A stretch of 64,000 bases of DNA from Druceiella hillmani (taxonomy: Eukaryota > Arthropoda > Insecta > Lepidoptera > Hepialidae). Position 1 is the first letter of the stretch, and every line of letters starts with the position of its first letter. Below the pieces are notes generated by a model. The model searched no databases, was not told where the DNA came from, and saw only the letters and a list, made by a program, of their open reading frames with translations. This document shows positions 1 to 64,000 of the stretch, piece after piece. Both the position numbers and the translations under genes were made by a program. The stretch lies in assembly GCA_039881145.1 (NCBI GenBank), contig JAYKKI010000023.1, positions 4,564,501 to 4,628,500 on the forward strand. The letters are read 5' to 3'.

Positions 1-1974
1 GTTTTGCTAATGTGTATATTATTGTTTCGCTATTCAGTTCCTTCGGAGGCTTGCAAACTTTCTGAATTTTATATAATGCGGCGTAATAATCCATATTGCA
101 AATAGCCAAAAGATGATATTTGCAATATGGCTCATTACGACCAGACTAAGTAAAATTGAAAATCTCATCAAGTTTCGTTCAGTCATTTTATGAGAGCTTA
201 CTCAAACAAATATACTCGTAAATATAAATAGACAAACGAAAGTTAAAGAAATGGAACGGGGATAGTAGCAACTGTGCCGCAACTCTCAATGTAGGACTAC
301 GCCGCTACGGAACCTTTTTATTACAAAGTTTGGCTTAATTATGGGTTGATGGCTTTAATTTTCTTAAAATATTTTTGCGGTAAAACATAGTGCGAAAAAT
401 ACCAGATAGATAGCGATAGCTTTTTATGATTGCCATTGATTGATTGCTTGTTCTTTCTTTATAACAGAATGTATCAAATTTAGCGAAACGGTTTATTTTT
501 ATTCTTATAAATAATCTACTTAATTGTTGGATGTTTTTACTGCTCTAGTTCGGTTGTTAGTTTAGTTCGATTTATGGGCTCAAAGTCCATTTTCATTGTC
601 ATATTTTCGAAGTGACCTCCGCAAACACTAGAAAGACGTAATTGGTTCTATGACAAAAAAACATAGTTCTAAATTACATAATAGTTAATAGCATATAATA
701 ATCATTTTACAAGGAAATGTTAATGTACACTTACAACTGCGTAATGAATGTATGATATAATTAACATATTTCACAAGGTCTCGTGAATATTAATCTTACC
801 ATATCAATTTAGAGATAACTTCATTACATTGAAGAAAAATTGACATCTGGTGGACATTAAAATCATTTTACCTGTGCATCTAATTATAAACTTCAGTATT
901 TAAATAGTAGATGGCGTTAAGGTTTCAGATTTTCTACGGATTTTGTTAAATTTTTCGGTAATATGAAATACTAGCGTGACCCGTGCGAAGTCTTCGTATT
1001 ATTTATTCCATTATGAAGCTCAGATGACAGATCAAACAAATATTTTACTAAAATTGACATATAGAGGCGCAAGTATCAAAAGCATTGAGCTAAAGCGCCA
1101 CTTTATTTATACGTGAGTGGATTTGAAATTAAACAAAAATTTTACCGACCGTCAATCATATTGACGTTGAGCCGTTAGATGGCAGCATTGCTGTTTTGTG
1201 TATATAATTTTAATAATTAATTAATTTGCAAAAACAATAGCAATAATAAATTTTTTAGTTGTGGATGCCGGTAGAGCAAGCAATTATCTATAAAATGATA
1301 TATAATTTATGTGGATTAGTTGTGAGGTTTTTTCTAAAAAGGGAGTGTAACATCTTAACCTTAGCGTATTAATATATATGATGATGATGATGATTATAAT
1401 GTTTGATTTAAGGGCAAAAGTTTAAACATTGCTGGGTACAAAATCAATTAAGGTATAATATGCAGAATCTGGGGAGATAATCATTTTATATCAATCAAAC
1501 AATTTTATATCTAATTTAAACTGGAACGGATGCCGGATTTTTCTAAAATATATTTAATATGAGCAAAACTATAATAAAAATGTGATAAAATAATAATTAA
1601 AAATAATAATTAAAAAAAAGGATAAGATTTGAAAAAAAAATAAACGATTTCGCTGCATTTTTTGTGATATTTAGAAACTAAAATAGTAGACTGAAAGTGT
1701 AGTTAATTAAACAAAAATCTTTTTCTACGTAAAATAACTTTTCTATGTATCTAACTGCAACATATTATCATTTTTACCAGTTAAAATGAATCGCCTGGAT
1801 TTCCAATTCGTATGTCGAAGGTTGCTAAATCTAAAAGCGAGAACCATTAAGATGGACGAATAGGTATATCATAATTGTAACCTTTTCAGCTACGGAAATA
1901 TAAGTGACATCTTTTGGCCCTGTACTCAAATTTAAAGATCTACGATTTTATATAGTGATTTTTATATAGCACTA
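1..1974. other. A+T-rich intergenic DNA
   Basis: No coding frame, RNA gene or clear repeat can be supported here. A short ATG/ATT simple repeat lies near 1378-1393. Confidence 0.6.
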
Positions 1975-2160
1975 TATAAGCGTTTCCCATTTGCCGGGTC
2001 GCGACCCGGTACCGGGCCATCAAAATAAAATACCGGGTCGCCACATTCCCGCCTTGTTTTCAAAATAATACCTAAACCTGAAACCGACTTGAAGTGGAGC
2101 CAGATCTTAGGATAAAACTTTCGTCATTTTCAGCGAACTTGGATTCTTTAGTAAAAAATA
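1975..2160 (-). mobile_element. hAT-like transposon end, relic
   Basis: The plus strand has GCGTTTCCCAT close to a perfect 16-bp palindrome at 1994-2009 (CCGGGTCGCGACCCGG), followed by CCGGTACCGGG-like and GGGTCGCC motifs. A 'CAGCGTTTCCCA' start followed by a 'GGGTCGCGACCC' palindrome is, as I recall it, typical of the ends of ZBED/Buster-type hAT elements in animals. The element would extend to higher coordinates. I found no partner end and no convincing transposase frame, so this is a fragment. The assignment rests on the terminal motif alone. Confidence 0.45.
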
Positions 2161-2744
2161 AGCAGCAGCTCCATAGTTCGCACTGAAATTTAGTGACTAA
2201 ATAGGCGATACTATTGATAAATGTGTATTATTTTACATAATGGAACCAGCTTGGGTTTAAATTATTTAGTGGGTCACGAAGGGGCAGCGTGAAAATTACC
2301 AGGCCACGGCAGAAATATGTTTGGGAAACACTGCACTATACAAAAACAAAACTTCCAAGGTCAAATTCTTTAAATAATTTCCAGAGCACGTCGATAAAAT
2401 ATCAAAAGAAATCACATCTAACTTCATGCATTAATAACTACATAACATATTATACAAGAATGACAGATGAACTACGAATAAAATATCTTTCGAAATGGAA
2501 AACAAGCGCCTAAGACCTGAAAAGTTATATTGTTAGTGTTTTCATTTTATGAAAATATATACATATCATATATAATCATATATATAATCATATATACATA
2601 TATAATATGATATGATAATATGGTATTTTACTTTCACCAGGATAAGTGATTGAGAATGATAGTGATTTATCGTATTTCAACTTATGAAAAGTTAAAGACA
2701 TTTGTTCCCAGTTGCCAAGTATATCACTAACTACAAAGTTAAGT
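2161..2744. other. unassigned A+T-rich DNA
   Basis: A 74-codon open frame at 2289-2513 has no recognisable domain. An impure TA/CATATA simple repeat lies at about 2557-2625. Confidence 0.5.
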
Positions 2745-2975
2745 ACCTGCTAATCACCTCAAGAGTGTATCATCACCATAATCAATAGTCCATCTCTGTT
2801 CACTGCTGGTAATAAGACGCTCCAATATAAGAATCATTGGAGGTAATGCCCATAATCGCTACTTTGGACCTGTGACGCTGCTGTCCGTAACTGGTCAGTG
2901 GAAATTAGATACGCTATTACAAAAATATTTAATGAGCTACCGGGAATCGAATCCGGGACTTTTTATACATGACTT
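2745..2975. mobile_element. decayed RTE-type LINE 3' region
   Basis: The block contains 'CACTGCTGG', an interrupted purine-rich stretch (ATTGGAGG), and then 'CCGGGAATCGAATCCGGGA' at about 2940-2958. This order matches, from memory, the very common insect repeat that begins near 'CACTGCTGGGC' and ends with 'CGGGAATCGAACCCGG', the non-coding tail of RTE-like LINEs. The match is strongly diverged and has no open frame. The last motif also resembles a tRNA T-arm/B-box, so a tRNA-derived SINE fragment is the alternative. Confidence 0.4.
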
Positions 2976-3776
2976 AATTTTTACCTGTTAACAAAAATCG
3001 TAAATTTAAAAAAGAACGCGAATTGAAAAACAAAAAAAAAATTAATAAACAGTGTCTGTAATCGATTTTTACTAGTTTCTAGTACTATTCACTTTTTGAT
3101 TAATTTTAATAAATATATAACATATTATACGTCCGCTTCTCATATCAAATTATTTTTTATTGAAAATGATGCTTGTTTCTGTTTAAGTAAGTATTATGTT
3201 TTTTTTTTTGAGATCAATAGAGAGAGGTAAACTGAACTGATTTGAATTGAATTCATTTACAAAAGTCAGAAAAGCGGGAGAATTCCTTATATAATGTTTT
3301 CTATTTTTGAATGTAAAATGTTTATTTCATTAAAAACTACCAGTAACAGTTCAATGACAGTTCGTAGTTTGATATGACCATAGATACATAATTATGTTCT
3401 GCTCTATTTGTATCTAAAATATATTATCAATAAATATTAATAAATAGACATATCAATTATGAAAATATAGCATATCTATTGCTTATTTTTAAGTCGTGTA
3501 TAAAGAGATGGAGGTTCCTTATTTTCGTGGTCTATGTCTCTATTATTTTATAAGATGTAGGGGTATTTTACTATTTTCAAGCAATATTATTTTATGCTAG
3601 TTTTTGTCAGTGACTTTGCCTGCGTGTATTTTCAACCACGCCGACGAAAATAATTCCTGAACCAATTAGACTATAAAAACGTTAAACTCTTTGTCGATTT
3701 AATGAACGCCATGTGCACCATTTATCGACATTTTGTATTTGTAAATTTTGATAACTCAGTAAAAATAATAGAATTT
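2976..3776. other. A+T-rich DNA, nothing recognised
   Basis: No supported feature was found on either strand. Confidence 0.5.
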
Positions 3777-3833
3777 CACAATTAAATGAAACTACGTGAT
3801 GTAGTATTATTTCTACTTTCTTTAATTTCTTTA

Positions 3834-3874
3834 CCACGACCTAGGTTTCGTTGTATTACAACATCTTCAGGTGG
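3834..3874 (-). ncRNA. hammerhead-ribozyme-like fold, left arm
   Basis: Read on the minus strand: stem I CCAC (3874-3871), core CUGAAGA (3870-3864), one extra U (3863), stem II GUUGU-AAU-ACAAC, GAA, the palindromic stem III ACCUAGGU (3846-3839), C17 (3838) and stem I closing GUGG (3837-3834). These are the elements of a type I hammerhead with a very short stem III, in the order expected for those in Penelope-like elements and retrozymes. The departure from consensus is the unpaired U between A9 and stem II. Folding is seen in the sequence. Catalysis is not shown. Confidence 0.5.
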
Positions 3875-3923
3875 GATATTAGCAAAGATTCTTGATCAAT
3901 CAGAATTAATCTTTGCTAATATC

Positions 3924-3964
3924 CCCCCTGAAGATGTTGTAATACAACGAAACCTAGGTCGTGG
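3924..3964 (+). ncRNA. hammerhead-ribozyme-like fold, right arm
   Basis: The same architecture on the plus strand: core CUGAAGA 3928-3934, extra U 3935, stem II 3936-3948, GAA 3949-3951, palindromic stem III ACCUAGGU 3952-3959, C17 at 3960, stem I strand GUGG 3961-3964. The other stem I strand (3924-3927) is CCCC instead of CCAC, so one of four base pairs is lost. That is the single substitution separating the two arms. This copy is expected to be weaker than the left arm. Confidence 0.45.
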
Positions 3965-4021
3965 TAAAGAAATTAAAGAAAGTAGAAATAATACTACATC
4001 ACGTAGTTTCATTTATTTGTG

Positions 4022-5945
4022 AATAATGAATTTCTACAAAATTAACGCCAAATATATTCAATAGAATTTCATTCTGCAGAAGTTGTGCTATATATGGAGT
4101 TAAATCGTATCCTATATCTTAAATCAAATCATGAAATATATTTATTTTAAGATTTACTGCTTGATTAGGCGTGATTGAGTAACAAACATACAATATTCGG
4201 ACCTTTCCATTTTTAACATTGAAGGGATTTCATTGTTACATGCATACAAATTAATAGAAACAGAATGTTAACGAAAATAACAGTAAACTATTCGCAAATT
4301 ATATTAACTCAGTAAAGTTAACATTTCTATAATAGTATGATGATGCCCTTAATTATATCGTATATACACAGTTTGATATCAACATGTATCCACTTACATA
4401 CTCAAATATGCCAATGAATAAGACTGATGATCCCGCAAATTCTTGGTCAATATAATTAATGTTGTTTCACTTTGATTATAATTAAATTTATTATTTTGTA
4501 AACACGCAAACACAGAGACGTTACAGTTAGAAATATATTTGTTTCATTTCATTAGCGATAAATATACTAATCATTTGACGTTTATTATAAATAACGACCG
4601 CGCATTTAAATTAATTTATTTTCACATACTGTAAATTAATCTCGTTCCACTGCGTTCACGGTCAGGCGGTTCGTTGTGTACAGTCGAATGCAGTGGGAAA
4701 TTAATGGTTTCAATTAGAATTTGGATTTTGATGGGTTCGGGGAGGGTTCAAAAGTTTCTATTCCTGATTTACGTAGATATGAAAATCAGGACGAAGTAAA
4801 ATAATGCGTAAAATACAACGTTATTTTAATAAAGAAATACGCGAAAGTTTGTATATCAAGGTTTTTATTCATCATTATACTTAATATTGAATGGGCACTT
4901 ATATCTACATCGCAGCAAATTGGAGATGAAAGAAGGGGATAAAGCCAAGGTGTTTAACGTCACATTGCCCTGAGCAAAATATTTTGTTGTTTAATTATGG
5001 AAACGATTGTCAAATAGTCACACTTTCTATTTTAATCGATTACTTTTTAAGAAATTTAATTATTTCGGGTGTATATTAAATGAGCTTTGGAGAGAGTAGA
5101 GCAAGATGAGATCTAAAACCTCTGAATTGCCCTTCTAAATATGTCTTTAGATATATTATGAAAATATGGCGTAAATTTTTAATTATCTGCCTAAGAGGAA
5201 AGTGATAGGAAATCGAAAAAGGGTGAACCCGTACCATTTCGTGCAATGAGTGATACCTTGAATTCTTTAGCACTTCACTCGCCACTTGGCTTCACCTGGC
5301 TTCTAGAATCCTAACCGGTTTTACATTAATAAGATGTACATACAGCAAACGAAGTGATGACACGTTCATGTCAACACTGGAAATTTTTCAACGCTATCCG
5401 ACCTTAAACGCACGCTCTTAACGTATTCGAGTCACAACATTGCACATTGCAATTTGTTTACTGTAATACGCGAGTACTTGCGCCATAATCTGCATACATT
5501 ATGAGACAATAATAACTAACGGTCGCATGCACCAGAGATCAGGTATCAAACACAGTGTAGGTATATAGGCGGCCTTAGGATCATCGTTACTTGTCTATGA
5601 TAATGAGTTCATGCTGTCAAAGGCTTAGCGACACGTGGCTAGTTACAGGCCTAGTTAAAATAATTAACGCGTTGCCGTCTGCACGGCATCGAGATTAGGG
5701 TTGCCAGATATTCAGATTGTTCTGAGATTTTCGGAGATTTATGCAAGAATATTTTAGTATTAATGGTATTTTGACGTAATCATAACCCTCAATAGCGTTA
5801 CCTGATTTAGTCGTTTGCAAGTATACGATTTTGTCAACGAGGGGATGCCCAAGAACTTAGGCAAATTAAAATATTCTTCAGGAGAATTTGAAGTTTTTTG
5901 TGACAGACGAAGTTTCCGGGAATACTTACAGAGTAAGCCGGCTAA

Positions 5946-5950
<5 letters not shown>
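4022..5950. other. intergenic DNA, nothing recognised
   Basis: The DNA is unique-looking and A+T-rich. Short open frames (for example 69 codons at 5076-5285, minus) lack any family signature. A slightly more mixed-composition stretch at 5270-5720 holds no identifiable gene. Confidence 0.5.

Positions 5951-6002
<52 letters not shown>
5951..6002. repeat. (TA)n microsatellite
   Basis: About 26 uninterrupted TA dinucleotides. An open frame reading through it is not evidence of a protein. Confidence 0.97.
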
Positions 6003-6008
<6 letters not shown>

Positions 6009-6166
6009 AAGTAAGTGTACAATGTGCATGCCGCTAAAACTCAGAAACGAGTCCCGGTTCGATCGAGGGAGTTATATGGTTTGGTAGCCCTCTATCTCCC
6101 ATCCATGAAGAAGGTTCCCGTTTTTACCTGAAGGGCGTGCTTAAGGGCTGGAAGTTTCTCCGTCTA

Positions 6167-6259
6167 GAAATTTATAGAACAGTCCAGAACACTCGAGAGT
6201 ATTTGAAAGCATTCCACAACATTTCAGAACATTCCGGAACATTCTGGAATGTTTGGGAA
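6167..6259. promoter_or_regulatory. heat-shock element array 1 (19 phased nGAAn units)
   Basis: Inverted GAA/TTC triplets occur every 5 bp in exact phase from 6167 to 6257. Ten of 19 are perfect and all but one of the rest have a single mismatch. The best stretch is GAA 6227, TTC 6232, GAA 6237, TTC 6242, GAA 6247. Alternating nGAAn/nTTCn pentamers are the binding site of heat-shock factor trimers. The core is also a 10-bp tandem repeat (GAACATTCCG-like), so the array may have grown by slippage. Confidence 0.85.
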
Positions 6260-6298
6260 TAGCCTCATCAGGGATAAAGAGGAATAGGGAGCATCGCG

Positions 6299-6377
6299 GA
6301 ACATCCCAGATCATTGTGGAATATTCCAGAACACTCTCGAATGTTGTGGAATGTTCTGGAATATTGTGGACCTTTCG
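6299..6377. promoter_or_regulatory. heat-shock element array 2 (16 phased nGAAn units)
   Basis: This is a second in-phase series of GAA/TTC triplets at 5-bp intervals from 6299 to 6374. Nine of 16 are perfect and the others have one mismatch. The strongest runs are GAA 6319, TTC 6324, GAA 6329 and GAA 6349, TTC 6354, GAA 6359. The array ends about 40 bp upstream of the TATA box, the usual position of the proximal element in hsp70-class promoters. It is out of phase with array 1. Confidence 0.85.
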
Positions 6378-6417
6378 AAGTCTTTTTTGTATGGGTGGGG
6401 CTACCTATTGGTAGGGG

Positions 6418-6460
6418 TATATAAAGCAACATTCGTCGTGGATTCGACCGACAGTTCGTT
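6418..6460 (+). promoter_or_regulatory. TATA core promoter and likely start site
   Basis: TATATAA at 6418-6424 is followed by ACAGTT at 6451-6456, close to the arthropod initiator TCAGTY, with the start A at about 6451-6453. That is 33-35 bp after the TATA box. The following leader (A-rich, GTGAAGTGCAGTGAGTGAA) resembles the A-rich leaders of insect hsp70 genes. With the two upstream heat-shock arrays this is a complete inducible promoter by sequence. Confidence 0.75.
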
Positions 6461-6619
6461 AACGTGAAGTGCAGTGAGTGAATAAAAACAAACAGTAAAG
6501 TATGAGTAATCAAAGTGATACAGTGGTTGAATATAAAACGAAAATAAAGTGTGAAAAGTGTTTAAAGTGTACTTAGTGTATCTTTTAATAAAAAGTTGAT
6601 TTGATTTATATTTTGTACA

Positions 6620-6676
6620 ATGCCTAAACGTAAAAAAGGAGGAGATTTTGCCAGTTCTGAAGCAAACTATACGTAG
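6620..6676 (+). CDS. 18-residue reading frame downstream of the heat-shock promoter
   Basis: This is the first reasonable ATG after the heat-shock promoter, about 167 bp into the predicted transcript. It encodes a short basic peptide beginning MPKRKKGGDF and stops at TAG 6674-6676. An AATAAA follows at 6781-6786, so a transcript of about 350 nt is plausible. The MPKRKK start resembles a nuclear-localisation-like N-terminus, but no family can be assigned. It may be the first codons of a longer protein whose body was deleted or interrupted by the stop, or an incidental frame in a non-coding heat-inducible RNA. Confidence 0.3.
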   Translation: MPKRKKGGDFASSEANYT

Positions 6677-6780
6677 CTTGTTCTCGAGTAGGAAATCGAA
6701 AAAAATTTATATATACCCCGGAAAACAAAATGAAAATGTTGTTTATAAACAAGTATTGTAAATAGTTAGAATATGTTTTC

Positions 6781-6786
6781 AATAAA
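6781..6786 (+). terminator. polyadenylation signal AATAAA
   Basis: AATAAA lies about 100 bp after the short frame, followed by a T-rich stretch. It fits the 3' end of a transcript from the 6.45-kb promoter. In A+T-rich DNA this hexamer is also frequent by chance. Another copy lies at 6587-6592 in the leader. Confidence 0.4.
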
Positions 6787-6875
6787 CATTTTTTACCTTT
6801 TATATTTTAAAATTTATCCTTTTATACTACCACACAATCTCATATCAACTCCCTGAGAGAAACCGGTTACCCCAG

Positions 6876-7857
6876 CTAGTATGGAATAAAAGTGTTTACG
6901 TTAGCTATACAATAATCCCTTTGATGTAGAAAACAAAAGATCTATACGTCTGTAACAGGAGGTAGAAAACTGGTTCTTGAGTTACCCCTTTGTCAAATCC
7001 TTATTTTTAGATAATAAGCTTGTTATATGGCTGACTGGTAAAAAAATAAAAGGGGACTTCCCCCGAATTTGTAAATATAAATCCAAAAAGTTGAGAAAAC
7101 CACGATTGTCGTCTTTTGGCCAAACATTACCATAGTTTCATTTATTTAGAAGAAAAACAAAAATGTTTTGATGGTTTCCGTATTAAACTACGATGAAAAT
7201 ATAAGTGAAAGGACATACAAACCAGAAAAGATATATAATAGACTGAATAGATTATAATCAAATCGTAGATGGTGCAAATAATGTAGGAACAATCAACGCC
7301 TATATAATTTAGATAATACATGAAGGAAAAATAATCTCATAACAAATACTGCGTTTTCATCCGTCCAAGAAACTTCATTTAACTACAGAGTAAGTTTTTA
7401 TTTCTAGCTTTGTCCGGCAAGAATTGGAATAAATTGTGAATGCATGCCAGAATTGAAGTTAGCGAAGGCTTGTCAATATTAATGAGATTCATAATCCATT
7501 ATTTTATTATTAGAATAACTATCGGTGTAGTGAAATTTTAGCCAATCTCCCTCATAGATATTACTTTTTCCTACCTTTTTATGTGCTACAAGGGTGTTGC
7601 CGTTCTAATGATGTATTTTGTTTAACGTGTAACATAGCGTTTACGTCGGCGCTTCATCAGGGATGTATTAAACGATAAAATTTGCTTATAAAAAGCTATG
7701 ATATCATTACCCATAATAATTAATTCTTATTGCATACACTTAATTTTAATAACTTTCTCTCAAAGATTTTAATTTTAAACAAGAATTGACGCTACAAGTA
7801 CGTATCGAAAGCTGAAAACCAAAATGAGTAATGAAAATTTATTTTCTTTTGACGATT
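6876..7857. other. A+T-rich DNA, nothing recognised
   Basis: No supported gene or repeat was found. Confidence 0.5.
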
Positions 7858-8170
7858 TGCCTCAGGTTCGATTCGAGTTATGTTTCGTTTGGAATTGAGT
7901 TGCTTTCGACTTGGCTTTGTTCCGATTTCTATACGTTCACATTCGACTCAATATATTTAGGTTTGGTTTGATCAGGTTGGGATTCGATCTCAATTGAATT
8001 GATCTGGATTCTTAATTGCATTTAGTCCAATTTATATTGAATTAGGTCGCATTGTGCGTGATTGAATTTGTCTTGTGGACTATTTAATTTAATTTGGGTT
8101 TTTTCTCTTTTTATTTAGGTTTGATTCGGTTTGAATTAGTTTAGATTAATTTGGGTTACTTTAAATCACA
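7858..8170. repeat. degenerate T/G-biased repeat tract
   Basis: The tract shows a strong T+G over A+C bias on the plus strand, with loosely repeated words such as TTCGATTTGAATT, GGTTTGATTCGG and AATTGAATTGA. It looks like an old short-period array that has drifted. No fixed period could be read by eye. Confidence 0.5.
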
Positions 8171-9059
8171 TCGGTAATGCATTTCGACTGTGTTAAATAT
8201 GGAGGTCATTAGATTTAGGGTGCTTCGTATTCGGATTAAATTCCACGTGGGATGGACTAATGAAAGGTTTCAAAGAAAAAGTTAATGTTTTGAGAACTAA
8301 AAATAAGATAACAGTGGGTTAATGACAACCCTACACAGCAGACGCTGTGGATTAACGATAAACTAAAACTAAACGACATAAATTAAGACATTGCTAATCC
8401 ACATTATGCGGTGGCCGTTGGCAACATATTAAATGGCGGTCAACGTCCCAAGCGTACGAGGTATGATCAAAAAATATGGTGAAAGCTTTAATTAAAAATA
8501 TATTTATTATAGTAATCTATCTATCGATTATTCTCCGTCGCTTCATACACACTTATTCTTTTATTGTTGTCATTTTATAAAAAAAATGTATCCTTTGTAA
8601 GTATCGTTAGTTGAGCCATTGTGTTTCTTTTGATACTCTCAATAAAGGATTTAAAACATTTACTTTTTAGGATCATTTTGACTGTAGGGAAAACTCAAGA
8701 TTGGCACGATGTCAAATCTAGCGAATAAGGACGATAAGGACACACCCTCATAAATTGGTTTGTTGCTAACTACCCATCGCAGCTTTGCTTGGACAAAAAA
8801 GTGACCATGACTGTATACTGTTTATTCGTTTTTATTATGTGGTAAAAATGATTTACGGTTAGTTTACTGATGGGTTTCTGAACGGTTTAGTTACTTATTT
8901 TGAGCTTCAGATGAATATAAAACACTATTATATACAATATTTTAGCATAAAATGCTAATAATAAAATCTAAAGTAATTGGCTACATGTATACTCAAACTG
9001 ACTGTAGATTGTATTATCGTGTATAATTATTACAAGAATTAATTATTTTGATGTAGATA
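8171..9059. other. unassigned DNA with a possible Helitron-like trace
   Basis: At about 8765-8795 the minus strand reads CAAGCAAAGCTGCGATGGG and then TAGTTAG. This recalls the lepidopteran Helitron tail (GCGAAGC-hairpin-CTAG) with TTAG in place of CTAG. It is too weak to call. Nothing else was seen. Confidence 0.25.
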
Positions 9060-9560
9060 TAAGTGCTTAGTTTGTTTGTGACTCAAAAATATTTTATGGG
9101 TTAATTTTGTAACAGAAAATGGGTCATTTGATACAAATCTGTAATAACTAGTAATATATACTAGTGAACTTCATTGTAGATTTCATGGTGTCTAGAATAT
9201 CATTACATGTTATTTTAATGTATAATGGTTTAAAAGTTTAATTCAAAAATAGTTTTATGGTTCCATTTTTTAACAGAAAGTTGGTCATAAGAGACAGATC
9301 TGTAATAACTAGCAATATATACTATTGAACTTCATTGTAGATTTTGTGTGTGGTGTGTATAACATCATACATTATATTAATGTGTAATGCTACGATGGTT
9401 TAGAAGTTCAATACAAAAATACATTTATGGTTTAGTATTTTAATATCTAAATTGGGTCATAAGATGTAAAACTGTAATAACTAATAACGTACCATAGTAA
9501 ACTTCGTTGTAAATTTAATGTTGTCTATAATATCACCAATGATTTAAAAGTCCTAGTCAA
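9060..9560. repeat. tandem repeat, period about 160-172 bp, 3 copies
   Basis: The words GGGTCAT(A/T)AGA, CTGTAATAACTA and AACTTC(A/G)TTGTA recur in the same order at about 9121, 9283 and 9455. CTGTAATAACT sits at 9140, 9300 and 9472. The copies are diverged and non-coding. Confidence 0.8.
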
Positions 9561-9956
9561 AAATATACCGGACTCGCCTCGAATTCTTTCACTTAATTCA
9601 TTGTTATATCGACGAAAGTTTCATTTCAGTAAAACCTTAAAAAAAAACAAACAAACGAGTAAAATGTTTTAATAATGGAGCATCGTGACGACGAAGAAGA
9701 AGTCTTTTGCCCATTTTCGGGTCCATTTTTGCACACATTGTGATTGCTTAAAATGTTAAAATGGCCATATTAAAAGTTTTTAACATTTTGAGTTCATAAT
9801 GGTATCTCTGAGGACAATTTTAGTTCTTGTTATATTATTAAGTCTGAAAAGCGTTATTAACATGATGGTGATATTGAGTCTTGATTGACGCATTTTTTTC
9901 ATAGCGGTAGAACTAGTGGGAAATTTCCATTGAGAGGTCTGGATCTTAGTATTAAG

Positions 9957-9960
<4 letters not shown>
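9561..9960. other. intergenic DNA
   Basis: Nothing recognised. A 73-codon frame at 9885-10106 is carried by the adjoining TA microsatellite. Confidence 0.5.

Positions 9961-10012
<52 letters not shown>
9961..10012. repeat. (TA)n microsatellite
   Basis: About 26 uninterrupted TA units. Confidence 0.97.
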
Positions 10013-10016
<4 letters not shown>

Positions 10017-10630
10017 CTACACGATTTATGCTATAAATTAAAAACAATAATGAGAAATGGTGCCTGGGAAATAAATATTTCGCATTTCATTTATCCTGAA
10101 GTATAATTCAATAAATAAATTTAATTAGTTCAATAACTAAATTAATTTAGTTCTGTATGTTAGGAACTATGTTTTTCAGATTTGTATAAGTGCAACAAAA
10201 CTGAAAAACAAAGTTCGTTTTAATCGACCATCACAATATGTGAAACAAATTTGTGCTCACTTGTGTCATGTCCAAATCTGTCTTTAAAATGCTAAGATAA
10301 TTTCAGGATAGTTGTTAATTGTCAATCGCCTGTTTGATCAAAACTGTTTTTCTTGCTCGTTCAAAATTCTTGGTTCTTGATATTTTGATAATGGAGGTCC
10401 GCTGCTAGTTTTGAACCGATTCACAATCATTATGAAATTGATGAAACAAATTGTAAACCTTCTTGTTTTATTGAATGAACAAATTGTTTTACTGCGTTAT
10501 TACCATAAACTAATTTTAATGTTTTATTTGTTTCTATAGCATTTTTTTGTAGTTTTAAGCAATACTAGTGGTTGCCCAGTGATCGAAATTCGACTGTAAT
10601 GTACTTACCTACACACTTTGTTGAAAACAC
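10013..10630. other. A+T-rich DNA, nothing recognised
   Basis: No supported feature. Confidence 0.5.
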
Positions 10631-10631
10631 T

Positions 10632-10768
10632 AATAGGTAGGTCATATAATATATAATACTACTAATGACCTATTATTAAATATGACCTACCTATATTATA
10701 TGACCTACCTACTAATAGGTAGGTCATATAATATAGGTAGGTCATATATAATAATAGGTCATTTCAGA
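10632..10768. repeat. clustered GGTAGGTCATATAAT repeats with a perfect 30-bp palindrome
   Basis: TAGGTAGGTCATATAAT-type words occur in both orientations. Arms 10681-10710 and 10717-10746 are exact reverse complements of 30 bp around a 6-nt loop (ACTAAT). Partial copies lie at 10634-10650 and 10752-10762. Each arm itself contains two GGTAGGTCATA units, so the palindrome is built from a small direct repeat. Confidence 0.9.
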
Positions 10769-11035
10769 TTGCTGCTACAAAATATTCCTTTTGTAGTAGT
10801 TGTATCTATTACACAAAACTTAAAATAAAAGCTTTTTTGTCTTTACATGCTCTCCACAGACTATTGGAAAAGCACCATTTGAAATCGCACAAAATTCACA
10901 GTTCGAAACTAATTCAATCAATCTGATCTTTTAAAATTCTTTAGCGACAATCTCTGCACTGTGTAACTGTTTAACCAGACTATTATCTGTTTTGACAATG
11001 ACAGTATGAACGTAAACAATTAATCTTTTAAAATA
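10769..11035. other. intergenic DNA
   Basis: Nothing recognised. Confidence 0.5.
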
Positions 11036-11037
11036 TT

Positions 11038-11515
11038 TGTAATATACAATTTAATGTATTCGCAACAAATATTATATATAATTTTAGGAATGTGTAATTT
11101 TGGAGTGTTTAGTTATATAATTTAATGTATTCGCAACAAATATTATATATAATTTTAGGAGTGTGTAATTTTGGAGTTTTTAGTTATATAATTTAATGAA
11201 TTCGCAACACATATTATATATAATTTTAGGAGTGTGTAATTGTGGAGTGTTTTGTTATATAATTTAATGTATTCGTAACACATATTATATATAATTTTAG
11301 GAGTGTGTAATTTTGGAATGTTTAGTTATATAATTTAATGTATTCGTAACACATATTATATATAATTTTAGGAGTGTGTAATTTTGGAGTGTTTAGTTAT
11401 ATAATTTAATGTATTCGCAACACATATTATATATAATTTTAGGAGTGTGTAATTTTGGAGTGTTTAGTTATATAATTTATAGTATTCGCAACACTTATTA
11501 TTTATAATTTTAGGG
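11038..11515. repeat. 71-bp tandem repeat, about 6.7 copies
   Basis: TTAATGTATTCGCAACA recurs at 11051, 11122, 11193, 11264, 11335, 11406 and (degraded) 11477, exactly 71 bp apart. Each unit also carries TATTATATATAATTTTAGG and GTGTGTAATTTTGGAGTGTT. Divergence is only a few substitutions per unit, which implies recent amplification. There is no coding potential. Confidence 0.95.
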
Positions 11516-14118
11516 ACCTTCTCCATATAAACTTTAACTATGCAAAATATCACAGTTTTCCATACGCGCAATAAGTTTAAAAAGGGTACAAAGGTTGCTC
11601 TTCACGTATTAAAATGTAGATTTCAAGTGAATGACTTGTAGGCGATCCATTAACGAGACATAACTGATGCTGACTATCAACTGACTGCAATGAACAGTTT
11701 GAAACTTATCATAAATTGTTTCTATGTGTAAACGCGCCGGTCATCGTACTAAATAAAAATGATTGCACTACTTTACCATTGCACGGAGCTAGGCAGCAGG
11801 ATTCGCCGTATTTTTTGAACAGGCCTCGTACTTGAGGGACATGTGTTCAACAATGCATTACGAGTATCCAGTAATTAATTACGTTCACTTTGATTTGATA
11901 ATCTTTGATGTAATAATTTTGACTGTAATGATGACACAGTATGTAAGAAGGAGGTAGTGTAAGTTCGTTCAGAAGAGAAATCATTACCTGTCGAACATTT
12001 TGATAATGATTGTATGTATCGCGATGATCCTTGTAGAGATACAAGCTGGTCATGCATACATCATATTAGTATATCAGATTTCATTCGAAGAATGTAATCA
12101 ATTATTATCAGTATACTAGAACCAGTTACCAATATTTTTTTAAATTTTTTAATACAATTTCTTGGCAATTAATTTATAACCTAGCTTCTTATGGAGGTTC
12201 GGTCGCACCAAGTCCGGGAGAGATCTTAGAAGGAGGGTTACAGCTTCATGGGCTCTAGGAAATCGTGCAGAATCAACAGTCTTTTATTGTTATCAGCTAA
12301 TGGATGTCTCATTGTAACATTTATGTAATCGATCATTAGTTATCATTCTGGTAATACAAACTGTTTTGGCATTAAACATGCTAATCTGCATATAACTCAT
12401 TATATTTATATGGAAATATTGGAGGGGATAAATAATGTGTTTGGATTTTTAAAATTTCTTTTATGGTCTGTGGTATCAGTTGTTAACTTATCAATTGTTA
12501 AGTGGTATTAATTTAAGTAAACAATTTATGCAAGATATTTCTAAAAAAAATGTTTTTCTCTCCCTTTGTCCTCGAAAATGTTAAAGAAAAAATTATGAAA
12601 AAAACACATTAATAGAAATTTATCTAAAGTTTGCCGGAAACTAAAGCGATGATTCTAAATTTTATAGTTTTTGAGATAACCAGCATATTTTTACCCTCAA
12701 TATATGGTGAAAATTAATATTTATGTATAGTTTAATAGATATACATTTATATGTGCTTCAGTGTTCATGTGGAATCCTTGTTTTAAGAATGCTGCTTGAA
12801 ATTGACAGGTTGTTTTTATTGTAATGTACAAGAATATTTTAAGATATACTTTAACTGTGTTTACCAAAATGGTCGGGTTACTGTAAACTTTTGTATGTCC
12901 GCGCTCCATAGTTTTTATTGTGAATAATAATTAGTTAAGTCATCAAGTCGTGATTTATTATTAATGCGGCTTTATGCCTTTATTCATTGGATAAAATAGA
13001 TTATTTCTTTTTTCGTATACCACGTCTGGCCATTAGATGTCCTGATCATTCAGTCGATGGTCACTAAATAGTCATTATATAAAAGTTTTCAGTATTATTA
13101 TTTGTATTTACTTGGGTAGTAATTACATTTTATTGTTAATTAAACACCCATACACGACTTACAGATTTACTTAAAACTTTGGATATGTATAAATACATAG
13201 AAGATAAACGATTTAAACTCACATAACACTAATTAATCGATTATAAAAATGTCAAATTCAAACTACAACATTGTACGTTTAATCCGTGTGAAAATTTCAA
13301 AATTTAATTTCTCACCATGCTCTGACGGAAATTAACGTTTAAAATAATCAAGATCAAGGAGAAGATTAAAATACATGAAGATGTGAGTTTAAAATCATCC
13401 AGTTTTATCTTCAAGCCAAATTAAGACTGTTTTAAGTTTAATGATTTAAGTTCAGAGGGAATATAATCTTTTTTTATCAACTTCAAAAACTAGGGGTTCT
13501 CAATTTGGCTGTTTTTTGAGTATGTGACCTTAAATCTCCGGCATTTATCAACTGATTTGAATGATCCATTTTGTATTTTAATGAAATTTAAGAATTGAAG
13601 ATATATCATTGAATTCCGCAACAACGAACAGCACTGGTACCGCGATCGAGCATAGATGGTATAGGTCTAATGATAATCTAATAATAAAGTCTCTTAAAAT
13701 TTTGACATGACTAAAGGCGGCATAAATCTGTCTTTTAGCAAAATCACTATGATGGAGTTCTTATATTCACAGTGATCTATGATGGAGTTCTTCATTGATG
13801 AGGAGTAACTTAATTGAATTTGGACATATTTCACTTATGTTGACGTAAGTAAGAAAATAACAAAGTAAACAGGTAGGTAAATATACATAGGTATATATAA
13901 AGGTATGAAGTAACTATAGTACATTAGTACATAAATCGGTAAGTAATTAAGTATATACAGATATTCACAAGGAAATGTTGCAACTAGAATATTAGTAGTC
14001 AGATAAGTAGGTATATACTGGTTTATATGGGCTTATACTATGTAATGACTGCTGTGAAGCCAAAAGAGGGAATGTAATTTATATGTCCGTATGTATGCAT
14101 GGACGTGTATGAGTACAT
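11516..14118. other. intergenic DNA, nothing recognised
   Basis: Short frames at 11847-12057 and 12721-12909 (minus) show no family features. A GTA/TAGGTA-rich stretch at about 13870-14000 approaches the next microsatellite. Confidence 0.5.
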
Positions 14119-14119
14119 G

Positions 14120-14181
<62 letters not shown>
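14119..14181. repeat. (TA)n microsatellite with one TG interruption
   Basis: TA units run throughout, with ATGTAT at about 14141-14145 splitting two pure tracts. Confidence 0.95.
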
Positions 14182-14185
<4 letters not shown>

Positions 14186-14394
14186 CATTTAGGTACCTTA
14201 AACGTCGCAAACATCTGTTTCGAGTTCAATAAACGAGATTCATGATATTCTGAGTAATATCAAAGGCACTAAAAATGGAAAAATAAAATTGAAATTTTCC
14301 AAAAATTGAACCGACTTGAAATAATAATCAAATAAGAAGCATTCTGAAAAATACAAGTCTTGGTTGCAACTTTTTACCCAAGAATGGCAGAGGA
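14182..14394. other. intergenic DNA
   Basis: Nothing recognised. Confidence 0.5.
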
Positions 14395-15135
14395 AGGGCT
14401 ATGGATTTCACAGGCTATGTATGTATGTGAGTTAGTTTGTTCCCTCATACAGACTAAACTATTAAAGCGATTTCAACAAATGAGGTGTCATCAATGGATA
14501 TAGTGTTTATAACATTATGAACTTCATAAGCTATGTATGTATGTATGTGAGTTAGTTGTTTCCCTCATACAGACTAAACTACTAAAGTGATTTCAATAAA
14601 TGAGGTGTCATCAATGGATATAGTGTATATAACATTATGAACTTCATAAGCTATGTATGTATGTATGTATGTGAGTTAGTTTTTTCCCTCATACAGACTA
14701 AACTACTAAAGTGATTTCAACAATCAATGGATATTGGGTATATAATATTATGAACTTCATAAGCTATGTATGTATGTACGTATGTGAGTTAGTTTTTTTC
14801 CTCATACAGACTAAACTACTAAAGTGATTTCAACAAATGAGGTGTCATCAATGGATATAGTGTATATAACATTATGAACTTCATAAGCTATGTATGTATG
14901 TATGTATGTGAGTTAGTTTTTTCCCTCATACAGACTAAACTACTAAAGTGATTTCAACAAATGAGGTGTCATCAATGGATATAGTGTATATAACATTATG
15001 AACTTCATAAGCTATGTATGTATGTATGTATGTGAGTTAGTTTTTTCCCTCATACAGACTAAACTACTAAAGTGATTTCAACAAATGAGGATGTAGGGTG
15101 TATAATGTTATGGATTTCATAGGCTATGTATGTAT
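14395..15135. repeat. tandem repeat, period about 113-124 bp, 6 copies
   Basis: GTGAGTTAGTT recurs at 14427, 14547, 14671, 14784, 14908 and 15032. Each unit runs GGCTATGTATG(TATG)n, GTGAGTTAGTT, CCCTCATACAGACTAAACTA, AAGTGATTTCAACAAATGAG, ATGGATATAGTGTATATAA. Length differences come from the internal TATG microsatellite and small deletions. The 'ACTAAA-GCGATTTCAACAAA' phrase resembles subterminal sequence of non-autonomous Helitrons in Lepidoptera, so the array may have grown from one. Confidence 0.92.
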
Positions 15136-15397
15136 ACATTTCGGGCTTCTCAGTTATTTTTTCCGTAGTCGGGTTTTAGATTTTTACTCTTTTGTGGTAC
15201 AATATCGTTTCCGAATATAAATAATTTTGCAAAATTCTGCTATCGCTAAAGGCATTTGGAGTCGTCACCGGTCATTAGCGCATTAATATTTACATTCAGT
15301 ATGAGAGCAACACTATTTTGGCAGTTTGAGTATACATAGGCGAAGTGAAGTTGAGCTGTGCTTCTATATCTATCGCTTAGTGCGCTGGAGCCGAATT

Positions 15398-15431
15398 AAC
15401 CTTATTGTTATTTCACGATAACAATAAGGTT
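15398..15431. repeat. perfect 14-bp hairpin
   Basis: AACCTTATTGTTAT (15398-15411) and its exact complement at 15418-15431 flank the 6-nt loop TTCACG. It is one of several perfect short-loop hairpins in the window. It is not followed by a T tract and nothing suggests a terminator role. Confidence 0.85.
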
Positions 15432-16909
15432 TCCAGCGAAAACTTATTAGGCTATCAACTTTTTATTAAAAAGGAATAAACATGTTATTACTTATAAGAG
15501 AAATTCAATTTGTTTGTTTTATTTATTTATTATTGAAAAGCCCCCGCCCAACTTACAGTTTTACCCAAAGCGCTGAAAGTGTGGAAAAACATTAGAATAA
15601 ACGATTACAAAATGGGTAGATAATAACCAATAAGACAATAACATACAGCAATTCATATAAACATCACTCTAACTAGCGATCAGTCGTGAATCACCAAGCA
15701 TTTCTCTAAGTCCATTCCTGCAGTCAATGGAGGAGAAAAATATTAAGACTGGATGCATCTCATGATATTGTGTTAAACAATGTGAGTGCACAAAAGATGC
15801 TTGATAAAATAATATCTGGAAAGTGTTTCAAGATATGTATAGAAGAGAAAAATATTTATATGACGGAGATGCTTGTTAAAATAGTGTTTGGAAATTCTTT
15901 CAACATATGAAATCAGAAGAAAAAAATATTTATATAACGAAAATGCTTGATAAAATTATATCTGGAAAGTCTTCCAACATATGAGATTTGAAGAGAAAAA
16001 TACAGACTCGTAATAATTAGTTCTGCTTTGAACTATGAACCTATTTGAGTTGTGACTAATTATCTATTATTAATACTCTTATTATGTTTAGTTACCATTG
16101 GCATATTCAAACAATACGAATAGGTACACATCCGCTTTTGAGTAAACACACTCCATATAACAAACAATATTTCTTAATCGTGTAGGTAGATTTTTTCATT
16201 ATACTTGTTAGTATAATCTGTTATTAAAAGAGATTTAATTTTAATCTTTTGTCCATTTTATTTTAAAGCTTTTAAAATGGAAGTCTCAATATACTCAGAT
16301 AGTCCGTCTTATCGTAATATTGTAAATACGAAAGTTTGGACGAATAACTGTATGGACGGACGTCCGTTATTCTACATATACATAATTTCTGGACGGATTT
16401 ATATGAAATTTGGAATATGAACTGATTACCGGTTGGATTGACATATATCGTATGTGAAATATGTCACAGCCGTTAACGGCGAAGTTTTGTCGATCATCGA
16501 AATTAAATCAAGCAAGCTTATATTGTAAAATTGGGTTCCCAGTTGATCACGAAGTACGTATATGGTCTCTAAGGAAAAACTAGTAGGTTTGATTGTAGTA
16601 TATGTTATCTTATACCGTTTATACCGAATTCTTAAATGGGAAAGCTATTGCCACGAAATTTCCATACTTTTGTATCTCGATTACGATGTTACATCTAAAT
16701 GTGAACGGATTTTGAGAAAAATGGAAGATATAAATTATATATATCTTGAATAGATGCATAAGATACAAATACTGGAGTCCACAGCCGCGGGTATAAGCTT
16801 GATTATAATAAATTTGTTAAAATATATGCAACGAACGTGTTACTTTTAATAGGTAATTTTTTTATGGGTAATAATGTAATAGAAAATTTCAATTATATTT
16901 TGATCCCCT
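15432..16909. other. intergenic DNA with weak internal repeats
   Basis: At about 15770-16010, a loose repeat of about 70 bp (GATGCTTGATAAAATAATATC then TGGAAAGT and AACATATGA) occurs three times. A 63-codon frame at 16562-16753 has no recognisable motif. Confidence 0.45.
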
Positions 16910-17345
16910 TATAAACGTCCGAATTATTTCATATTTTACATATGTATCAAGAACAGATGATTATATAATAATTTTACGAAATAAAAAATAATTTATTATT
17001 CTTAAAACAAAAAGGTTAAATAATAACGGAATTTGGAAATAAATTTTCACTCGAAATGTCCGAAACTTTTCCAAACGTCCGAATTATTTAAAATTTGCAC
17101 ACGTATCAAGTATCGATAATATAATGATTTCATGAAACAAAAAATAAACCTTTTTTTTCATAAAACAAAAAGACTAAAAAATAACGGAATATTTTAATTA
17201 AATTTTTACTCAATTCCGGGCGTCCAAATTATGTAACATTTCGCACACTTATCAAGAATTGAGCATAATACAATAATGTCATAAAAAATTAGTCTTATAA
17301 CAAGAAAAGACTAAAAAAATAAATATAAAATTTTAATTTAAAACA
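16910..17345. repeat. diverged tandem repeat, period about 145-165 bp, 3 copies
   Basis: Units start near 16910, 17074 and 17219 with CGTCC(G/A)AATTAT. Each has CACA-like and TATCAAG words, (A)TAAAACAAAAAG and a TTTTCACTC-like end. They are non-coding and moderately diverged. Confidence 0.7.
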
Positions 17346-17440
17346 AAACCAAAAAATACGCTTTTGTAGCAATATGAGTTAAAAATTAAAAATAATCTTT
17401 AAATATAAACATTTTGGTCCTTTTGACCAAAATTTTTTCT

Positions 17441-17635
17441 GAAAAAAGGATGTTTGTGACGATAAAAAAATTAAATTTCATGTTAAAAAAGTGTGGGCTG
17501 CTTGATGTCAATTGTCGTATTTTTTTTTATCTTTAGCTAATTGTAAAGGCAGAGTTATTACGAAAATGTAAGCCTAGAACAACCCACATTTTTTTACATA
17601 AAGGTAAATTTTTTTATCATCATAAGCATCCTTTT
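17441..17635. repeat. inverted repeat with about 62-65-bp arms
   Basis: Left arm 17441-17505 (GAAAAAAGGATGTTTGTGAC then GATAAAAAAATTAAATTTC, ending GTGTGGGCTGCTTGA) pairs with right arm 17571-17635 (ending CATAAGCATCCTTTTGC) at roughly 80% by eye, across a spacer of about 65 bp. TTTTGACCAAAATTTTT lies outside both arms. This looks like an aged palindromic miniature element. Confidence 0.75.
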
Positions 17636-18415
17636 GCTTTTGACCAAAATTTTTAGATATTTTTTTAATTCTTTTTTCGTATTGTTTTTTTATTTTAAAT
17701 TATAACTTTATATAGTTATAGGTAATATTTTAAATGTAAGCTGGAAGAATTGTGAGAGATCATCCATGGATCGTCATATTATTTTATGATGATACCAAAT
17801 TGTGATATTATGGCAACATGGTTATGCACCGTAATATTATTATGTTACAAAATATGGAATGCTATCAACAAAAAAAAATAGGTCAGTACAAGCTATTAGC
17901 AATACACTTCGAGTAAGTGCAGCCTTGCCAGAGTGCTGCTGCTCTACCCGCGGGTTTTTAACTATGTCAAATTAAAAACTTTGATAAACATGGAAATACA
18001 AAGTTATTAGTTACATCGTTGGTGATATTTGTTGTCGAAATTGTTTTTTCTCTAAAACCAATGCTTTAGCTAGCATAAGGACAATAAAATTAAATGATTT
18101 ATAATAATTAATCGCATAAAATGTTCAATCCTGATAATTTTCGTTCAATCTATACTTAATTCTCAATGTTCATGATTTTTTTCAGATTTCTTTGAGCAAC
18201 ACTTTGGTGATAGGGCAGCGAACAGCAATTTTTAAGTGTTTTTATCCGTTAAGTATTTAGATAAAGTCTTGATACAAAATACATCATATATATAATTTGT
18301 GTTTGAATATGTACTCATTTTATACCATTCATTTGATTTCTACACGATTCCCTTGAAATTTCAATCAATAAATGGAAACGGTTACATCTTGTTTGTTGCA
18401 AATAAACATCCTCAA
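17636..18415. other. intergenic DNA, nothing recognised
   Basis: No supported gene or repeat was found. Confidence 0.5.
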
Positions 18416-18930
18416 GGTAGTTGTTGTGTAAAACGTGTTGTCGACGAAATTCGCTAAATTTTTAATACATTATTCAAACTATAAATATCTAATTTATTTT
18501 AAAATTTAAAAATAATTTACCGTCTAGTTTTGATAAAAATCGCCTTCAAAAATTGTAATGTAATGTTAATTACATTGCAGGAAAAGTAAGTACTAGTATC
18601 ACACTTATTTTTTTTTACAATGCATCGAGTGATTTGTCTAAAAAACTAAGTCAATGTAAAATGATATAACCTACCTTAAAATTTTCAAAAAGAAGGAAAG
18701 TTTATTTACTCTTTAGTTTTGGTAAAAATGGCTCCCAAAAATTGTACAATTAACATTAGGAGAACAGTAGGTACTCCACATTTAGTTTTATTTAAAAAAA
18801 ATGTAATAAAAACGCAAAAATCGTTTTTTTACAAACTGTTAAAATAATGTTACATTAGCAGTTTGAAAAACAACAAATATTCAATAAAAAATTGTAATAA
18901 TTTTTAGATCTTTCTGTCACAACTGCCTAC
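18416..18930 (+). repeat. left inverted arm of the foldback-like element
   Basis: It contains the terminal word, two copies of the TTTTG(G/A)TAAAAAT module at about 18530-18620 and 18712-18800, then ACAAACTGTTAAAATAATGT and AGCAGTTTGAAAAACAACAA. The last two pair with 21370-21450 in the right arm. Confidence 0.7.
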
Positions 18931-19026
18931 CCGATAATTACGGCATGCAGTAATAAAATTTTTCTTTATACATGTTGCAAATACCCCATTGTTAGAGAAC
19001 TAAGGAAATCTTTATCCTTACTCTAA

Positions 19027-19205
19027 ATATAGGACATCCTTACCCAAACCTAGTATAGCTTATTTTATTATACAGACGATATATAGGACATCCTTACTCA
19101 AACATAGTATAATATAGGACAGCCTTACCCAAACATAGTATAATATAGGACATCCTTACCCAAACATAGTACAATATAGGATATCCTTACCCAAACATAG
19201 TATAG
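19027..19205. repeat. 31-32-bp tandem repeat inside the element
   Basis: TATAGGACATCCTTACCCAA recurs with AGGA(C/T) at 19031, 19085, 19116, 19148 and 19179. TATAGCTTATTTTATTATAC flanks the array on both sides, at about 19056 and 19202. Confidence 0.85.
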
Positions 19206-19364
19206 CTTATTTTATTATACAGATGATATTTGAAAAAGGGTGGCCGAAATATTCTTCTAATTAAGTATATAGTATCTCAAAGCGATGTTTTCAATGAAAT
19301 GTTGGAAAAATCTATTTGAGTAGAATACGAATATGTTCTTAAATATTTTTTCCTTGAAAGTTAA

Positions 19365-20330
19365 TCACGTAGTTTGTTATCCTGTTTACGTTGATAATAT
19401 TATCATGTATTTAAATATCCTGCGTTTAGTCAATAACTAACCGTTGTCGAAATATTGAATATTTGCAATATTATCCACATAAACCAGACCAAAGAAATGG
19501 AAAGAAAACCTGTCGAACACTACAAAGATTTCATACACATCAAGGCACTGTTAAATATTTAAGGGTACATAGTATTTCTGTCTAAACTATTTAAAAATAT
19601 TAATTTTTTACAACTTAAATATATTGCCTACCACTTTTTTTATAGGTGTAAAAACAAATTATAAAAATGTATAATTTTACATATATTTAAAATCATTGAT
19701 CTTTGTTTGTTATCCTGTTTACGTTAATAATATTATCCTGAATTTAGACAATAAAAAACCGCTGTCTAAGTATAGAATATTTCCAATATTATCAACATAA
19801 ACCAGATGAAAGAAAAAGAAGGAAAAACCTATTGAACACTACAAAGTTTTCGTATGCATCAAGGCATTTTTAAATATTTAAGGGTACGTAGTATTTCTAT
19901 TTAAATTATTTAAAAATATTAATTTTCACAGTAAAAATAAACTAATTATAAAAATGTATAATTTCACATATATTTAGAAATAATTGATTTTCGTTTGTTA
20001 TCCTGTTTACGAAAATAATATTATCATGTATTTAGTCAATAAATAACTGCTGTCTAAACATAGAATATTTGCAATATTATCAACATAAACCAGGTCACAG
20101 AAAAAGAAAGAAAAACCTGTCGAACATTATAAAGATTTCGTACACATCAAGGCATTTTTAAATATTTAAGGGTACATAGTATTTCTATATAAACTATTTA
20201 AAAATATTAATTTTTAACAACTTAAACATATTGCTTAATACGTTTTTCACAGGCGTAAAACAAACTATTTATATATAAAAATGTGTATTTTACATAGACT
20301 TAGAAATCATTGATTTTTCGATTTTTCCCT
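19365..20330. repeat. three direct copies of an approximately 290-335-bp unit
   Basis: GTTTGTTATCCTGTTTACG occurs at about 19370, 19704 and 19993. Each copy continues with ACATAAACCAGA, AAAACCTGTCGAACA, ACACATCAAGGCA, AAATATTTAAGGGTAC and CATATATTTA-type words in the same order. There is no open frame. The unit is the main body of the foldback-like element. Confidence 0.88.
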
Positions 20331-21094
20331 TGACTTGTGCTATACGACCTCCCATTACACCGACTTTCAAGATTGTAGGTCGACCGGAAGTACACTATAG
20401 GTTAAGGAGTAAGACTATTGGCTGAATAAAAACAAAAAATTTGAAGGGCTATATCTTTTTGTTGTGTGAAGCAAAAAACTTCAAAATATATCTGTCTACA
20501 ATATTTATAATATACTGAGGCGTATAGCCTTACTAAATAATATTATTTTCAAATTTATATCTCAACTAGTTTCTGAGAAAAGAACTTTGTTAGACAGACG
20601 GGCAACCAAGTGATTCTACAATGTTTTTTTTTTCATTTTGAAAGATGGATCCCAAAGAAGAGTATAAAAGAGAAAAAAGTATGTGCCAATGTTCAGATAG
20701 TTTAGAGGATTTTTTAATCCATATCAAAGAAAGATGTACGCGATATTAAAAATAGCTGAAGTGAATCCGCTCTAAGGGCGATATGCACAAGTCATGTCAT
20801 CTAATATATTCCAGTCGTTAGTAATGAAGTTGTTCGACTTTTCTCAGTCATTGAAATTAACCTTATTAAAATATTAAGACGTGTAAAACTAATATTAGTA
20901 TTATAGTAATCAGGGTCATCTATTTGTATGTTATCGCTAAAATGTAAGTGGGTTAAATTGTTTAGCTACGTCATATTTTTAATTATTTAAAAGATACATC
21001 AATTCTATAAAAGTTAAAATAACTTAAATAAAGAAGGGCGAAAGACTCTTTTTTAAACAGCTAAAACTACGTTAATATTTGTTTAATAATTTTT
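20331..21094. other. element interior, unassigned
   Basis: This is non-repetitive interior of the 18.4-22.2-kb element. It contains GTAGGTCGACCGGAAGTA and AGACAGACGGGCAACCAAG, which look like repeat-family words, but I cannot name them. Confidence 0.4.
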
Positions 21095-21330
21095 GTCTTA
21101 AGTCTAATATTCCTAAACACTTAATTTGAAATACTTTTTCCTACCTGTATCATTAACTATTAATCGTTGTCCTTTTTGTCTTAAGTCTAATATTCCTAAA
21201 CACTTAATTTCAAATACTTTTTCCTACCTGTATCATTAACAATTAATTGTTGTCCTTTTTGTCTTAAGTCTAATATTCCTAAACACTTAATTTCAAATAC
21301 TTTTTCCCACCTGTGTCATTAAGGTATTTG
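21095..21330. repeat. 83-bp tandem repeat, about 2.8 copies
   Basis: GTCTTAAGTCTAATATTCCT starts at 21095, 21178 and 21261. The copies are nearly identical (AACACTTAATTT(G/C)AAATAC, then CC(T/C)ACCTGT(A/G)TCATTAA), so amplification is recent. Confidence 0.93.
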
Positions 21331-21339
21331 TCCTGAGTT

Positions 21340-22165
21340 AGTAAGACCAAAAAATTATTATAAAATTTTTTTATGAAAATTGTTTTTTATTGTTTTTCAA
21401 ACGGTTAATATAACATCATTTTAACAGTTTGTGAGAAAACGGAAATAATTTTTGCGTTTTTCACTGTGTTTTTTTAAAATAGTATGAAACGTGGCGAGAC
21501 GTACTTTTTCTATAATGTTAATTGAACAATTTTTGAGAGTGACTTTTACCAAAATGATACGGTAAATGTTTTTCTTTTTTTTAAATTTTAATATAACATC
21601 ATTTTAAAAAGCTATTTAGACAAATCGCATGACGCGTTTAAAAAAAAATTAGTGTAGTGAAATTACTACTTTTTCTGTAACTTAATTGTACGATTTTTAC
21701 CAAAACTAAAAAAAACTTAAAACCAATTTAGTGTAGTGAAATTACTACTTTTCCTTTAACGTTATTTATACGATTTTTACCAAAACTAAAAAAAAATTAG
21801 TGTAGTGAAATTACTACTTTTCTTGTAACGTTAATTGTACGATTTAGAGCGATTTTTACCAAAACTAAACGGTGAATAACATTTCTTTTTTTTTTTCAAA
21901 ATGTTAATGTAACATTGTGTTACATTGATTTAGTTTTTAGGCAAATTGCTAGACGAGTTTTTTTAATAGAATTAAAAGTGTGATGAAATAACTACTTTTT
22001 CTGTAATGTTAATTGTACAATTTTTAGATTGATTTTTACCAAAACTAAACTGTATATGATTTATAAATTTTAAAATAAGTTAGATATTTACAGTTTGAAC
22101 TATATATCGGAAAGTCAGTGAATTTCGTCGACAACACGTTTTACACGACACAACCCTAACGTGCA
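21340..22165 (-). repeat. right inverted arm of the foldback-like element
   Basis: The module ATTAGTGTAGTGAAATTACT, then TAACGTTAATTGTACGATTT, then TTTACCAAAACTAAA, repeats at about 21480-21560, 21640-21720, 21725-21790, 21795-21880 and 21975-22050. It ends in the terminal word shared with the left arm. Confidence 0.7.
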
Positions 22166-22620
22166 AACACATCCCTTACTATTTCGTTATAGTAACCACA
22201 GGCAAGACCGTAGTCAAAAAAATATTTTGGGGAAGGATTTTTAATAGCCCTATCACATTTTTTTTCAACATTAAACTAATGCAATAAAAGAAACGTTCGT
22301 TTAATTTTTTATTTTATTTTCATTTCTATAATGCGTTCATTCTCATAACAACAAATATCGTTGGCATGGGAGGGGATAAACTTTTAGTGAACATCATTTG
22401 TCTATGGTTTTGCCAACAGGTGAGTCATTATTTAATCGTGCTAGGTTGCAAACAGGAGTAACTTGTGTAAACGTTTTCATTAATGTATGAAAATATAATG
22501 CTTTGTGTCTCATTGTACTTAATATGAAAAGAAAGGATTGTTGATAAAAATTTAATTTGGAATAAAATAAAGCAGATTGACTTTTTTCTATGCATTCATT
22601 TAAAAATGAAATAATCATAT
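22166..22620. other. A+T-rich DNA, nothing recognised
   Basis: No supported feature. A 74-codon frame at 22394-22618 (minus) has no recognisable motif. Confidence 0.5.
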
Positions 22621-22622
22621 AG

Positions 22623-23020
22623 TTGATGAAACAGTTACAGGATCGACCGGCGGCGTCCCATCTCTACGGCAGCGGGCGCGACTTCCTCGAAGTGCACCGC
22701 TCCGCCGCCGCCGTCGACTGCGACCGCTCACTCGTCCCACTCGCCCTATTTATACCCGCATTCCGGCGGCGGGCACGTCCGCGGGCGAGACTGCATGTCG
22801 CCATCTTGCCGGCCGACTCGCCTACGCACCGTCCGTGACAGCGAGCGCTTTTTTACGGCACGATAAATATATCGGAGGCGAACACCTCCGCCTGTGCGCA
22901 TAAACAATATCGTCGCCGTCTTTAATACGCAATTATGTATGTATCTGCATCGTATTAAATGCACGGATGCGCGCGCCTTACGAGGAATGTCGACTGTCAT
23001 AATAAGGAGCGGGGCACTGT
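22623..23020. promoter_or_regulatory. isolated CpG-rich island, candidate host promoter
   Basis: This is the most GC- and CpG-rich stretch of the window (CCGCCGCCGCCGTCGACTGC, CGGCGGCGGGCACG), set in A+T-rich DNA. It contains TATTTATA at 22747-22754. On the minus strand this is TATAAATA followed about 35 bp later by CGCAGTCG, an initiator-like CAGTC (A at 22719), and then a GC-rich leader and an ATG at about 22662. On the plus strand a start about 30 bp downstream is also possible. GCCATCTT at 22799-22806 resembles a Pho/YY1 site. Short frames cross it on both strands, but none has family features. I read it as a promoter plus 5' leader with the coding exons elsewhere. A GC-rich mobile fragment is the alternative. 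Confidence 0.5.
22719..22754 (-). promoter_or_regulatory. TATAAATA box and CAGTC initiator
   Basis: Minus-strand TATAAATA (22754-22747) precedes CGCAGTCGA, with its A at 22719, 35 bp downstream of the first T of the box. The next minus-strand ATG (about 22662) opens only eight codons before a stop, so if real it would be a leader exon. Confidence 0.4.
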
Positions 23021-24045
23021 TGCGCCAACCAGGTGGGTAGTTGTAACCCGAGGTTAGAATATCGTACTCGATTCGCTTTTTGCGTGCGAGACTCTATGAT
23101 GAACTCGGTAGGTAGTTTTAGATTGGAATTCGATTTATCGCATGAGAGATTGTCCAACGACCAGATGAACGGTTATAACTTGAGGTTAGTCAGCATATAT
23201 CTTTGTGCATTTATTTTTTTACAAATAAGACCTTTACCTTTTCGAACTCAGTAGGAGCTTTTATATTCGGATTCAAGTATGAGGAATTGTTGCGCAAGCG
23301 AAGTGGATAATTGTATTATATTTTGTATACGTATTAGAATTTGTTGCAAATGGCTTTAGGAGACTGGACTATTGCGATCACATTAATTGTAGGTAATTTT
23401 GAATTGCGATTCCAATAACGTTATAGTGTATTTACTTTGTTGCATGAGATACTGTTGCAATAATCGAGTGGGTAGTTATCAATCGAGGTTAAAGAGGTCA
23501 ACAATATAAGTATATTAATAATACAAATTTGTTACATGTTGTGTTAATAGTTCGATGAAATGAATAATTATAAATTTTTGTCAGTTCTTATAATACTTAG
23601 ATATCACAGCAGATTAATTTTATTTATAAGATGGCAGTTTTAAATTTGGACTCTAATAGTGCTATAAAAACAGTAGACGTTATTTCGGGCTTGTATGATA
23701 GTGAGTAGAATTATTTGATGTTTTATAATATAGTTTTAATTTTGTATTTATTGCGTTTAGGAGTGTTGCGTGAAGTTTTGTTGCAGTCATGTGACAAAGA
23801 GGACGGGTAAAAATAATGATAGAAAATTCATCTTACCCCTCAACGCGCACCGCCCCGCTAAAGCCCCTGTGATCAACCCATCACACCACGGAGATGACTT
23901 TTATCGTACAATGATGTCAAAATATAACTTTTGAAAATTTTAAATCGTGTGTTTTAGTATTCTTTCTATAAGTGCTGTTTATTTTGTGTCGCGATTGTTT
24001 AATTGGTTCAGAATTATATTGAAGAATGCTACATCAATACGGCGA
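23021..24045. other. intergenic DNA with faint repeated motifs
   Basis: A motif like GTGGGTAGTTGTAACCCGAG then GTTAG recurs loosely at about 23031, 23166, 23297 and 23469. A C-rich stretch at 23835-23890 (ACGCGCACCGCCCCGCTAAA) has no recognised role. Confidence 0.35.
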
Positions 24046-24515
24046 TTTCGTCGCTCTTTTGTGAAGCATGTCTCATGATTGCGGAATATTTTATCACAAA
24101 TATTATAATCCGGCGTAATCAGGCTTTACACGAATTTAGAAACAATGGGGTTGTCTGCTGTTATTTAGTATTTGCTTGCTGATTTGGTCTATAGAAAAAA
24201 AATGTCTCTCCAGGAATATTATTGACGCAGGAACGACAATTATTAAGACAATAGTCCACAGGTTGGATATCTGGAATTTATGTAATTTGTCGCTCTTTAG
24301 TGAAGTGTGCCTCACTATTGCGCAATATTACAATCCAGCGTAATCTGGGTTTATATGGATTTTAAACTATGGGGTGATCTGGCGTTATTTAGTATTTGTT
24401 TGCCAATTTGGTGTAAAGAAAAAAATTGTCTCTCCAGGAATATTATTGACGTAGGAACGACAATTATTAAGACAATAGTCCACGGGTTGGATATTTGGAA
24501 TTTATGTAAGTTTTA
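24046..24515. repeat. tandem duplication, period about 239 bp, 2 copies
   Basis: CGCTCTTT occurs at about 24052 and 24291. Both copies then carry TTGCG(G/C)AATATT, CGTAATC, GTTATTTAGTATTTG, TGTCTCTCCAGGAATATTAT, TAAGACAATAGTCCAC and GGAATTTATGTAA in order. The second half is more conserved than the first. Confidence 0.9.
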
Positions 24516-24545
24516 GGTACAGAAAAATAAAATTCATTATTAATT

Positions 24546-25030
24546 CGCGTCTTTCAAAGAACCATTTTGTGGAACGCATCTTTGGGATACGCTCATGGAT
24601 TCAATTTGAGAAATGCATCTTTGAGATCGCTCAAAGACTTACTTTTGAGAAATGTGTCTTTGACATACGCTTATGGATCCACTTTTGAGAAACGCGTCTG
24701 TGGGATACGCTCATGGATCCATTTTGAGAAATGCGTCTTTAAGATACGCTCATAGATATACTTTGAGAAATGTGTCTTTGTGACACGCTCATATATCCAC
24801 TTTGGGAAACGCATCTTTGAGATAAGCTAATGGATCTACGTTGAAAAACGCGTCTTTGGGATACGCTTATGGATCCCATTTGAGAAATGTGTCTTTGAGA
24901 CACGCTCATGGATCCACTTTGATAACCGCGTCTTTGAGATACGTTCATGAATCCACTACGAGAAAAGGGGCTTTGAGATACGCTCATTGATACACTTTGA
25001 GAAATGAGTCTTTGAGATACGTTTATGACG
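24546..25030. repeat. 39-bp minisatellite, about 12 copies
   Basis: The (G/A)TCTTTG(A/G)GATACGCTCA word recurs at 24578, 24617, 24656, 24696, 24735, 24774, 24813, 24852, 24891, 24930, 24969 and 25008, a 39-bp period with one 40-bp step. Each unit also has TGGATCCACTTTGAGAAA. As 39 is 13 codons, frames stay open across several units: minus 24739-24987 gives a 13-residue repeat (MSVSQRHISQSGS-like) and plus 24567-24755 gives WIHFEKRVFEIRS-like units. No start context or splice signal supports translation. Confidence 0.95.
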
Positions 25031-26393
25031 ACAAAAGTCTACCATAGTGTCATTAGTTTTGAACCAAAACATACTGACGGGCTGTCGTTGGATGCTCAAC
25101 ACTATTTTTTTACAATTGCAGTATTACGCTTGTCGTTGAATGACTGCCCCGAGAATATTATCAAAACGTTTAATGGAAAATAAATTTAATAGATTAAAGT
25201 AAACTGTAATGTGGCAAATTCTTCCCACTAAAATTATTACTTCATTTTTATTTCGAAAATTTTATATTTTCAATATCTTTGCCGTTATTCGGAAACATTT
25301 TCATGCCGACGATTTGAAGATGAATGAATAAGGAAATAAAATGAATAATCTAACTTAATTAGTTACATTTATGTACTTAAACTTAATAAATAATAAATAT
25401 AGGTAAATATGTCAGCATCAATTCTACTATCTGGTCTACAGGTTCTATAAGTTTAGGTCTATTATTCGTGATTCAAATGACACTTGATCGTAATTCAAAT
25501 GACAGTTGATCGTTTTTGAAACTTCTGAGCCGAAAAATCTGGAACGATTCATGAAGTATGTTTCAGGTATCGTTTTGTCACATGTCACAAAAATTACATA
25601 TATTCGATTTGGAAAAGGGGTATAAAAGAAATGTAGCAACGTAATAAAAAAAATATGTTCATAAAAAAGACTATAATTGTTTATGTATTATAGTTGTTAG
25701 CAACTAATTTTATTTTGCACGTTAGTGCGGCGCTAAATATGGTTTTACCATCGACATTTTTGTGAAAAGTGGTTGTATCGTATCGATTAAAAAGTCATGT
25801 TAAAGCTTGTGTACTTTCAGGATGTCAGGGCAGTAAATTAGAAAACGATTGGTTCCTCTTGATTGATACAGTACATCTGTTGCAACAACGTCACAAATCC
25901 AAATATTTTTTCGTTCTTTCATTTTTTTGCATTTATATCTTAAATCGGATGTGTGATATGTTGATTAATTTTTTTTTAATTTCTATTGAAATTTTACTCT
26001 TGAACTTTTATTTTCATTTTTCATTTTTTTAAATTGTCGTGAACTTATTTTTCCTGGTAATATTGTGTTTTGTGCATAAAGTTGAGTTATTCTGAATTTG
26101 TATGTAGTTTATCCGTAATTGAACAAAATAAAAAATATTTTTCCTTAATACTAATAACTAGTTTTTTCTTTTCTTTGGAAAAAATGATATACAAATAAAA
26201 CAGATAATGAAATTTAAAGTAATTTATGAACGAACTTAATTTAAACATAATTTTTATGCTAAGAATTTCAGAAAAATAATGTTTTTTGTCTAAAAAAATC
26301 TTATAGCATAGATATTATGAAAATCAAATAAAATTACTTTTGCGTTACGTTTAACAAAGAGTTTTGACAATATTTTTTTTCTATTGTTTTGGA
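25031..26393. other. A+T-rich DNA, nothing recognised
   Basis: No supported gene. An 87-codon frame at 25769-26032 becomes T-rich (poly-Phe/Leu) and is unlikely to be coding. Confidence 0.5.
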
Positions 26394-26940
26394 AGATTGT
26401 AGATAAATATTTAAATAAATTTATTTAAAAATTAAAAATATTAAAGTTATTACAATACTGGTTACTTCTTCATAATCTTCTTATTAATAGCTTTTCTCCA
26501 GCTGGGTAGATTATCATTAGCTATCACTGTTAAACCTACACTACACTACTCGCGAAGTTGATCGAAGTTAGGCGAAGAAAATAGTGTAGAGCTGTACTTG
26601 GATTCGCTTTGTGTATTCGCCTCGCCTTCCCTCGGGCGACTTCCGATCGCTATCCGTTTTTGGCGCCCAAGTCAAAGGACTTCGCGAAGTTAGCGTACGG
26701 ACGATTCACGGCGACTGAGGTCCTCGCGAGGTTGCACGAGTGTGTAGTCACGTACTTCAGACTGCGGTCAACTTCGACGAGTACTTCGTGGAGGTAATTT
26801 CGCGAGTAGTGTAGATGGCGTATTAGTCTTTCTTTTGTTTCAGCAATATTGGAGTATGTAATTTCCTTAAAATTGCATACGAAATTATGTTTTTAATTAG
26901 GTTAATTAGGATAAAATTATTCGAGTATACGGTCGTTTGC
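26394..26940. repeat. dispersed repeat copy, interrupted by a small element
   Basis: GATAAATATTTAAATAAATT, GATTATCATTAGCT, GTCTTTCTTTT(G/A)TTTCAGCA and GAGTATG(T/A)AATTTC are shared with 31776-31980 in the same order. Here the homology is split by the 26541-26814 element. The identity of the repeat itself is unknown. Confidence 0.8.
26541..26814. mobile_element. 274-bp GC-richer inverted-repeat element (MITE)
   Basis: Perfect 16-bp terminal inverted repeats, CTACACTACTCGCGAA at 26541-26556 and its complement at 26799-26814, enclose GC-richer sequence with repeated CGAAGT words. The paralogous locus at 31776-31980 lacks this block, so insertion is directly visible. Flanks CTGTTAAAC and CGTATTAGTC may be a diverged 8-bp target duplication (empty site AATGTTAGTC), which would fit a hAT-type transposase. 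A 62-codon frame inside is not a recognised protein. Confidence 0.75.
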
Positions 26941-27408
26941 TTTTTCCTCTTTAAGCGTTTTGCTCTTTAAATTTTGTTATTTATTACTCTCTGAACTATC
27001 AAATCGGTATTCTTCTGTATTTTTTATGTGAATCTTTATAATAAACTGTCAAGTAAGAATGAAACTCGCACTATGAAGGTTCGTACACAATTAGGCAAAT
27101 ATGACATTATCAATTAATATACATTTATTAATATACATTTAAGGGTGCAAGATATTCATACTCATACATATTAACTCGGTGTCATTGAGGTTAGGTCACA
27201 GTTTATTTACACATGTTTATTTATTTATAAATTTTAAGTGTGAAGGACTTATTGCTATGAAATTAATCTTCTACGGCCAACCAAAACACTAGTAAAACGA
27301 TAAATAGCATTGTGGTAGACTGTAGTTAACTGAAAGTAAAAAATCGAAGAAAGCATTGGTGTATGCTTGCTTATAATCACACGATAGAAGTGAAAATTTA
27401 CCTATTTT

Positions 27409-27410
<2 letters not shown>
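26941..27410. other. intergenic DNA
   Basis: Nothing recognised. A short direct repeat (TTAATATACATTTA) lies at about 27114-27143. Confidence 0.5.
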
Positions 27411-27503
<93 letters not shown>

Positions 27504-27512
27504 TACATACAC
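27411..27512. repeat. compound (CA)n(TA)n microsatellite
   Basis: About 17 CA units (27411-27444) pass into about 24 TA units, then mixed CA/TA. Confidence 0.96.
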
Positions 27513-28619
27513 ATGTACTTAAACCTTCAAATTATATGGAACGGAGGAAGGAAATAGGATATGGAAGAAAAAAGGAATTTAGCTGTTATAAGAAAATAAC
27601 GGACGTTATAACTTTTTGAGGCTGGGATTTTATAAGTCTGGATGTAACTTATTTTACAACTTGTAGCATATATTGTCAATGATCTTTTATAGCAGATAAT
27701 GTGATAATTCATAAAAATACCTAATTTTTTCCATTAAAACTTTAAGTTTAATATTTCCAAATATACCGGAAAGGCAAGTTAAACTTTTTTGCATTTTTTT
27801 TAAATTTATAAATTATCGTAATGCAGAAAGTTCCTTTCCCACTTTTTACGTTGCTTAATTTGTTGAATATACTTATCAAATTATTTCGAGTCCAAAATAT
27901 CTCAAACTTAACTTAAAAATTAATAAAAAAAATTTAAATATTAGTTTGTTGGTATTTTACCGTTGTGTCGTTTGTTAAACCAATTTAAAATATTAATATT
28001 ATTTTTCGTCATGCAATTAGCAATCTAGTATATCTTTTACCGGCGTATAAACATAGTAATTATCTAAAAAACTATAAATTTTAGAACCATCATTGTAGTT
28101 TACCAGTAAAGTTTAAGTTAACTTCTAATAAACGCTATTTTTTCATAACTTTGAATTTAGCAGTTAAGGTATAGAGAGGGAAAATATGTCTTTGTCAAAA
28201 TTTTCAACAATATACCTAGACATGCGGGCAAGTATACTTTATCATTGTGCCAATTTTCAATTTCAAGTTTCAAGTCAAACACTTGCTGAGAAAACAGGTT
28301 GTGATATACAGACAGATGGATAGGCTTTCATTTCCGTTTTATCCGATTGAGGTATGGAATTCAATAGAAAAAAAATAAAAAGCCCATATTCTAAAGCCGA
28401 TTCCTTAAATTTTTGATAGCCATTAAAGAATTGTAGTTGTGATTTCTTTCAGTACAGAAAAATAAGAGAAAAATGAAACGTACGATGAATACAATCATTT
28501 ATACCAGATAAATGGTAAACGTGTGTAGGCAGATAGGTTAGCTGTAACTATTCCCATCGTTCCACCCGAGTTGTCTTAGGACACCTCCTGAGACTGGTAA
28601 CGATCTACCTCATACAAAA
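27513..28619. other. A+T-rich DNA, nothing recognised
   Basis: No supported gene. A more mixed stretch at 28540-28700 may be an old repeat, but no family was recognised. Confidence 0.45.
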
Positions 28620-28643
28620 TAGGGGACCATCGAAGGTCCCCTA
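28620..28643. repeat. perfect 9-bp GC-rich hairpin
   Basis: TAGGGGACC (28620-28628), loop ATCGAA, and GGTCCCCTA (28635-28643). It is short, and no function is implied. Confidence 0.7.
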
Positions 28644-28787
28644 ATAGTGGCCCGTATCTACAGTCTCAGCGCTTTCATCCAACAGGGATAGAGTCTGTCT
28701 ATTCTAAATAAACCATTTAGCATCTTCATTTTTTCGAGAACGGCTAGCCGTAACCGTCTTTCATACCGCTTTCCACGAAAGTTGAAT

Positions 28788-28904
28788 ACGGAGTACACAC
28801 AAATTGACAATAGAAATACATTGACATGTTACTTAAAATCCGCTATTACATTTTAAGTAACATGTCGATGTAACATTCTATTGTCAACATGTGGGTACTC
28901 CGTA
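28788..28904. repeat. 117-bp palindrome with about 52-bp arms
   Basis: The left arm 28788-28839 (TACGGAGTAC at the tip, ACATGTTACTTAAAAT at the base) and right arm 28850-28904 are inverted copies with a few mismatches around the 10-nt loop CCGCTATTAC. The base motif ATTACTTAAAATCCGC occurs again directly after it at 28909-28923. It has the form of a small foldback MITE and is unrelated to the 3.8-kb palindrome. Confidence 0.85.
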
Positions 28905-28924
28905 TTACATTACTTAAAATCCGC

Positions 28925-29185
28925 CAAATCTGCATTTTCCTCGTCACACTATCCGTAACACGCGCAATAGCAGAATATGAATTACTACGTCATTAATATT
29001 CCATTCATTAATCATTTCCAGTTACACAGGCAAATCGTGAACTACTTTGAGTAACGTGGCAACATTGTTGACGTCCGAGCGTTGTACTACATTTTGTGTA
29101 ATTTCCATATTTCGTACCGCAATACAATATTAAAAATTATCAACATTTTAAAATTCTATATTATTAATTTCTAAACTGGTGAATA
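28925..29185. other. intergenic DNA
   Basis: Nothing recognised. Confidence 0.5.
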
Positions 29186-29695
29186 TTATAAAAATGTGGT
29201 TAATGTTATAAAATTGTGGTGTGAAAAATTGTGGTGGTCTGTATTATAAAATTCTAAACTGGTGAAGATATTCCCGTAGTTCAGCGGTGTTACTCGAAAA
29301 TTTTTGTCGTAAAGGGCATTTTTTTCAAAAATTTTCCATCTGATCATTATTTCCACTCCACTTTTCGATGGATTGACGAATTTTTCATCATAGCAATTTG
29401 ATATATGTAATTTAAGAAAATATAGAACAATTATTATTATTTTAATGAAAACTATTTTTAGAAATGCAACAAATATTTGGCATTGGGCTTGTTTGACCAC
29501 ATTTTTAGTATACGACCGAATGCCTGTTCTAAGAAGTATATTTCTTTTATCTTTACCAGATCTCGATTTCTTAAGACAAGTTGCTGTTTTTAGAAAATAG
29601 TTAAATCCTATAACACTTTTCCAGGTGCGGATAAATATTTTATTGTAAGCTTTTCCAAAGTTTTTGAAAACTGGTCTCGATCTAATATCCATCAA
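29186..29695 (-). CDS. hypothetical 169-residue open frame
   Basis: This is the longest uninterrupted frame in the window, in DNA where stop codons are very frequent. The protein is basic at its N-terminus (many K/R up to residue about 70), has one strongly hydrophobic stretch near residues 90-112 (FVAFLKIVFIKIIIIVLYFL) that could be a membrane segment, and a His/Asn/Phe-rich tail encoded by a local GTGGTTAATGTTATAAAATT repeat. I recognise no domain. A second open segment on the same strand lies at 29813-29998. It could be a lineage-specific gene, part of a mobile element, or chance. Confidence 0.2.
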   Translation of the reverse strand: MMDIRSRPVFKNFGKAYNKIFIRTWKSVIGFNYFLKTATCLKKSRSGKDKRNILLRTGIRSYTKNVVKQAQCQIFVAFLKIVFIKIIIIVLYFLKLHISNCYDEKFVNPSKSGVEIMIRWKIFEKNALYDKNFRVTPLNYGNIFTSLEFYNTDHHNFSHHNFITLTTFL

Positions 29696-29812
29696 ACAAA
29701 TTGTTTTTTCTTTTTTTTATGTGTTGTTATGTAATAATTAAGTTCAGCTGTAACGGTGTGTTTTCACTTGATCTGCTTATGTCAACGTTTGTATACTCGT
29801 ACATTTGAGCTA

Positions 29813-29998
29813 CTATCTCTTCAGAGCAATGCTAGAAAGATCTACGAGTTCCTTGCGCTCATCGGTAACCTTCCGCTTGATCCAAATTGGGAAAGAGTCT
29901 GGAATTTCTTCCCTATTTGTTTTGTAGCGTGGCATAGTCTTCGAGTAAAACTTACTGGCGGATTTTTTCTCTTTATAAGAAGTAATTATCTTTATCAA
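29813..29998 (-). pseudogene. possible protein fragment, charged
   Basis: This frame yields a Lys/Glu-rich segment (KTNREEIPDSFPIWIKRKVT, then DERKELVDLSS) with more even codon composition than its surroundings and no poly-Phe/Ile bias. It looks more protein-like than most frames nearby. No family was recognised. An exon or mobile-element fragment is possible. Confidence 0.2.
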
Positions 29999-30039
29999 GT
30001 TTTAAAAAAGTTGCTGTATTCCTTGATGCATGGTTAATA

Positions 30040-30477
30040 CCATAGGTTTTAGGAATAAAAGTTAGTTTAAGTATTAATTTGGATCCAAGGAATATTTTAC
30101 CGAAAGTTCCATTTAAATCCGTTTGGTAGTTTTGAGTAATACTCGGATAGACGGACAGACAGAGACAGATAGGAATTCTAAAAAAATGCGTTTTGAGTTT
30201 AGAGAAGTCTTAAATAGTAAATTCCACTATTTTTTCAAAAATATCATCGATATACACACATATTTCTTTTACAGTTTTATTATAGTGTGGATAGACTAGT
30301 TGTTCCATCTTGCTGTTTGTGTGTAACGCGGACTCCGTGGGTAAAGATAAATTTACACGTTCATTTGCAGATATGTTAAGCATATTCTTATATTTATTGA
30401 CATATTATGCTGACTTTTAAGCTAACAATTCACGGAAGTTTCATTGAGATTTGTTTGACAGTTTTTATGTGAAGAGG
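30040..30477. other. intergenic DNA
   Basis: At 30060-30200, 'GGATAGACGGACAGACAGAG' and neighbouring words look like the tail of a common insect dispersed repeat. No complete element was seen. Confidence 0.35.
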
Positions 30478-31190
30478 AATAATAAAATATTGTGTGTGTA
30501 CTTATGTTCGCGTTAGAAGTTATACTTCTTTGGCATAATACAAGAATACATTTATTTAGCATGCATATAATTAATGGAAATAAAGTAATAAAATGGCTGT
30601 AGTGTGATTATAAATATGGTTAGTAAAATATAAATTCAATAAAATAATTAAATTTAAAATTTGTTTGACAGATGAGTGGTCCACCATTTCATTTTTCTGT
30701 TGGAGCCATTTCCATTTCCATTGTAAGCCAATGATCTGCCAGACCGTTTCCGAATTATTGCGCTTAAAACTTTATTATTTTCTCATGCAGATTAGTAAAA
30801 AATTTGATCTCATTTTAAAATTAAATTTAATTATATTAAAAATGTAAATGAATACTCAGCATTAAATTTATGATAAATACGTGTATTTGATTAATTGTTA
30901 AATTTACTAAAATAATCTAAATAAAGTTTAATTAGCAATGAAAATAAATGAATATGCTGAAAATTCATTTTTGTTTACTAATTTTAAATATTTAATGTAT
31001 GATAAAGTAATAAATAATTACATACCGAATTGGAAACGGTTTGACAGATGATTGACTTAAAACAAAAGCTCGCAGAAAAATAAAATGGTGGAGCACTCAT
31101 GTGTCAAATAAACTATGTAAATATATGTGTAGTAAGCAACTTCACGGTGTCGATTTTACATAGATTTCTTGTTGTACAATAAGCAACTTC
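30478..31190. repeat. dispersed repeat, copy A
   Basis: It is collinear with 39585-40200. Shared words in order are GTGTGTACTTATGT, TTATACTTCTTTGGCATAAT, GGAAATAAA(G/A)TAATAAAATG, AAATAAATGAA(T/C)AT, ACATACCGAA and AGCAACTTCA. Copy A also carries an internal inverted pair absent from copy B. The family is unknown. Confidence 0.8.
30661..31113. repeat. inverted pair within copy A, arms about 85-100 bp
   Basis: The left arm about 30663-30757 (TTTGACAGATGAGTGGTCCA then CCATTTCATTTTTCTG, ending CCGTTTCCGAATT) is mirrored by 31028-31109 (AATTGGAAACGG ... CTCATGTGTCAAAT), separated by about 270 bp. GTTTGACAGATG also occurs directly at both ends. This is probably a MITE or a local inversion-duplication inside the repeat. 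Confidence 0.7.
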
Positions 31191-31775
31191 ATTGTGAGAA
31201 ATGTTATTGTATTCGTAATTAAATTACTGCATTTGCATTTAACCTTAAATTATCACATAACAATTGGCGAGTTTTTATTAAAATCTAAATACATCAAATA
31301 TATAAGAAACATACATGATAACAATTCTCCAAACGGATTTTTTGGGTTCTAAACCTTCTAAGCAAAGCATGAATTTCTTTGACGGGGAGTAAGATGGTTC
31401 TACCATTTTATTATATAAGAACATATTTTAAATATTTTGTGAAATAAAATTTGTAAAGCATTTTATTATATAGTAACGACTGTGTAACTCACTCAATCGA
31501 TTGTATCGAGAATCCTACAGCTGTTTACTCGTGGAAATCACTCTATGTCTTTAAAGCTCTGAGTAGTAATCCCGAACCTGAAATGAGATATTCGTAAATG
31601 CCATCGTTTTTTGAACCGTGTTGTCGGTGAAAAGTTCTCAATTATATATTTTCTTCCCAATCTTTATACCGTGAAATCGTTTCGAGTCGATTTCCGTACA
31701 GAAGTTTTTTACATAACCCATAACCGAATCCGATATCATCATATTACCCATTACCAGTATTTTTTTATATTATTT
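31191..31775. other. intergenic DNA
   Basis: Nothing recognised. Confidence 0.5.
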
Positions 31776-31980
31776 CATATGATAAATATTTAAATAAATT
31801 TAATATACTGGCCATTTTTCCACAATTTATTACTAATTAACCATTTTTCTGCAACTCGGCAGATTATCATTAGCTGCCAAATGTTAGTCTTTCTTTTATT
31901 TCAGCAGTATAGGGAGTATGAAATTTCACTTAAAATTGCATATAAAATTATGTTAACCATTATTAATTAGGATTTCAAAT
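31776..31980. repeat. paralogue of the 26.4-kb repeat without the MITE
   Basis: It is homologous to both flanks of the 26541-26814 element, with GATTATCATTAGCT followed almost directly by AATGTTAGTCTTTCTTT. It serves as an empty site for that insertion. Confidence 0.8.
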
Positions 31981-32504
31981 TCCCGTTACCGGTATGAAAT
32001 GTTGTATTTAATTTTACTACAGTCATAGATTTGTATTCCAAACTTCTTTCATATTACTTTCGAGAATACCTATTTATTTTTGTGTGTTAATCAATGGTGC
32101 TGTGGTGTAATAAATTTGGATATAAACAAGAGTGTTTTGGTTTAAACACTATTAGGAAGCAATTATATTTATGTATTACAATCATTTCTAATTCTAATTC
32201 ATATCAAAAATTTAAATCGACTTATTGTGAGAGTTTAACTTCTACGAAAACAAAATGCAAAACTTAGATCTACCAAACGCGTATTGCAGAGAACGATATT
32301 CAATTTTGCAAATTGCTGTACTATTTAGTAAAGTCGATTGGAATAGACGATAGACAGAATTATCTCTTATCAATTTTTCAATATTAAACCTGATACTTTC
32401 TATGATTCAGATAAAACACAGAGGTTTCTAAAAATTCACTACTCACTCACTGGTAAATTCACTTGTAAAAATAAATAAAATGTAAAAATATATGTTTTTT
32501 TATC
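31981..32504. other. intergenic DNA
   Basis: Nothing recognised. Confidence 0.5.
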
Positions 32505-32617
32505 CACAATTAAATGAAACTACGTGATGTAGTATTACTTCTACTTTCTTTAATTTCTTTACCACGACCTAGGTTTCGTTGTATTACAACATCTTCAGGT
32601 GGGATATTAGCAAAGAT
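32505..32617 (-). repeat. solo copy of the 3.8-kb palindrome arm
   Basis: These 113 bp match the left arm 3777-3889 with essentially one substitution (T to C at about 32538). The match begins at CACAATTAAATG and stops at GCAAAGAT, the exact extent of one arm. Flanking DNA is unrelated. So the arm is a discrete mobile or dispersed unit of about 113 bp, and its near identity implies recent spread. Confidence 0.92.
32562..32602 (-). ncRNA. hammerhead-ribozyme-like fold, solo copy
   Basis: Minus strand: stem I CCAC/GUGG, core CUGAAGA (32598-32592), extra U, stem II GUUGU-AAU-ACAAC, GAA, palindromic ACCUAGGU, C17 at 32566. It is identical to the left-arm copy, with all four stem I base pairs intact. 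Confidence 0.5.
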
Positions 32618-33109
32618 GTTCAATGTTTTTTTTATGTTATAAAGTCTTTTATTCTTGAAGTTTGGAAAAAACAAAGTTAAAATATAACAACAAATATAAA
32701 TCTCATGGCATAATAAGAATTGATTTTTTGGCCAGTAATTATTGTATCAGGTTTACATACTGCTGTTAAAATTGTATCTATAATAATATAATAAATATAT
32801 AAATTTTGCGAGATTGTTAGTTCGAGGTAATTTCGAAAATTGCCAACATATTTAATTTTTATTTTCACTTATGGAATTTCTGAGTTCTAACATAAACTAC
32901 ATTTTATATAATTTTATGTAATGGGTTTGAAGAAAATGACGTTTGAAATATAAAATTCGGAGAAAAACGTCTTCAAAAGGAGATTTATGGACTGTGCGAC
33001 ATAGTACGTAGAAGTTTGCATATATATTTATAGAGGAATCTTAAACAAGTAGGTAATACGTGAAATTAGGGGTAGTTTTAAGAAGGAAAATCCTGCGCTC
33101 TCAAAAATA
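32618..33109. other. intergenic DNA
   Basis: Nothing recognised. Confidence 0.5.
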
Positions 33110-33612
33110 ATTCTCTGTGGTGTAATTTTGGATTTTAGTGTCTCAGAAAACACCTATTTGTGGTGTAATTTTATGTACAGGTGTCTCACAAAAACCTCCC
33201 ATTTATGGTGCAATTTTAAGTACAGGTGTCTCAAAAATATCTCTTTATGGTGTAATTTTGTGTAAGGATGTCTCAAAAATACCTTTTCTCTATATAATAT
33301 TATGTGTGGATATCGCAAAACACCTCTTTGTGGTAAAATTTTATGTATGTGTCTCAAAAATACTTCCTTGTGGTGTAATTTTATGTATATGTATCTCAAA
33401 AATACCTCTTTGTGGTGTAATTTTAGGTATAGTTATCTCAAAAACACCTCTTTTTAGCGTAATTTTATGAACAGCTGTCTCAAAAACACCTATTTGTGGT
33501 GTTTTTGTATAGGTGTTTCAAATACACCTCATTGCGGTGTAATTTTATGTATAGGTGTCTCAAACACACCTCTTTGTGGTGTAATTTTATGTATATGTGT
33601 TTCAAATAATAA
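33110..33612. repeat. minisatellite of about 42 bp, about 12 copies
   Basis: The unit GGTGTCTCAAAAACACCTC, then TTTGTGGTGTAATTTTATGT repeats with the CTCA word at about 33141, 33184, 33230, 33271, 33312, 33352, 33394, 33437, 33478, 33517, 33559 and 33600. Most steps are 40-46 bp, so several units share a frame (plus 33138-33470 is open, with a 14-residue repeat like VSKIPLCGVILC). It ends about 80 bp before a Helitron-like terminus. Confidence 0.93.
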
Positions 33613-33639
33613 AAATGAAATAGATGAATGGTAAACAAT

Positions 33640-33693
33640 TTAAGAAAATAAATTCATTATCCACGCCAACGAAGGGGCGGGGGACAGAGCTAG
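33640..33693 (+). mobile_element. Helitron-like 3' terminus
   Basis: GAAGGGGCGGGGGACAGAG is followed by CTAG at 33690-33693 and then T. Lepidopteran Helitrons end in a GC-rich hairpin, a few bases and CTAG, inserted before T. The hairpin here is degraded. The neighbouring 42-bp minisatellite would lie inside such an element. No 5' TC end was identified. Confidence 0.4.
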
Positions 33694-34129
33694 TGAAATA
33701 TGTTAATATTATGTAATTACGTTAATATTTTTCTATAAATTAATTTTTACGTCGAAAATTCCAAGCGTTTTGAAAAAAAATGTAGTTAGGATATACATAA
33801 GTAACAAAAGTAACGTACGGCAGACTGTCATACATAACTTATGTTATTTATTTATGTACTTTAATGTATCTAATTGATATATATGGCGGACTCATTATTA
33901 CGAGAGCAATCTCTTACGACCAATTAGAAGTTATATGTATCCAAAGAATTTTTCTACTGAAACTATTTCATCACAACAGCGCGCATGAAAAATAGATATT
34001 TAGGGAAGTACCCTAATAGTTTATAGTAAAGTATAAGCAGACCAAAATGCCCTCAGTTAGTGGGCACTAAGCCTTCACGTGCATTACATCAAAGAAACTG
34101 GATTTAAATTAACATCAGGTAACGATTCT
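33694..34129. other. intergenic DNA
   Basis: Nothing recognised. Confidence 0.5.
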
Positions 34130-34790
34130 TTTACTTTATGAGTTTTACCTGTAGAAGAAGATCCTTGATGACTCATCAATTCTTGGCTTTTCGTCAAGTT
34201 GAGAAAGTTACTTGCAGTCACGGCTTAATAGAATTTAAGCATTTGTATAAATTAGGAAACGTTTCAAAATACTGTATTTCGATAGCGGCCCAATATTTCT
34301 TCGTTTATCGTACCACATGGCAGCAGTTCTTGGTAGATTATTCCTCTAAAATTCCAGAATATGTTCAATGGAATTTACTGCGCCGTCATTTAAATTTTAC
34401 CGTCGGTATTCCCCGATGCTTATTAGTAAGCCATTGCTGTTTATCGATATGGTAAACAAATAGGACCCACTTCTCGTCCCCAGTGACTAAATTACGGAGC
34501 ACGCAAAGTGTACTTTGGAAAGTGAGTCACTGTATTCAAGCGACCATCGTGACATCTGTTGATCATAGTTTCATGAGGTACCCATTTATTGAGTCTAAAT
34601 ACTTCAGGCATCTGTTTTAAATATCCTCTAGTTGCCATGCGAGAGCAGCTGAGGTCTTCAAGTCGGTGCGTATTTCTTCTTGAAATAACTAAATAAAAAC
34701 TTTTTTGTTCGTACAACAAGCAATTGGAAAATGGTTTCAGTCTGTTTCTTGTATCTGTGTGCATCTATTGTTACTTTTTAATTCCTTTTT
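34130..34790 (-). pseudogene. mariner transposase relic
   Basis: The minus-strand translation contains LKQMPEVFRLNKWVPHE (about 34560-34615), the linker motif of mariner transposases (LxKWVPHEL). After a frameshift it has LVTGDEKWVLF (about 34465-34498), in which the D of TGDEKW is the first catalytic aspartate. Further on, RGIIYQELLPCGTINEE matches the WWDxxGIIHxELLPxGxTINxE region. Frames change several times and stops interrupt, and the second and third catalytic aspartates were not found. Plus-strand frame 34138-34455 is merely its antisense. Transposition would have been cut-and-paste at TA. This copy is dead. Confidence 0.75.
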
Positions 34791-35229
34791 ACGGGCGATC
34801 TCATAATTGATCATTGTCTAATTATATTGGCCAGAAAGTAGTCTTGTACCCTCAGGTAGCCACATCCATCATCCATGTTTGGCTGCTTACTCTTTAGTAT
34901 TCGATGGTAAATGATATAATTTTATGCAGCTTAGTGCAAATGGAAAACTATTATGACTTTTATCTCCCCATAGAGGACCATTCCAATCGTCATTGGGTTA
35001 GACAATCTCCCGAGAAAACTCTCCATTAATTAAACCAGCTGTAACAAAAAACTCTCTCAAAATATCATTTCGCTTTCTGTACGAATAACGAAATTACATA
35101 CTTTCCATACCGAAGAAAAAAGTTTATTGTTTAGATGTGAAAAACGGTTTACTAATTTATTAAAGGTAATATTTATTCGTACCTCCATTATATAGGTTAC
35201 CAAAGCGAAATGTTGTGGAGAATTAACAC
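34791..35229. other. intergenic DNA
   Basis: Nothing recognised. Confidence 0.5.
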
Positions 35230-35283
35230 ATGTGCTTCTAGGAATGTTGTGATTGTAGAATCACAACATTCCTAGAAGCACAT
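35230..35283. repeat. perfect 25-bp hairpin, 4-nt loop
   Basis: ATGTGCTTCTAGGAATGTTG then TGATT (35230-35254), loop GTAG, exact complement 35259-35283. There are no repeat-family flanks. Confidence 0.92.
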
Positions 35284-35889
35284 CAACCAGGGGTATTTCT
35301 TTGTTTAATATATTCATTACATACCATTCTTAATTACTAGTTATTCTTATGCCGCTATGACACATATAAGCAGAAAATCCCATAAGAAGTGGAAGTCTTT
35401 GAAGAAGCTACAAGGGGCCACCCCACATTGGACAGCTGAATGAACGATAACTGTCCACTTCACCCTGCGGTTTCCAGTTTCCAAAATATAGAATTCGACT
35501 TTTTCCAGCTAACAAAAATCTTCTATAAGTAATGGATCAGAGTGTGATCAACGACCTTAAAAGTAATTACAGATAGAAAATGTTGATGAAGATGATTTAA
35601 TCTAATGGCAGGCATTATAAAATAAAATAAAATAAAAGTTCTAATCAACGCCTAGGAAGAAGTGGTTGAAAGATCGATCGATGTTAATCTTTGAAAGATC
35701 GTTCTGGATGAAAAGTTCGATTTCGAACAGCATCTAGAATGTCGCTGATACGTATAAGAACGAACTCTAAAAAAATATTGCCATTTAATGTGAAAAATAA
35801 CAATGTATAGGTAAATCGCAGATCACAACAAACGCTTATGAAGGATTACGCTTGACAGATCCTGCATTGCTTGTGATGCGCACAGACTT

Positions 35890-35891
<2 letters not shown>
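35284..35891. other. intergenic DNA
   Basis: Nothing recognised. Confidence 0.5.
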
Positions 35892-35949
<58 letters not shown>

Positions 35950-35950
35950 T
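35892..35950. repeat. (TA)n microsatellite
   Basis: A nearly pure TA tract with one CATA interruption at about 35934. Confidence 0.96.
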
Positions 35951-36121
35951 TCTCTCATTCGCTTGTTCTCTTTCTTTCTCATGTGGTATGAGTGAAACAA
36001 GAAGTGAGTTAGTTTCCAACACCGTTGCCGTTTTTCGTGGAAACACCAGCGTCAATCGTCATTTTATCAGAAAGGATATCTTTTCATAATCACATAGTTT
36101 ATCAATATCTTTTCATATTCA

Positions 36122-36167
36122 CAGTTTATTTTCTTAAAATTATATAAAGTTTTAAGAAAATAAACTG
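36122..36167. repeat. perfect 18-bp hairpin
   Basis: CAGTTTATTTTCTTAAAA (36122-36139) and its exact complement 36150-36167 flank a 10-nt loop. A near copy of the left arm context (TATCTTTTCATA) precedes it twice. Confidence 0.85.
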
Positions 36168-37489
36168 ACCAATATGTCATTATGAAAGGGTATTTAATAA
36201 TTCTTTTTATTCTTGTTATTTCTTAAATCATAATTTTATTCTCTTCAAATTATATAAAACAGATATAAAGTTCTCTTAAAGTAGCCTTTATAAAATGAAC
36301 ATTATTAGGACTGCCATGTTTACTTGGTGTACGTCATCGTCATCCGTTCCTCGAATATCGGGGAATTGCAAATTACGAACACGTGTTACTGGTCACTATA
36401 GGTGTTCAGCAATTTGCCACATTTCATTAAGTAAATTATTAAAATGTCAAACGTATAACTCTGTGTAAATATGCCGTGTTTTATCAGACACTTATGTTAA
36501 AATATTTAAGGTTATTTACAAACTTTAAGTGCGTATTAGCATACTCTAAGTATGTTCGGAGGATAAGTACTTCCTAGGTAATTTCATGAAAAACAAGAGA
36601 AAAATTGAAAATCAAATATGTTTTTCTTTCTAACATTCTATTAACTTAAGTTAAAATGAAGAAAATATTTTATTATTTATTTTAATTGGAATTAAAATAC
36701 CAATAATAGTAAAATCTCATGTTCAAGTATTCATACGAGTTTTTAGCCTCTGCTTACACATTACTTTTTTATTCGTTATCTCTGGATGGCCGGTTGATGT
36801 CGTGTCCAAGCGAAAGTAAAATTGGGTCGATTCAGAAAGCACAATCCTCACAATGTCTAGGACCTTGTTAGAATAGAGTTCACTAATGGAATTCACTAAA
36901 TGGAAATTCAACTAAACTGATGAGAGCTTTCACGATAGTAGGGTAGTCAAAAATATTTTGTGGGGTATTTTCGATTAGAGAACAGTTTCTATAGTGCCAA
37001 TAGAATTTTGTTCCGTCTCTTTTTATTTTCACCCATAGTACAGATTACGAACTGGGCGCTACAGAAGTGTCCAGTTCTAATATATTAGTAGTATATGTAA
37101 TTCCTCTGCTTGCATTATTATTGTCTCAATACTGAATTTTTTTTTATTTATTTGCTCTTTTAAAATTTTAATGTACATGTAAAATATAAGTATCCGGCAA
37201 ACTTATAACTACGTGGGTGATTTCTTCCAGTCAACAATAATGGTTAAGTCTGAAAATTGTGTACTAATGTAAATTGGAAGACTGGAAAATTGTGTAAATT
37301 GGAAGACTGGAAAGTACAATATCAATATGCCTATGCCGTTTGCAGATAAGTAACGGAATCATCTCTTAACATATTTTGTATAAGTTGAATTATTTAAAAT
37401 ATTGTAAAGAATATGTGGATTGTATAGATTATGGACTTCCTTTTTTTTAAGTTGCACTCTGAATTGGAAAATAACTTCTTATTTTTGCA
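36168..37489. other. intergenic DNA
   Basis: Nothing is supported. Short direct repeats (AATTGGAAGACTGGAAA) lie at about 37272-37315. Confidence 0.5.
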
Positions 37490-38200
37490 ACAAAAAATAT
37501 AAATAACGGGTGCCCCTAAATTTTAAAGGCGTTCCAATTTTGTAAGATTACTCTCAGAAAGATAGCATATATGTCCATAATTAAGCTGTGGTAGTAAGAT
37601 TGTTTGACAGAGGTGAGTTTTGGTTCGAACAGCTAGAGACTTTTTAAGATATTTGAGAGAGTGCATTCTGTTGGAAATATTACTAAGATCATTTACTTGA
37701 CGTTATTAATTAAGATTTTGATAGATCAGTAGACCCAAGTCTTTAACAGTTGGCGTAAATAAAATTAGCGTGGAATTTGACATTAGATGCAGAGAATTAA
37801 GCTACCAGCTTAATTTTAAAATACAGGTTATGGCTACCAGTAATGATACTGAATGGACTTAATTGGATTAATTAATGGATCCATAGTTTTCAAAGGTATT
37901 TGTCTAAATCAGTATCTTGCTACTGCATTTGCATCTTTAAAGAAAAGTGTGCTAGAAGTATTTTCATTTAGAAAGATTGCTTCTTTGGCTAATTGGCTTT
38001 CTGTTTCATTTACAACAATGCCAACAGCTAGAATCCATTGGAATTCAGTGTATATTTTTTATATCTGGTTAATTTTGTTCCAATATCTTGAGAGAACCTT
38101 GAAGTTTCTTCTCTTGCTGCTTTGAGGATAGTTCTGGAATCATAAAATATAATTAGACCATTAGCTTTGCCCATGTTATCCAATGAGAGATATACCTTCA
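37490..38200 (-). pseudogene. Jockey/CR1-like LINE reverse transcriptase relic
   Basis: Minus-strand fragments fall in the order found downstream of the catalytic motif of Jockey/CR1 reverse transcriptases: LINPIKS (about 37850), PTVKDLGLLIYQNLN (about 37710-37757), then HSLKYLKKSLAVRTKTHL, and LLPQLNYGHICYL with LTKLERL (37530-37670). In intact relatives these read NPxKS, STVKDLG, LxRLKxFLPLxTK and LLLPxLDYADxCYL...LNKLERLQN. Stops and frameshifts separate them. The segment covers the palm-thumb end. The catalytic FADD box was not recognised further upstream. It would have copied LINE RNA by target-primed reverse transcription. Confidence 0.6.
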
Positions 38201-38526
38201 CTGTCTCCGGTATGAATATTCTAGTGCATGTAAATAACTTCGGTGTGATCTTGAAGTAGTTACATTGATAGTTATATTTTTGATGCGGTTGTATTGAGAT
38301 CTCGTGAAGTAATACGTTTCAAGGTAAAACAAGCCGGCTTGTACGAGTATACACTGAAGATACTTGTACAGAAAATATTGGTAGGAATATAGTAAGAGGA
38401 AGACACTAATGATTACATTGGCAATACATGTAAGGCTTGTACGTTTATATTCCTTTCATATCGGTTTTATAAGAATTATGTTTAAACCACTCTTGGGAGT
38501 AATATCATGAAAGATATGTTACATTT
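38201..38526. other. intergenic DNA
   Basis: Nothing recognised. It may include more of the decayed LINE. Confidence 0.4.
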
Positions 38527-38657
38527 ATCACTTTTATGTACAGATATTTTTATCACTTTTATGTACAGATATTTTTATCACTTTTATGTACAGATATTTT
38601 TAAAGTCGACCTGGACTGTGTTTTATTAGTTAATGGACTGTGTTTTATTAGTTAATA
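38527..38657. repeat. two adjacent short tandem repeats
   Basis: TATCACTTTTATGTACAGAT then ATTTT repeats three times (25 bp, 38527-38603), followed by GGACTGTGTTTTATTAGTTA twice (22 bp, 38616-38657). Copies within each are identical or nearly so. Confidence 0.93.
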
Positions 38658-39584
38658 GTTCAAGGTGTAATCTGGCTAGATAGTAATTTTATTTCATTAT
38701 CATCTCTTTATTTTAAATTTAGATGTTTAAGATGGGTGTTCCTATACGAAAAGAAAGTTTTTAATTCAATTATCTTGACAAAAGATAATTAACTTGTTTA
38801 AAAAATTAATGCAGAAAATCTTTTAGCACATTTTGGTACTATGAACTAATCGTCGCTTTATCATTTCGTTTCCCAGAAGAAACAGCAATTGTCCTCGCTG
38901 TCACCCAAGAAAAGCACACGCTCGGTGGGAAAAGCTATGGTGGCTGATTCTTAGGACGAAGAAGATATAATGATGGATTGTGAAAAAGGGAACTGTTACT
39001 GTCTCATAATGTATAAGGCAAATGAGAAGAGTAAGGGAGATAATCAAGGAAAAAAGACGAAGAAAACTGCGAATGAAAATTTTCTTTCCACAAAACAACG
39101 TACCTACTTATAAAGCCGAAGTTCCGATGATTGCCAGTCCTTATGTTGGTTTTGAACTACTTCAATACCGAGTTTATTCCTTAGATCTGGACTTTAGCAA
39201 CTTTACCTTTTTCTTCAGCTAAAAGAAGAAAACAATATTTGAACACTAAAGCGAGGTGATATTTGCCGTTGAATCTTTTGGGGCCAGGAAAAGGATTTTC
39301 CCAACATATATTCGAACTTTACAAAAAATATGTGGAAAAATCAATTTTATTTTCATCTGTATTTTTTGTTTCACTTAGTTATTATCATTATTTTTGGATA
39401 ACCTTAAATAAAAATAATACCTATTAGAACAAACAACTTTTGATTGATTAAAAACTATAAGTTAGACCATATCAAGTATTTAGAAAGATCGCAATAATTT
39501 TGTGGTATTACTATAGATATCTGAAAGAAATTTGAAAATCGCAAAAAGTGTTTTAGTAGATTATTACTTTTATTAAAAAAAATG
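38658..39584. other. intergenic DNA
   Basis: Overlapping short frames at 38901-39222 on both strands show no family features. Confidence 0.5.
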
Positions 39585-40200
39585 TGTGTGTACTTATGTA
39601 CGAGCGTAGACGTTATACTTCTTTGGCATAATACAGGAATATTATGCCAAAGAGCCTTTATTTAGCACGTAAATAATTACTGGAAATAAAATAATAAAAT
39701 GACTGGAGCGTGATTATAAATACGATCGATAAAATGTAAATTCAGTCAAATAATTATATTTTAAAATTTAAATACATTTTGCCATACAGAGTAGTAACAA
39801 ATGTCATCTTTTTATCTAGAATTACAATCATTATCATCTAATAATTAAAAAAAATTAAAATAAATGAACATACTGGAAATTTATTGCAATTTATTATTTT
39901 AAGTATTTAATAAATAATAAAGTAATATTTAATAATTTGTAACACGAATAAATACATACCGAAATTTAATCTCACTTAGAGAAATATGCTTAAAACATAT
40001 TTTAAAAAGCTTATAAGTACTATTTATATAACAAATATTCGCAATAAGTAAATGTTTTTTATTTTATACCCACTATAAAATTTTAATTACTAAAAATATA
40101 CAACACCTGTTGTGTATTTACAAATACTTCAATTATAAGCAGTCATAATACGCATGTATATATATGTTTAGTGAGCAACTTCATCCTGTCGATTTTGGTT
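39585..40200. repeat. dispersed repeat, copy B
   Basis: This is the partner of 30478-31190 and lacks the inverted pair of copy A. It contains its own perfect 12-bp hairpin: CTTTGGCATAAT 39621-39632, loop ACAGGAAT, complement 39641-39652. Confidence 0.8.
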
Positions 40201-40925
40201 GCATCGTACGCGTGCATGGTAAAATTCAAATACTCCCATCAATTCAAATACTCACATCATTTTTTCCTAACGTGGCTTAAGCATAACTTCAAAAAATTTA
40301 AATTATAAAAAAATAATGTTTCAAAAATTAAAATTATAGTGGAACACTGATTGTCTGGTGTCATGATATTGAAATTAAGAAATATGACAAAATATAATTT
40401 AATTTTGAAATGTGGATAAATTTGGGTTTACAAATATCACAAAAAAATAATGAAATTATATCTAAGTAACGACAAAGTTATTTGCATTAAAATTCACTAA
40501 TCATTTAATTTGAAGCTATGCTCATTATTACCTCAAGCTCCCCTCACTATCCGGTAGTTTATTTGTGTTAATGGGATGCAACGCGACTTCGCATGCAGTT
40601 TTGATCAGTGCACGCAATAAAAGCAGAATGTTAGAAGGCGTCGATTAATAACTAACGCCCTATTACTGCTACACGCCGATTTAGATGTGGGCGCTAACTA
40701 ATTAACGACCTGGGTCCCCGCGAGATGGTAATCGTGGTGGACAGAAATATGACAGGTATCTCCTGGTACATATAAAATAGAATTCCAAACGAAATGCGCA
40801 TGGTCATGATGGATCGAGGATGATTTTTTTAATCGAATAGGATATTTGTGTAATAAAGAATTTGCTATGTTAAATATTTTTATGACTGATGGAATGGAAG
40901 TTTTTGTCAACAATAGCTCATGGAA
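40201..40925. other. intergenic DNA
   Basis: Nothing is supported. There is mixed composition around 40540-40730. Confidence 0.5.
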
Positions 40926-40929
40926 AAGA

Positions 40930-41575
40930 ATGATGATTGTAAAGACAATCAAGTGGCTGTGCGTCTGTTTCGTCTGTTGCCAAATTTCTAGCAACCTGCT
41001 GAATGGATTATAATTCAACTTTTGTTCCTAGAATAGAATAGGAAATTGATTCACTTTTATTTTCCTTGAATACCAAAAACCTACTATAGTTGATTTAAAA
41101 TTATTTGACATTTTATGGAATGTTGACTTTAGAAGAGATCGATTAATCTATACGTATAATAAGAGTGTAGCAGAGTGAATTCTGTACATGGAAAATATTT
41201 TTAAGAAAGGGATTGATTTAGCCTAAAGAATGATAATAGAAGTCAGAAAACCTTCTTTTAGAATTTTTGTCTGCGTGTCTGTCTGTATGTTAATTTGTTC
41301 GACAATTACCCGAAATCTACTGAATGGGTTTTGATGAAGTTTGTTATGGCAATAATTTATATCCAAGAGCAACTTAGGAGAGAGAAAGACAATTCTAATA
41401 ACTTTTCTTTTCCCGAATATCACGAGAAAGAAGTCGCAGGCATAGCTGGTAGAATATAAAATTGCTTTCACTTTTGTTTTCCTTATATATCAAAAACCGG
41501 TCTTAGCTCATTTAAAATTATCTAACGTCTATGAAATGTTGACTTTAAAAAAAGTCGATTAACATATGAAAATTT
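40930..41575. repeat. diverged direct duplication, about 300-370 bp apart
   Basis: CTGAATGG(A/G)TT, TTCACTTTT(A/G)TTTTCCTT, TCAAAAACC, TTTAAAATTAT and GAAATGTTGACTTTA-like words occur in the same order at 40930-41155 and 41270-41570. The CTACTGAATGGGTTTTGATG phrase is common in insect non-autonomous repeats. No open frame. Confidence 0.65.
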
Positions 41576-41580
41576 TAAAC

Positions 41581-41635
41581 GATTTTATTAATTTTGCTTA
41601 AAAAAGAATTTTGTTTAAGCAAAATTAGTAAAATC
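41581..41635. repeat. 22-bp hairpin, one mismatch
   Basis: GATTTTATTAATTTTGCTTA then AA (41581-41602) pairs with 41614-41635 around an 11-nt loop. Confidence 0.85.
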
Positions 41636-41806
41636 ATTGCTTTAATATTTAAAACAACAAAATATACTTCTCTTTTTATAAAAATGTACGTAAAAATGAC
41701 GAAAAATTACATATGCAAAGATGTTAGGAATTAAATACTAAAATAAAACAAATACATTAAATATAAAAAATATATTTAAAGAAAATTAAACAAATCTTGA
41801 AGATAG

Positions 41807-41998
41807 TTGAAAATAATTTGTAATAGTGAAGAAGTAGTTAAGAAAATAACTTGTAACAGTGAAGAAGTAGGTAAGCAAATAACTTATAATAACAGAGAAG
41901 TAATTAAGAAAAGAACTTACAATTGTGAAGAAGTAGGTAAGCAAAGAACTAATAATAATGAAAAAGTAGTTAGGAAAAGAACTTGCAAAACTAATTAA
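41807..41998 (+). repeat. 33-bp in-frame minisatellite, 5 copies
   Basis: The unit TGTAACAGTGAAGAAGTAGG, then TAAGCAAATAACT repeats five times at 33 bp. The plus frame is open throughout (63 codons) and gives an 11-residue repeat CNSEEVGKQIT-like. Units alternate between VVKK/VIKK and VGKQ versions, which indicates a 66-bp dimer as the older repeat. There is no start context or exon signal, so I treat it as a minisatellite with incidental coding phase. Confidence 0.85.
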
Positions 41999-42530
41999 TT
42001 TCCGTCTGAGATTTTGTTTACTCGGTATGTAGAATAAATCTTCATTTGCGAAAGAGGTTTTTTAATTTCACCGTTTTTCAATATTTCCTTTAGTTCACAC
42101 TTGAGAGGATTATTTCCGTACCAATGTCAATAAAACGCAACATTTAGGGAATCAGTTCAGTGGTTGTCTGTCGTTCATAGGAATATTCTTAGGAGATTAT
42201 TTGGCGTTTGTCAAAAGTTGAAATACAGTGGTCTAATTAGTCAGACATTACGTGGAAAGTAAGATTTCTATTTGAGGGACAGTTTAGAGGACAAGGAGAG
42301 AGGCAAAATATGTTTTTTATGTTGAATATCCGATGAAAGCTTATTACTATTCAAAAGTAATTAATCTGTTTTTTAACATAATTTTTTTAAGTAAAATTCA
42401 CAAAAATATGAATACCTGTTCTTTCTCACGATTTTGAAAACTATCTGTGAAAAAATTTTAAAAATGCCAAGAATGATGGTGGTGAGGTCTATGCTAACCA
42501 AAAATTATCAGCACCTGTTACACGAGATAG
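41999..42530. other. intergenic DNA
   Basis: Nothing recognised. Confidence 0.5.
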
Positions 42531-42534
42531 TTTT

Positions 42535-42750
42535 TAGGTTACCGTACCTCATGAAAAAACGGAACCCTTATAAGATTTCTCGCGTTTTCGTCTGTCCGTC
42601 TGTCACAGGAGTTTTTATCAGAAGCCCCTTGACGCAGAAACTTGAAACTTGTCATATTAATAAAGCATATTAACTCGCACATATCATTATATAGCTAATT
42701 CCCAAAAATATTTATACAGAAATTTTCGAGGGGGGGGGAACATGAATTAA
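42535..42750 (+). repeat. insect dispersed repeat, copy 1
   Basis: GGTTACCGTACCTC, AAAAAACGGAACCCTTATAA, GTCTGTCCGTCTGTCAC, ATATTAACTCGCA. Related sequence occurs inverted at 53205-53330 and, for the second half, at 54355-54515. The 'GGAACCCTTATA...GTCCGTCTGTC' phrase is very common across insect genomes. The autonomous partner is unknown to me. Confidence 0.7.
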
Positions 42751-42883
42751 AAAAATTAGATTCAACACATAGTATGGCGTGAAAGGGTTCAGGTTATCGA
42801 TTATACGGGTCTTAATAGGGGTCAAAATATTTTTAAGGGTCTCAAAAATATTTGTTTCTTTATTTTACGTATTATATCATAAA

Positions 42884-43215
42884 TACTTTAAAATAGTAAA
42901 ATAAATAATTAGGTCAAGAATAAAAAAAATTCAACTAAATTAAAAAGCTTTTTAATGTAAACAAAATGTAAACACCATTTACAATGTTTATGTTACGCGA
43001 CAATGGCAACGCATTGTTCACTATTGTAAATTTTGTTAAGATCGTACAACATGTGGATTTGACCGAACGACATTAAGTGAAAACCCAGTCAGTATTAGTT
43101 ATCATAAATACTTTAATATAGTAAAATAAATAATTAGGTCATGAATAAAAAGAAATCAATGAAATTAAAAAGTTTTTAACAGTGTTTGTTACGCGATAAT
43201 GGCCACGGCGACGGC
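42884..43215. repeat. direct duplication of about 110-130 bp
   Basis: AAATACTTTAAAATAGTAAA then ATAAATAATTAGGTCA begins at 42884-42889 and again at 43107. Both copies proceed to AAATTAAAAAG and TGTTACGCGA(C/T)AATGGC. The second copy runs into a GC-rich patch (CACGGCGACGGCGCGCGG). Confidence 0.85.
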
Positions 43216-44793
43216 GCGCGGTTGTTGTTTCGTCGGCACCAGTAGCAAAGCAGCGCGGCGTGTTTGAAATTACAAAGCACTTAAGAATAATTTCCGTGAC
43301 TAAACTACTGAATTTTGTTAACTGATTTTTGGCATACGTTTGAGGAATATCATATGGTACATGAGGAGTACATACAAATACTAAATGTAATTCGCATTTT
43401 AAAATATTTATAATGACGTGTATATCGACATGTCAGAAATAGTAATAATAATGGACATCGACTTAATTTTATTTTATTAGGACATATCATTACAATGAAT
43501 ATTGAAGAAAAAAATTGTATAAAAAAGTTTAAATTTTTTTTTTAAATGAAAATTTTTGCATGTCTCAACCAATCGCTAATAGGTCTTCATTCTTAATAAA
43601 TTATGTCTGTTTAAATTTGTTTATTTTGTTTGTTTAGTTTTTGTTTGTCGGCGTATCATTTTATTTCAGTTATCAATTTATAACATACGTTTCAATGTAC
43701 TTTTCTTATCAGGAATTAGTACTGCCATAAATTTTTTATATAATAATTTTATAATCGAAATGTTAACGTTAATAATTATTTATTTTGTGCTTCAGTCCAG
43801 TATAGAAGTATACTGTCTAATTTTGTGAAGTTTATAACAAACTATCTATAATATTTGATGGTGCGTGAAATATGCATACTGGATTTTATTTGCAGATTTT
43901 CATGTTGTCTAAAATATTTTGATACAGTATTTTAATTTATTTATTATTGTTTATAACTTTTGATACATCCGATACACGTCGCCTTTTTTACTACTCCTTA
44001 TTTCTCATTATCCACATGTTCTAAAAATATATTATATATTCTATATCGATCTGGATACTGTGATGTATACTATGCATTACTATGTATACTACTATGTATA
44101 CTATGTTTTATTGTCATCAGATTTAGTGTCAAATTTTAAAAAAAATATTGGTCTGCATGAAATTAGTATTATATGACATATATTCATTACCTAAATATTA
44201 TCAAAAATAGGTTTTACTTATGTTTAAAAGTAAGTTTATATTTATAAGTATGTAATTTAACGTAACAACGTTATGTTTGTTTTATGTCGACGTCTGTAAC
44301 TTACTTCTCTTTGTATCCTCCTTCGTCGTAATGTATGCGTAGATTACATGATGTGACCTACAGATGTATAAGAGTCTTGGAGAAGAAAGTAAGTGTATTT
44401 GAAGATTTTACTAAAACACATTATTAAACTTCAGAAACAGAAAGTTGTCTCCGAAGGTCGTTTAATTTCAATATTTTTGCTGTTATCTATGAACGTTTTT
44501 TTTCTTTCACTGTGTTTGCCACTCAGTGATCTTTTGTTACACTCAATGATCTTTTGTTTATTCTTTATACGTTAATAAGTCGTGTGTTGGCCAAATTATT
44601 GTCGTCAATGGTTGGTTGTTGATATTTTCAAATCATCTTTAGATAGCTTGAAATCGTTCTGTCTGTTTTCCAATCAAATAATATATGTTAGTCTCTCGCG
44701 AATTAGTCCAGCGAAATCATGAATACTTAATTAAACAGGAAAAGTTTTCCTCCAACTAAGTGTAAAATGGAAAACACATCATAAAACATGGTG
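43216..44793. other. intergenic DNA
   Basis: Nothing is supported. CTATGTATACTA-type simple repeats lie at 44067-44105. Confidence 0.5.
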
Positions 44794-44836
44794 GCGTAAA
44801 ACCTTTTCACATCAAAATGTGAGAAAGGTTTTATGC
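44794..44836. repeat. 19-bp hairpin, near perfect
   Basis: GCGTAAAACCTTTTCACAT pairs with 44817-44836 (one mismatch, one bulge) around the loop CAAA. Confidence 0.8.
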
Positions 44837-46865
44837 ACCTTTTGTGGTTCTATCATATCTGACAAGCATTATAAAATGTACAGTTAAGCGCAATGATAAC
44901 ATAACAAAATGTGAATTATAAAATTACAATTTTTTTATTAAAATTTACCTTCTGCTGACTTCGAAGAAACCTTAATGTTTGAAATATATATGTTTGTTAA
45001 CTAAAATATATATTTATAGAATTAAATTATGTAGAACAAAAGAAATAATTAACAATGAAAAACATAGAATCGCGTTTAGATAGAGTTAATGGATAATTAA
45101 TTAGAAAGTGTTTTTTGGAAAATATTAGGCGTAAATATCAATTTGAACCACATACTTCAAATTGCTACGCGGTTTAAACCTTTACTACGGAGAAATAATT
45201 TATTTTCCATTTATATATTTTTTTACAGCATTTTCTCAACCAATAATTATTTTATTTAAATAATTAAATTAATATAACACTAATTATTATATGAAAAAAA
45301 ACTTGAGGAAAATGCTGAATTACCAGTTTAATCGATATTTTTTTTAGTAATTTAAAAGAATATCCTTTGAGTAATAACACTCGTGTCGCATGAATATCTA
45401 AGCCCCAATAAGGTGTATATTTGAAAACCGTCGCATCGCGTCGTATTGTCTAGATGGTGTTGCGCGTCGCCCAACCCTTTAGTTAACTTAGAAATGACGA
45501 ATTTTATGAGAATGGGACGACATGTATGAACATTTTATTGATTAGAAAATTTTCTTATAATTCAGTCGCATAATTTTGTATTCAGGACTCGTGGAAACTG
45601 GAGCGTTGTTATACCAATTTAACCACCCTGTATATTTATTACGAACGCTTATCTGCGTTCTTTTTCATCTCCATATCTACGACTAATCGGTAAATACTGT
45701 ATCATCATATGTATATTAATTGTTTATATTGATTTATGGGGCCTTAAAGTATTAGGTATATAAACTGAGGATGGTTTTTATTTAAGTCGGTAAAAGCGTG
45801 TGGGTTTTAGGCAGGACAACATAAGTATGGCGTTTGAAAATCATGAACAATATAACTTGTATATGATTTTGTAACTAATAACTTTACAAGAATCAATCCG
45901 ATATTAATTGCAAGAATGTGCGCACTTTACAATTTAATCACTTTGGATGAAGCATAGACATAGATTACGTAGAACTTTAGCGATTTGTTGAGGACATGGT
46001 GTGTGGCCTGTTCGTTTAAAAAAGGTGATTTTAAATATGGCTATCTCCGACCATCGACATGACGCTCCGCCAGAGAATGACAGTTCCTATCTCTCATTCT
46101 GTTAACGTGACAAAGATGACACCGTCATGTATATGGCGGACTTAACGTTACAAAATTATCCCTTCCAGTCAATCGCAGCGAAAGTATTCAGAAAATTATT
46201 TCCGAGATGGAACGAGATAATTGTAGTCATCATAAAACTTTAGCCTAATTAATAATTAATTCGTCCGTTTCGATTCTACCCGGATAAATTTTTTATATAA
46301 TAATTACATAGGGTTAATTTATTAATTATATTCTGAATGATTATTTTTTATTGTTTATTCTGTGTTGTAGTTGAGTATAGTTTAGATCTAGTTGTTTTAA
46401 AAATTGTGTTGCTTGAAGATAAAAAGTTCCCATAAAAGTAGTAATGTGCACAAGAAATTTTCAGGTCGTAACTCTAACCAATTGATAGATAAGCCCTTGA
46501 CAAGTGAATTAATCTCCTAAGTTAAGGTGGACTATTTGAATAGTCCTAAACATTAAAAAAAGTGTAACGAGTAACTGAATTGCATCCACCGAATGAACTC
46601 GATCCATTTGAGTTGCGCAATGATGACATAGGTGACTTACTTTTCCGTTTATCATTACTATTAATAGCATAGGTACTAATTGTTTGGGAGAGATAACTGT
46701 AGCAGCCACAGATCTGTTTAATATACTCGGCTACAGTAACAGTTTAAAATGTAACAAGTAAGGAACAAAATGTGTAGATTATGTCATTGTGGTAATGAAA
46801 GATTGGAGTAAAAGATAAATTATTTAAGGTTCGGTATAAGGTACATTGTATTCAAGTTTTTTATT
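44837..46865. other. intergenic DNA
   Basis: No supported gene. 'CCACCCTGTATATT' at about 45625 is a word often seen at ends of insect mobile elements, without further support here. Confidence 0.45.
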
Positions 46866-46869
46866 TAGG

Positions 46870-47530
46870 AAGGTGGATTGCAATGGACATTGTTTCACGT
46901 TCATGTTATAATTGCAATCTCTGTGCTCAATAATAATGCTCCTACCAACTGTTTGCAAACTATCATGTATCGTGTGAAGCTAGCGGAGTTTATCACACAT
47001 GGATGGGTGGTGACTTTGCAGTGGGTGCCGGGCCACGTAGGAATCCCTGGCAATGAAAAGTCCGACAGCAGGGCTAGGCCAGGTAGTAAGTCAATCCAGC
47101 CTGCCATACTAATCACATTCTATAGGACAAAAAACCTGATTATCTCATCCATTAACAGCACCATTTTCAAGAACCTAAAAGATTAAAACATTGGCAAAAA
47201 GTGGGAGACTCTCTCCGTGAAGGGGTCAATTTCGAGATACCTAAAGAGCAAAGGCTATTGCTCGTTTTGGATTGATTAAGGGTCAAGACTATCTACTAGT
47301 TCATCTCCAAAGGATCGGCTTGGCTGATGATGAGATTTAGGCGCTATGCGACTGTGCGCCAATGGACGGTGACCATTTTCGGCAACATTGTCGGATGTTA
47401 CTGTGAGACTTGGCGTCGAATAGTCGAAGGACCACCGACGGGCGTTGGCAAACTAACTGAGATTCTGTTGAGGGTCTTTTCGCTTGACGCCGCTGCTGAT
47501 TTTGAACTTAGCGGCCGTCATTGCTAGGAA
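46870..47530 (+). pseudogene. I-like LINE RNase H and C-terminal relic
   Basis: Frame 46878-47186 contains VVTLQWVPGHVGIPGNEKSD (about 47010-47070), the last RNase H box (WIPGHxGIxGNExAD) of LINEs that carry an RNase H domain. Further on, after shifts and stops, DYLLVHLQRIGLADDE and CDCAPMDGDHFRQ (47285-47380) match the C-terminal GH...L.HL.RIG...C..C...MD..H segment with its Cys/His residues. RNase H would remove the RNA template during second-strand synthesis. No reverse transcriptase was seen upstream, so this is a 5'-truncated dead copy. The antisense frame at 46901-47116 is a shadow. Confidence 0.75.
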
Positions 47531-47984
47531 ACAGTCTCACCGCTCTTCCAATTCTCCATTTTCCATTCTCCGTTTCGTTGATCTTGATAAGATTACAATC
47601 CATGTATGAGATTCAAATTTTTGCTTAAAAGAAAATCCCATGAGTTGGGAAATTTAGTTTGAAATGAAATTCTTTGTAATACATAGGTACACTGCCGATA
47701 ACTATTAGTGAAATTATAAGCGCGCACTAACAAACCAATTATGAAAAACAATCCTGGATAAAAGTAACAGCATCTATACACAAAAAATGCAGGTATCGCT
47801 GAACAGTCGAATGGTTGATTTTTGTTGATACAAAAAAATATTATCTAAGGTAATTTCCCGTGACAATCGCCAACTCCTTTTTAATAATGAATTACATCAG
47901 TTGCCTTTTTCAAAATTTCCTCGTCGCTATTGACATTCATTAAGAAGTGAAACCGTTGTATTTTGCAACTTTCAGTTGCGCAAA
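47531..47984. other. intergenic DNA
   Basis: Nothing recognised. Confidence 0.5.
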
Positions 47985-48240
47985 CCATCATGCAGGGGCG
48001 AACAACCAAAAAACGCAAAAACAAATTTTGCATTGGCGAGCCGATATGCACGGAGATTTCCAATGAGTTGCGTAACGGCGCGCACGCATGCAGATGCAAC
48101 GGAAAATGCCGATGCAGCACGTAGCGGAGGCGCGTGATGCGAGAGCGGCCTCTCAGTTACGCGAATGCAACGCGACTTAGTATTTCATTCATGGATTCGC
48201 GATTAAATCGTCCGGAGCGGAACGGTTGTGGAATTCATAA
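47985..48240. other. GC-richer island with TGCATC/GATGCA words
   Basis: A CpG-containing patch (GTAACGGCGCGCACGCATGC, GCGGAGGCGCGTGATGCGAG) with repeated GATGCA/TGCATC. A 79-codon minus frame (47881-48120) crosses it without recognisable motifs. ATGCAACGCGACTT at about 48165 also occurs at about 40577. It may be a second promoter-like island or a mobile fragment, and no TATA box is obvious. Confidence 0.3.
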
Positions 48241-49174
48241 AGGCGATACTGCCGAACGTTTTATTGAATCGAATATTTAGAGCAAAAGCACGTAACTATC
48301 ACGTGTTTGTAGCAATAAAAATTTCTGAGTATAATTTATTATTTTACTTTCGTGTAGTTTCATTACGTTAAGAGATATATAAGACTTATATTCTGGTCTC
48401 ATAATTAAAGTGAGTCCAATGGAAAAATTGTAAGGTTATACTGTTGCTACTGTCGTATTAGTGGGAGGAGGGGAGGGGTGGAAAACGGGAAGTTTATTGT
48501 TTGACGTGAGATCATTGCGGATCGGTCAATAGCCATGAGTCATTTGACAAGAGCACGCCGCACGTTTGAGCAATTTCTAAAGTTGGACGAATTGATGATT
48601 CGAGTGCATCGACCTTTCTGCACCTATTTTCATATTCGTCGTTTAAGAGATGGTCTGAGCACATAACTAATCTGATCATGAATGCAGAGGTTTAGACAAC
48701 ATGGGACAACAGTTAACGGACTATCTCCAGGACCATCAACGTCAGTAGCGACGACAGTGCACGTGACTTTGAGAAATAAAATTAATCTTTATTTCTATAA
48801 AATGCAAATCGTGCAAAATGTGGGAATACTTCAAATCTAAAGTGTTCTACAATAACTCCGCATCGTACGAGCCCTATGAAGAAAATAACTTTGATCCAGA
48901 GCTTTTTTCGTGCATATTTCCCAGTATGAAGGTTGGCTTTCAGGAGTGTATTGCAAGTAGTGGACGTCATTTAGAGGGAAAAAATACAATCTGCAGATCA
49001 CTGTTGCATTTTAAAAATATAATAAGTGAGCAAAAGTTTTCTGTCTGCTTTTAATTTCAATTCAAATTGCAAAAAGTTCCCACTGGATACCTTTATATAT
49101 ATCCCCTTTATATATACCCAAGCAACTTGCGATCAATCGATTTGCCGTCAAGCGCAAGCGGAACTTGCCCGATA
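48241..49174. other. intergenic DNA
   Basis: Nothing recognised. Overlapping short frames at 48782-49054 lack features. Confidence 0.5.
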
Positions 49175-49295
49175 AGTGTTCCTGGATCATCATTAGTCAT
49201 TCTTAGCCGGAAGACATCCAGTGCTGAACATAACTTACTTGCATCTAACGGGTTTCCACGACCTTTATCAGGTCATCTATCCGCCTAGTAAAATC
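49175..49295 (-). pseudogene. RTE-type LINE ORF C-terminal scrap
   Basis: Minus-strand reading gives IDDLIKVVETR then MQV, and VQHWMSSG. Intact RTE-like polyproteins end in RWxDDLxKVAGxxWMxxAxDRxxW...AYVQQWTS. The middle appears deleted and a stop replaces the Trp. Only about 40 residues are recognisable. Confidence 0.5.
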
Positions 49296-50880
49296 AATAT
49301 GTCCTTTACCATAATTGATTATTTTGTGCAGCTTATATTTTTTGTTTAAGGTACGCATATCTTCTAGATTTATTTAGGTTCTTCTTATTGTTAATTAGAA
49401 AGAAAGAAGCACGAAATACCGATTTTTACTCTGTTTTTTGTTTAAAAAACTTTTTCAATATTTAAATGAATATTACATTTTCAGACAGATTTTTATTTTT
49501 CGACATAGGGTGTAAATTTACCTTTACAATTGTAAACAAATGTTTTTTTTAAATTTTTGAGTATATTTGAATCATAACTCACTATGTTGCATATTCTCTT
49601 TTTCTTAAATTTATTCGCTCTTCTCAAATCCAGCCCATTATGTTGCGTGTTCTCTGATGCTGGGGCCATATAATCGACTTTCGATTAAGATTCACGTTAT
49701 CGTGATGGGTATGAACGAAGGATTCGTATCATGTTTGAACATTCGTCGGGTTTAGCCGACAACGAAAGTTCGGATGAAAATGAATGGTGATAATTTAGCT
49801 GACGTTTTTTCCCCCAGTTATTTATTGGGTGACAACGAATGCCGGTAATTTAGCTGTCGGTTTTCTCCGCATCAAATGATTTTTATTGATTTTAACGATT
49901 TTGTCATTGTACAGATCGCTCGCGCTCTCAGTTGGCGCAGAAACTTCTAGTTAATTGGATGGGAAAATACCCAACAAATGTTAGTCTGATATCATAGCCG
50001 TACGCCGAAGGCGCGAAGGCTCCACGAATATAATTATTTTTCTCGCGAAATGGCATCACTAATATTCGTCGATAGTTCAATAGATCGATAGTGTCCGATA
50101 AATTGATAGTGTGGCTCTAGCTTGAGTAAATAGGCCGTAGAAAATAGTTTGAGAAAGTAGGCCCCAACTCTAGAGTATAGGGACGGGGAAACAGAATTTC
50201 CTTTCTCCGACCGGTCTGTTTTTTTAGTTTCCGGTATGGAACACGACGAAACAATGATTTAATTTAATGAAACGAAAATAAACAAACACAAATAATTACT
50301 AAAATATAGGCCACAGCCACGCTGCACATAATTTTTCGCGAAAAGTTACCCTGTAAATATTTTATGTGAGAGGTACAAGTTTGAATAACTGGTATTTTGA
50401 TTTTTTTTGTGATTTTTCAGGAAAGGGTTACGGCATTTTGTTTGGATTATAAAGTACCAATAATAATGTAGAAACTAAGAAGAGTTTTTGAGTAAACCGA
50501 TTTAGAGAACAGTTCTTCGATCAGAAAAATCGATTTCCTAATTGTTGTCTCTTTATATATATATATATTTCGTAGAAAATGTTAAGGACGTCAGGAAAAT
50601 TGTCAAGTGTTTCGCAAAAAAATCACTGTCAAAATTCATTGCAAGTTCAATGAAAAGTAAATATACGTTTTCCCGACACTGATTTTCAGAAAATCAGTTT
50701 GTTGCACAGAATCATCTATATGAATAGTATATATATACTTTTTTACACCTGTATTCGCGCATGTTTAGTGATCGTATGAATGGTGCCTACATATAAATAG
50801 TACCGAATTATTAGTATTAGACAAAAGAATATAAATGGATAGAGATTTATAAAACATGTTGTTAAATATTAAATTTAATT
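49296..50880. other. intergenic DNA with a small duplication
   Basis: GGTAATTTAGCTG(A/T)CG(T/G)TTTT-type words recur at about 49788 and 49850. At 50045-50165, GATAGTT/GATAGTG and TAGGCC words repeat. No gene was recognised. Confidence 0.4.
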
Positions 50881-52896
50881 CAGCCAGGTTCGCCGGTTTA
50901 AGCGCTAGGCCAACAGGCCATACCCAAATATATGTTTTAATTTCTACTTTTATATACTATTAACACAGTATTATAAATATATTGATTAATAAAAAAAATT
51001 GGGTTTAAATTTTTGAACGTTTGTTATACTCCATTCACTCTTTATGTCCCTTGAAAGTAAAAAACATAGTGATATATAGTGTTTACGCAGTTGAATTGAA
51101 AGTAATGTCATAAACTTTGCAATTTGTTAAAAAATTAAAACACGCAAAGTATAATTTAAAGCGTAATTTTATTTCAATATAAAAGTATGTATGAAAACCC
51201 GTGTTTATGAAGTGAAACTGGTTTAGACTTTAATATTAACTAATTCAAGTATAACTCGTGTTATCAATGTTACTATTGTGATCATTTTTCGGGGTATTCT
51301 ATTGCTTATTGTGCATTTGATTTCGATAAGTTGTACACTAATATAAATAGTTTATAGTTAAATAAAATGTACACTATGTACTTAAATCTCACTATGTACT
51401 TGCAAATTCGACATAAGGAAAATATGAATATGTCTTAAAACTTTTTTGTACTGATAGAGTGAAATTCGTTTAATTTCAGAAAAAATTATGGGTTTTAACA
51501 AACTAATTACTGGACTTATTCACGTTCACACTATAATATTTTTATTCGATATCGACTATCTTTTTTAAAAAGGCATGAACAGTCAACAGCGATCGAAATT
51601 TTTTTACACATGGAATATTATATTCCTAAACTTATTTGAAAGAAATGTAATAACGCTTTTATGTAATAAAACACTTCATTTTAACTATTACATTAAGTGA
51701 AAACTTTCTAATTAATGTAATGATTAAAAATTGATTAATTAACTTGTTATCTATGTTTGGTTAGCCCTGTGAAAATTTTGTTTGACGCTAGCGGTTCGAA
51801 ACTAACGATCATTGAATTATAATGATTATTGTGCAATTCGCGGCTGTAAACTGCCAATTTATAAGTTTGCACACTAGTGTTAACTTATAGCATTGTAGTT
51901 CATCTTCATTTCCGGTATATTGCTTTTGTGGATCTTCGTCAATTTACCTGATAAAGACCTGACTTAGCCCAAAAAGTGTACGAGTCCAGTTTAGCAAAAG
52001 TTTCACCGTTTTCACCGTTTTATTATAAATTGAAATAAATAATTAAACCTAAAAGTTGAAATAAATAGAAAGACTGTGAATAAAAGTAAAAAAATCATAA
52101 ACTAAACATTTAATAGTCAATTTATGAAGTTGGCAGGTTTGTATGTTTTTTTTGTTATATAGTGAGATGTATATCATATTCTGAAAGTTTTTCAAATTTT
52201 TATCACTTCTATATTTAACTTGTGTTACTATAGTACAGCAAATAAGGATTAAACCTTGTAATGAAAGAAGGCAAGCTTGTATAGACCTTTGTTTCGAGGT
52301 TTTAAAGATTGACTAACAAGTATCTGCCAGTCAAAATATTAAACGTCGAAGTTTCTTGCAAATATTTTCCTTCTTGTATCTCAAACGTCCTTAGAGCTTT
52401 CAAAAAATATGTAGGGCGAAATTCTTTTAAAGTTTTGTCACAATCATTTTTTTGTACGATTAATCGTTTTCGAAATATAACGCGGAAAGTGTACATTCGT
52501 TTATATGATAACTCTACGTACACTGCGGAGCCAGATGCATATTACACTTTGCAAAGTTAATTATTTAACGAAATGCTAATAATGATAATAATAATTATCG
52601 TATACAATTGAAATAATAATCAAACTAAACACAATTTAAACAATGCGCAGTATACACACAGTGAACTTTTCACGTAGTATACACAGCACTAATATAGCAA
52701 ACACCCCCATTTCGCCCTCACAGTTACAGATATACTGCTATTACAACATATTTGTGACGCGAACTCACAAGATTTTACCCATCCAAAAAATGTTCAACGC
52801 GCACATCATGCAGTCGGGTATATACAACGTGTTAGTGTATATATGTGTGTACGTGTACACAGGCTACTGTGCCAGTCTGGTATCTGAGCAGTAGAT
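50881..52896. other. A+T-rich DNA, nothing recognised
   Basis: No supported feature. Frames at 52302-52560 overlap on opposite strands and have no motifs. Confidence 0.5.
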
Positions 52897-52931
52897 GTTA
52901 CATATATATAAATATATATGTGTATATATAT

Positions 52932-53012
<81 letters not shown>
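52897..53012. repeat. interrupted (TA)n microsatellite
   Basis: TA tracts broken by AAATA, TGTGTA and TGTATAAATA interruptions. Confidence 0.95.
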
Positions 53013-53021
<9 letters not shown>

Positions 53022-53204
53022 ACACTATTAACATCGGCATGTCGGTGATACGAACCCATAAAATTTTCCACTACCAAAAATCGCTCAAGGTCCCTAAAGC
53101 TGTTTTCACTTCAAAAACACGTGTTATTAACCTCCGCCCCAAAATTTCCATACAAATATAACTGAATTTTAGCTATTTAAACACGTGCAGGTTATTATGT
53201 TTTA

Positions 53205-53330
53205 TTACTTTGTCAAATTGTCAAATTTCAACTTTCTACATCAAGTGGTTTCCGAAAAAAAACGACTATCAGAAACGGATAAACGAACACCTGAGTGATC
53301 TTATAAGGGTTTTGTTTTTTCTTTTATATT
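53205..53330 (-). repeat. insect dispersed repeat, copy 2 (inverted)
   Basis: The minus strand reads AACCCTTATAAGATCACTC then GTTCGTTTATCCGTTTCTGA, TGTAGAAAGTTGAAATTTG, aligning with 42555-42655. Confidence 0.6.
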
Positions 53331-54354
53331 ACAAAATCATAAAAAAAATACAATTCTGCCAAGACAAATAATACAAAAATGTAATAATGAAATTGAAAGG
53401 ATGCATTTATTATCAGACCACTGTGATTCTTATGAAAATTGGGTATATTTGACATAAAATATAAGAGTCAAAATAGTAGTTTGGCTGTCCATTTTAAAAG
53501 CCAGGTGATGTATTAAAAATGTGGCCTACTACATTTCGGAAGATACAGTTTGGAGATATGCCTATAGACTGAATATTACATTCGAAAGTATTTTATATTT
53601 TTTTTGCAATTCATCGTCGTCATAGTCACACTGATTAACCGTGTCAATGTAGTTGTATACGTCATGTTAATTATGTCATATAGTTCTTGGCGTAAATATA
53701 AAATTAACCTATTTTAGAAAAAAAAAAGTTAAAATTATGCTTTTCTATTATTTATTTAGCAGGTTTACCAATTATATGAAATCTATTTCACGAGCGTTCA
53801 CGTAGTTAATCGAAGGTCTTAGGGAATATTTGTTCGTTGGTAACTTAATTATTAATACTTCAAGAGCTTAGCAAGTATGAATAGTCTAGCGTAGTAAACT
53901 GGACTATTGATATAGACAAGTTATAATACATTTCTACTGAGATCGAAGGCAATTTATTTCCCTACCTTGATGGAATTTTACTCACATATTGGGAAATGGG
54001 CAAAAAATCGACTTATCACTTGTAAGATGAATACTCCTTTTGTGATAGCAAATTCTGTTTTGATATCAAAGAAGGCATTAATTCAAATGTGTCCAGATGA
54101 TGGAGTATATAAAAGACTGTCCTACAATATTACGAGTCTATGAGACTTTATAGTGACTTTCCTTTATTCATTTTGTTATGAGCAGGCATTAAAGGGTGGA
54201 AATATTTGATTGATTGAAAAAAAACTTTTCCTTCTAAGTTTAACATCAAAATCTTTCAAGAACAAATGTTGAAAACAAAGTGTTCCATGTATATGTCAAT
54301 TGTTTTTAGGGTCAATTGTTTTTAGTTTCAACAGCAAATCCAAACCTTTCTAAG
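53331..54354. other. intergenic DNA
   Basis: Nothing recognised. Confidence 0.5.
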
Positions 54355-54515
54355 ATAACTTACGTATCTGTTTGCCTGTTTATCATAATCGATTTTCTGA
54401 GAAATTGTTTGAAGTATAACTTGACTATTGAAATTTGGCATAGCAATAGATCATATTAACTCGCATATTTTGCAGCTAACTATTTAAAATATTTATATGG
54501 TAAGTTTCGCCCTCG
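54355..54515 (+). repeat. insect dispersed repeat, copy 3
   Basis: CATATTAACTCGCATATTTT, AGCTAACT, AAAATATTTATATGG and TCGCCCTCG match the second half of copy 1 (42650-42735). Confidence 0.6.
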
Positions 54516-55327
54516 TAATTATTTTTAGTTTATATGTTATGTATATATAATGTATATTTTTTATACGATGCATACCCACATGCTCTAGTAATTTTTTTAG
54601 TTTTATATTTCGTTTGTGTACATATCGTAGCGTTTGATAGGACTAGGAACTAGGAATACAAACAAATTATTTCAGAATTATAAATGACTTACCAAGAGAA
54701 ATGTTCACTGCGCCAAAATTCCACCACCTTACTTTACCGAAACAACTGAACTAGAATCTTGAAAAGATAGGGTTGGTATGATTTGACTAGAACTACTGTA
54801 GTGATTATCCTAGATGTTATATTTTGAAAAATACATGATATTTTGCGCCTATGGAAGATATACTACGAAATATTTTAATAAAATGAAAAATAATATTAAC
54901 ATTTACTAAAAGTTTAATAAAAAACTTTGTACCCTTAAATGTACAAACTTTTCTATGTACCTAATACTGTATAGAATCCTTGCATTGGACGGTAGCAGTG
55001 GATTTAACACGATTTTCATATACTTTTCACGAATGGTTTTAACTGTTTATTTTTGTTTTTGTGCGTCCTTCGGTTTTCTCAGTGAAATTTTTTGATTAAA
55101 CATTTTCTACAATAAATAACACCACTAGCGAGAAAGAATCTCTTAAGCAATCCTTGTCCGTTCGTTTGCATATAAGAATCGAAAATCTTGGGACTTAAAC
55201 AAATTTCCACAAAATTTATCTGAATGTACAAATGGAAACCTACGTGAATATTTTTCTTATATACCAAAAACGTGTTGTATGAAAGTTAAAATTAAAAAAA
55301 TTCGGAACAGCCTATTTAAGGAATTAG
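54516..55327. other. intergenic DNA
   Basis: Nothing recognised. Confidence 0.5.
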
Positions 55328-55430
55328 AAAATGTCAGGTAGTATTACATAAAGAAAATGTTAGGTAGTATTACATAAAGAAAATGTTAGGTAGTATTACA
55401 TGAAGAAAATGTTAGGTAGTATTACAAATA
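55328..55430. repeat. 26-bp tandem repeat, 4 copies
   Basis: GAAAATGTTAGGTAGTATTA then CATAAA repeats with GT(T/C)AGG at 55333, 55359, 55385 and 55411. The copies are nearly identical. Confidence 0.95.
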
Positions 55431-55658
55431 ATTTGTAAAATATTTATATTCCATTTATGTTTTTTGGATTTTTTGTCGAATATGAAATTTCGCTTCAATA
55501 TTGAAAGAAAAATACACTTTTATTCTCTTTAATTCTAACGATACGAATTAATTTTTCCAAAAAAATATCTACAGAGTAAAAGTGAAAATATAATATTGTA
55601 AAAAATTCGAGGTTTCAGATTAAATTATTTAGAAGCCTTTGAACTGACATTGCACGTA

Positions 55659-55660
<2 letters not shown>
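55431..55660. other. intergenic DNA
   Basis: Nothing recognised. Confidence 0.5.
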
Positions 55661-55753
<93 letters not shown>

Positions 55754-55768
55754 CATATATATATATAC
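55661..55768. repeat. (TA)n microsatellite, longest in the window
   Basis: Just over 100 bp of TA with a single phase change (ATAATA at about 55700) and CATACATA near the end. Confidence 0.96.
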
Positions 55769-57803
55769 ACATGAAAAAACGGTTATGATACTTTTTGTGT
55801 ATTTTAATATAAGGTAATTTGTATTTGAATAAGCATTCATTTTTTTTTACCGTGAATACTTTTTTAGTAATTTAGATTCAAATAGTCAGGAGAAAAATAT
55901 TGAGAAACATTGCAATTTTTTAGAGATTTTTTAGGGTTGTTACAGAAACTTTTGCCCAAAATAAAGATTCAACATGACATACCAAATATTTGCACTTAAA
56001 CCATTATTCTTTCAAATCATGCTTCATTTCAACTGTCTATGTCAAATAATGTGCTAGGAATATGCTTGTTTAAGACAGACACCGAAGTAATTCTATGTGT
56101 CCCGTTATTTCTCTCAATATTAGTAAACATATTAAAAAAAGGCCAAAATTTAAATAAACATTTTTTCTTTTCATTTTTAAATACTCAACAATGATGCTAA
56201 CATTTGATTAGTTTTATATAATCATATTTCTTTTGCACTGGATTCTTTAGTTCTTTTAACAACATTTATTACGGTCATATCTCAAAATGTTTAATGATAT
56301 AATTGCAATAAAGGGTTATTTTAATTCCGCCCTTCTTATATATCATCAATTATTCACATCTAAACAATTGATTCAAGTTTAGCCCAAAATTATTTCTTTT
56401 AAATCATTATCATCTATTATCTTTGAATTTGCGGCCTTCATCCTATTGATAGCGAACCTTTGCCAATGTCTAGCTAAAAGATGTGGCTAGGTAACACTAA
56501 ATAAATCATTCCTTGGATATGTGTCATAATTGTTTAAAAAATTAAATTGAAATTAAAAAACAAATATTAACAGATTAAACAAATACAACTACAATATATA
56601 GAGGCGCACAAAGTAAAGGATAAAAAAAAAAAACAAAAAACAGAAATACACACATATCTGAATTTACAATATCCTACATTTTGAAGTCCTTCTTTCTTAT
56701 TTATTGTATGATTTATTTATTGTATGATCTAGAATGGTTTAACTGGTGACTGCTAAAAAGGATCTAATGTTAATACATAACTAGATTTTATATTTTAATA
56801 TAACTAAACGAAGGAAATGTATTATTTAAAGAGCCTGCAAATAAGAGATAATTTATATCACCTTTCCTAACTCCGCAATCATGAATTGAAGACTCTTCGA
56901 TGCCTAGCCAAATGAGCCAAAATAGAGCAATATCCTAAACGCTTATAACATACCACCGAGGTTTCTCTTCGAGACAACAATAACACAATCCAAAGTTTTG
57001 AACCATGACTCTCAAAGAATCTATATCTCACTGCCCATGTTTTCATCACCATGACCAGAATGATTGAAAAATTAATGTCCATCCTGGTAACATCGGACAA
57101 GACTGCTCTATGTAAATGTATGAGTATTGTGTATATGTAATATATCTACATATGCATAACTGCCAGTGACTATAAAATATAGCACACATTTTCTCAAGCA
57201 AGTAGGCAGACGGGAAGTGGATAATGTTAATGGTGGGAAGAGGTAAATCGTTTATTACTAATGCCTTGGCACATGCGCATAAATCCTTACAAACTGCTCG
57301 CGACAGGATTGAATCACTGTGAGGAATTTATAAGTGTGTAAGTGGAAAGGACTTGGTATGTATTTCATTCATTGATTTGCGCTGTTCGAGCGAACTTGGC
57401 TGTTGTGAGGATCGATTGAATAATTATGACGATTAATGTGGCTGGTCAGAGTTGCAGAGAAAATGCAGGATTGATTGTCTTGTATAGGATGATATGTTAA
57501 CCCTAAAAGTGCGGGTTGGAACATATAAAAGGTCTATGCCTTCGGAAATTTTTGGTACAAATCATCAGAACTAATTTAATGGTAAATGACTTCACATCCA
57601 TGGCAGTGAGACAATAGTTAAGGGCTAAAACGTCCTCTTGTTTTCAGCTTAAGATTTAAATATATATTACTTATACTTTATTAATATATTATACTAAATA
57701 TATTACCGCAATAAGCATTATTTCAGGAAGGTGCTTGTTTATATTTGTGGTACCCTCTGCATTTTCTAGTAGTTCGCCTCTTTTTGCATATTATGTTCCT
57801 TAT
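55769..57803. other. A+T-rich DNA, nothing recognised
   Basis: No supported gene. A 73-codon minus frame at 56879-57100 has no motif. Confidence 0.5.
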
Positions 57804-57861
57804 CATGTTATCGCAGACATTCCATTTGTCTTTTGACAAATGGAATGTCTGCGATAACATG
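57804..57861. repeat. perfect 27-bp hairpin, TTTT loop
   Basis: CATGTTATCGCAGACATTCC then ATTTGTC (57804-57830) is exactly complemented by 57835-57861. It lies just downstream (in LINE orientation) of the R1-like relic's C-terminal frame. Confidence 0.95.
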
Positions 57862-57879
57862 AGTTTTCATTCTGCGTAA

Positions 57880-60210
57880 TGTTTATTTCAGCGTCAAAGC
57901 TTCGGCACTTAAATATTGCATGTTGTGGTTCTCATTATGGACACAGTACGTACATTGATCGTTTGCCGCTTTACCAATGGAATGCAAACATACATTAAAT
58001 ATGTCGTGACCGGTTAATGATTTGGTAACTTTAGTTTGAATTTTATGAATTCCAGTGCAGTTTCCTAAGTAGGTGCGGCATATAGGTGCGTGGAGTGTGC
58101 CATTGATGTTAGCACTCTCCACCTGCGAGCTCTTGAATCTTTTGTTTTGGCACAAGTCTGCCAAAAGCTTGTCTTTCACTTTTCAAGCCACCTTTTCAAT
58201 ATATTCTTTAAAGGACAGCCTTTTACATAGTCACACTTTTAGATATTTTAATTATTTTCTACAGTTCCACTGTTACACTATCCACTAAAATGATATCGAG
58301 ACATATTGTATTCTGGCACTTGGCTTCCTTTTTCCTTTTCCGCTTGACTTGACTTTTCTGCTTCAGCATTATCGCTTCCGTCTTTTCTGGGGTCAGCTAT
58401 AAACGCTTCTGGATCAATTGTTTATTTTGGCAAGTGTTTTGTTTCCAGCGATTATCAATTGAACCTCCTTTCAAGTAGCTCTTACAACTACTATATTGCC
58501 AGAAATACTAACGTAGTGTAATTCCTTACCCAGATCGAGTCTAAGTATATCATTGTTCTATAGCGTAGGATTCAAGATGGAATCCTGGGAAACTTCACTA
58601 CTGACTTTAATTGTTCCTGCGTTTCCTTACGCGTCTCGTGCTACGTTATACCCTTTATTAAAATTGCTGCTCATCATATTATATATGTAATTAGGCAACT
58701 CTGTGACTTGGAATTTATATAGTATGGTTCCCTAGGGGACTGAGTTACAAGCGTTTCTGACATCGATGACTAATAGCGTGTATACTTTTTTAGTGCGGTA
58801 TACTCCTTGTTTCACCTCCTTACTACGCTACGTTTATCTCATTCCCAACAGCTCCTAAAGGTGGTCCTAATCGGTCATCTCTAAATCCGTATTGTGTATC
58901 AGTTAACTTCCGTGTACGTGGATTATCCACAGGTTTGTTTAGCTTACGGTTTTGCAGTTTGCCATGCTACTGGAAGTTATCCTCTCTGGAAAATAGCGTT
59001 TATGATCCATTTAATCATATCTGGGGTAGACTAACAGATATACGATTTCTGGGAAAATGCTTTTTGGGCTCAATGCTTTCTTGAGTTTGATCCAGGTAGT
59101 TGCTATAACCTCAACAGTTGCCTCCAGTATATCGGTCATTACATGTCTTGAGGATGTAAAATCAGCAGGTGTGCTGTTCCTGCTATCTTGCGCATTTTTG
59201 GCAGATTTATCTACGATGGAGGTTTTTATGCAGCTTTTTATGCAGATCACGAGCACTAAGCCCCGTCCATTTTTATCCACATCCCCCTGAATTTGTTTCC
59301 ATCGTCTTCCTATAGTCCTAGCAATCGGGAGCCGGAGTACCAACCTGGTTGTTTTGCATCTAAGTTTATCTTCGTTTTGTGTTTCGTTTTCCTATTGCCT
59401 TTCTTCTTCTCAGCATTAGATTGAGTGTATTGCCACCTAAGTTCGATATAATTTCTCGTAGTTGCTGTTATTTCATCTGTCCAATAGTAGACAGGTTTTT
59501 ATTAACGGGTTTCTTTTTGGGTATTTTTGCATCGCAGCTGCTAGGTCATTAATTCTGTAACATTAGAGCAGATAAATGTTTTCTCGATCTTTCCTTTGTT
59601 TGGTTCAAATAAGTTTCAATTCCTATTGGCAGTCTGCACTTTTTTCCATATATATGAATGATGATATATTTATAACCGCTGAATGGTCTCCTCATCGAGA
59701 ACTTGCCGTTCTAAAACTTTACTGGTGAGTTCAGAGTGTTAGATCAAGTCTTGATGTTTTTCCATTTTTGGAAGTTTGATTGTGTGCTGGAAATGAAAAT
59801 GAGAAGATCAAGAGCTACTAGCATTGCAATTATATAATAGCCTCTGTGGTTATTACCCTTACTGCCACACGCTTTAGAGGTAGAATTAAAATTATCCGCG
59901 ATGATGACAGGTCGTCTTCGGATATTGATTTCCTCCCACAATCCATCGTTGTCTTTTCAAGTCATCAACGCCACAGTTAGGTACAAAGCCATTTTCTTAA
60001 AAAAATCTGAAACGGTTACAGTTTTATTGCAGATAATAATAACTCGATCTCTTCGATTGTCCTTCTCCCATCTTGCAGCTTTAGCAATTTTTCGATTTAG
60101 CTCTGCTACAAATTCAAGATCTATATTTAATTTATTGACCGTTGGTGCATCAACAGGTCATGTAACATCAACAGGTCATGTAAATGTCAATAAAAATCAA
60201 CGGGTCACGT
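57880..60210 (-). pseudogene. R1-clade LINE, decayed endonuclease/reverse transcriptase ORF
   Basis: Minus-strand motifs occur in the correct order from high to low coordinates. The APE-type endonuclease shows VIIADNFNS...GSKGNNHRG...VALDL (59760-59905; GDFN in intact relatives). The reverse transcriptase shows TQYGFRDDR (about 58880-58905), motif A LLVIDVRNACNSV (58745-58785), motif B QDSILNPTL (about 58565-58600) and TPEKTEA (about 58380-58405). The C-terminal part shows SLTGHDIFNVCLHSIGKA with C..C (57950-58015). The FADD catalytic box is replaced (about 58510-58530 reads VSISGN). Many stops and frameshifts are present, so it is non-functional. R1 elements normally insert in 28S rDNA or related targets. 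No rDNA is seen here. Confidence 0.75.
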
Positions 60211-60285
60211 AAATGTCAATAAAAATCAACGGGTCATGTAAATGTCAATAAAAATCAACGGGTCATGTAAATGTTAATAAAAATT
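60148..60285. repeat. 29-bp tandem repeat, about 4.5 copies
   Basis: GTCAATAAAAATCAACGGGT then CATGTAAAT repeats with GTCAAT at 60186, 60215, 60244 and 60273. ATCAACAGGTCATGTAA half-units precede it. It lies at the 5' edge of the LINE relic. Confidence 0.93.
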
Positions 60286-60789
60286 AATTTCCTTACGCGA
60301 GCGATAGAAAGATTATATCTCTCTGCCAACCTCCCCTATTATTTTTTACATCCCATAACATACCTTATACTCCTTCCGTCCCTGATCAGATAGTACGTTT
60401 CTAAATTCAACCACAATTTAATTTTTTTATCAAAATCAAAATTATTTACAATTAAACTATTCACGTTATTCTTAACGGCTTACAAAATCTTATAAACATC
60501 CTCACAATAAGAATTTATTTTGGTCTTTGTTTTATTGACTAATTCTGATTAAATTTAATAATTTATTTTGAAAATATTGAATGATGATATTGAAAATTAC
60601 ATAGATTTGAAATACGACAAACTTCCTTCCTTTTTCGCCCAGTACTCCTTGATCGGCCCTTTCCTCTGATTGCCGTATTTTTAATGCTGGTCATATTTTA
60701 GTTTCATATGGACCAATATTTTTGAAAAAAATATTTGTTTATAATTATGCAAAGACTTTTTTTATTGTTATTTAAGCCGGATCAAGATT
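60286..60789. other. intergenic DNA
   Basis: Nothing recognised. Confidence 0.5.
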
Positions 60790-61790
60790 AAAAATAATGG
60801 AATTTGTTAGATGAAATTCGAGAGTCATATTTTCGTAATAGACAAGAAGACTTTATGAGTCACTTTATCAAAGACGCTGATTTGTTGTGTTTTGTAATAA
60901 TGATGAAGTTCTTCTTTGAGAATTTGGTTTCCGAGAACGGTATGATCAATTACAACTTTTTATTGAATCGTCCAAAATTAGTTTAGAATTTCTTTTATTT
61001 CACGATGACAATAAATACCCTTCAGTCCTCCTTGAACATGCAATAAATATGAAAGAAAACTATGGAAATATGAAGTTGTTACTGAAAAAAAAATATATTC
61101 CCAGTGCTCTTAGAACATTTGTGTTGATTTAAAAGTTGTAGCAATGTTAACCGGACTACATGGAGGATATACCACGTTTTGTTGTTTTTCATGCAAATGA
61201 GGCGATCGCACAAGAGATAAACACTATGTAGTAAAAAAAATAGCAAAGAAGAACAAGTTCAAATTCTGGAGTCAATAATGTATCTGAAGAACCTTTGGTT
61301 CGAGCAAAGACAAAAAATTCTAATGAAAAGCTTTGGAAAGGCAAAGAACAAGTATGGAGAATTCTTTCAATATCTTGAAACAAAATTGCCCCGATTCACC
61401 TACGTAAATTGAACGAAGGAATCTTTGTAGGTCCGCATATTTCTATATAATGTTGAATAAAACAGAAATAAAGAATATGGACTGCTTCTATAGAAGTTTG
61501 TAGTAGTTTTTTTGAACACAAAAAAGTGACAACTGCCTGACAATCGTCCAAAATTTTCTTTCTGCTTATAAAGCTGTGAAATGCAATGTCTTCCTTAAAA
61601 TTCATTTTTTGGTTAAATCTCCTTCATAAGAATCTTGGTGCATTATTAGATGAACATGGTGAAACCTTTTATCAGGACATAGACAGATGATACAATTGAA
61701 AATGCTCAGAAGGAATCCTTGCAGATTTTTGTTGGTTGGTTAGCCGCGCAATTCTAATGGAAAACATGAAAAGAAAGAAAACTACTAAGT
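60790..61790 (+). pseudogene. broken copy of an uncharacterised multi-copy arthropod gene family
   Basis: Plus-strand fragments in several frames run in order: FRNRQEDFMSHFIKD (60825), LQLFIESSKISLEFLLFHDD then NKYPSV and NMKENYGNMK (60950-61075), VDLKVVAMLTGLHGGYTTFC then CFSCK (61125-61195), HYVVKK, FGKAKNKYGEFFQYLETKLP (61333-61395), and later NLGALLDEHGETFYQD (61633-61680). From memory these match a family abundant in aphids and other arthropods (FRNRQxDFxxYF...DLKVVALLxGLQxGYTKxCCFLCEWDSR...DEHGExFHQD), annotated only as uncharacterised and probably linked to a mobile element. Stops and shifts show this copy is dead. Confidence 0.6.
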
Positions 61791-62105
61791 GAAACGCTAT
61801 ATTGTACACGAGGCTAGGTTGTTTTGAAGATTTCAATTATTTGAAATTAATGTTTGCTTGTAAGTAAAAATTGTATTTTATTATATTATTATATATAAAA
61901 GATTTAATGATAACACTGGTACGCAAGAAAATTTCTTTCTCATTACTATTATTATGCACGATTAAAATATATTTTGTACTTTTGACCACGTATACTTTTT
62001 ATGTAATGGATTTGTTTAATAAAATACTATTTTTACTTACAAGCCATTATATATATTTATTATATTAGTGTTATCATTAAATCTTTAATAATTTAATGTT
62101 TAATC
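61791..62105. other. A+T-rich DNA with an inverted ATTTAATGATAACACT pair
   Basis: AAAGATTTAATGATAACACT at 61899-61918 is mirrored by AGTGTTATCATTAAATCTTT at 62068-62087, a perfect 20-bp inverted pair. ACTTACAAGCCATTATATAT (62034-62053) also pairs with 61857-61866 plus 61889 context loosely. It has the form of a MITE of about 230 bp (about 61857-62087). Confidence 0.6.
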
Positions 62106-62390
62106 ATTACATTACATTTTGGAGGTGAAAACTGAGTTTGTTTGCTTGCTTGTCTTACTCTCAGGTCTCGACGCTTAACTGATTTCCATATGATATAGAA
62201 TATATTTTATCGCGGAATGGACCTAAATTTTGTTGAAATTAAAAAGATCATTCCTTTAAGGAAAAGTGGCTGGGGGTTGTGTGGGCATAAATAAGTATTA
62301 TGTATAAGATCCAATATTTTTACAAGGACATTATTTTTAAATTATATAATTATTTAATTTCACGTGAGCGAAGCCGCGGGTCGACGCTAG
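62106..62390 (+). mobile_element. Helitron 3' region, non-autonomous
   Basis: It ends with GAGCGAAGCCGCGGGTCGAC then GCTAG|T (CTAG 62387-62390). GCGAAGCCGCGGG...GCTAGT is the typical terminus of lepidopteran Helitrons. Upstream words fit the subterminal part of such elements (TTTGTTTGCTTGCTTGTCTT, CTTAACTGATTTCCATATG, GGACCTAAATTTTG, TGGCTGGGGGTTGTGTG). The element inserts before T. The 5' TC end was not located, so the start is approximate. Confidence 0.7.
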
Positions 62391-62752
62391 TGAATAAAAA
62401 AATAACATATGTAGCGAAGGCCGAGCAGCTTGTCCTTCGTGTAGGTGTTATCGTTTTAGCGCGTATTGTATACGCGGTTCCAAGGAGGAAATTCGAAACC
62501 GCGCACTTGCATTACCCACGTCGCGTCTAGCTCGCGTGCACTTGGCTTGCCGTTAAAACATCGCGAATATAACTAGTGCAATGCTAGATAGATATATATA
62601 CAGTAGCTATGATAGACGCGTACCAAGATCCACAAATTTCTGATCAAAATCTGCACAAAAACTACCCACAAACGTAAAAAAACTATACGAATCTAATGCT
62701 AATCTAATTGGCAGTGATAATATGCCTTACTTGTAAAACTCTGGTGATTTGA
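62391..62752. other. intergenic DNA with a GC-richer patch
   Basis: At 62410-62560 composition is more balanced (GCGCGTATTGTATACGCGGTT, a near-palindrome at about 62459-62477; ACGTCGCGTCTAGCTCGCGT). No gene was recognised. Confidence 0.4.
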
Positions 62753-63603
62753 TTAAAAAAAACTGTGCGATGTCGTTTTGGAGATCTTTAACTTCGAATT
62801 TTTTTTACGTAAATGATTATGTAGAGCCCTGAATAAATGGTAATCAGAGGACACAGTGCCTGGCGAATATGATGGATAAGTGAGTAGAACCCAGCCGAGC
62901 TCCTTTAATTTATCATAAGTACGTTTTGCAACACGTTGTCTAGCATTATCATGTAGAAAATAAACTCCATCCTGTTGACAGTTCATATTATACACAGTTC
63001 CCAATGAATACCCTTGATATTCCATCAGCAGCTGAACATCACCTTTTTGGCACTTATTTCAGGTTTGGATATTGAAACTCTTGTTTTTCCGATACCCAGC
63101 CATTGACGTTTGCGTGTATGGTTAACATATGTAACCCACTTTTCATTGCCTGTTATTAACTGATTCAGTTAGTCGAAGTTACTTTTCAATATCAATAACT
63201 GTTGACAAGTATCAACTCTACAATGAAGGTTATATGATGATAACTCGTAGGGTATTCACACACCGTATTTTGAAACTTTTCCCAATTCGTGTAAATGTGT
63301 TTCTATGGTGCCGTGACTTCAGTATAACTCATCTGCCAATTAACGAGTCGTCAGTCGAGGATCCTCCTCAATTAGGTGTCATAATCGTCAAACGTTCAAT
63401 TCAACAGGACGTCCGGTACGGGGTTCGTCCTCAAGATCGTAATCCTCATTCCTGAACTTTTTGAACAAAATCTTTGCCGTCGCGTAAGACACCGTGGACT
63501 CACTCATCGCATGATGTATATTATTTGTGGCAGTCTTTGTATTCTAACCCAGACGAAATTGGTAAAGTAATAGAATCCGTATTTGATATCGATTTAAATC
63601 CAT
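62753..63603 (-). pseudogene. mariner transposase, near full length but broken
   Basis: The reading frame begins at ATG 63603 (MDLNRYQIRILLLYQFRLG), the mariner helix-turn-helix start. It continues with FKKFRNEDYDLEDEPRTGRP (about 63400-63475), ITGNEKWVTYVNHTRKRQWL (about 63095-63160) and FLHDNARQRVAKRT...SDYHLF (62860-62975). The second and third catalytic Asp are 34 residues apart, the DD34D signature. The first catalytic Asp is Asn here (TGNEKW for TGDEKW). In-frame stops occur after FRLG, near PVELNV and at FSC*WNIKG, and at least one frameshift is present. The copy is inactive. Confidence 0.88.
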
Positions 63604-63667
63604 TATCTTTTACGTAATTCACTTAAAGCTTCGTCGCTGACTGTTATCAAGTGGCTGCACTTTGGCC

Positions 63668-63675
63668 TATTTATA
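63668..63675 (-). promoter_or_regulatory. TATAAATA upstream of the mariner frame
   Basis: Minus-strand TATAAATA lies 65-70 bp upstream of the mariner ATG, and a TCAG initiator-like motif occurs about 36 bp after its first T. It could be the element's own promoter or part of the neighbouring relic. Confidence 0.3.
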
Positions 63676-63689
63676 CCCTACAGTAAAAC

Positions 63690-64000
63690 CTTCTATAAGT
63701 TTCGTGGATCTTTCTAGAAAAGTCCCGAAGTTGTGGCTAAAAGCTTGTAACATTATGTTACCTTCAAAGTAATCCCCATTGTTTGCAACTGGGACACCGA
63801 ACCCACTCTTCCATACACTTCTCATAGGCCGAAAGTGGTATGTCCTTTAATTCCCGCTGTCAATTCCATTTGATGTTTTCATTCGAATCAAAACGGGTTC
63901 CGGATTTTGAATTCGGCTTTTTTCGAAGCACCATTCGGTCGATTGTTGGTTACTCGTTAATGTATCGTATTCATAGATCCAGGTCTCGTCCTGTTATGAT
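63690..64000 (-). pseudogene. second mariner-type transposase relic, cut by window end
   Basis: From the window end inwards, the minus strand reads ITGRDLDL-like (TGDETW region), then SNQQSTEW-like (out of frame), FEKSRIQNPEPV, a jump, and ELKDIPLSAYEKCMEEWV with YFEG-like remains (about 63750-63860). The latter matches the C-terminal LKxIPxxxFxxCFxxWxxRxxxC...YFEGD of another mariner/Mos-type lineage. The central part, including the second and third Asp region, is deleted. It abuts the 62.75-63.6-kb copy in the same orientation. Confidence 0.6.

Follow-up and report, generated by a model that had tools for sequence, protein, structure and literature searches.

Heat-responsive rolling-circle transposons have been described in Caenorhabditis. 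RNA of the C. elegans element Helitron1_CE rises fast upon heat shock; HSF-1 binds the heat-shock elements (HSEs) of this transposon, and the induction depends on how much HSF-1 is present (PMC6765114). HSF-1 also binds Helitrons that lie upstream of C. elegans fbxa-215, and thermotolerance is altered when these are deleted (PMC12062965). On tetra- and pentameric HSEs, HSF-1 DNA-binding domains show added cooperativity (PMC9148306). A survey of UCSC genomes reported HSE-enriched Helitrons only in its three Caenorhabditis species, and its authors suggested that such elements may be limited to that genus (Garrigues et al., PMC6927752). The HSE motif of the cross-species scan (section 9 of that paper) differs from the motif in its methods (section 27), a discrepancy that may affect the strength of the exclusion of other species.

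The insect family described here resembles Helitron1_CE and HelitronY of Caenorhabditis (PMC6765114, PMC6927752) in being a rolling-circle transposon with clustered tandem HSEs, and in having many non-autonomous copies that spread them; it differs in its host, an insect, and in carrying a single 42-unit phased array. HSF-1-dependent heat induction of Rep-helicase RNA is reported for the worm elements and is, for the insect family, predicted from sequence. Another parallel is ONSEN/COPIA78 of the Brassicaceae (PMC5059998), likewise a transposon with a heat-responsive cis-regulatory region of its own (a response that we predict for the insect Helitron), but a retrotransposon of plants. An HSE-bearing insect Helitron was not found in the open-licence literature searched by title or start of abstract, nor was anything relevant found on Helitrons of caddisflies. 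An HSE-promoter Helitron is of a kind already known; the insect host group appears to be new, and the array seems unusually long. We consider it probable, at roughly 80%, that the feature represents a Helitron family promoter, in which about 42 phased HSF half-sites would tie transcription of the Rep-helicase (RepHel) to stress.

A phased HSE array upstream of a predicted core promoter

In the window, the 64-kb stretch of DNA that was analysed, GAA and TTC units alternate every 5 bp over 35 units, 19 of them perfect (Table 1). A sequence-only reading had described this alternation as 19 and then 16 consecutive units, with nearly all of the imperfect ones a single mismatch away, and the triplet scores agree: the block from 6167 matches at 47 of 57 triplet bases (10 perfect units) and that from 6299 at 41 of 48 (9 perfect units), which by arithmetic leaves 15 imperfect units with one mismatch and one with two. 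Elsewhere in the window the top scores are 30/57 for 19 units and 27/48 for 16, and the five perfect three-unit HSE matches in the window all lie within the array. The longest unbroken run, each unit being required to match at two or more of its three bases, is 16 units, and the score over 10 units is 27/30. With at least three inverted nGAAn units in 5-bp phase, the array has the make-up of an HSF-type promoter. The same reading had spoken of two arrays, but the two blocks of the window copy, offset by 2 bp, correspond to a single continuous array of 42 units in the majority sequence of 40 copies (below).

The TATA box and initiator-like ACAGTT that had been noted after the array were both located (TATAAA at 6420-6425; ACAGTT at 6451-6456). 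Downstream of the majority array the order is TATATAAAG, TCAGTT, a 168-nt leader and the RepHel start codon, and the A of TCAGTT lies 33 bp past the first T of TATAAA. By its layout, the array is the putative HSE-type upstream part of a TATA/initiator promoter, and an HSF-responsive function is predicted for it.

Table 1. Features of the Helitron copy in the window (window positions)
Feature	Position	Strand	Remark
Internally deleted Helitron copy; 5' TC after A at 5946, 3' CTAG before T at 6880	5947..6879	+	Family boundaries
(AT)n tract	5950..6007	+	
5' subterminal Helitron sequence common to the family	6008..6164	+	40/40 scored places, 90-100% identity
HSE array, first block, 19 units, triplets from 6167	6165..6259	+	
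Degraded middle of array; HSE-like in family majority, lost in window copy; net 2-bp phase slip	6260..6298	+	
HSE array, second block, 16 units	6299..6376	+	
TATA box TATATAAAG	6418..6426	+	TATAAA exact in 31/40 copies
Initiator-like ACAGTT	6451..6456	+	Majority TCAGTT, exact in 26/40 copies; predicted start site 6453
Predicted 5' leader	6453..6619	+	40% A, 7% C (composition over 6452-6619)
RepHel frame remnant: start codon and 18 codons, then stop	6620..6676	+	Rest deleted at ~6666
Helitron 3' end, ending CTAG	6668..6879	+	

The window also contains a minus-strand frame (62753-63058) that presumably resembles a fragment of a mariner transposase, and a frame (46869-47186) that we take to resemble the RNase H end of a non-LTR retrotransposon. 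Two minisatellites (24562-25021 and 33099-33606) have units of 39 bp and 42 bp and about 12 copies each, and another dispersed repeat (3719-4067) has 30 matches in the fetched Helitron loci. Rfam and tRNA scans gave 0 hits.

The array belongs to a dispersed repeat family

We searched the window's own assembly (2,586,002,920 bases in 181 contigs) with window positions 6100-6500 (401 bp, array included). Among 1213 first-look candidates, 40 were scored, all of which align across at least 95% of the query or nearly so; apart from the window itself, which accounts for the exception, the scored copies are 81-84% identical to the query (39/40). Twenty extra short rows in this search represent array stretches matching elsewhere within the array. 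The 40-copy alignment used throughout consists of the window and the other 39 scored places, all picked with the array-containing query. To avoid choosing copies by their array, a control search was made with the 5' flank alone (6008-6165); it yielded 1064 candidates, and all 40 scored places matched at 90-100%. Thirty-three of these places were new, and the 20 best-ranked were fetched. In 17 of the 20 the 10-unit score is at least 22/30 (the other three score 17, 18 and 20), while the highest score among 2000 random window stretches is 19.

Twenty copies read out to ~9.8 kb reveal a common element of up to ~5 kb with many internal deletions. Over 606 sites the copies diverge from the majority by a mean of 9.7% (range 6.8-17.4%). 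The window copy consists of the 5' 650 bp joined to the last 210 bp at ~6666, and about 4.2 kb is missing relative to copy L022. Its exact 5' base was read by eye through the AT tract, which was probably expanded from the AT-rich 5' terminus seen in other copies. Going by its structure, the window copy is a decayed Helitron that lacks nearly all coding sequence and has kept its putative promoter.

These findings bear on the proposal that the array drives one particular host locus, as the promoter of a heat-shock gene or of a heat-shock non-coding RNA. The presence of a TATA box, an initiator and a leader would fit such a promoter, but the block recurs genome-wide at Helitron 5' ends, and the reading frame begins like a Helitron protein. 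A host-gene promoter was dropped as a candidate since the block repeats genome-wide, and we regard this origin as the least credible of those considered. The earlier description of a promoter in gene-less DNA thus stands as to its HSE/TATA/initiator form but not as to its setting, a dispersed Helitron family whose transposase coding sequence has been lost at this locus. Judged from these comparisons, the array block is the predicted promoter of that family and not of a single unusual host heat-shock gene.

Identity and state of the family

An LTR retrotransposon was considered first and was dropped on finding Rep and PIF1 domains. The Rep domain (Helitron_like_N, PF14214) was matched in copy L016 at 6.2e-23, and in copy L022 PF14214 is followed, in order, by the PIF1 helicase (PF05970), which was matched at 1.1e-18; a Rep domain and a PIF1-like helicase in one element are the mark of the Helitron superfamily. 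The ends are also those of Helitrons, which start with TC, finish with CTRR and insert between A and T: read by eye, A|TCAA marks the 5' end of 20 of 40 copies, and CTRR|T the 3' end of nine of the 13 copies shown, the window copy included. The remaining ends are decayed or replaced by AT repeats. Two copies were folded for a 3'-end hairpin, and neither did better than shuffles.

The best relative of the Rep piece is a protein of Eumeta japonica (P0001), with 82% identity over 69% of the piece; the named hits are mostly from arthropods (moths, spiders, Drosophila), and a snail and a plant each supply one lower-ranking hit. The RepHel frame begins MPKRK(K/R)GG in the window and L022 (MPKRKRGG in the latter), and P0001 begins MPRRKRGG. 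The longest open frame in 20 long copies is 211 aa, and among hits at least 74% identical to P0001 (best 150 hits scored) HSE-family frames reach at most 323 aa. Because the longest frames are only 211-323 aa among the best candidates scored, the HSE-Helitron family looks dead.

In viral contigs, a search for HSE-pattern stretches gave 16 matches, none of which is a relative. The exact 6-unit HSE pattern occurs there in 15 stretches, taken as chance background. This pattern is a poor detector, because among the family copies compared with it, six consecutive perfect units occur in L032 alone.

Design of the majority array

In the 40-copy majority, 42 successive 5-bp units all match at two or more of three bases, 26 being perfect and 16 having one mismatch; assuming independent bases at window composition, such a run is expected by chance at ~10^-30 per starting point. 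Folded onto GAA, the columns read G in 36, A in 39 and A in 35 of the 42 units. Single copies are more worn: their median longest run is 20 units (range 9-37), with a median of 20 perfect units of 42.

Could the array have grown as an internal Helitron minisatellite by 10-bp duplications, HSE-like by resemblance and with no HSF function? We think this unlikely, though it is the strongest of the alternatives. Of the 34 gaps in the array, 16 are exactly 10 bp long, whereas the flanks have none of that length among 30 and 53 gaps; the array copies are now decaying neutrally (below), and a Drosophila Helitron with internal tandem repeats is reported to have given rise to a satellite (PMC11431837). 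Such gaps are to be expected from slippage between repeats, and 10-bp indel steps preserve the array's phase. Against the minisatellite origin, both the GAAnnTTC and the TTCnnGAA spacing are kept across all 42 majority units despite variable linkers, so that they do not represent a single repeated decamer. Moreover, the array has a fixed place upstream of the TATA box, initiator and start codon. The possibility raised earlier of a genome-wide 10-bp satellite without promoters is therefore borne out only in that the array is repeated genome-wide; it is repeated within a Helitron, with the promoter at a fixed position.

The array might instead serve another factor, such as TEAD/Scalloped, whose motif is CATTCC, or STAT. 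The linkers are mostly CA or TG, whereby some CATTCC or GGAATG words arise. There are three of each in the 42 majority units, whereas every one of the 42 agrees, in phase, with the HSE triplet to within one mismatch, and STAT sites need a spacing other than that of the array. We rate a role for these factors as highly improbable.

Decay of the copies

Across copies, the majority base has a frequency of 0.907 in triplets, 0.884 in linkers and 0.917 in flanks. When sites were matched for composition, the change rates of the triplets did not differ for C/G outside CpG (p=0.11) or for A/T (p=0.15), and they were raised at CpG sites (p=0.043); after matching by base type, GAA/TTC triplets show no excess conservation among the copies. 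Selection on the array after insertion had been a candidate on the raw count of shared variants, at 6 of 126 sites in triplets vs 13 of 84 in linkers (p=0.0125 for minor counts of 7 or more; p ranges from 0.122 to 0.0125 across seven cut-offs). It is not claimed, because the composition-matched rates show no excess conservation. The copies now decay neutrally, so that the case for function of the HSE array rests on the design and position of the majority and not on present constraint.

Comparison with host hsp70 promoters and other Helitrons

The sequence-only reading had held the array to be far longer than those of ordinary hsp promoters, and five hsp70 genes of the same genome bear it out. 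Their longest in-phase runs are 4, 4, 4, 6 and 6 units, vs 42 in the Helitron majority, and their 10-unit scores are 16, 15, 17, 21 and 22 of 30. At least two of the five resemble the Helitron in having HSEs upstream of a TATA box and leader, and the two with 6-unit runs have TATATAAG. A score of 22 is not peculiar to the Helitron, because two hsp70 promoters reach 21 and 22; it is the run length that is peculiar. The closest same-size hits of the host hsp70 protein (among the best 120 of 7985) are from moths and butterflies at 81-85%, with some beetles similar, and a few longer multi-domain entries (mammals, plant, worm and others) stand higher on raw score. Of eight contig starts viewed, that of contig 1 has CCTAA repeats, 148 in 800 bases, one is N and six are without such repeats; CCTAA is of the arthropod telomere type. 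Taken together, the telomere repeat and the hsp70 protein suggest that the host is an insect, probably close to Lepidoptera and possibly a caddisfly.

Helitrons are known to capture host sequence, and the family could have acquired a host hsp promoter instead of growing its own array, with the hsp-like TATA/HSE layout in favour of this. Between window positions 6008-6640 and the five hsp70 upstream regions there is one 22-nt match, inside HSEs (E 0.051), and comparing the 40 copies with hsp70 yielded, among the matches listed, AT repeats plus a handful that are short and weak. Capture from hsp70 was rejected, no homology having been found to the five upstream regions, and capture of an hsp promoter in general is improbable, slightly more so than the minisatellite origin.

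PF14214 gave 5330 first-look candidates in the genome, and the best 150, which were scored, include open frames of up to 1490 aa. For four other Helitrons (frames of 1119, 1164, 1490 and 1127 aa), a 1.6-kb stretch from 0.6-0.8 kb upstream of the Rep match was read, long enough to take in the array's offset as seen in L022. Two of them show a likely start codon, and there is no array in the 1.0-1.2 kb preceding it (10-unit scores 16 and 16); for the remaining two, in which the start codon was not located, the scores of 18 and 18 are within the random range. Not all Helitrons of this genome share the array, because these four long-frame elements are without it in the stretches read; within those stretches, related Helitrons thrive without an array. 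Position 326 of locus L098, upstream of a long-frame Helitron, has a weak 6-unit HSE-like run (one perfect unit), with a 10-unit score within chance.

Several Helitron loci (C1:30079211, C10:6283291, C14:23621745, C60:6370167 and others) have the same scores and frames of equal length (1119 aa, in some cases 1116 or 1164 aa), pointing to a probable recent burst of Helitrons. At locus L013, oriented positions 5932-6998, a few kb downstream of an HSE-family copy, hold frames of a second Helitron-like protein, by eye unlike that of the HSE family; no other array was found at this locus.

A proposed mechanism and its significance

We infer that the 40-copy majority approximates the ancestor, and we further postulate HSF binding, heat induction, stress-coupled transposition and effects on neighbouring host genes. 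The ancestral element would have carried one phased array of ~42 HSF half-sites directly upstream of a TATA/initiator core promoter, and the leader after this promoter would have fed the start codon of the Rep-helicase. Heat or another proteotoxic stress would most likely activate HSF, whose trimers would bind the array cooperatively; RepHel would then be strongly transcribed, and transposition would thereby be tied to stress. The window copy would be a dead, internally deleted descendant in which the promoter was kept.

A broader scenario, which we put forward tentatively and rate somewhat below even, is that an insect Helitron lineage gained its 42-unit HSF array independently of Caenorhabditis, tied its transposase to heat and spread about a thousand cassettes. 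In this scenario many of the cassettes may have retained HSF binding, and may either place neighbouring genes under heat control or serve as a sink for the factor. With an insect family that bears a long phased array, HSE-loaded Helitrons would become a recurrent strategy, and there would be a second system for testing heat-driven Helitron bursts and rewired heat-shock regulation, in which the Helitrons of the same genome that seem to be without the array would serve as a natural control.
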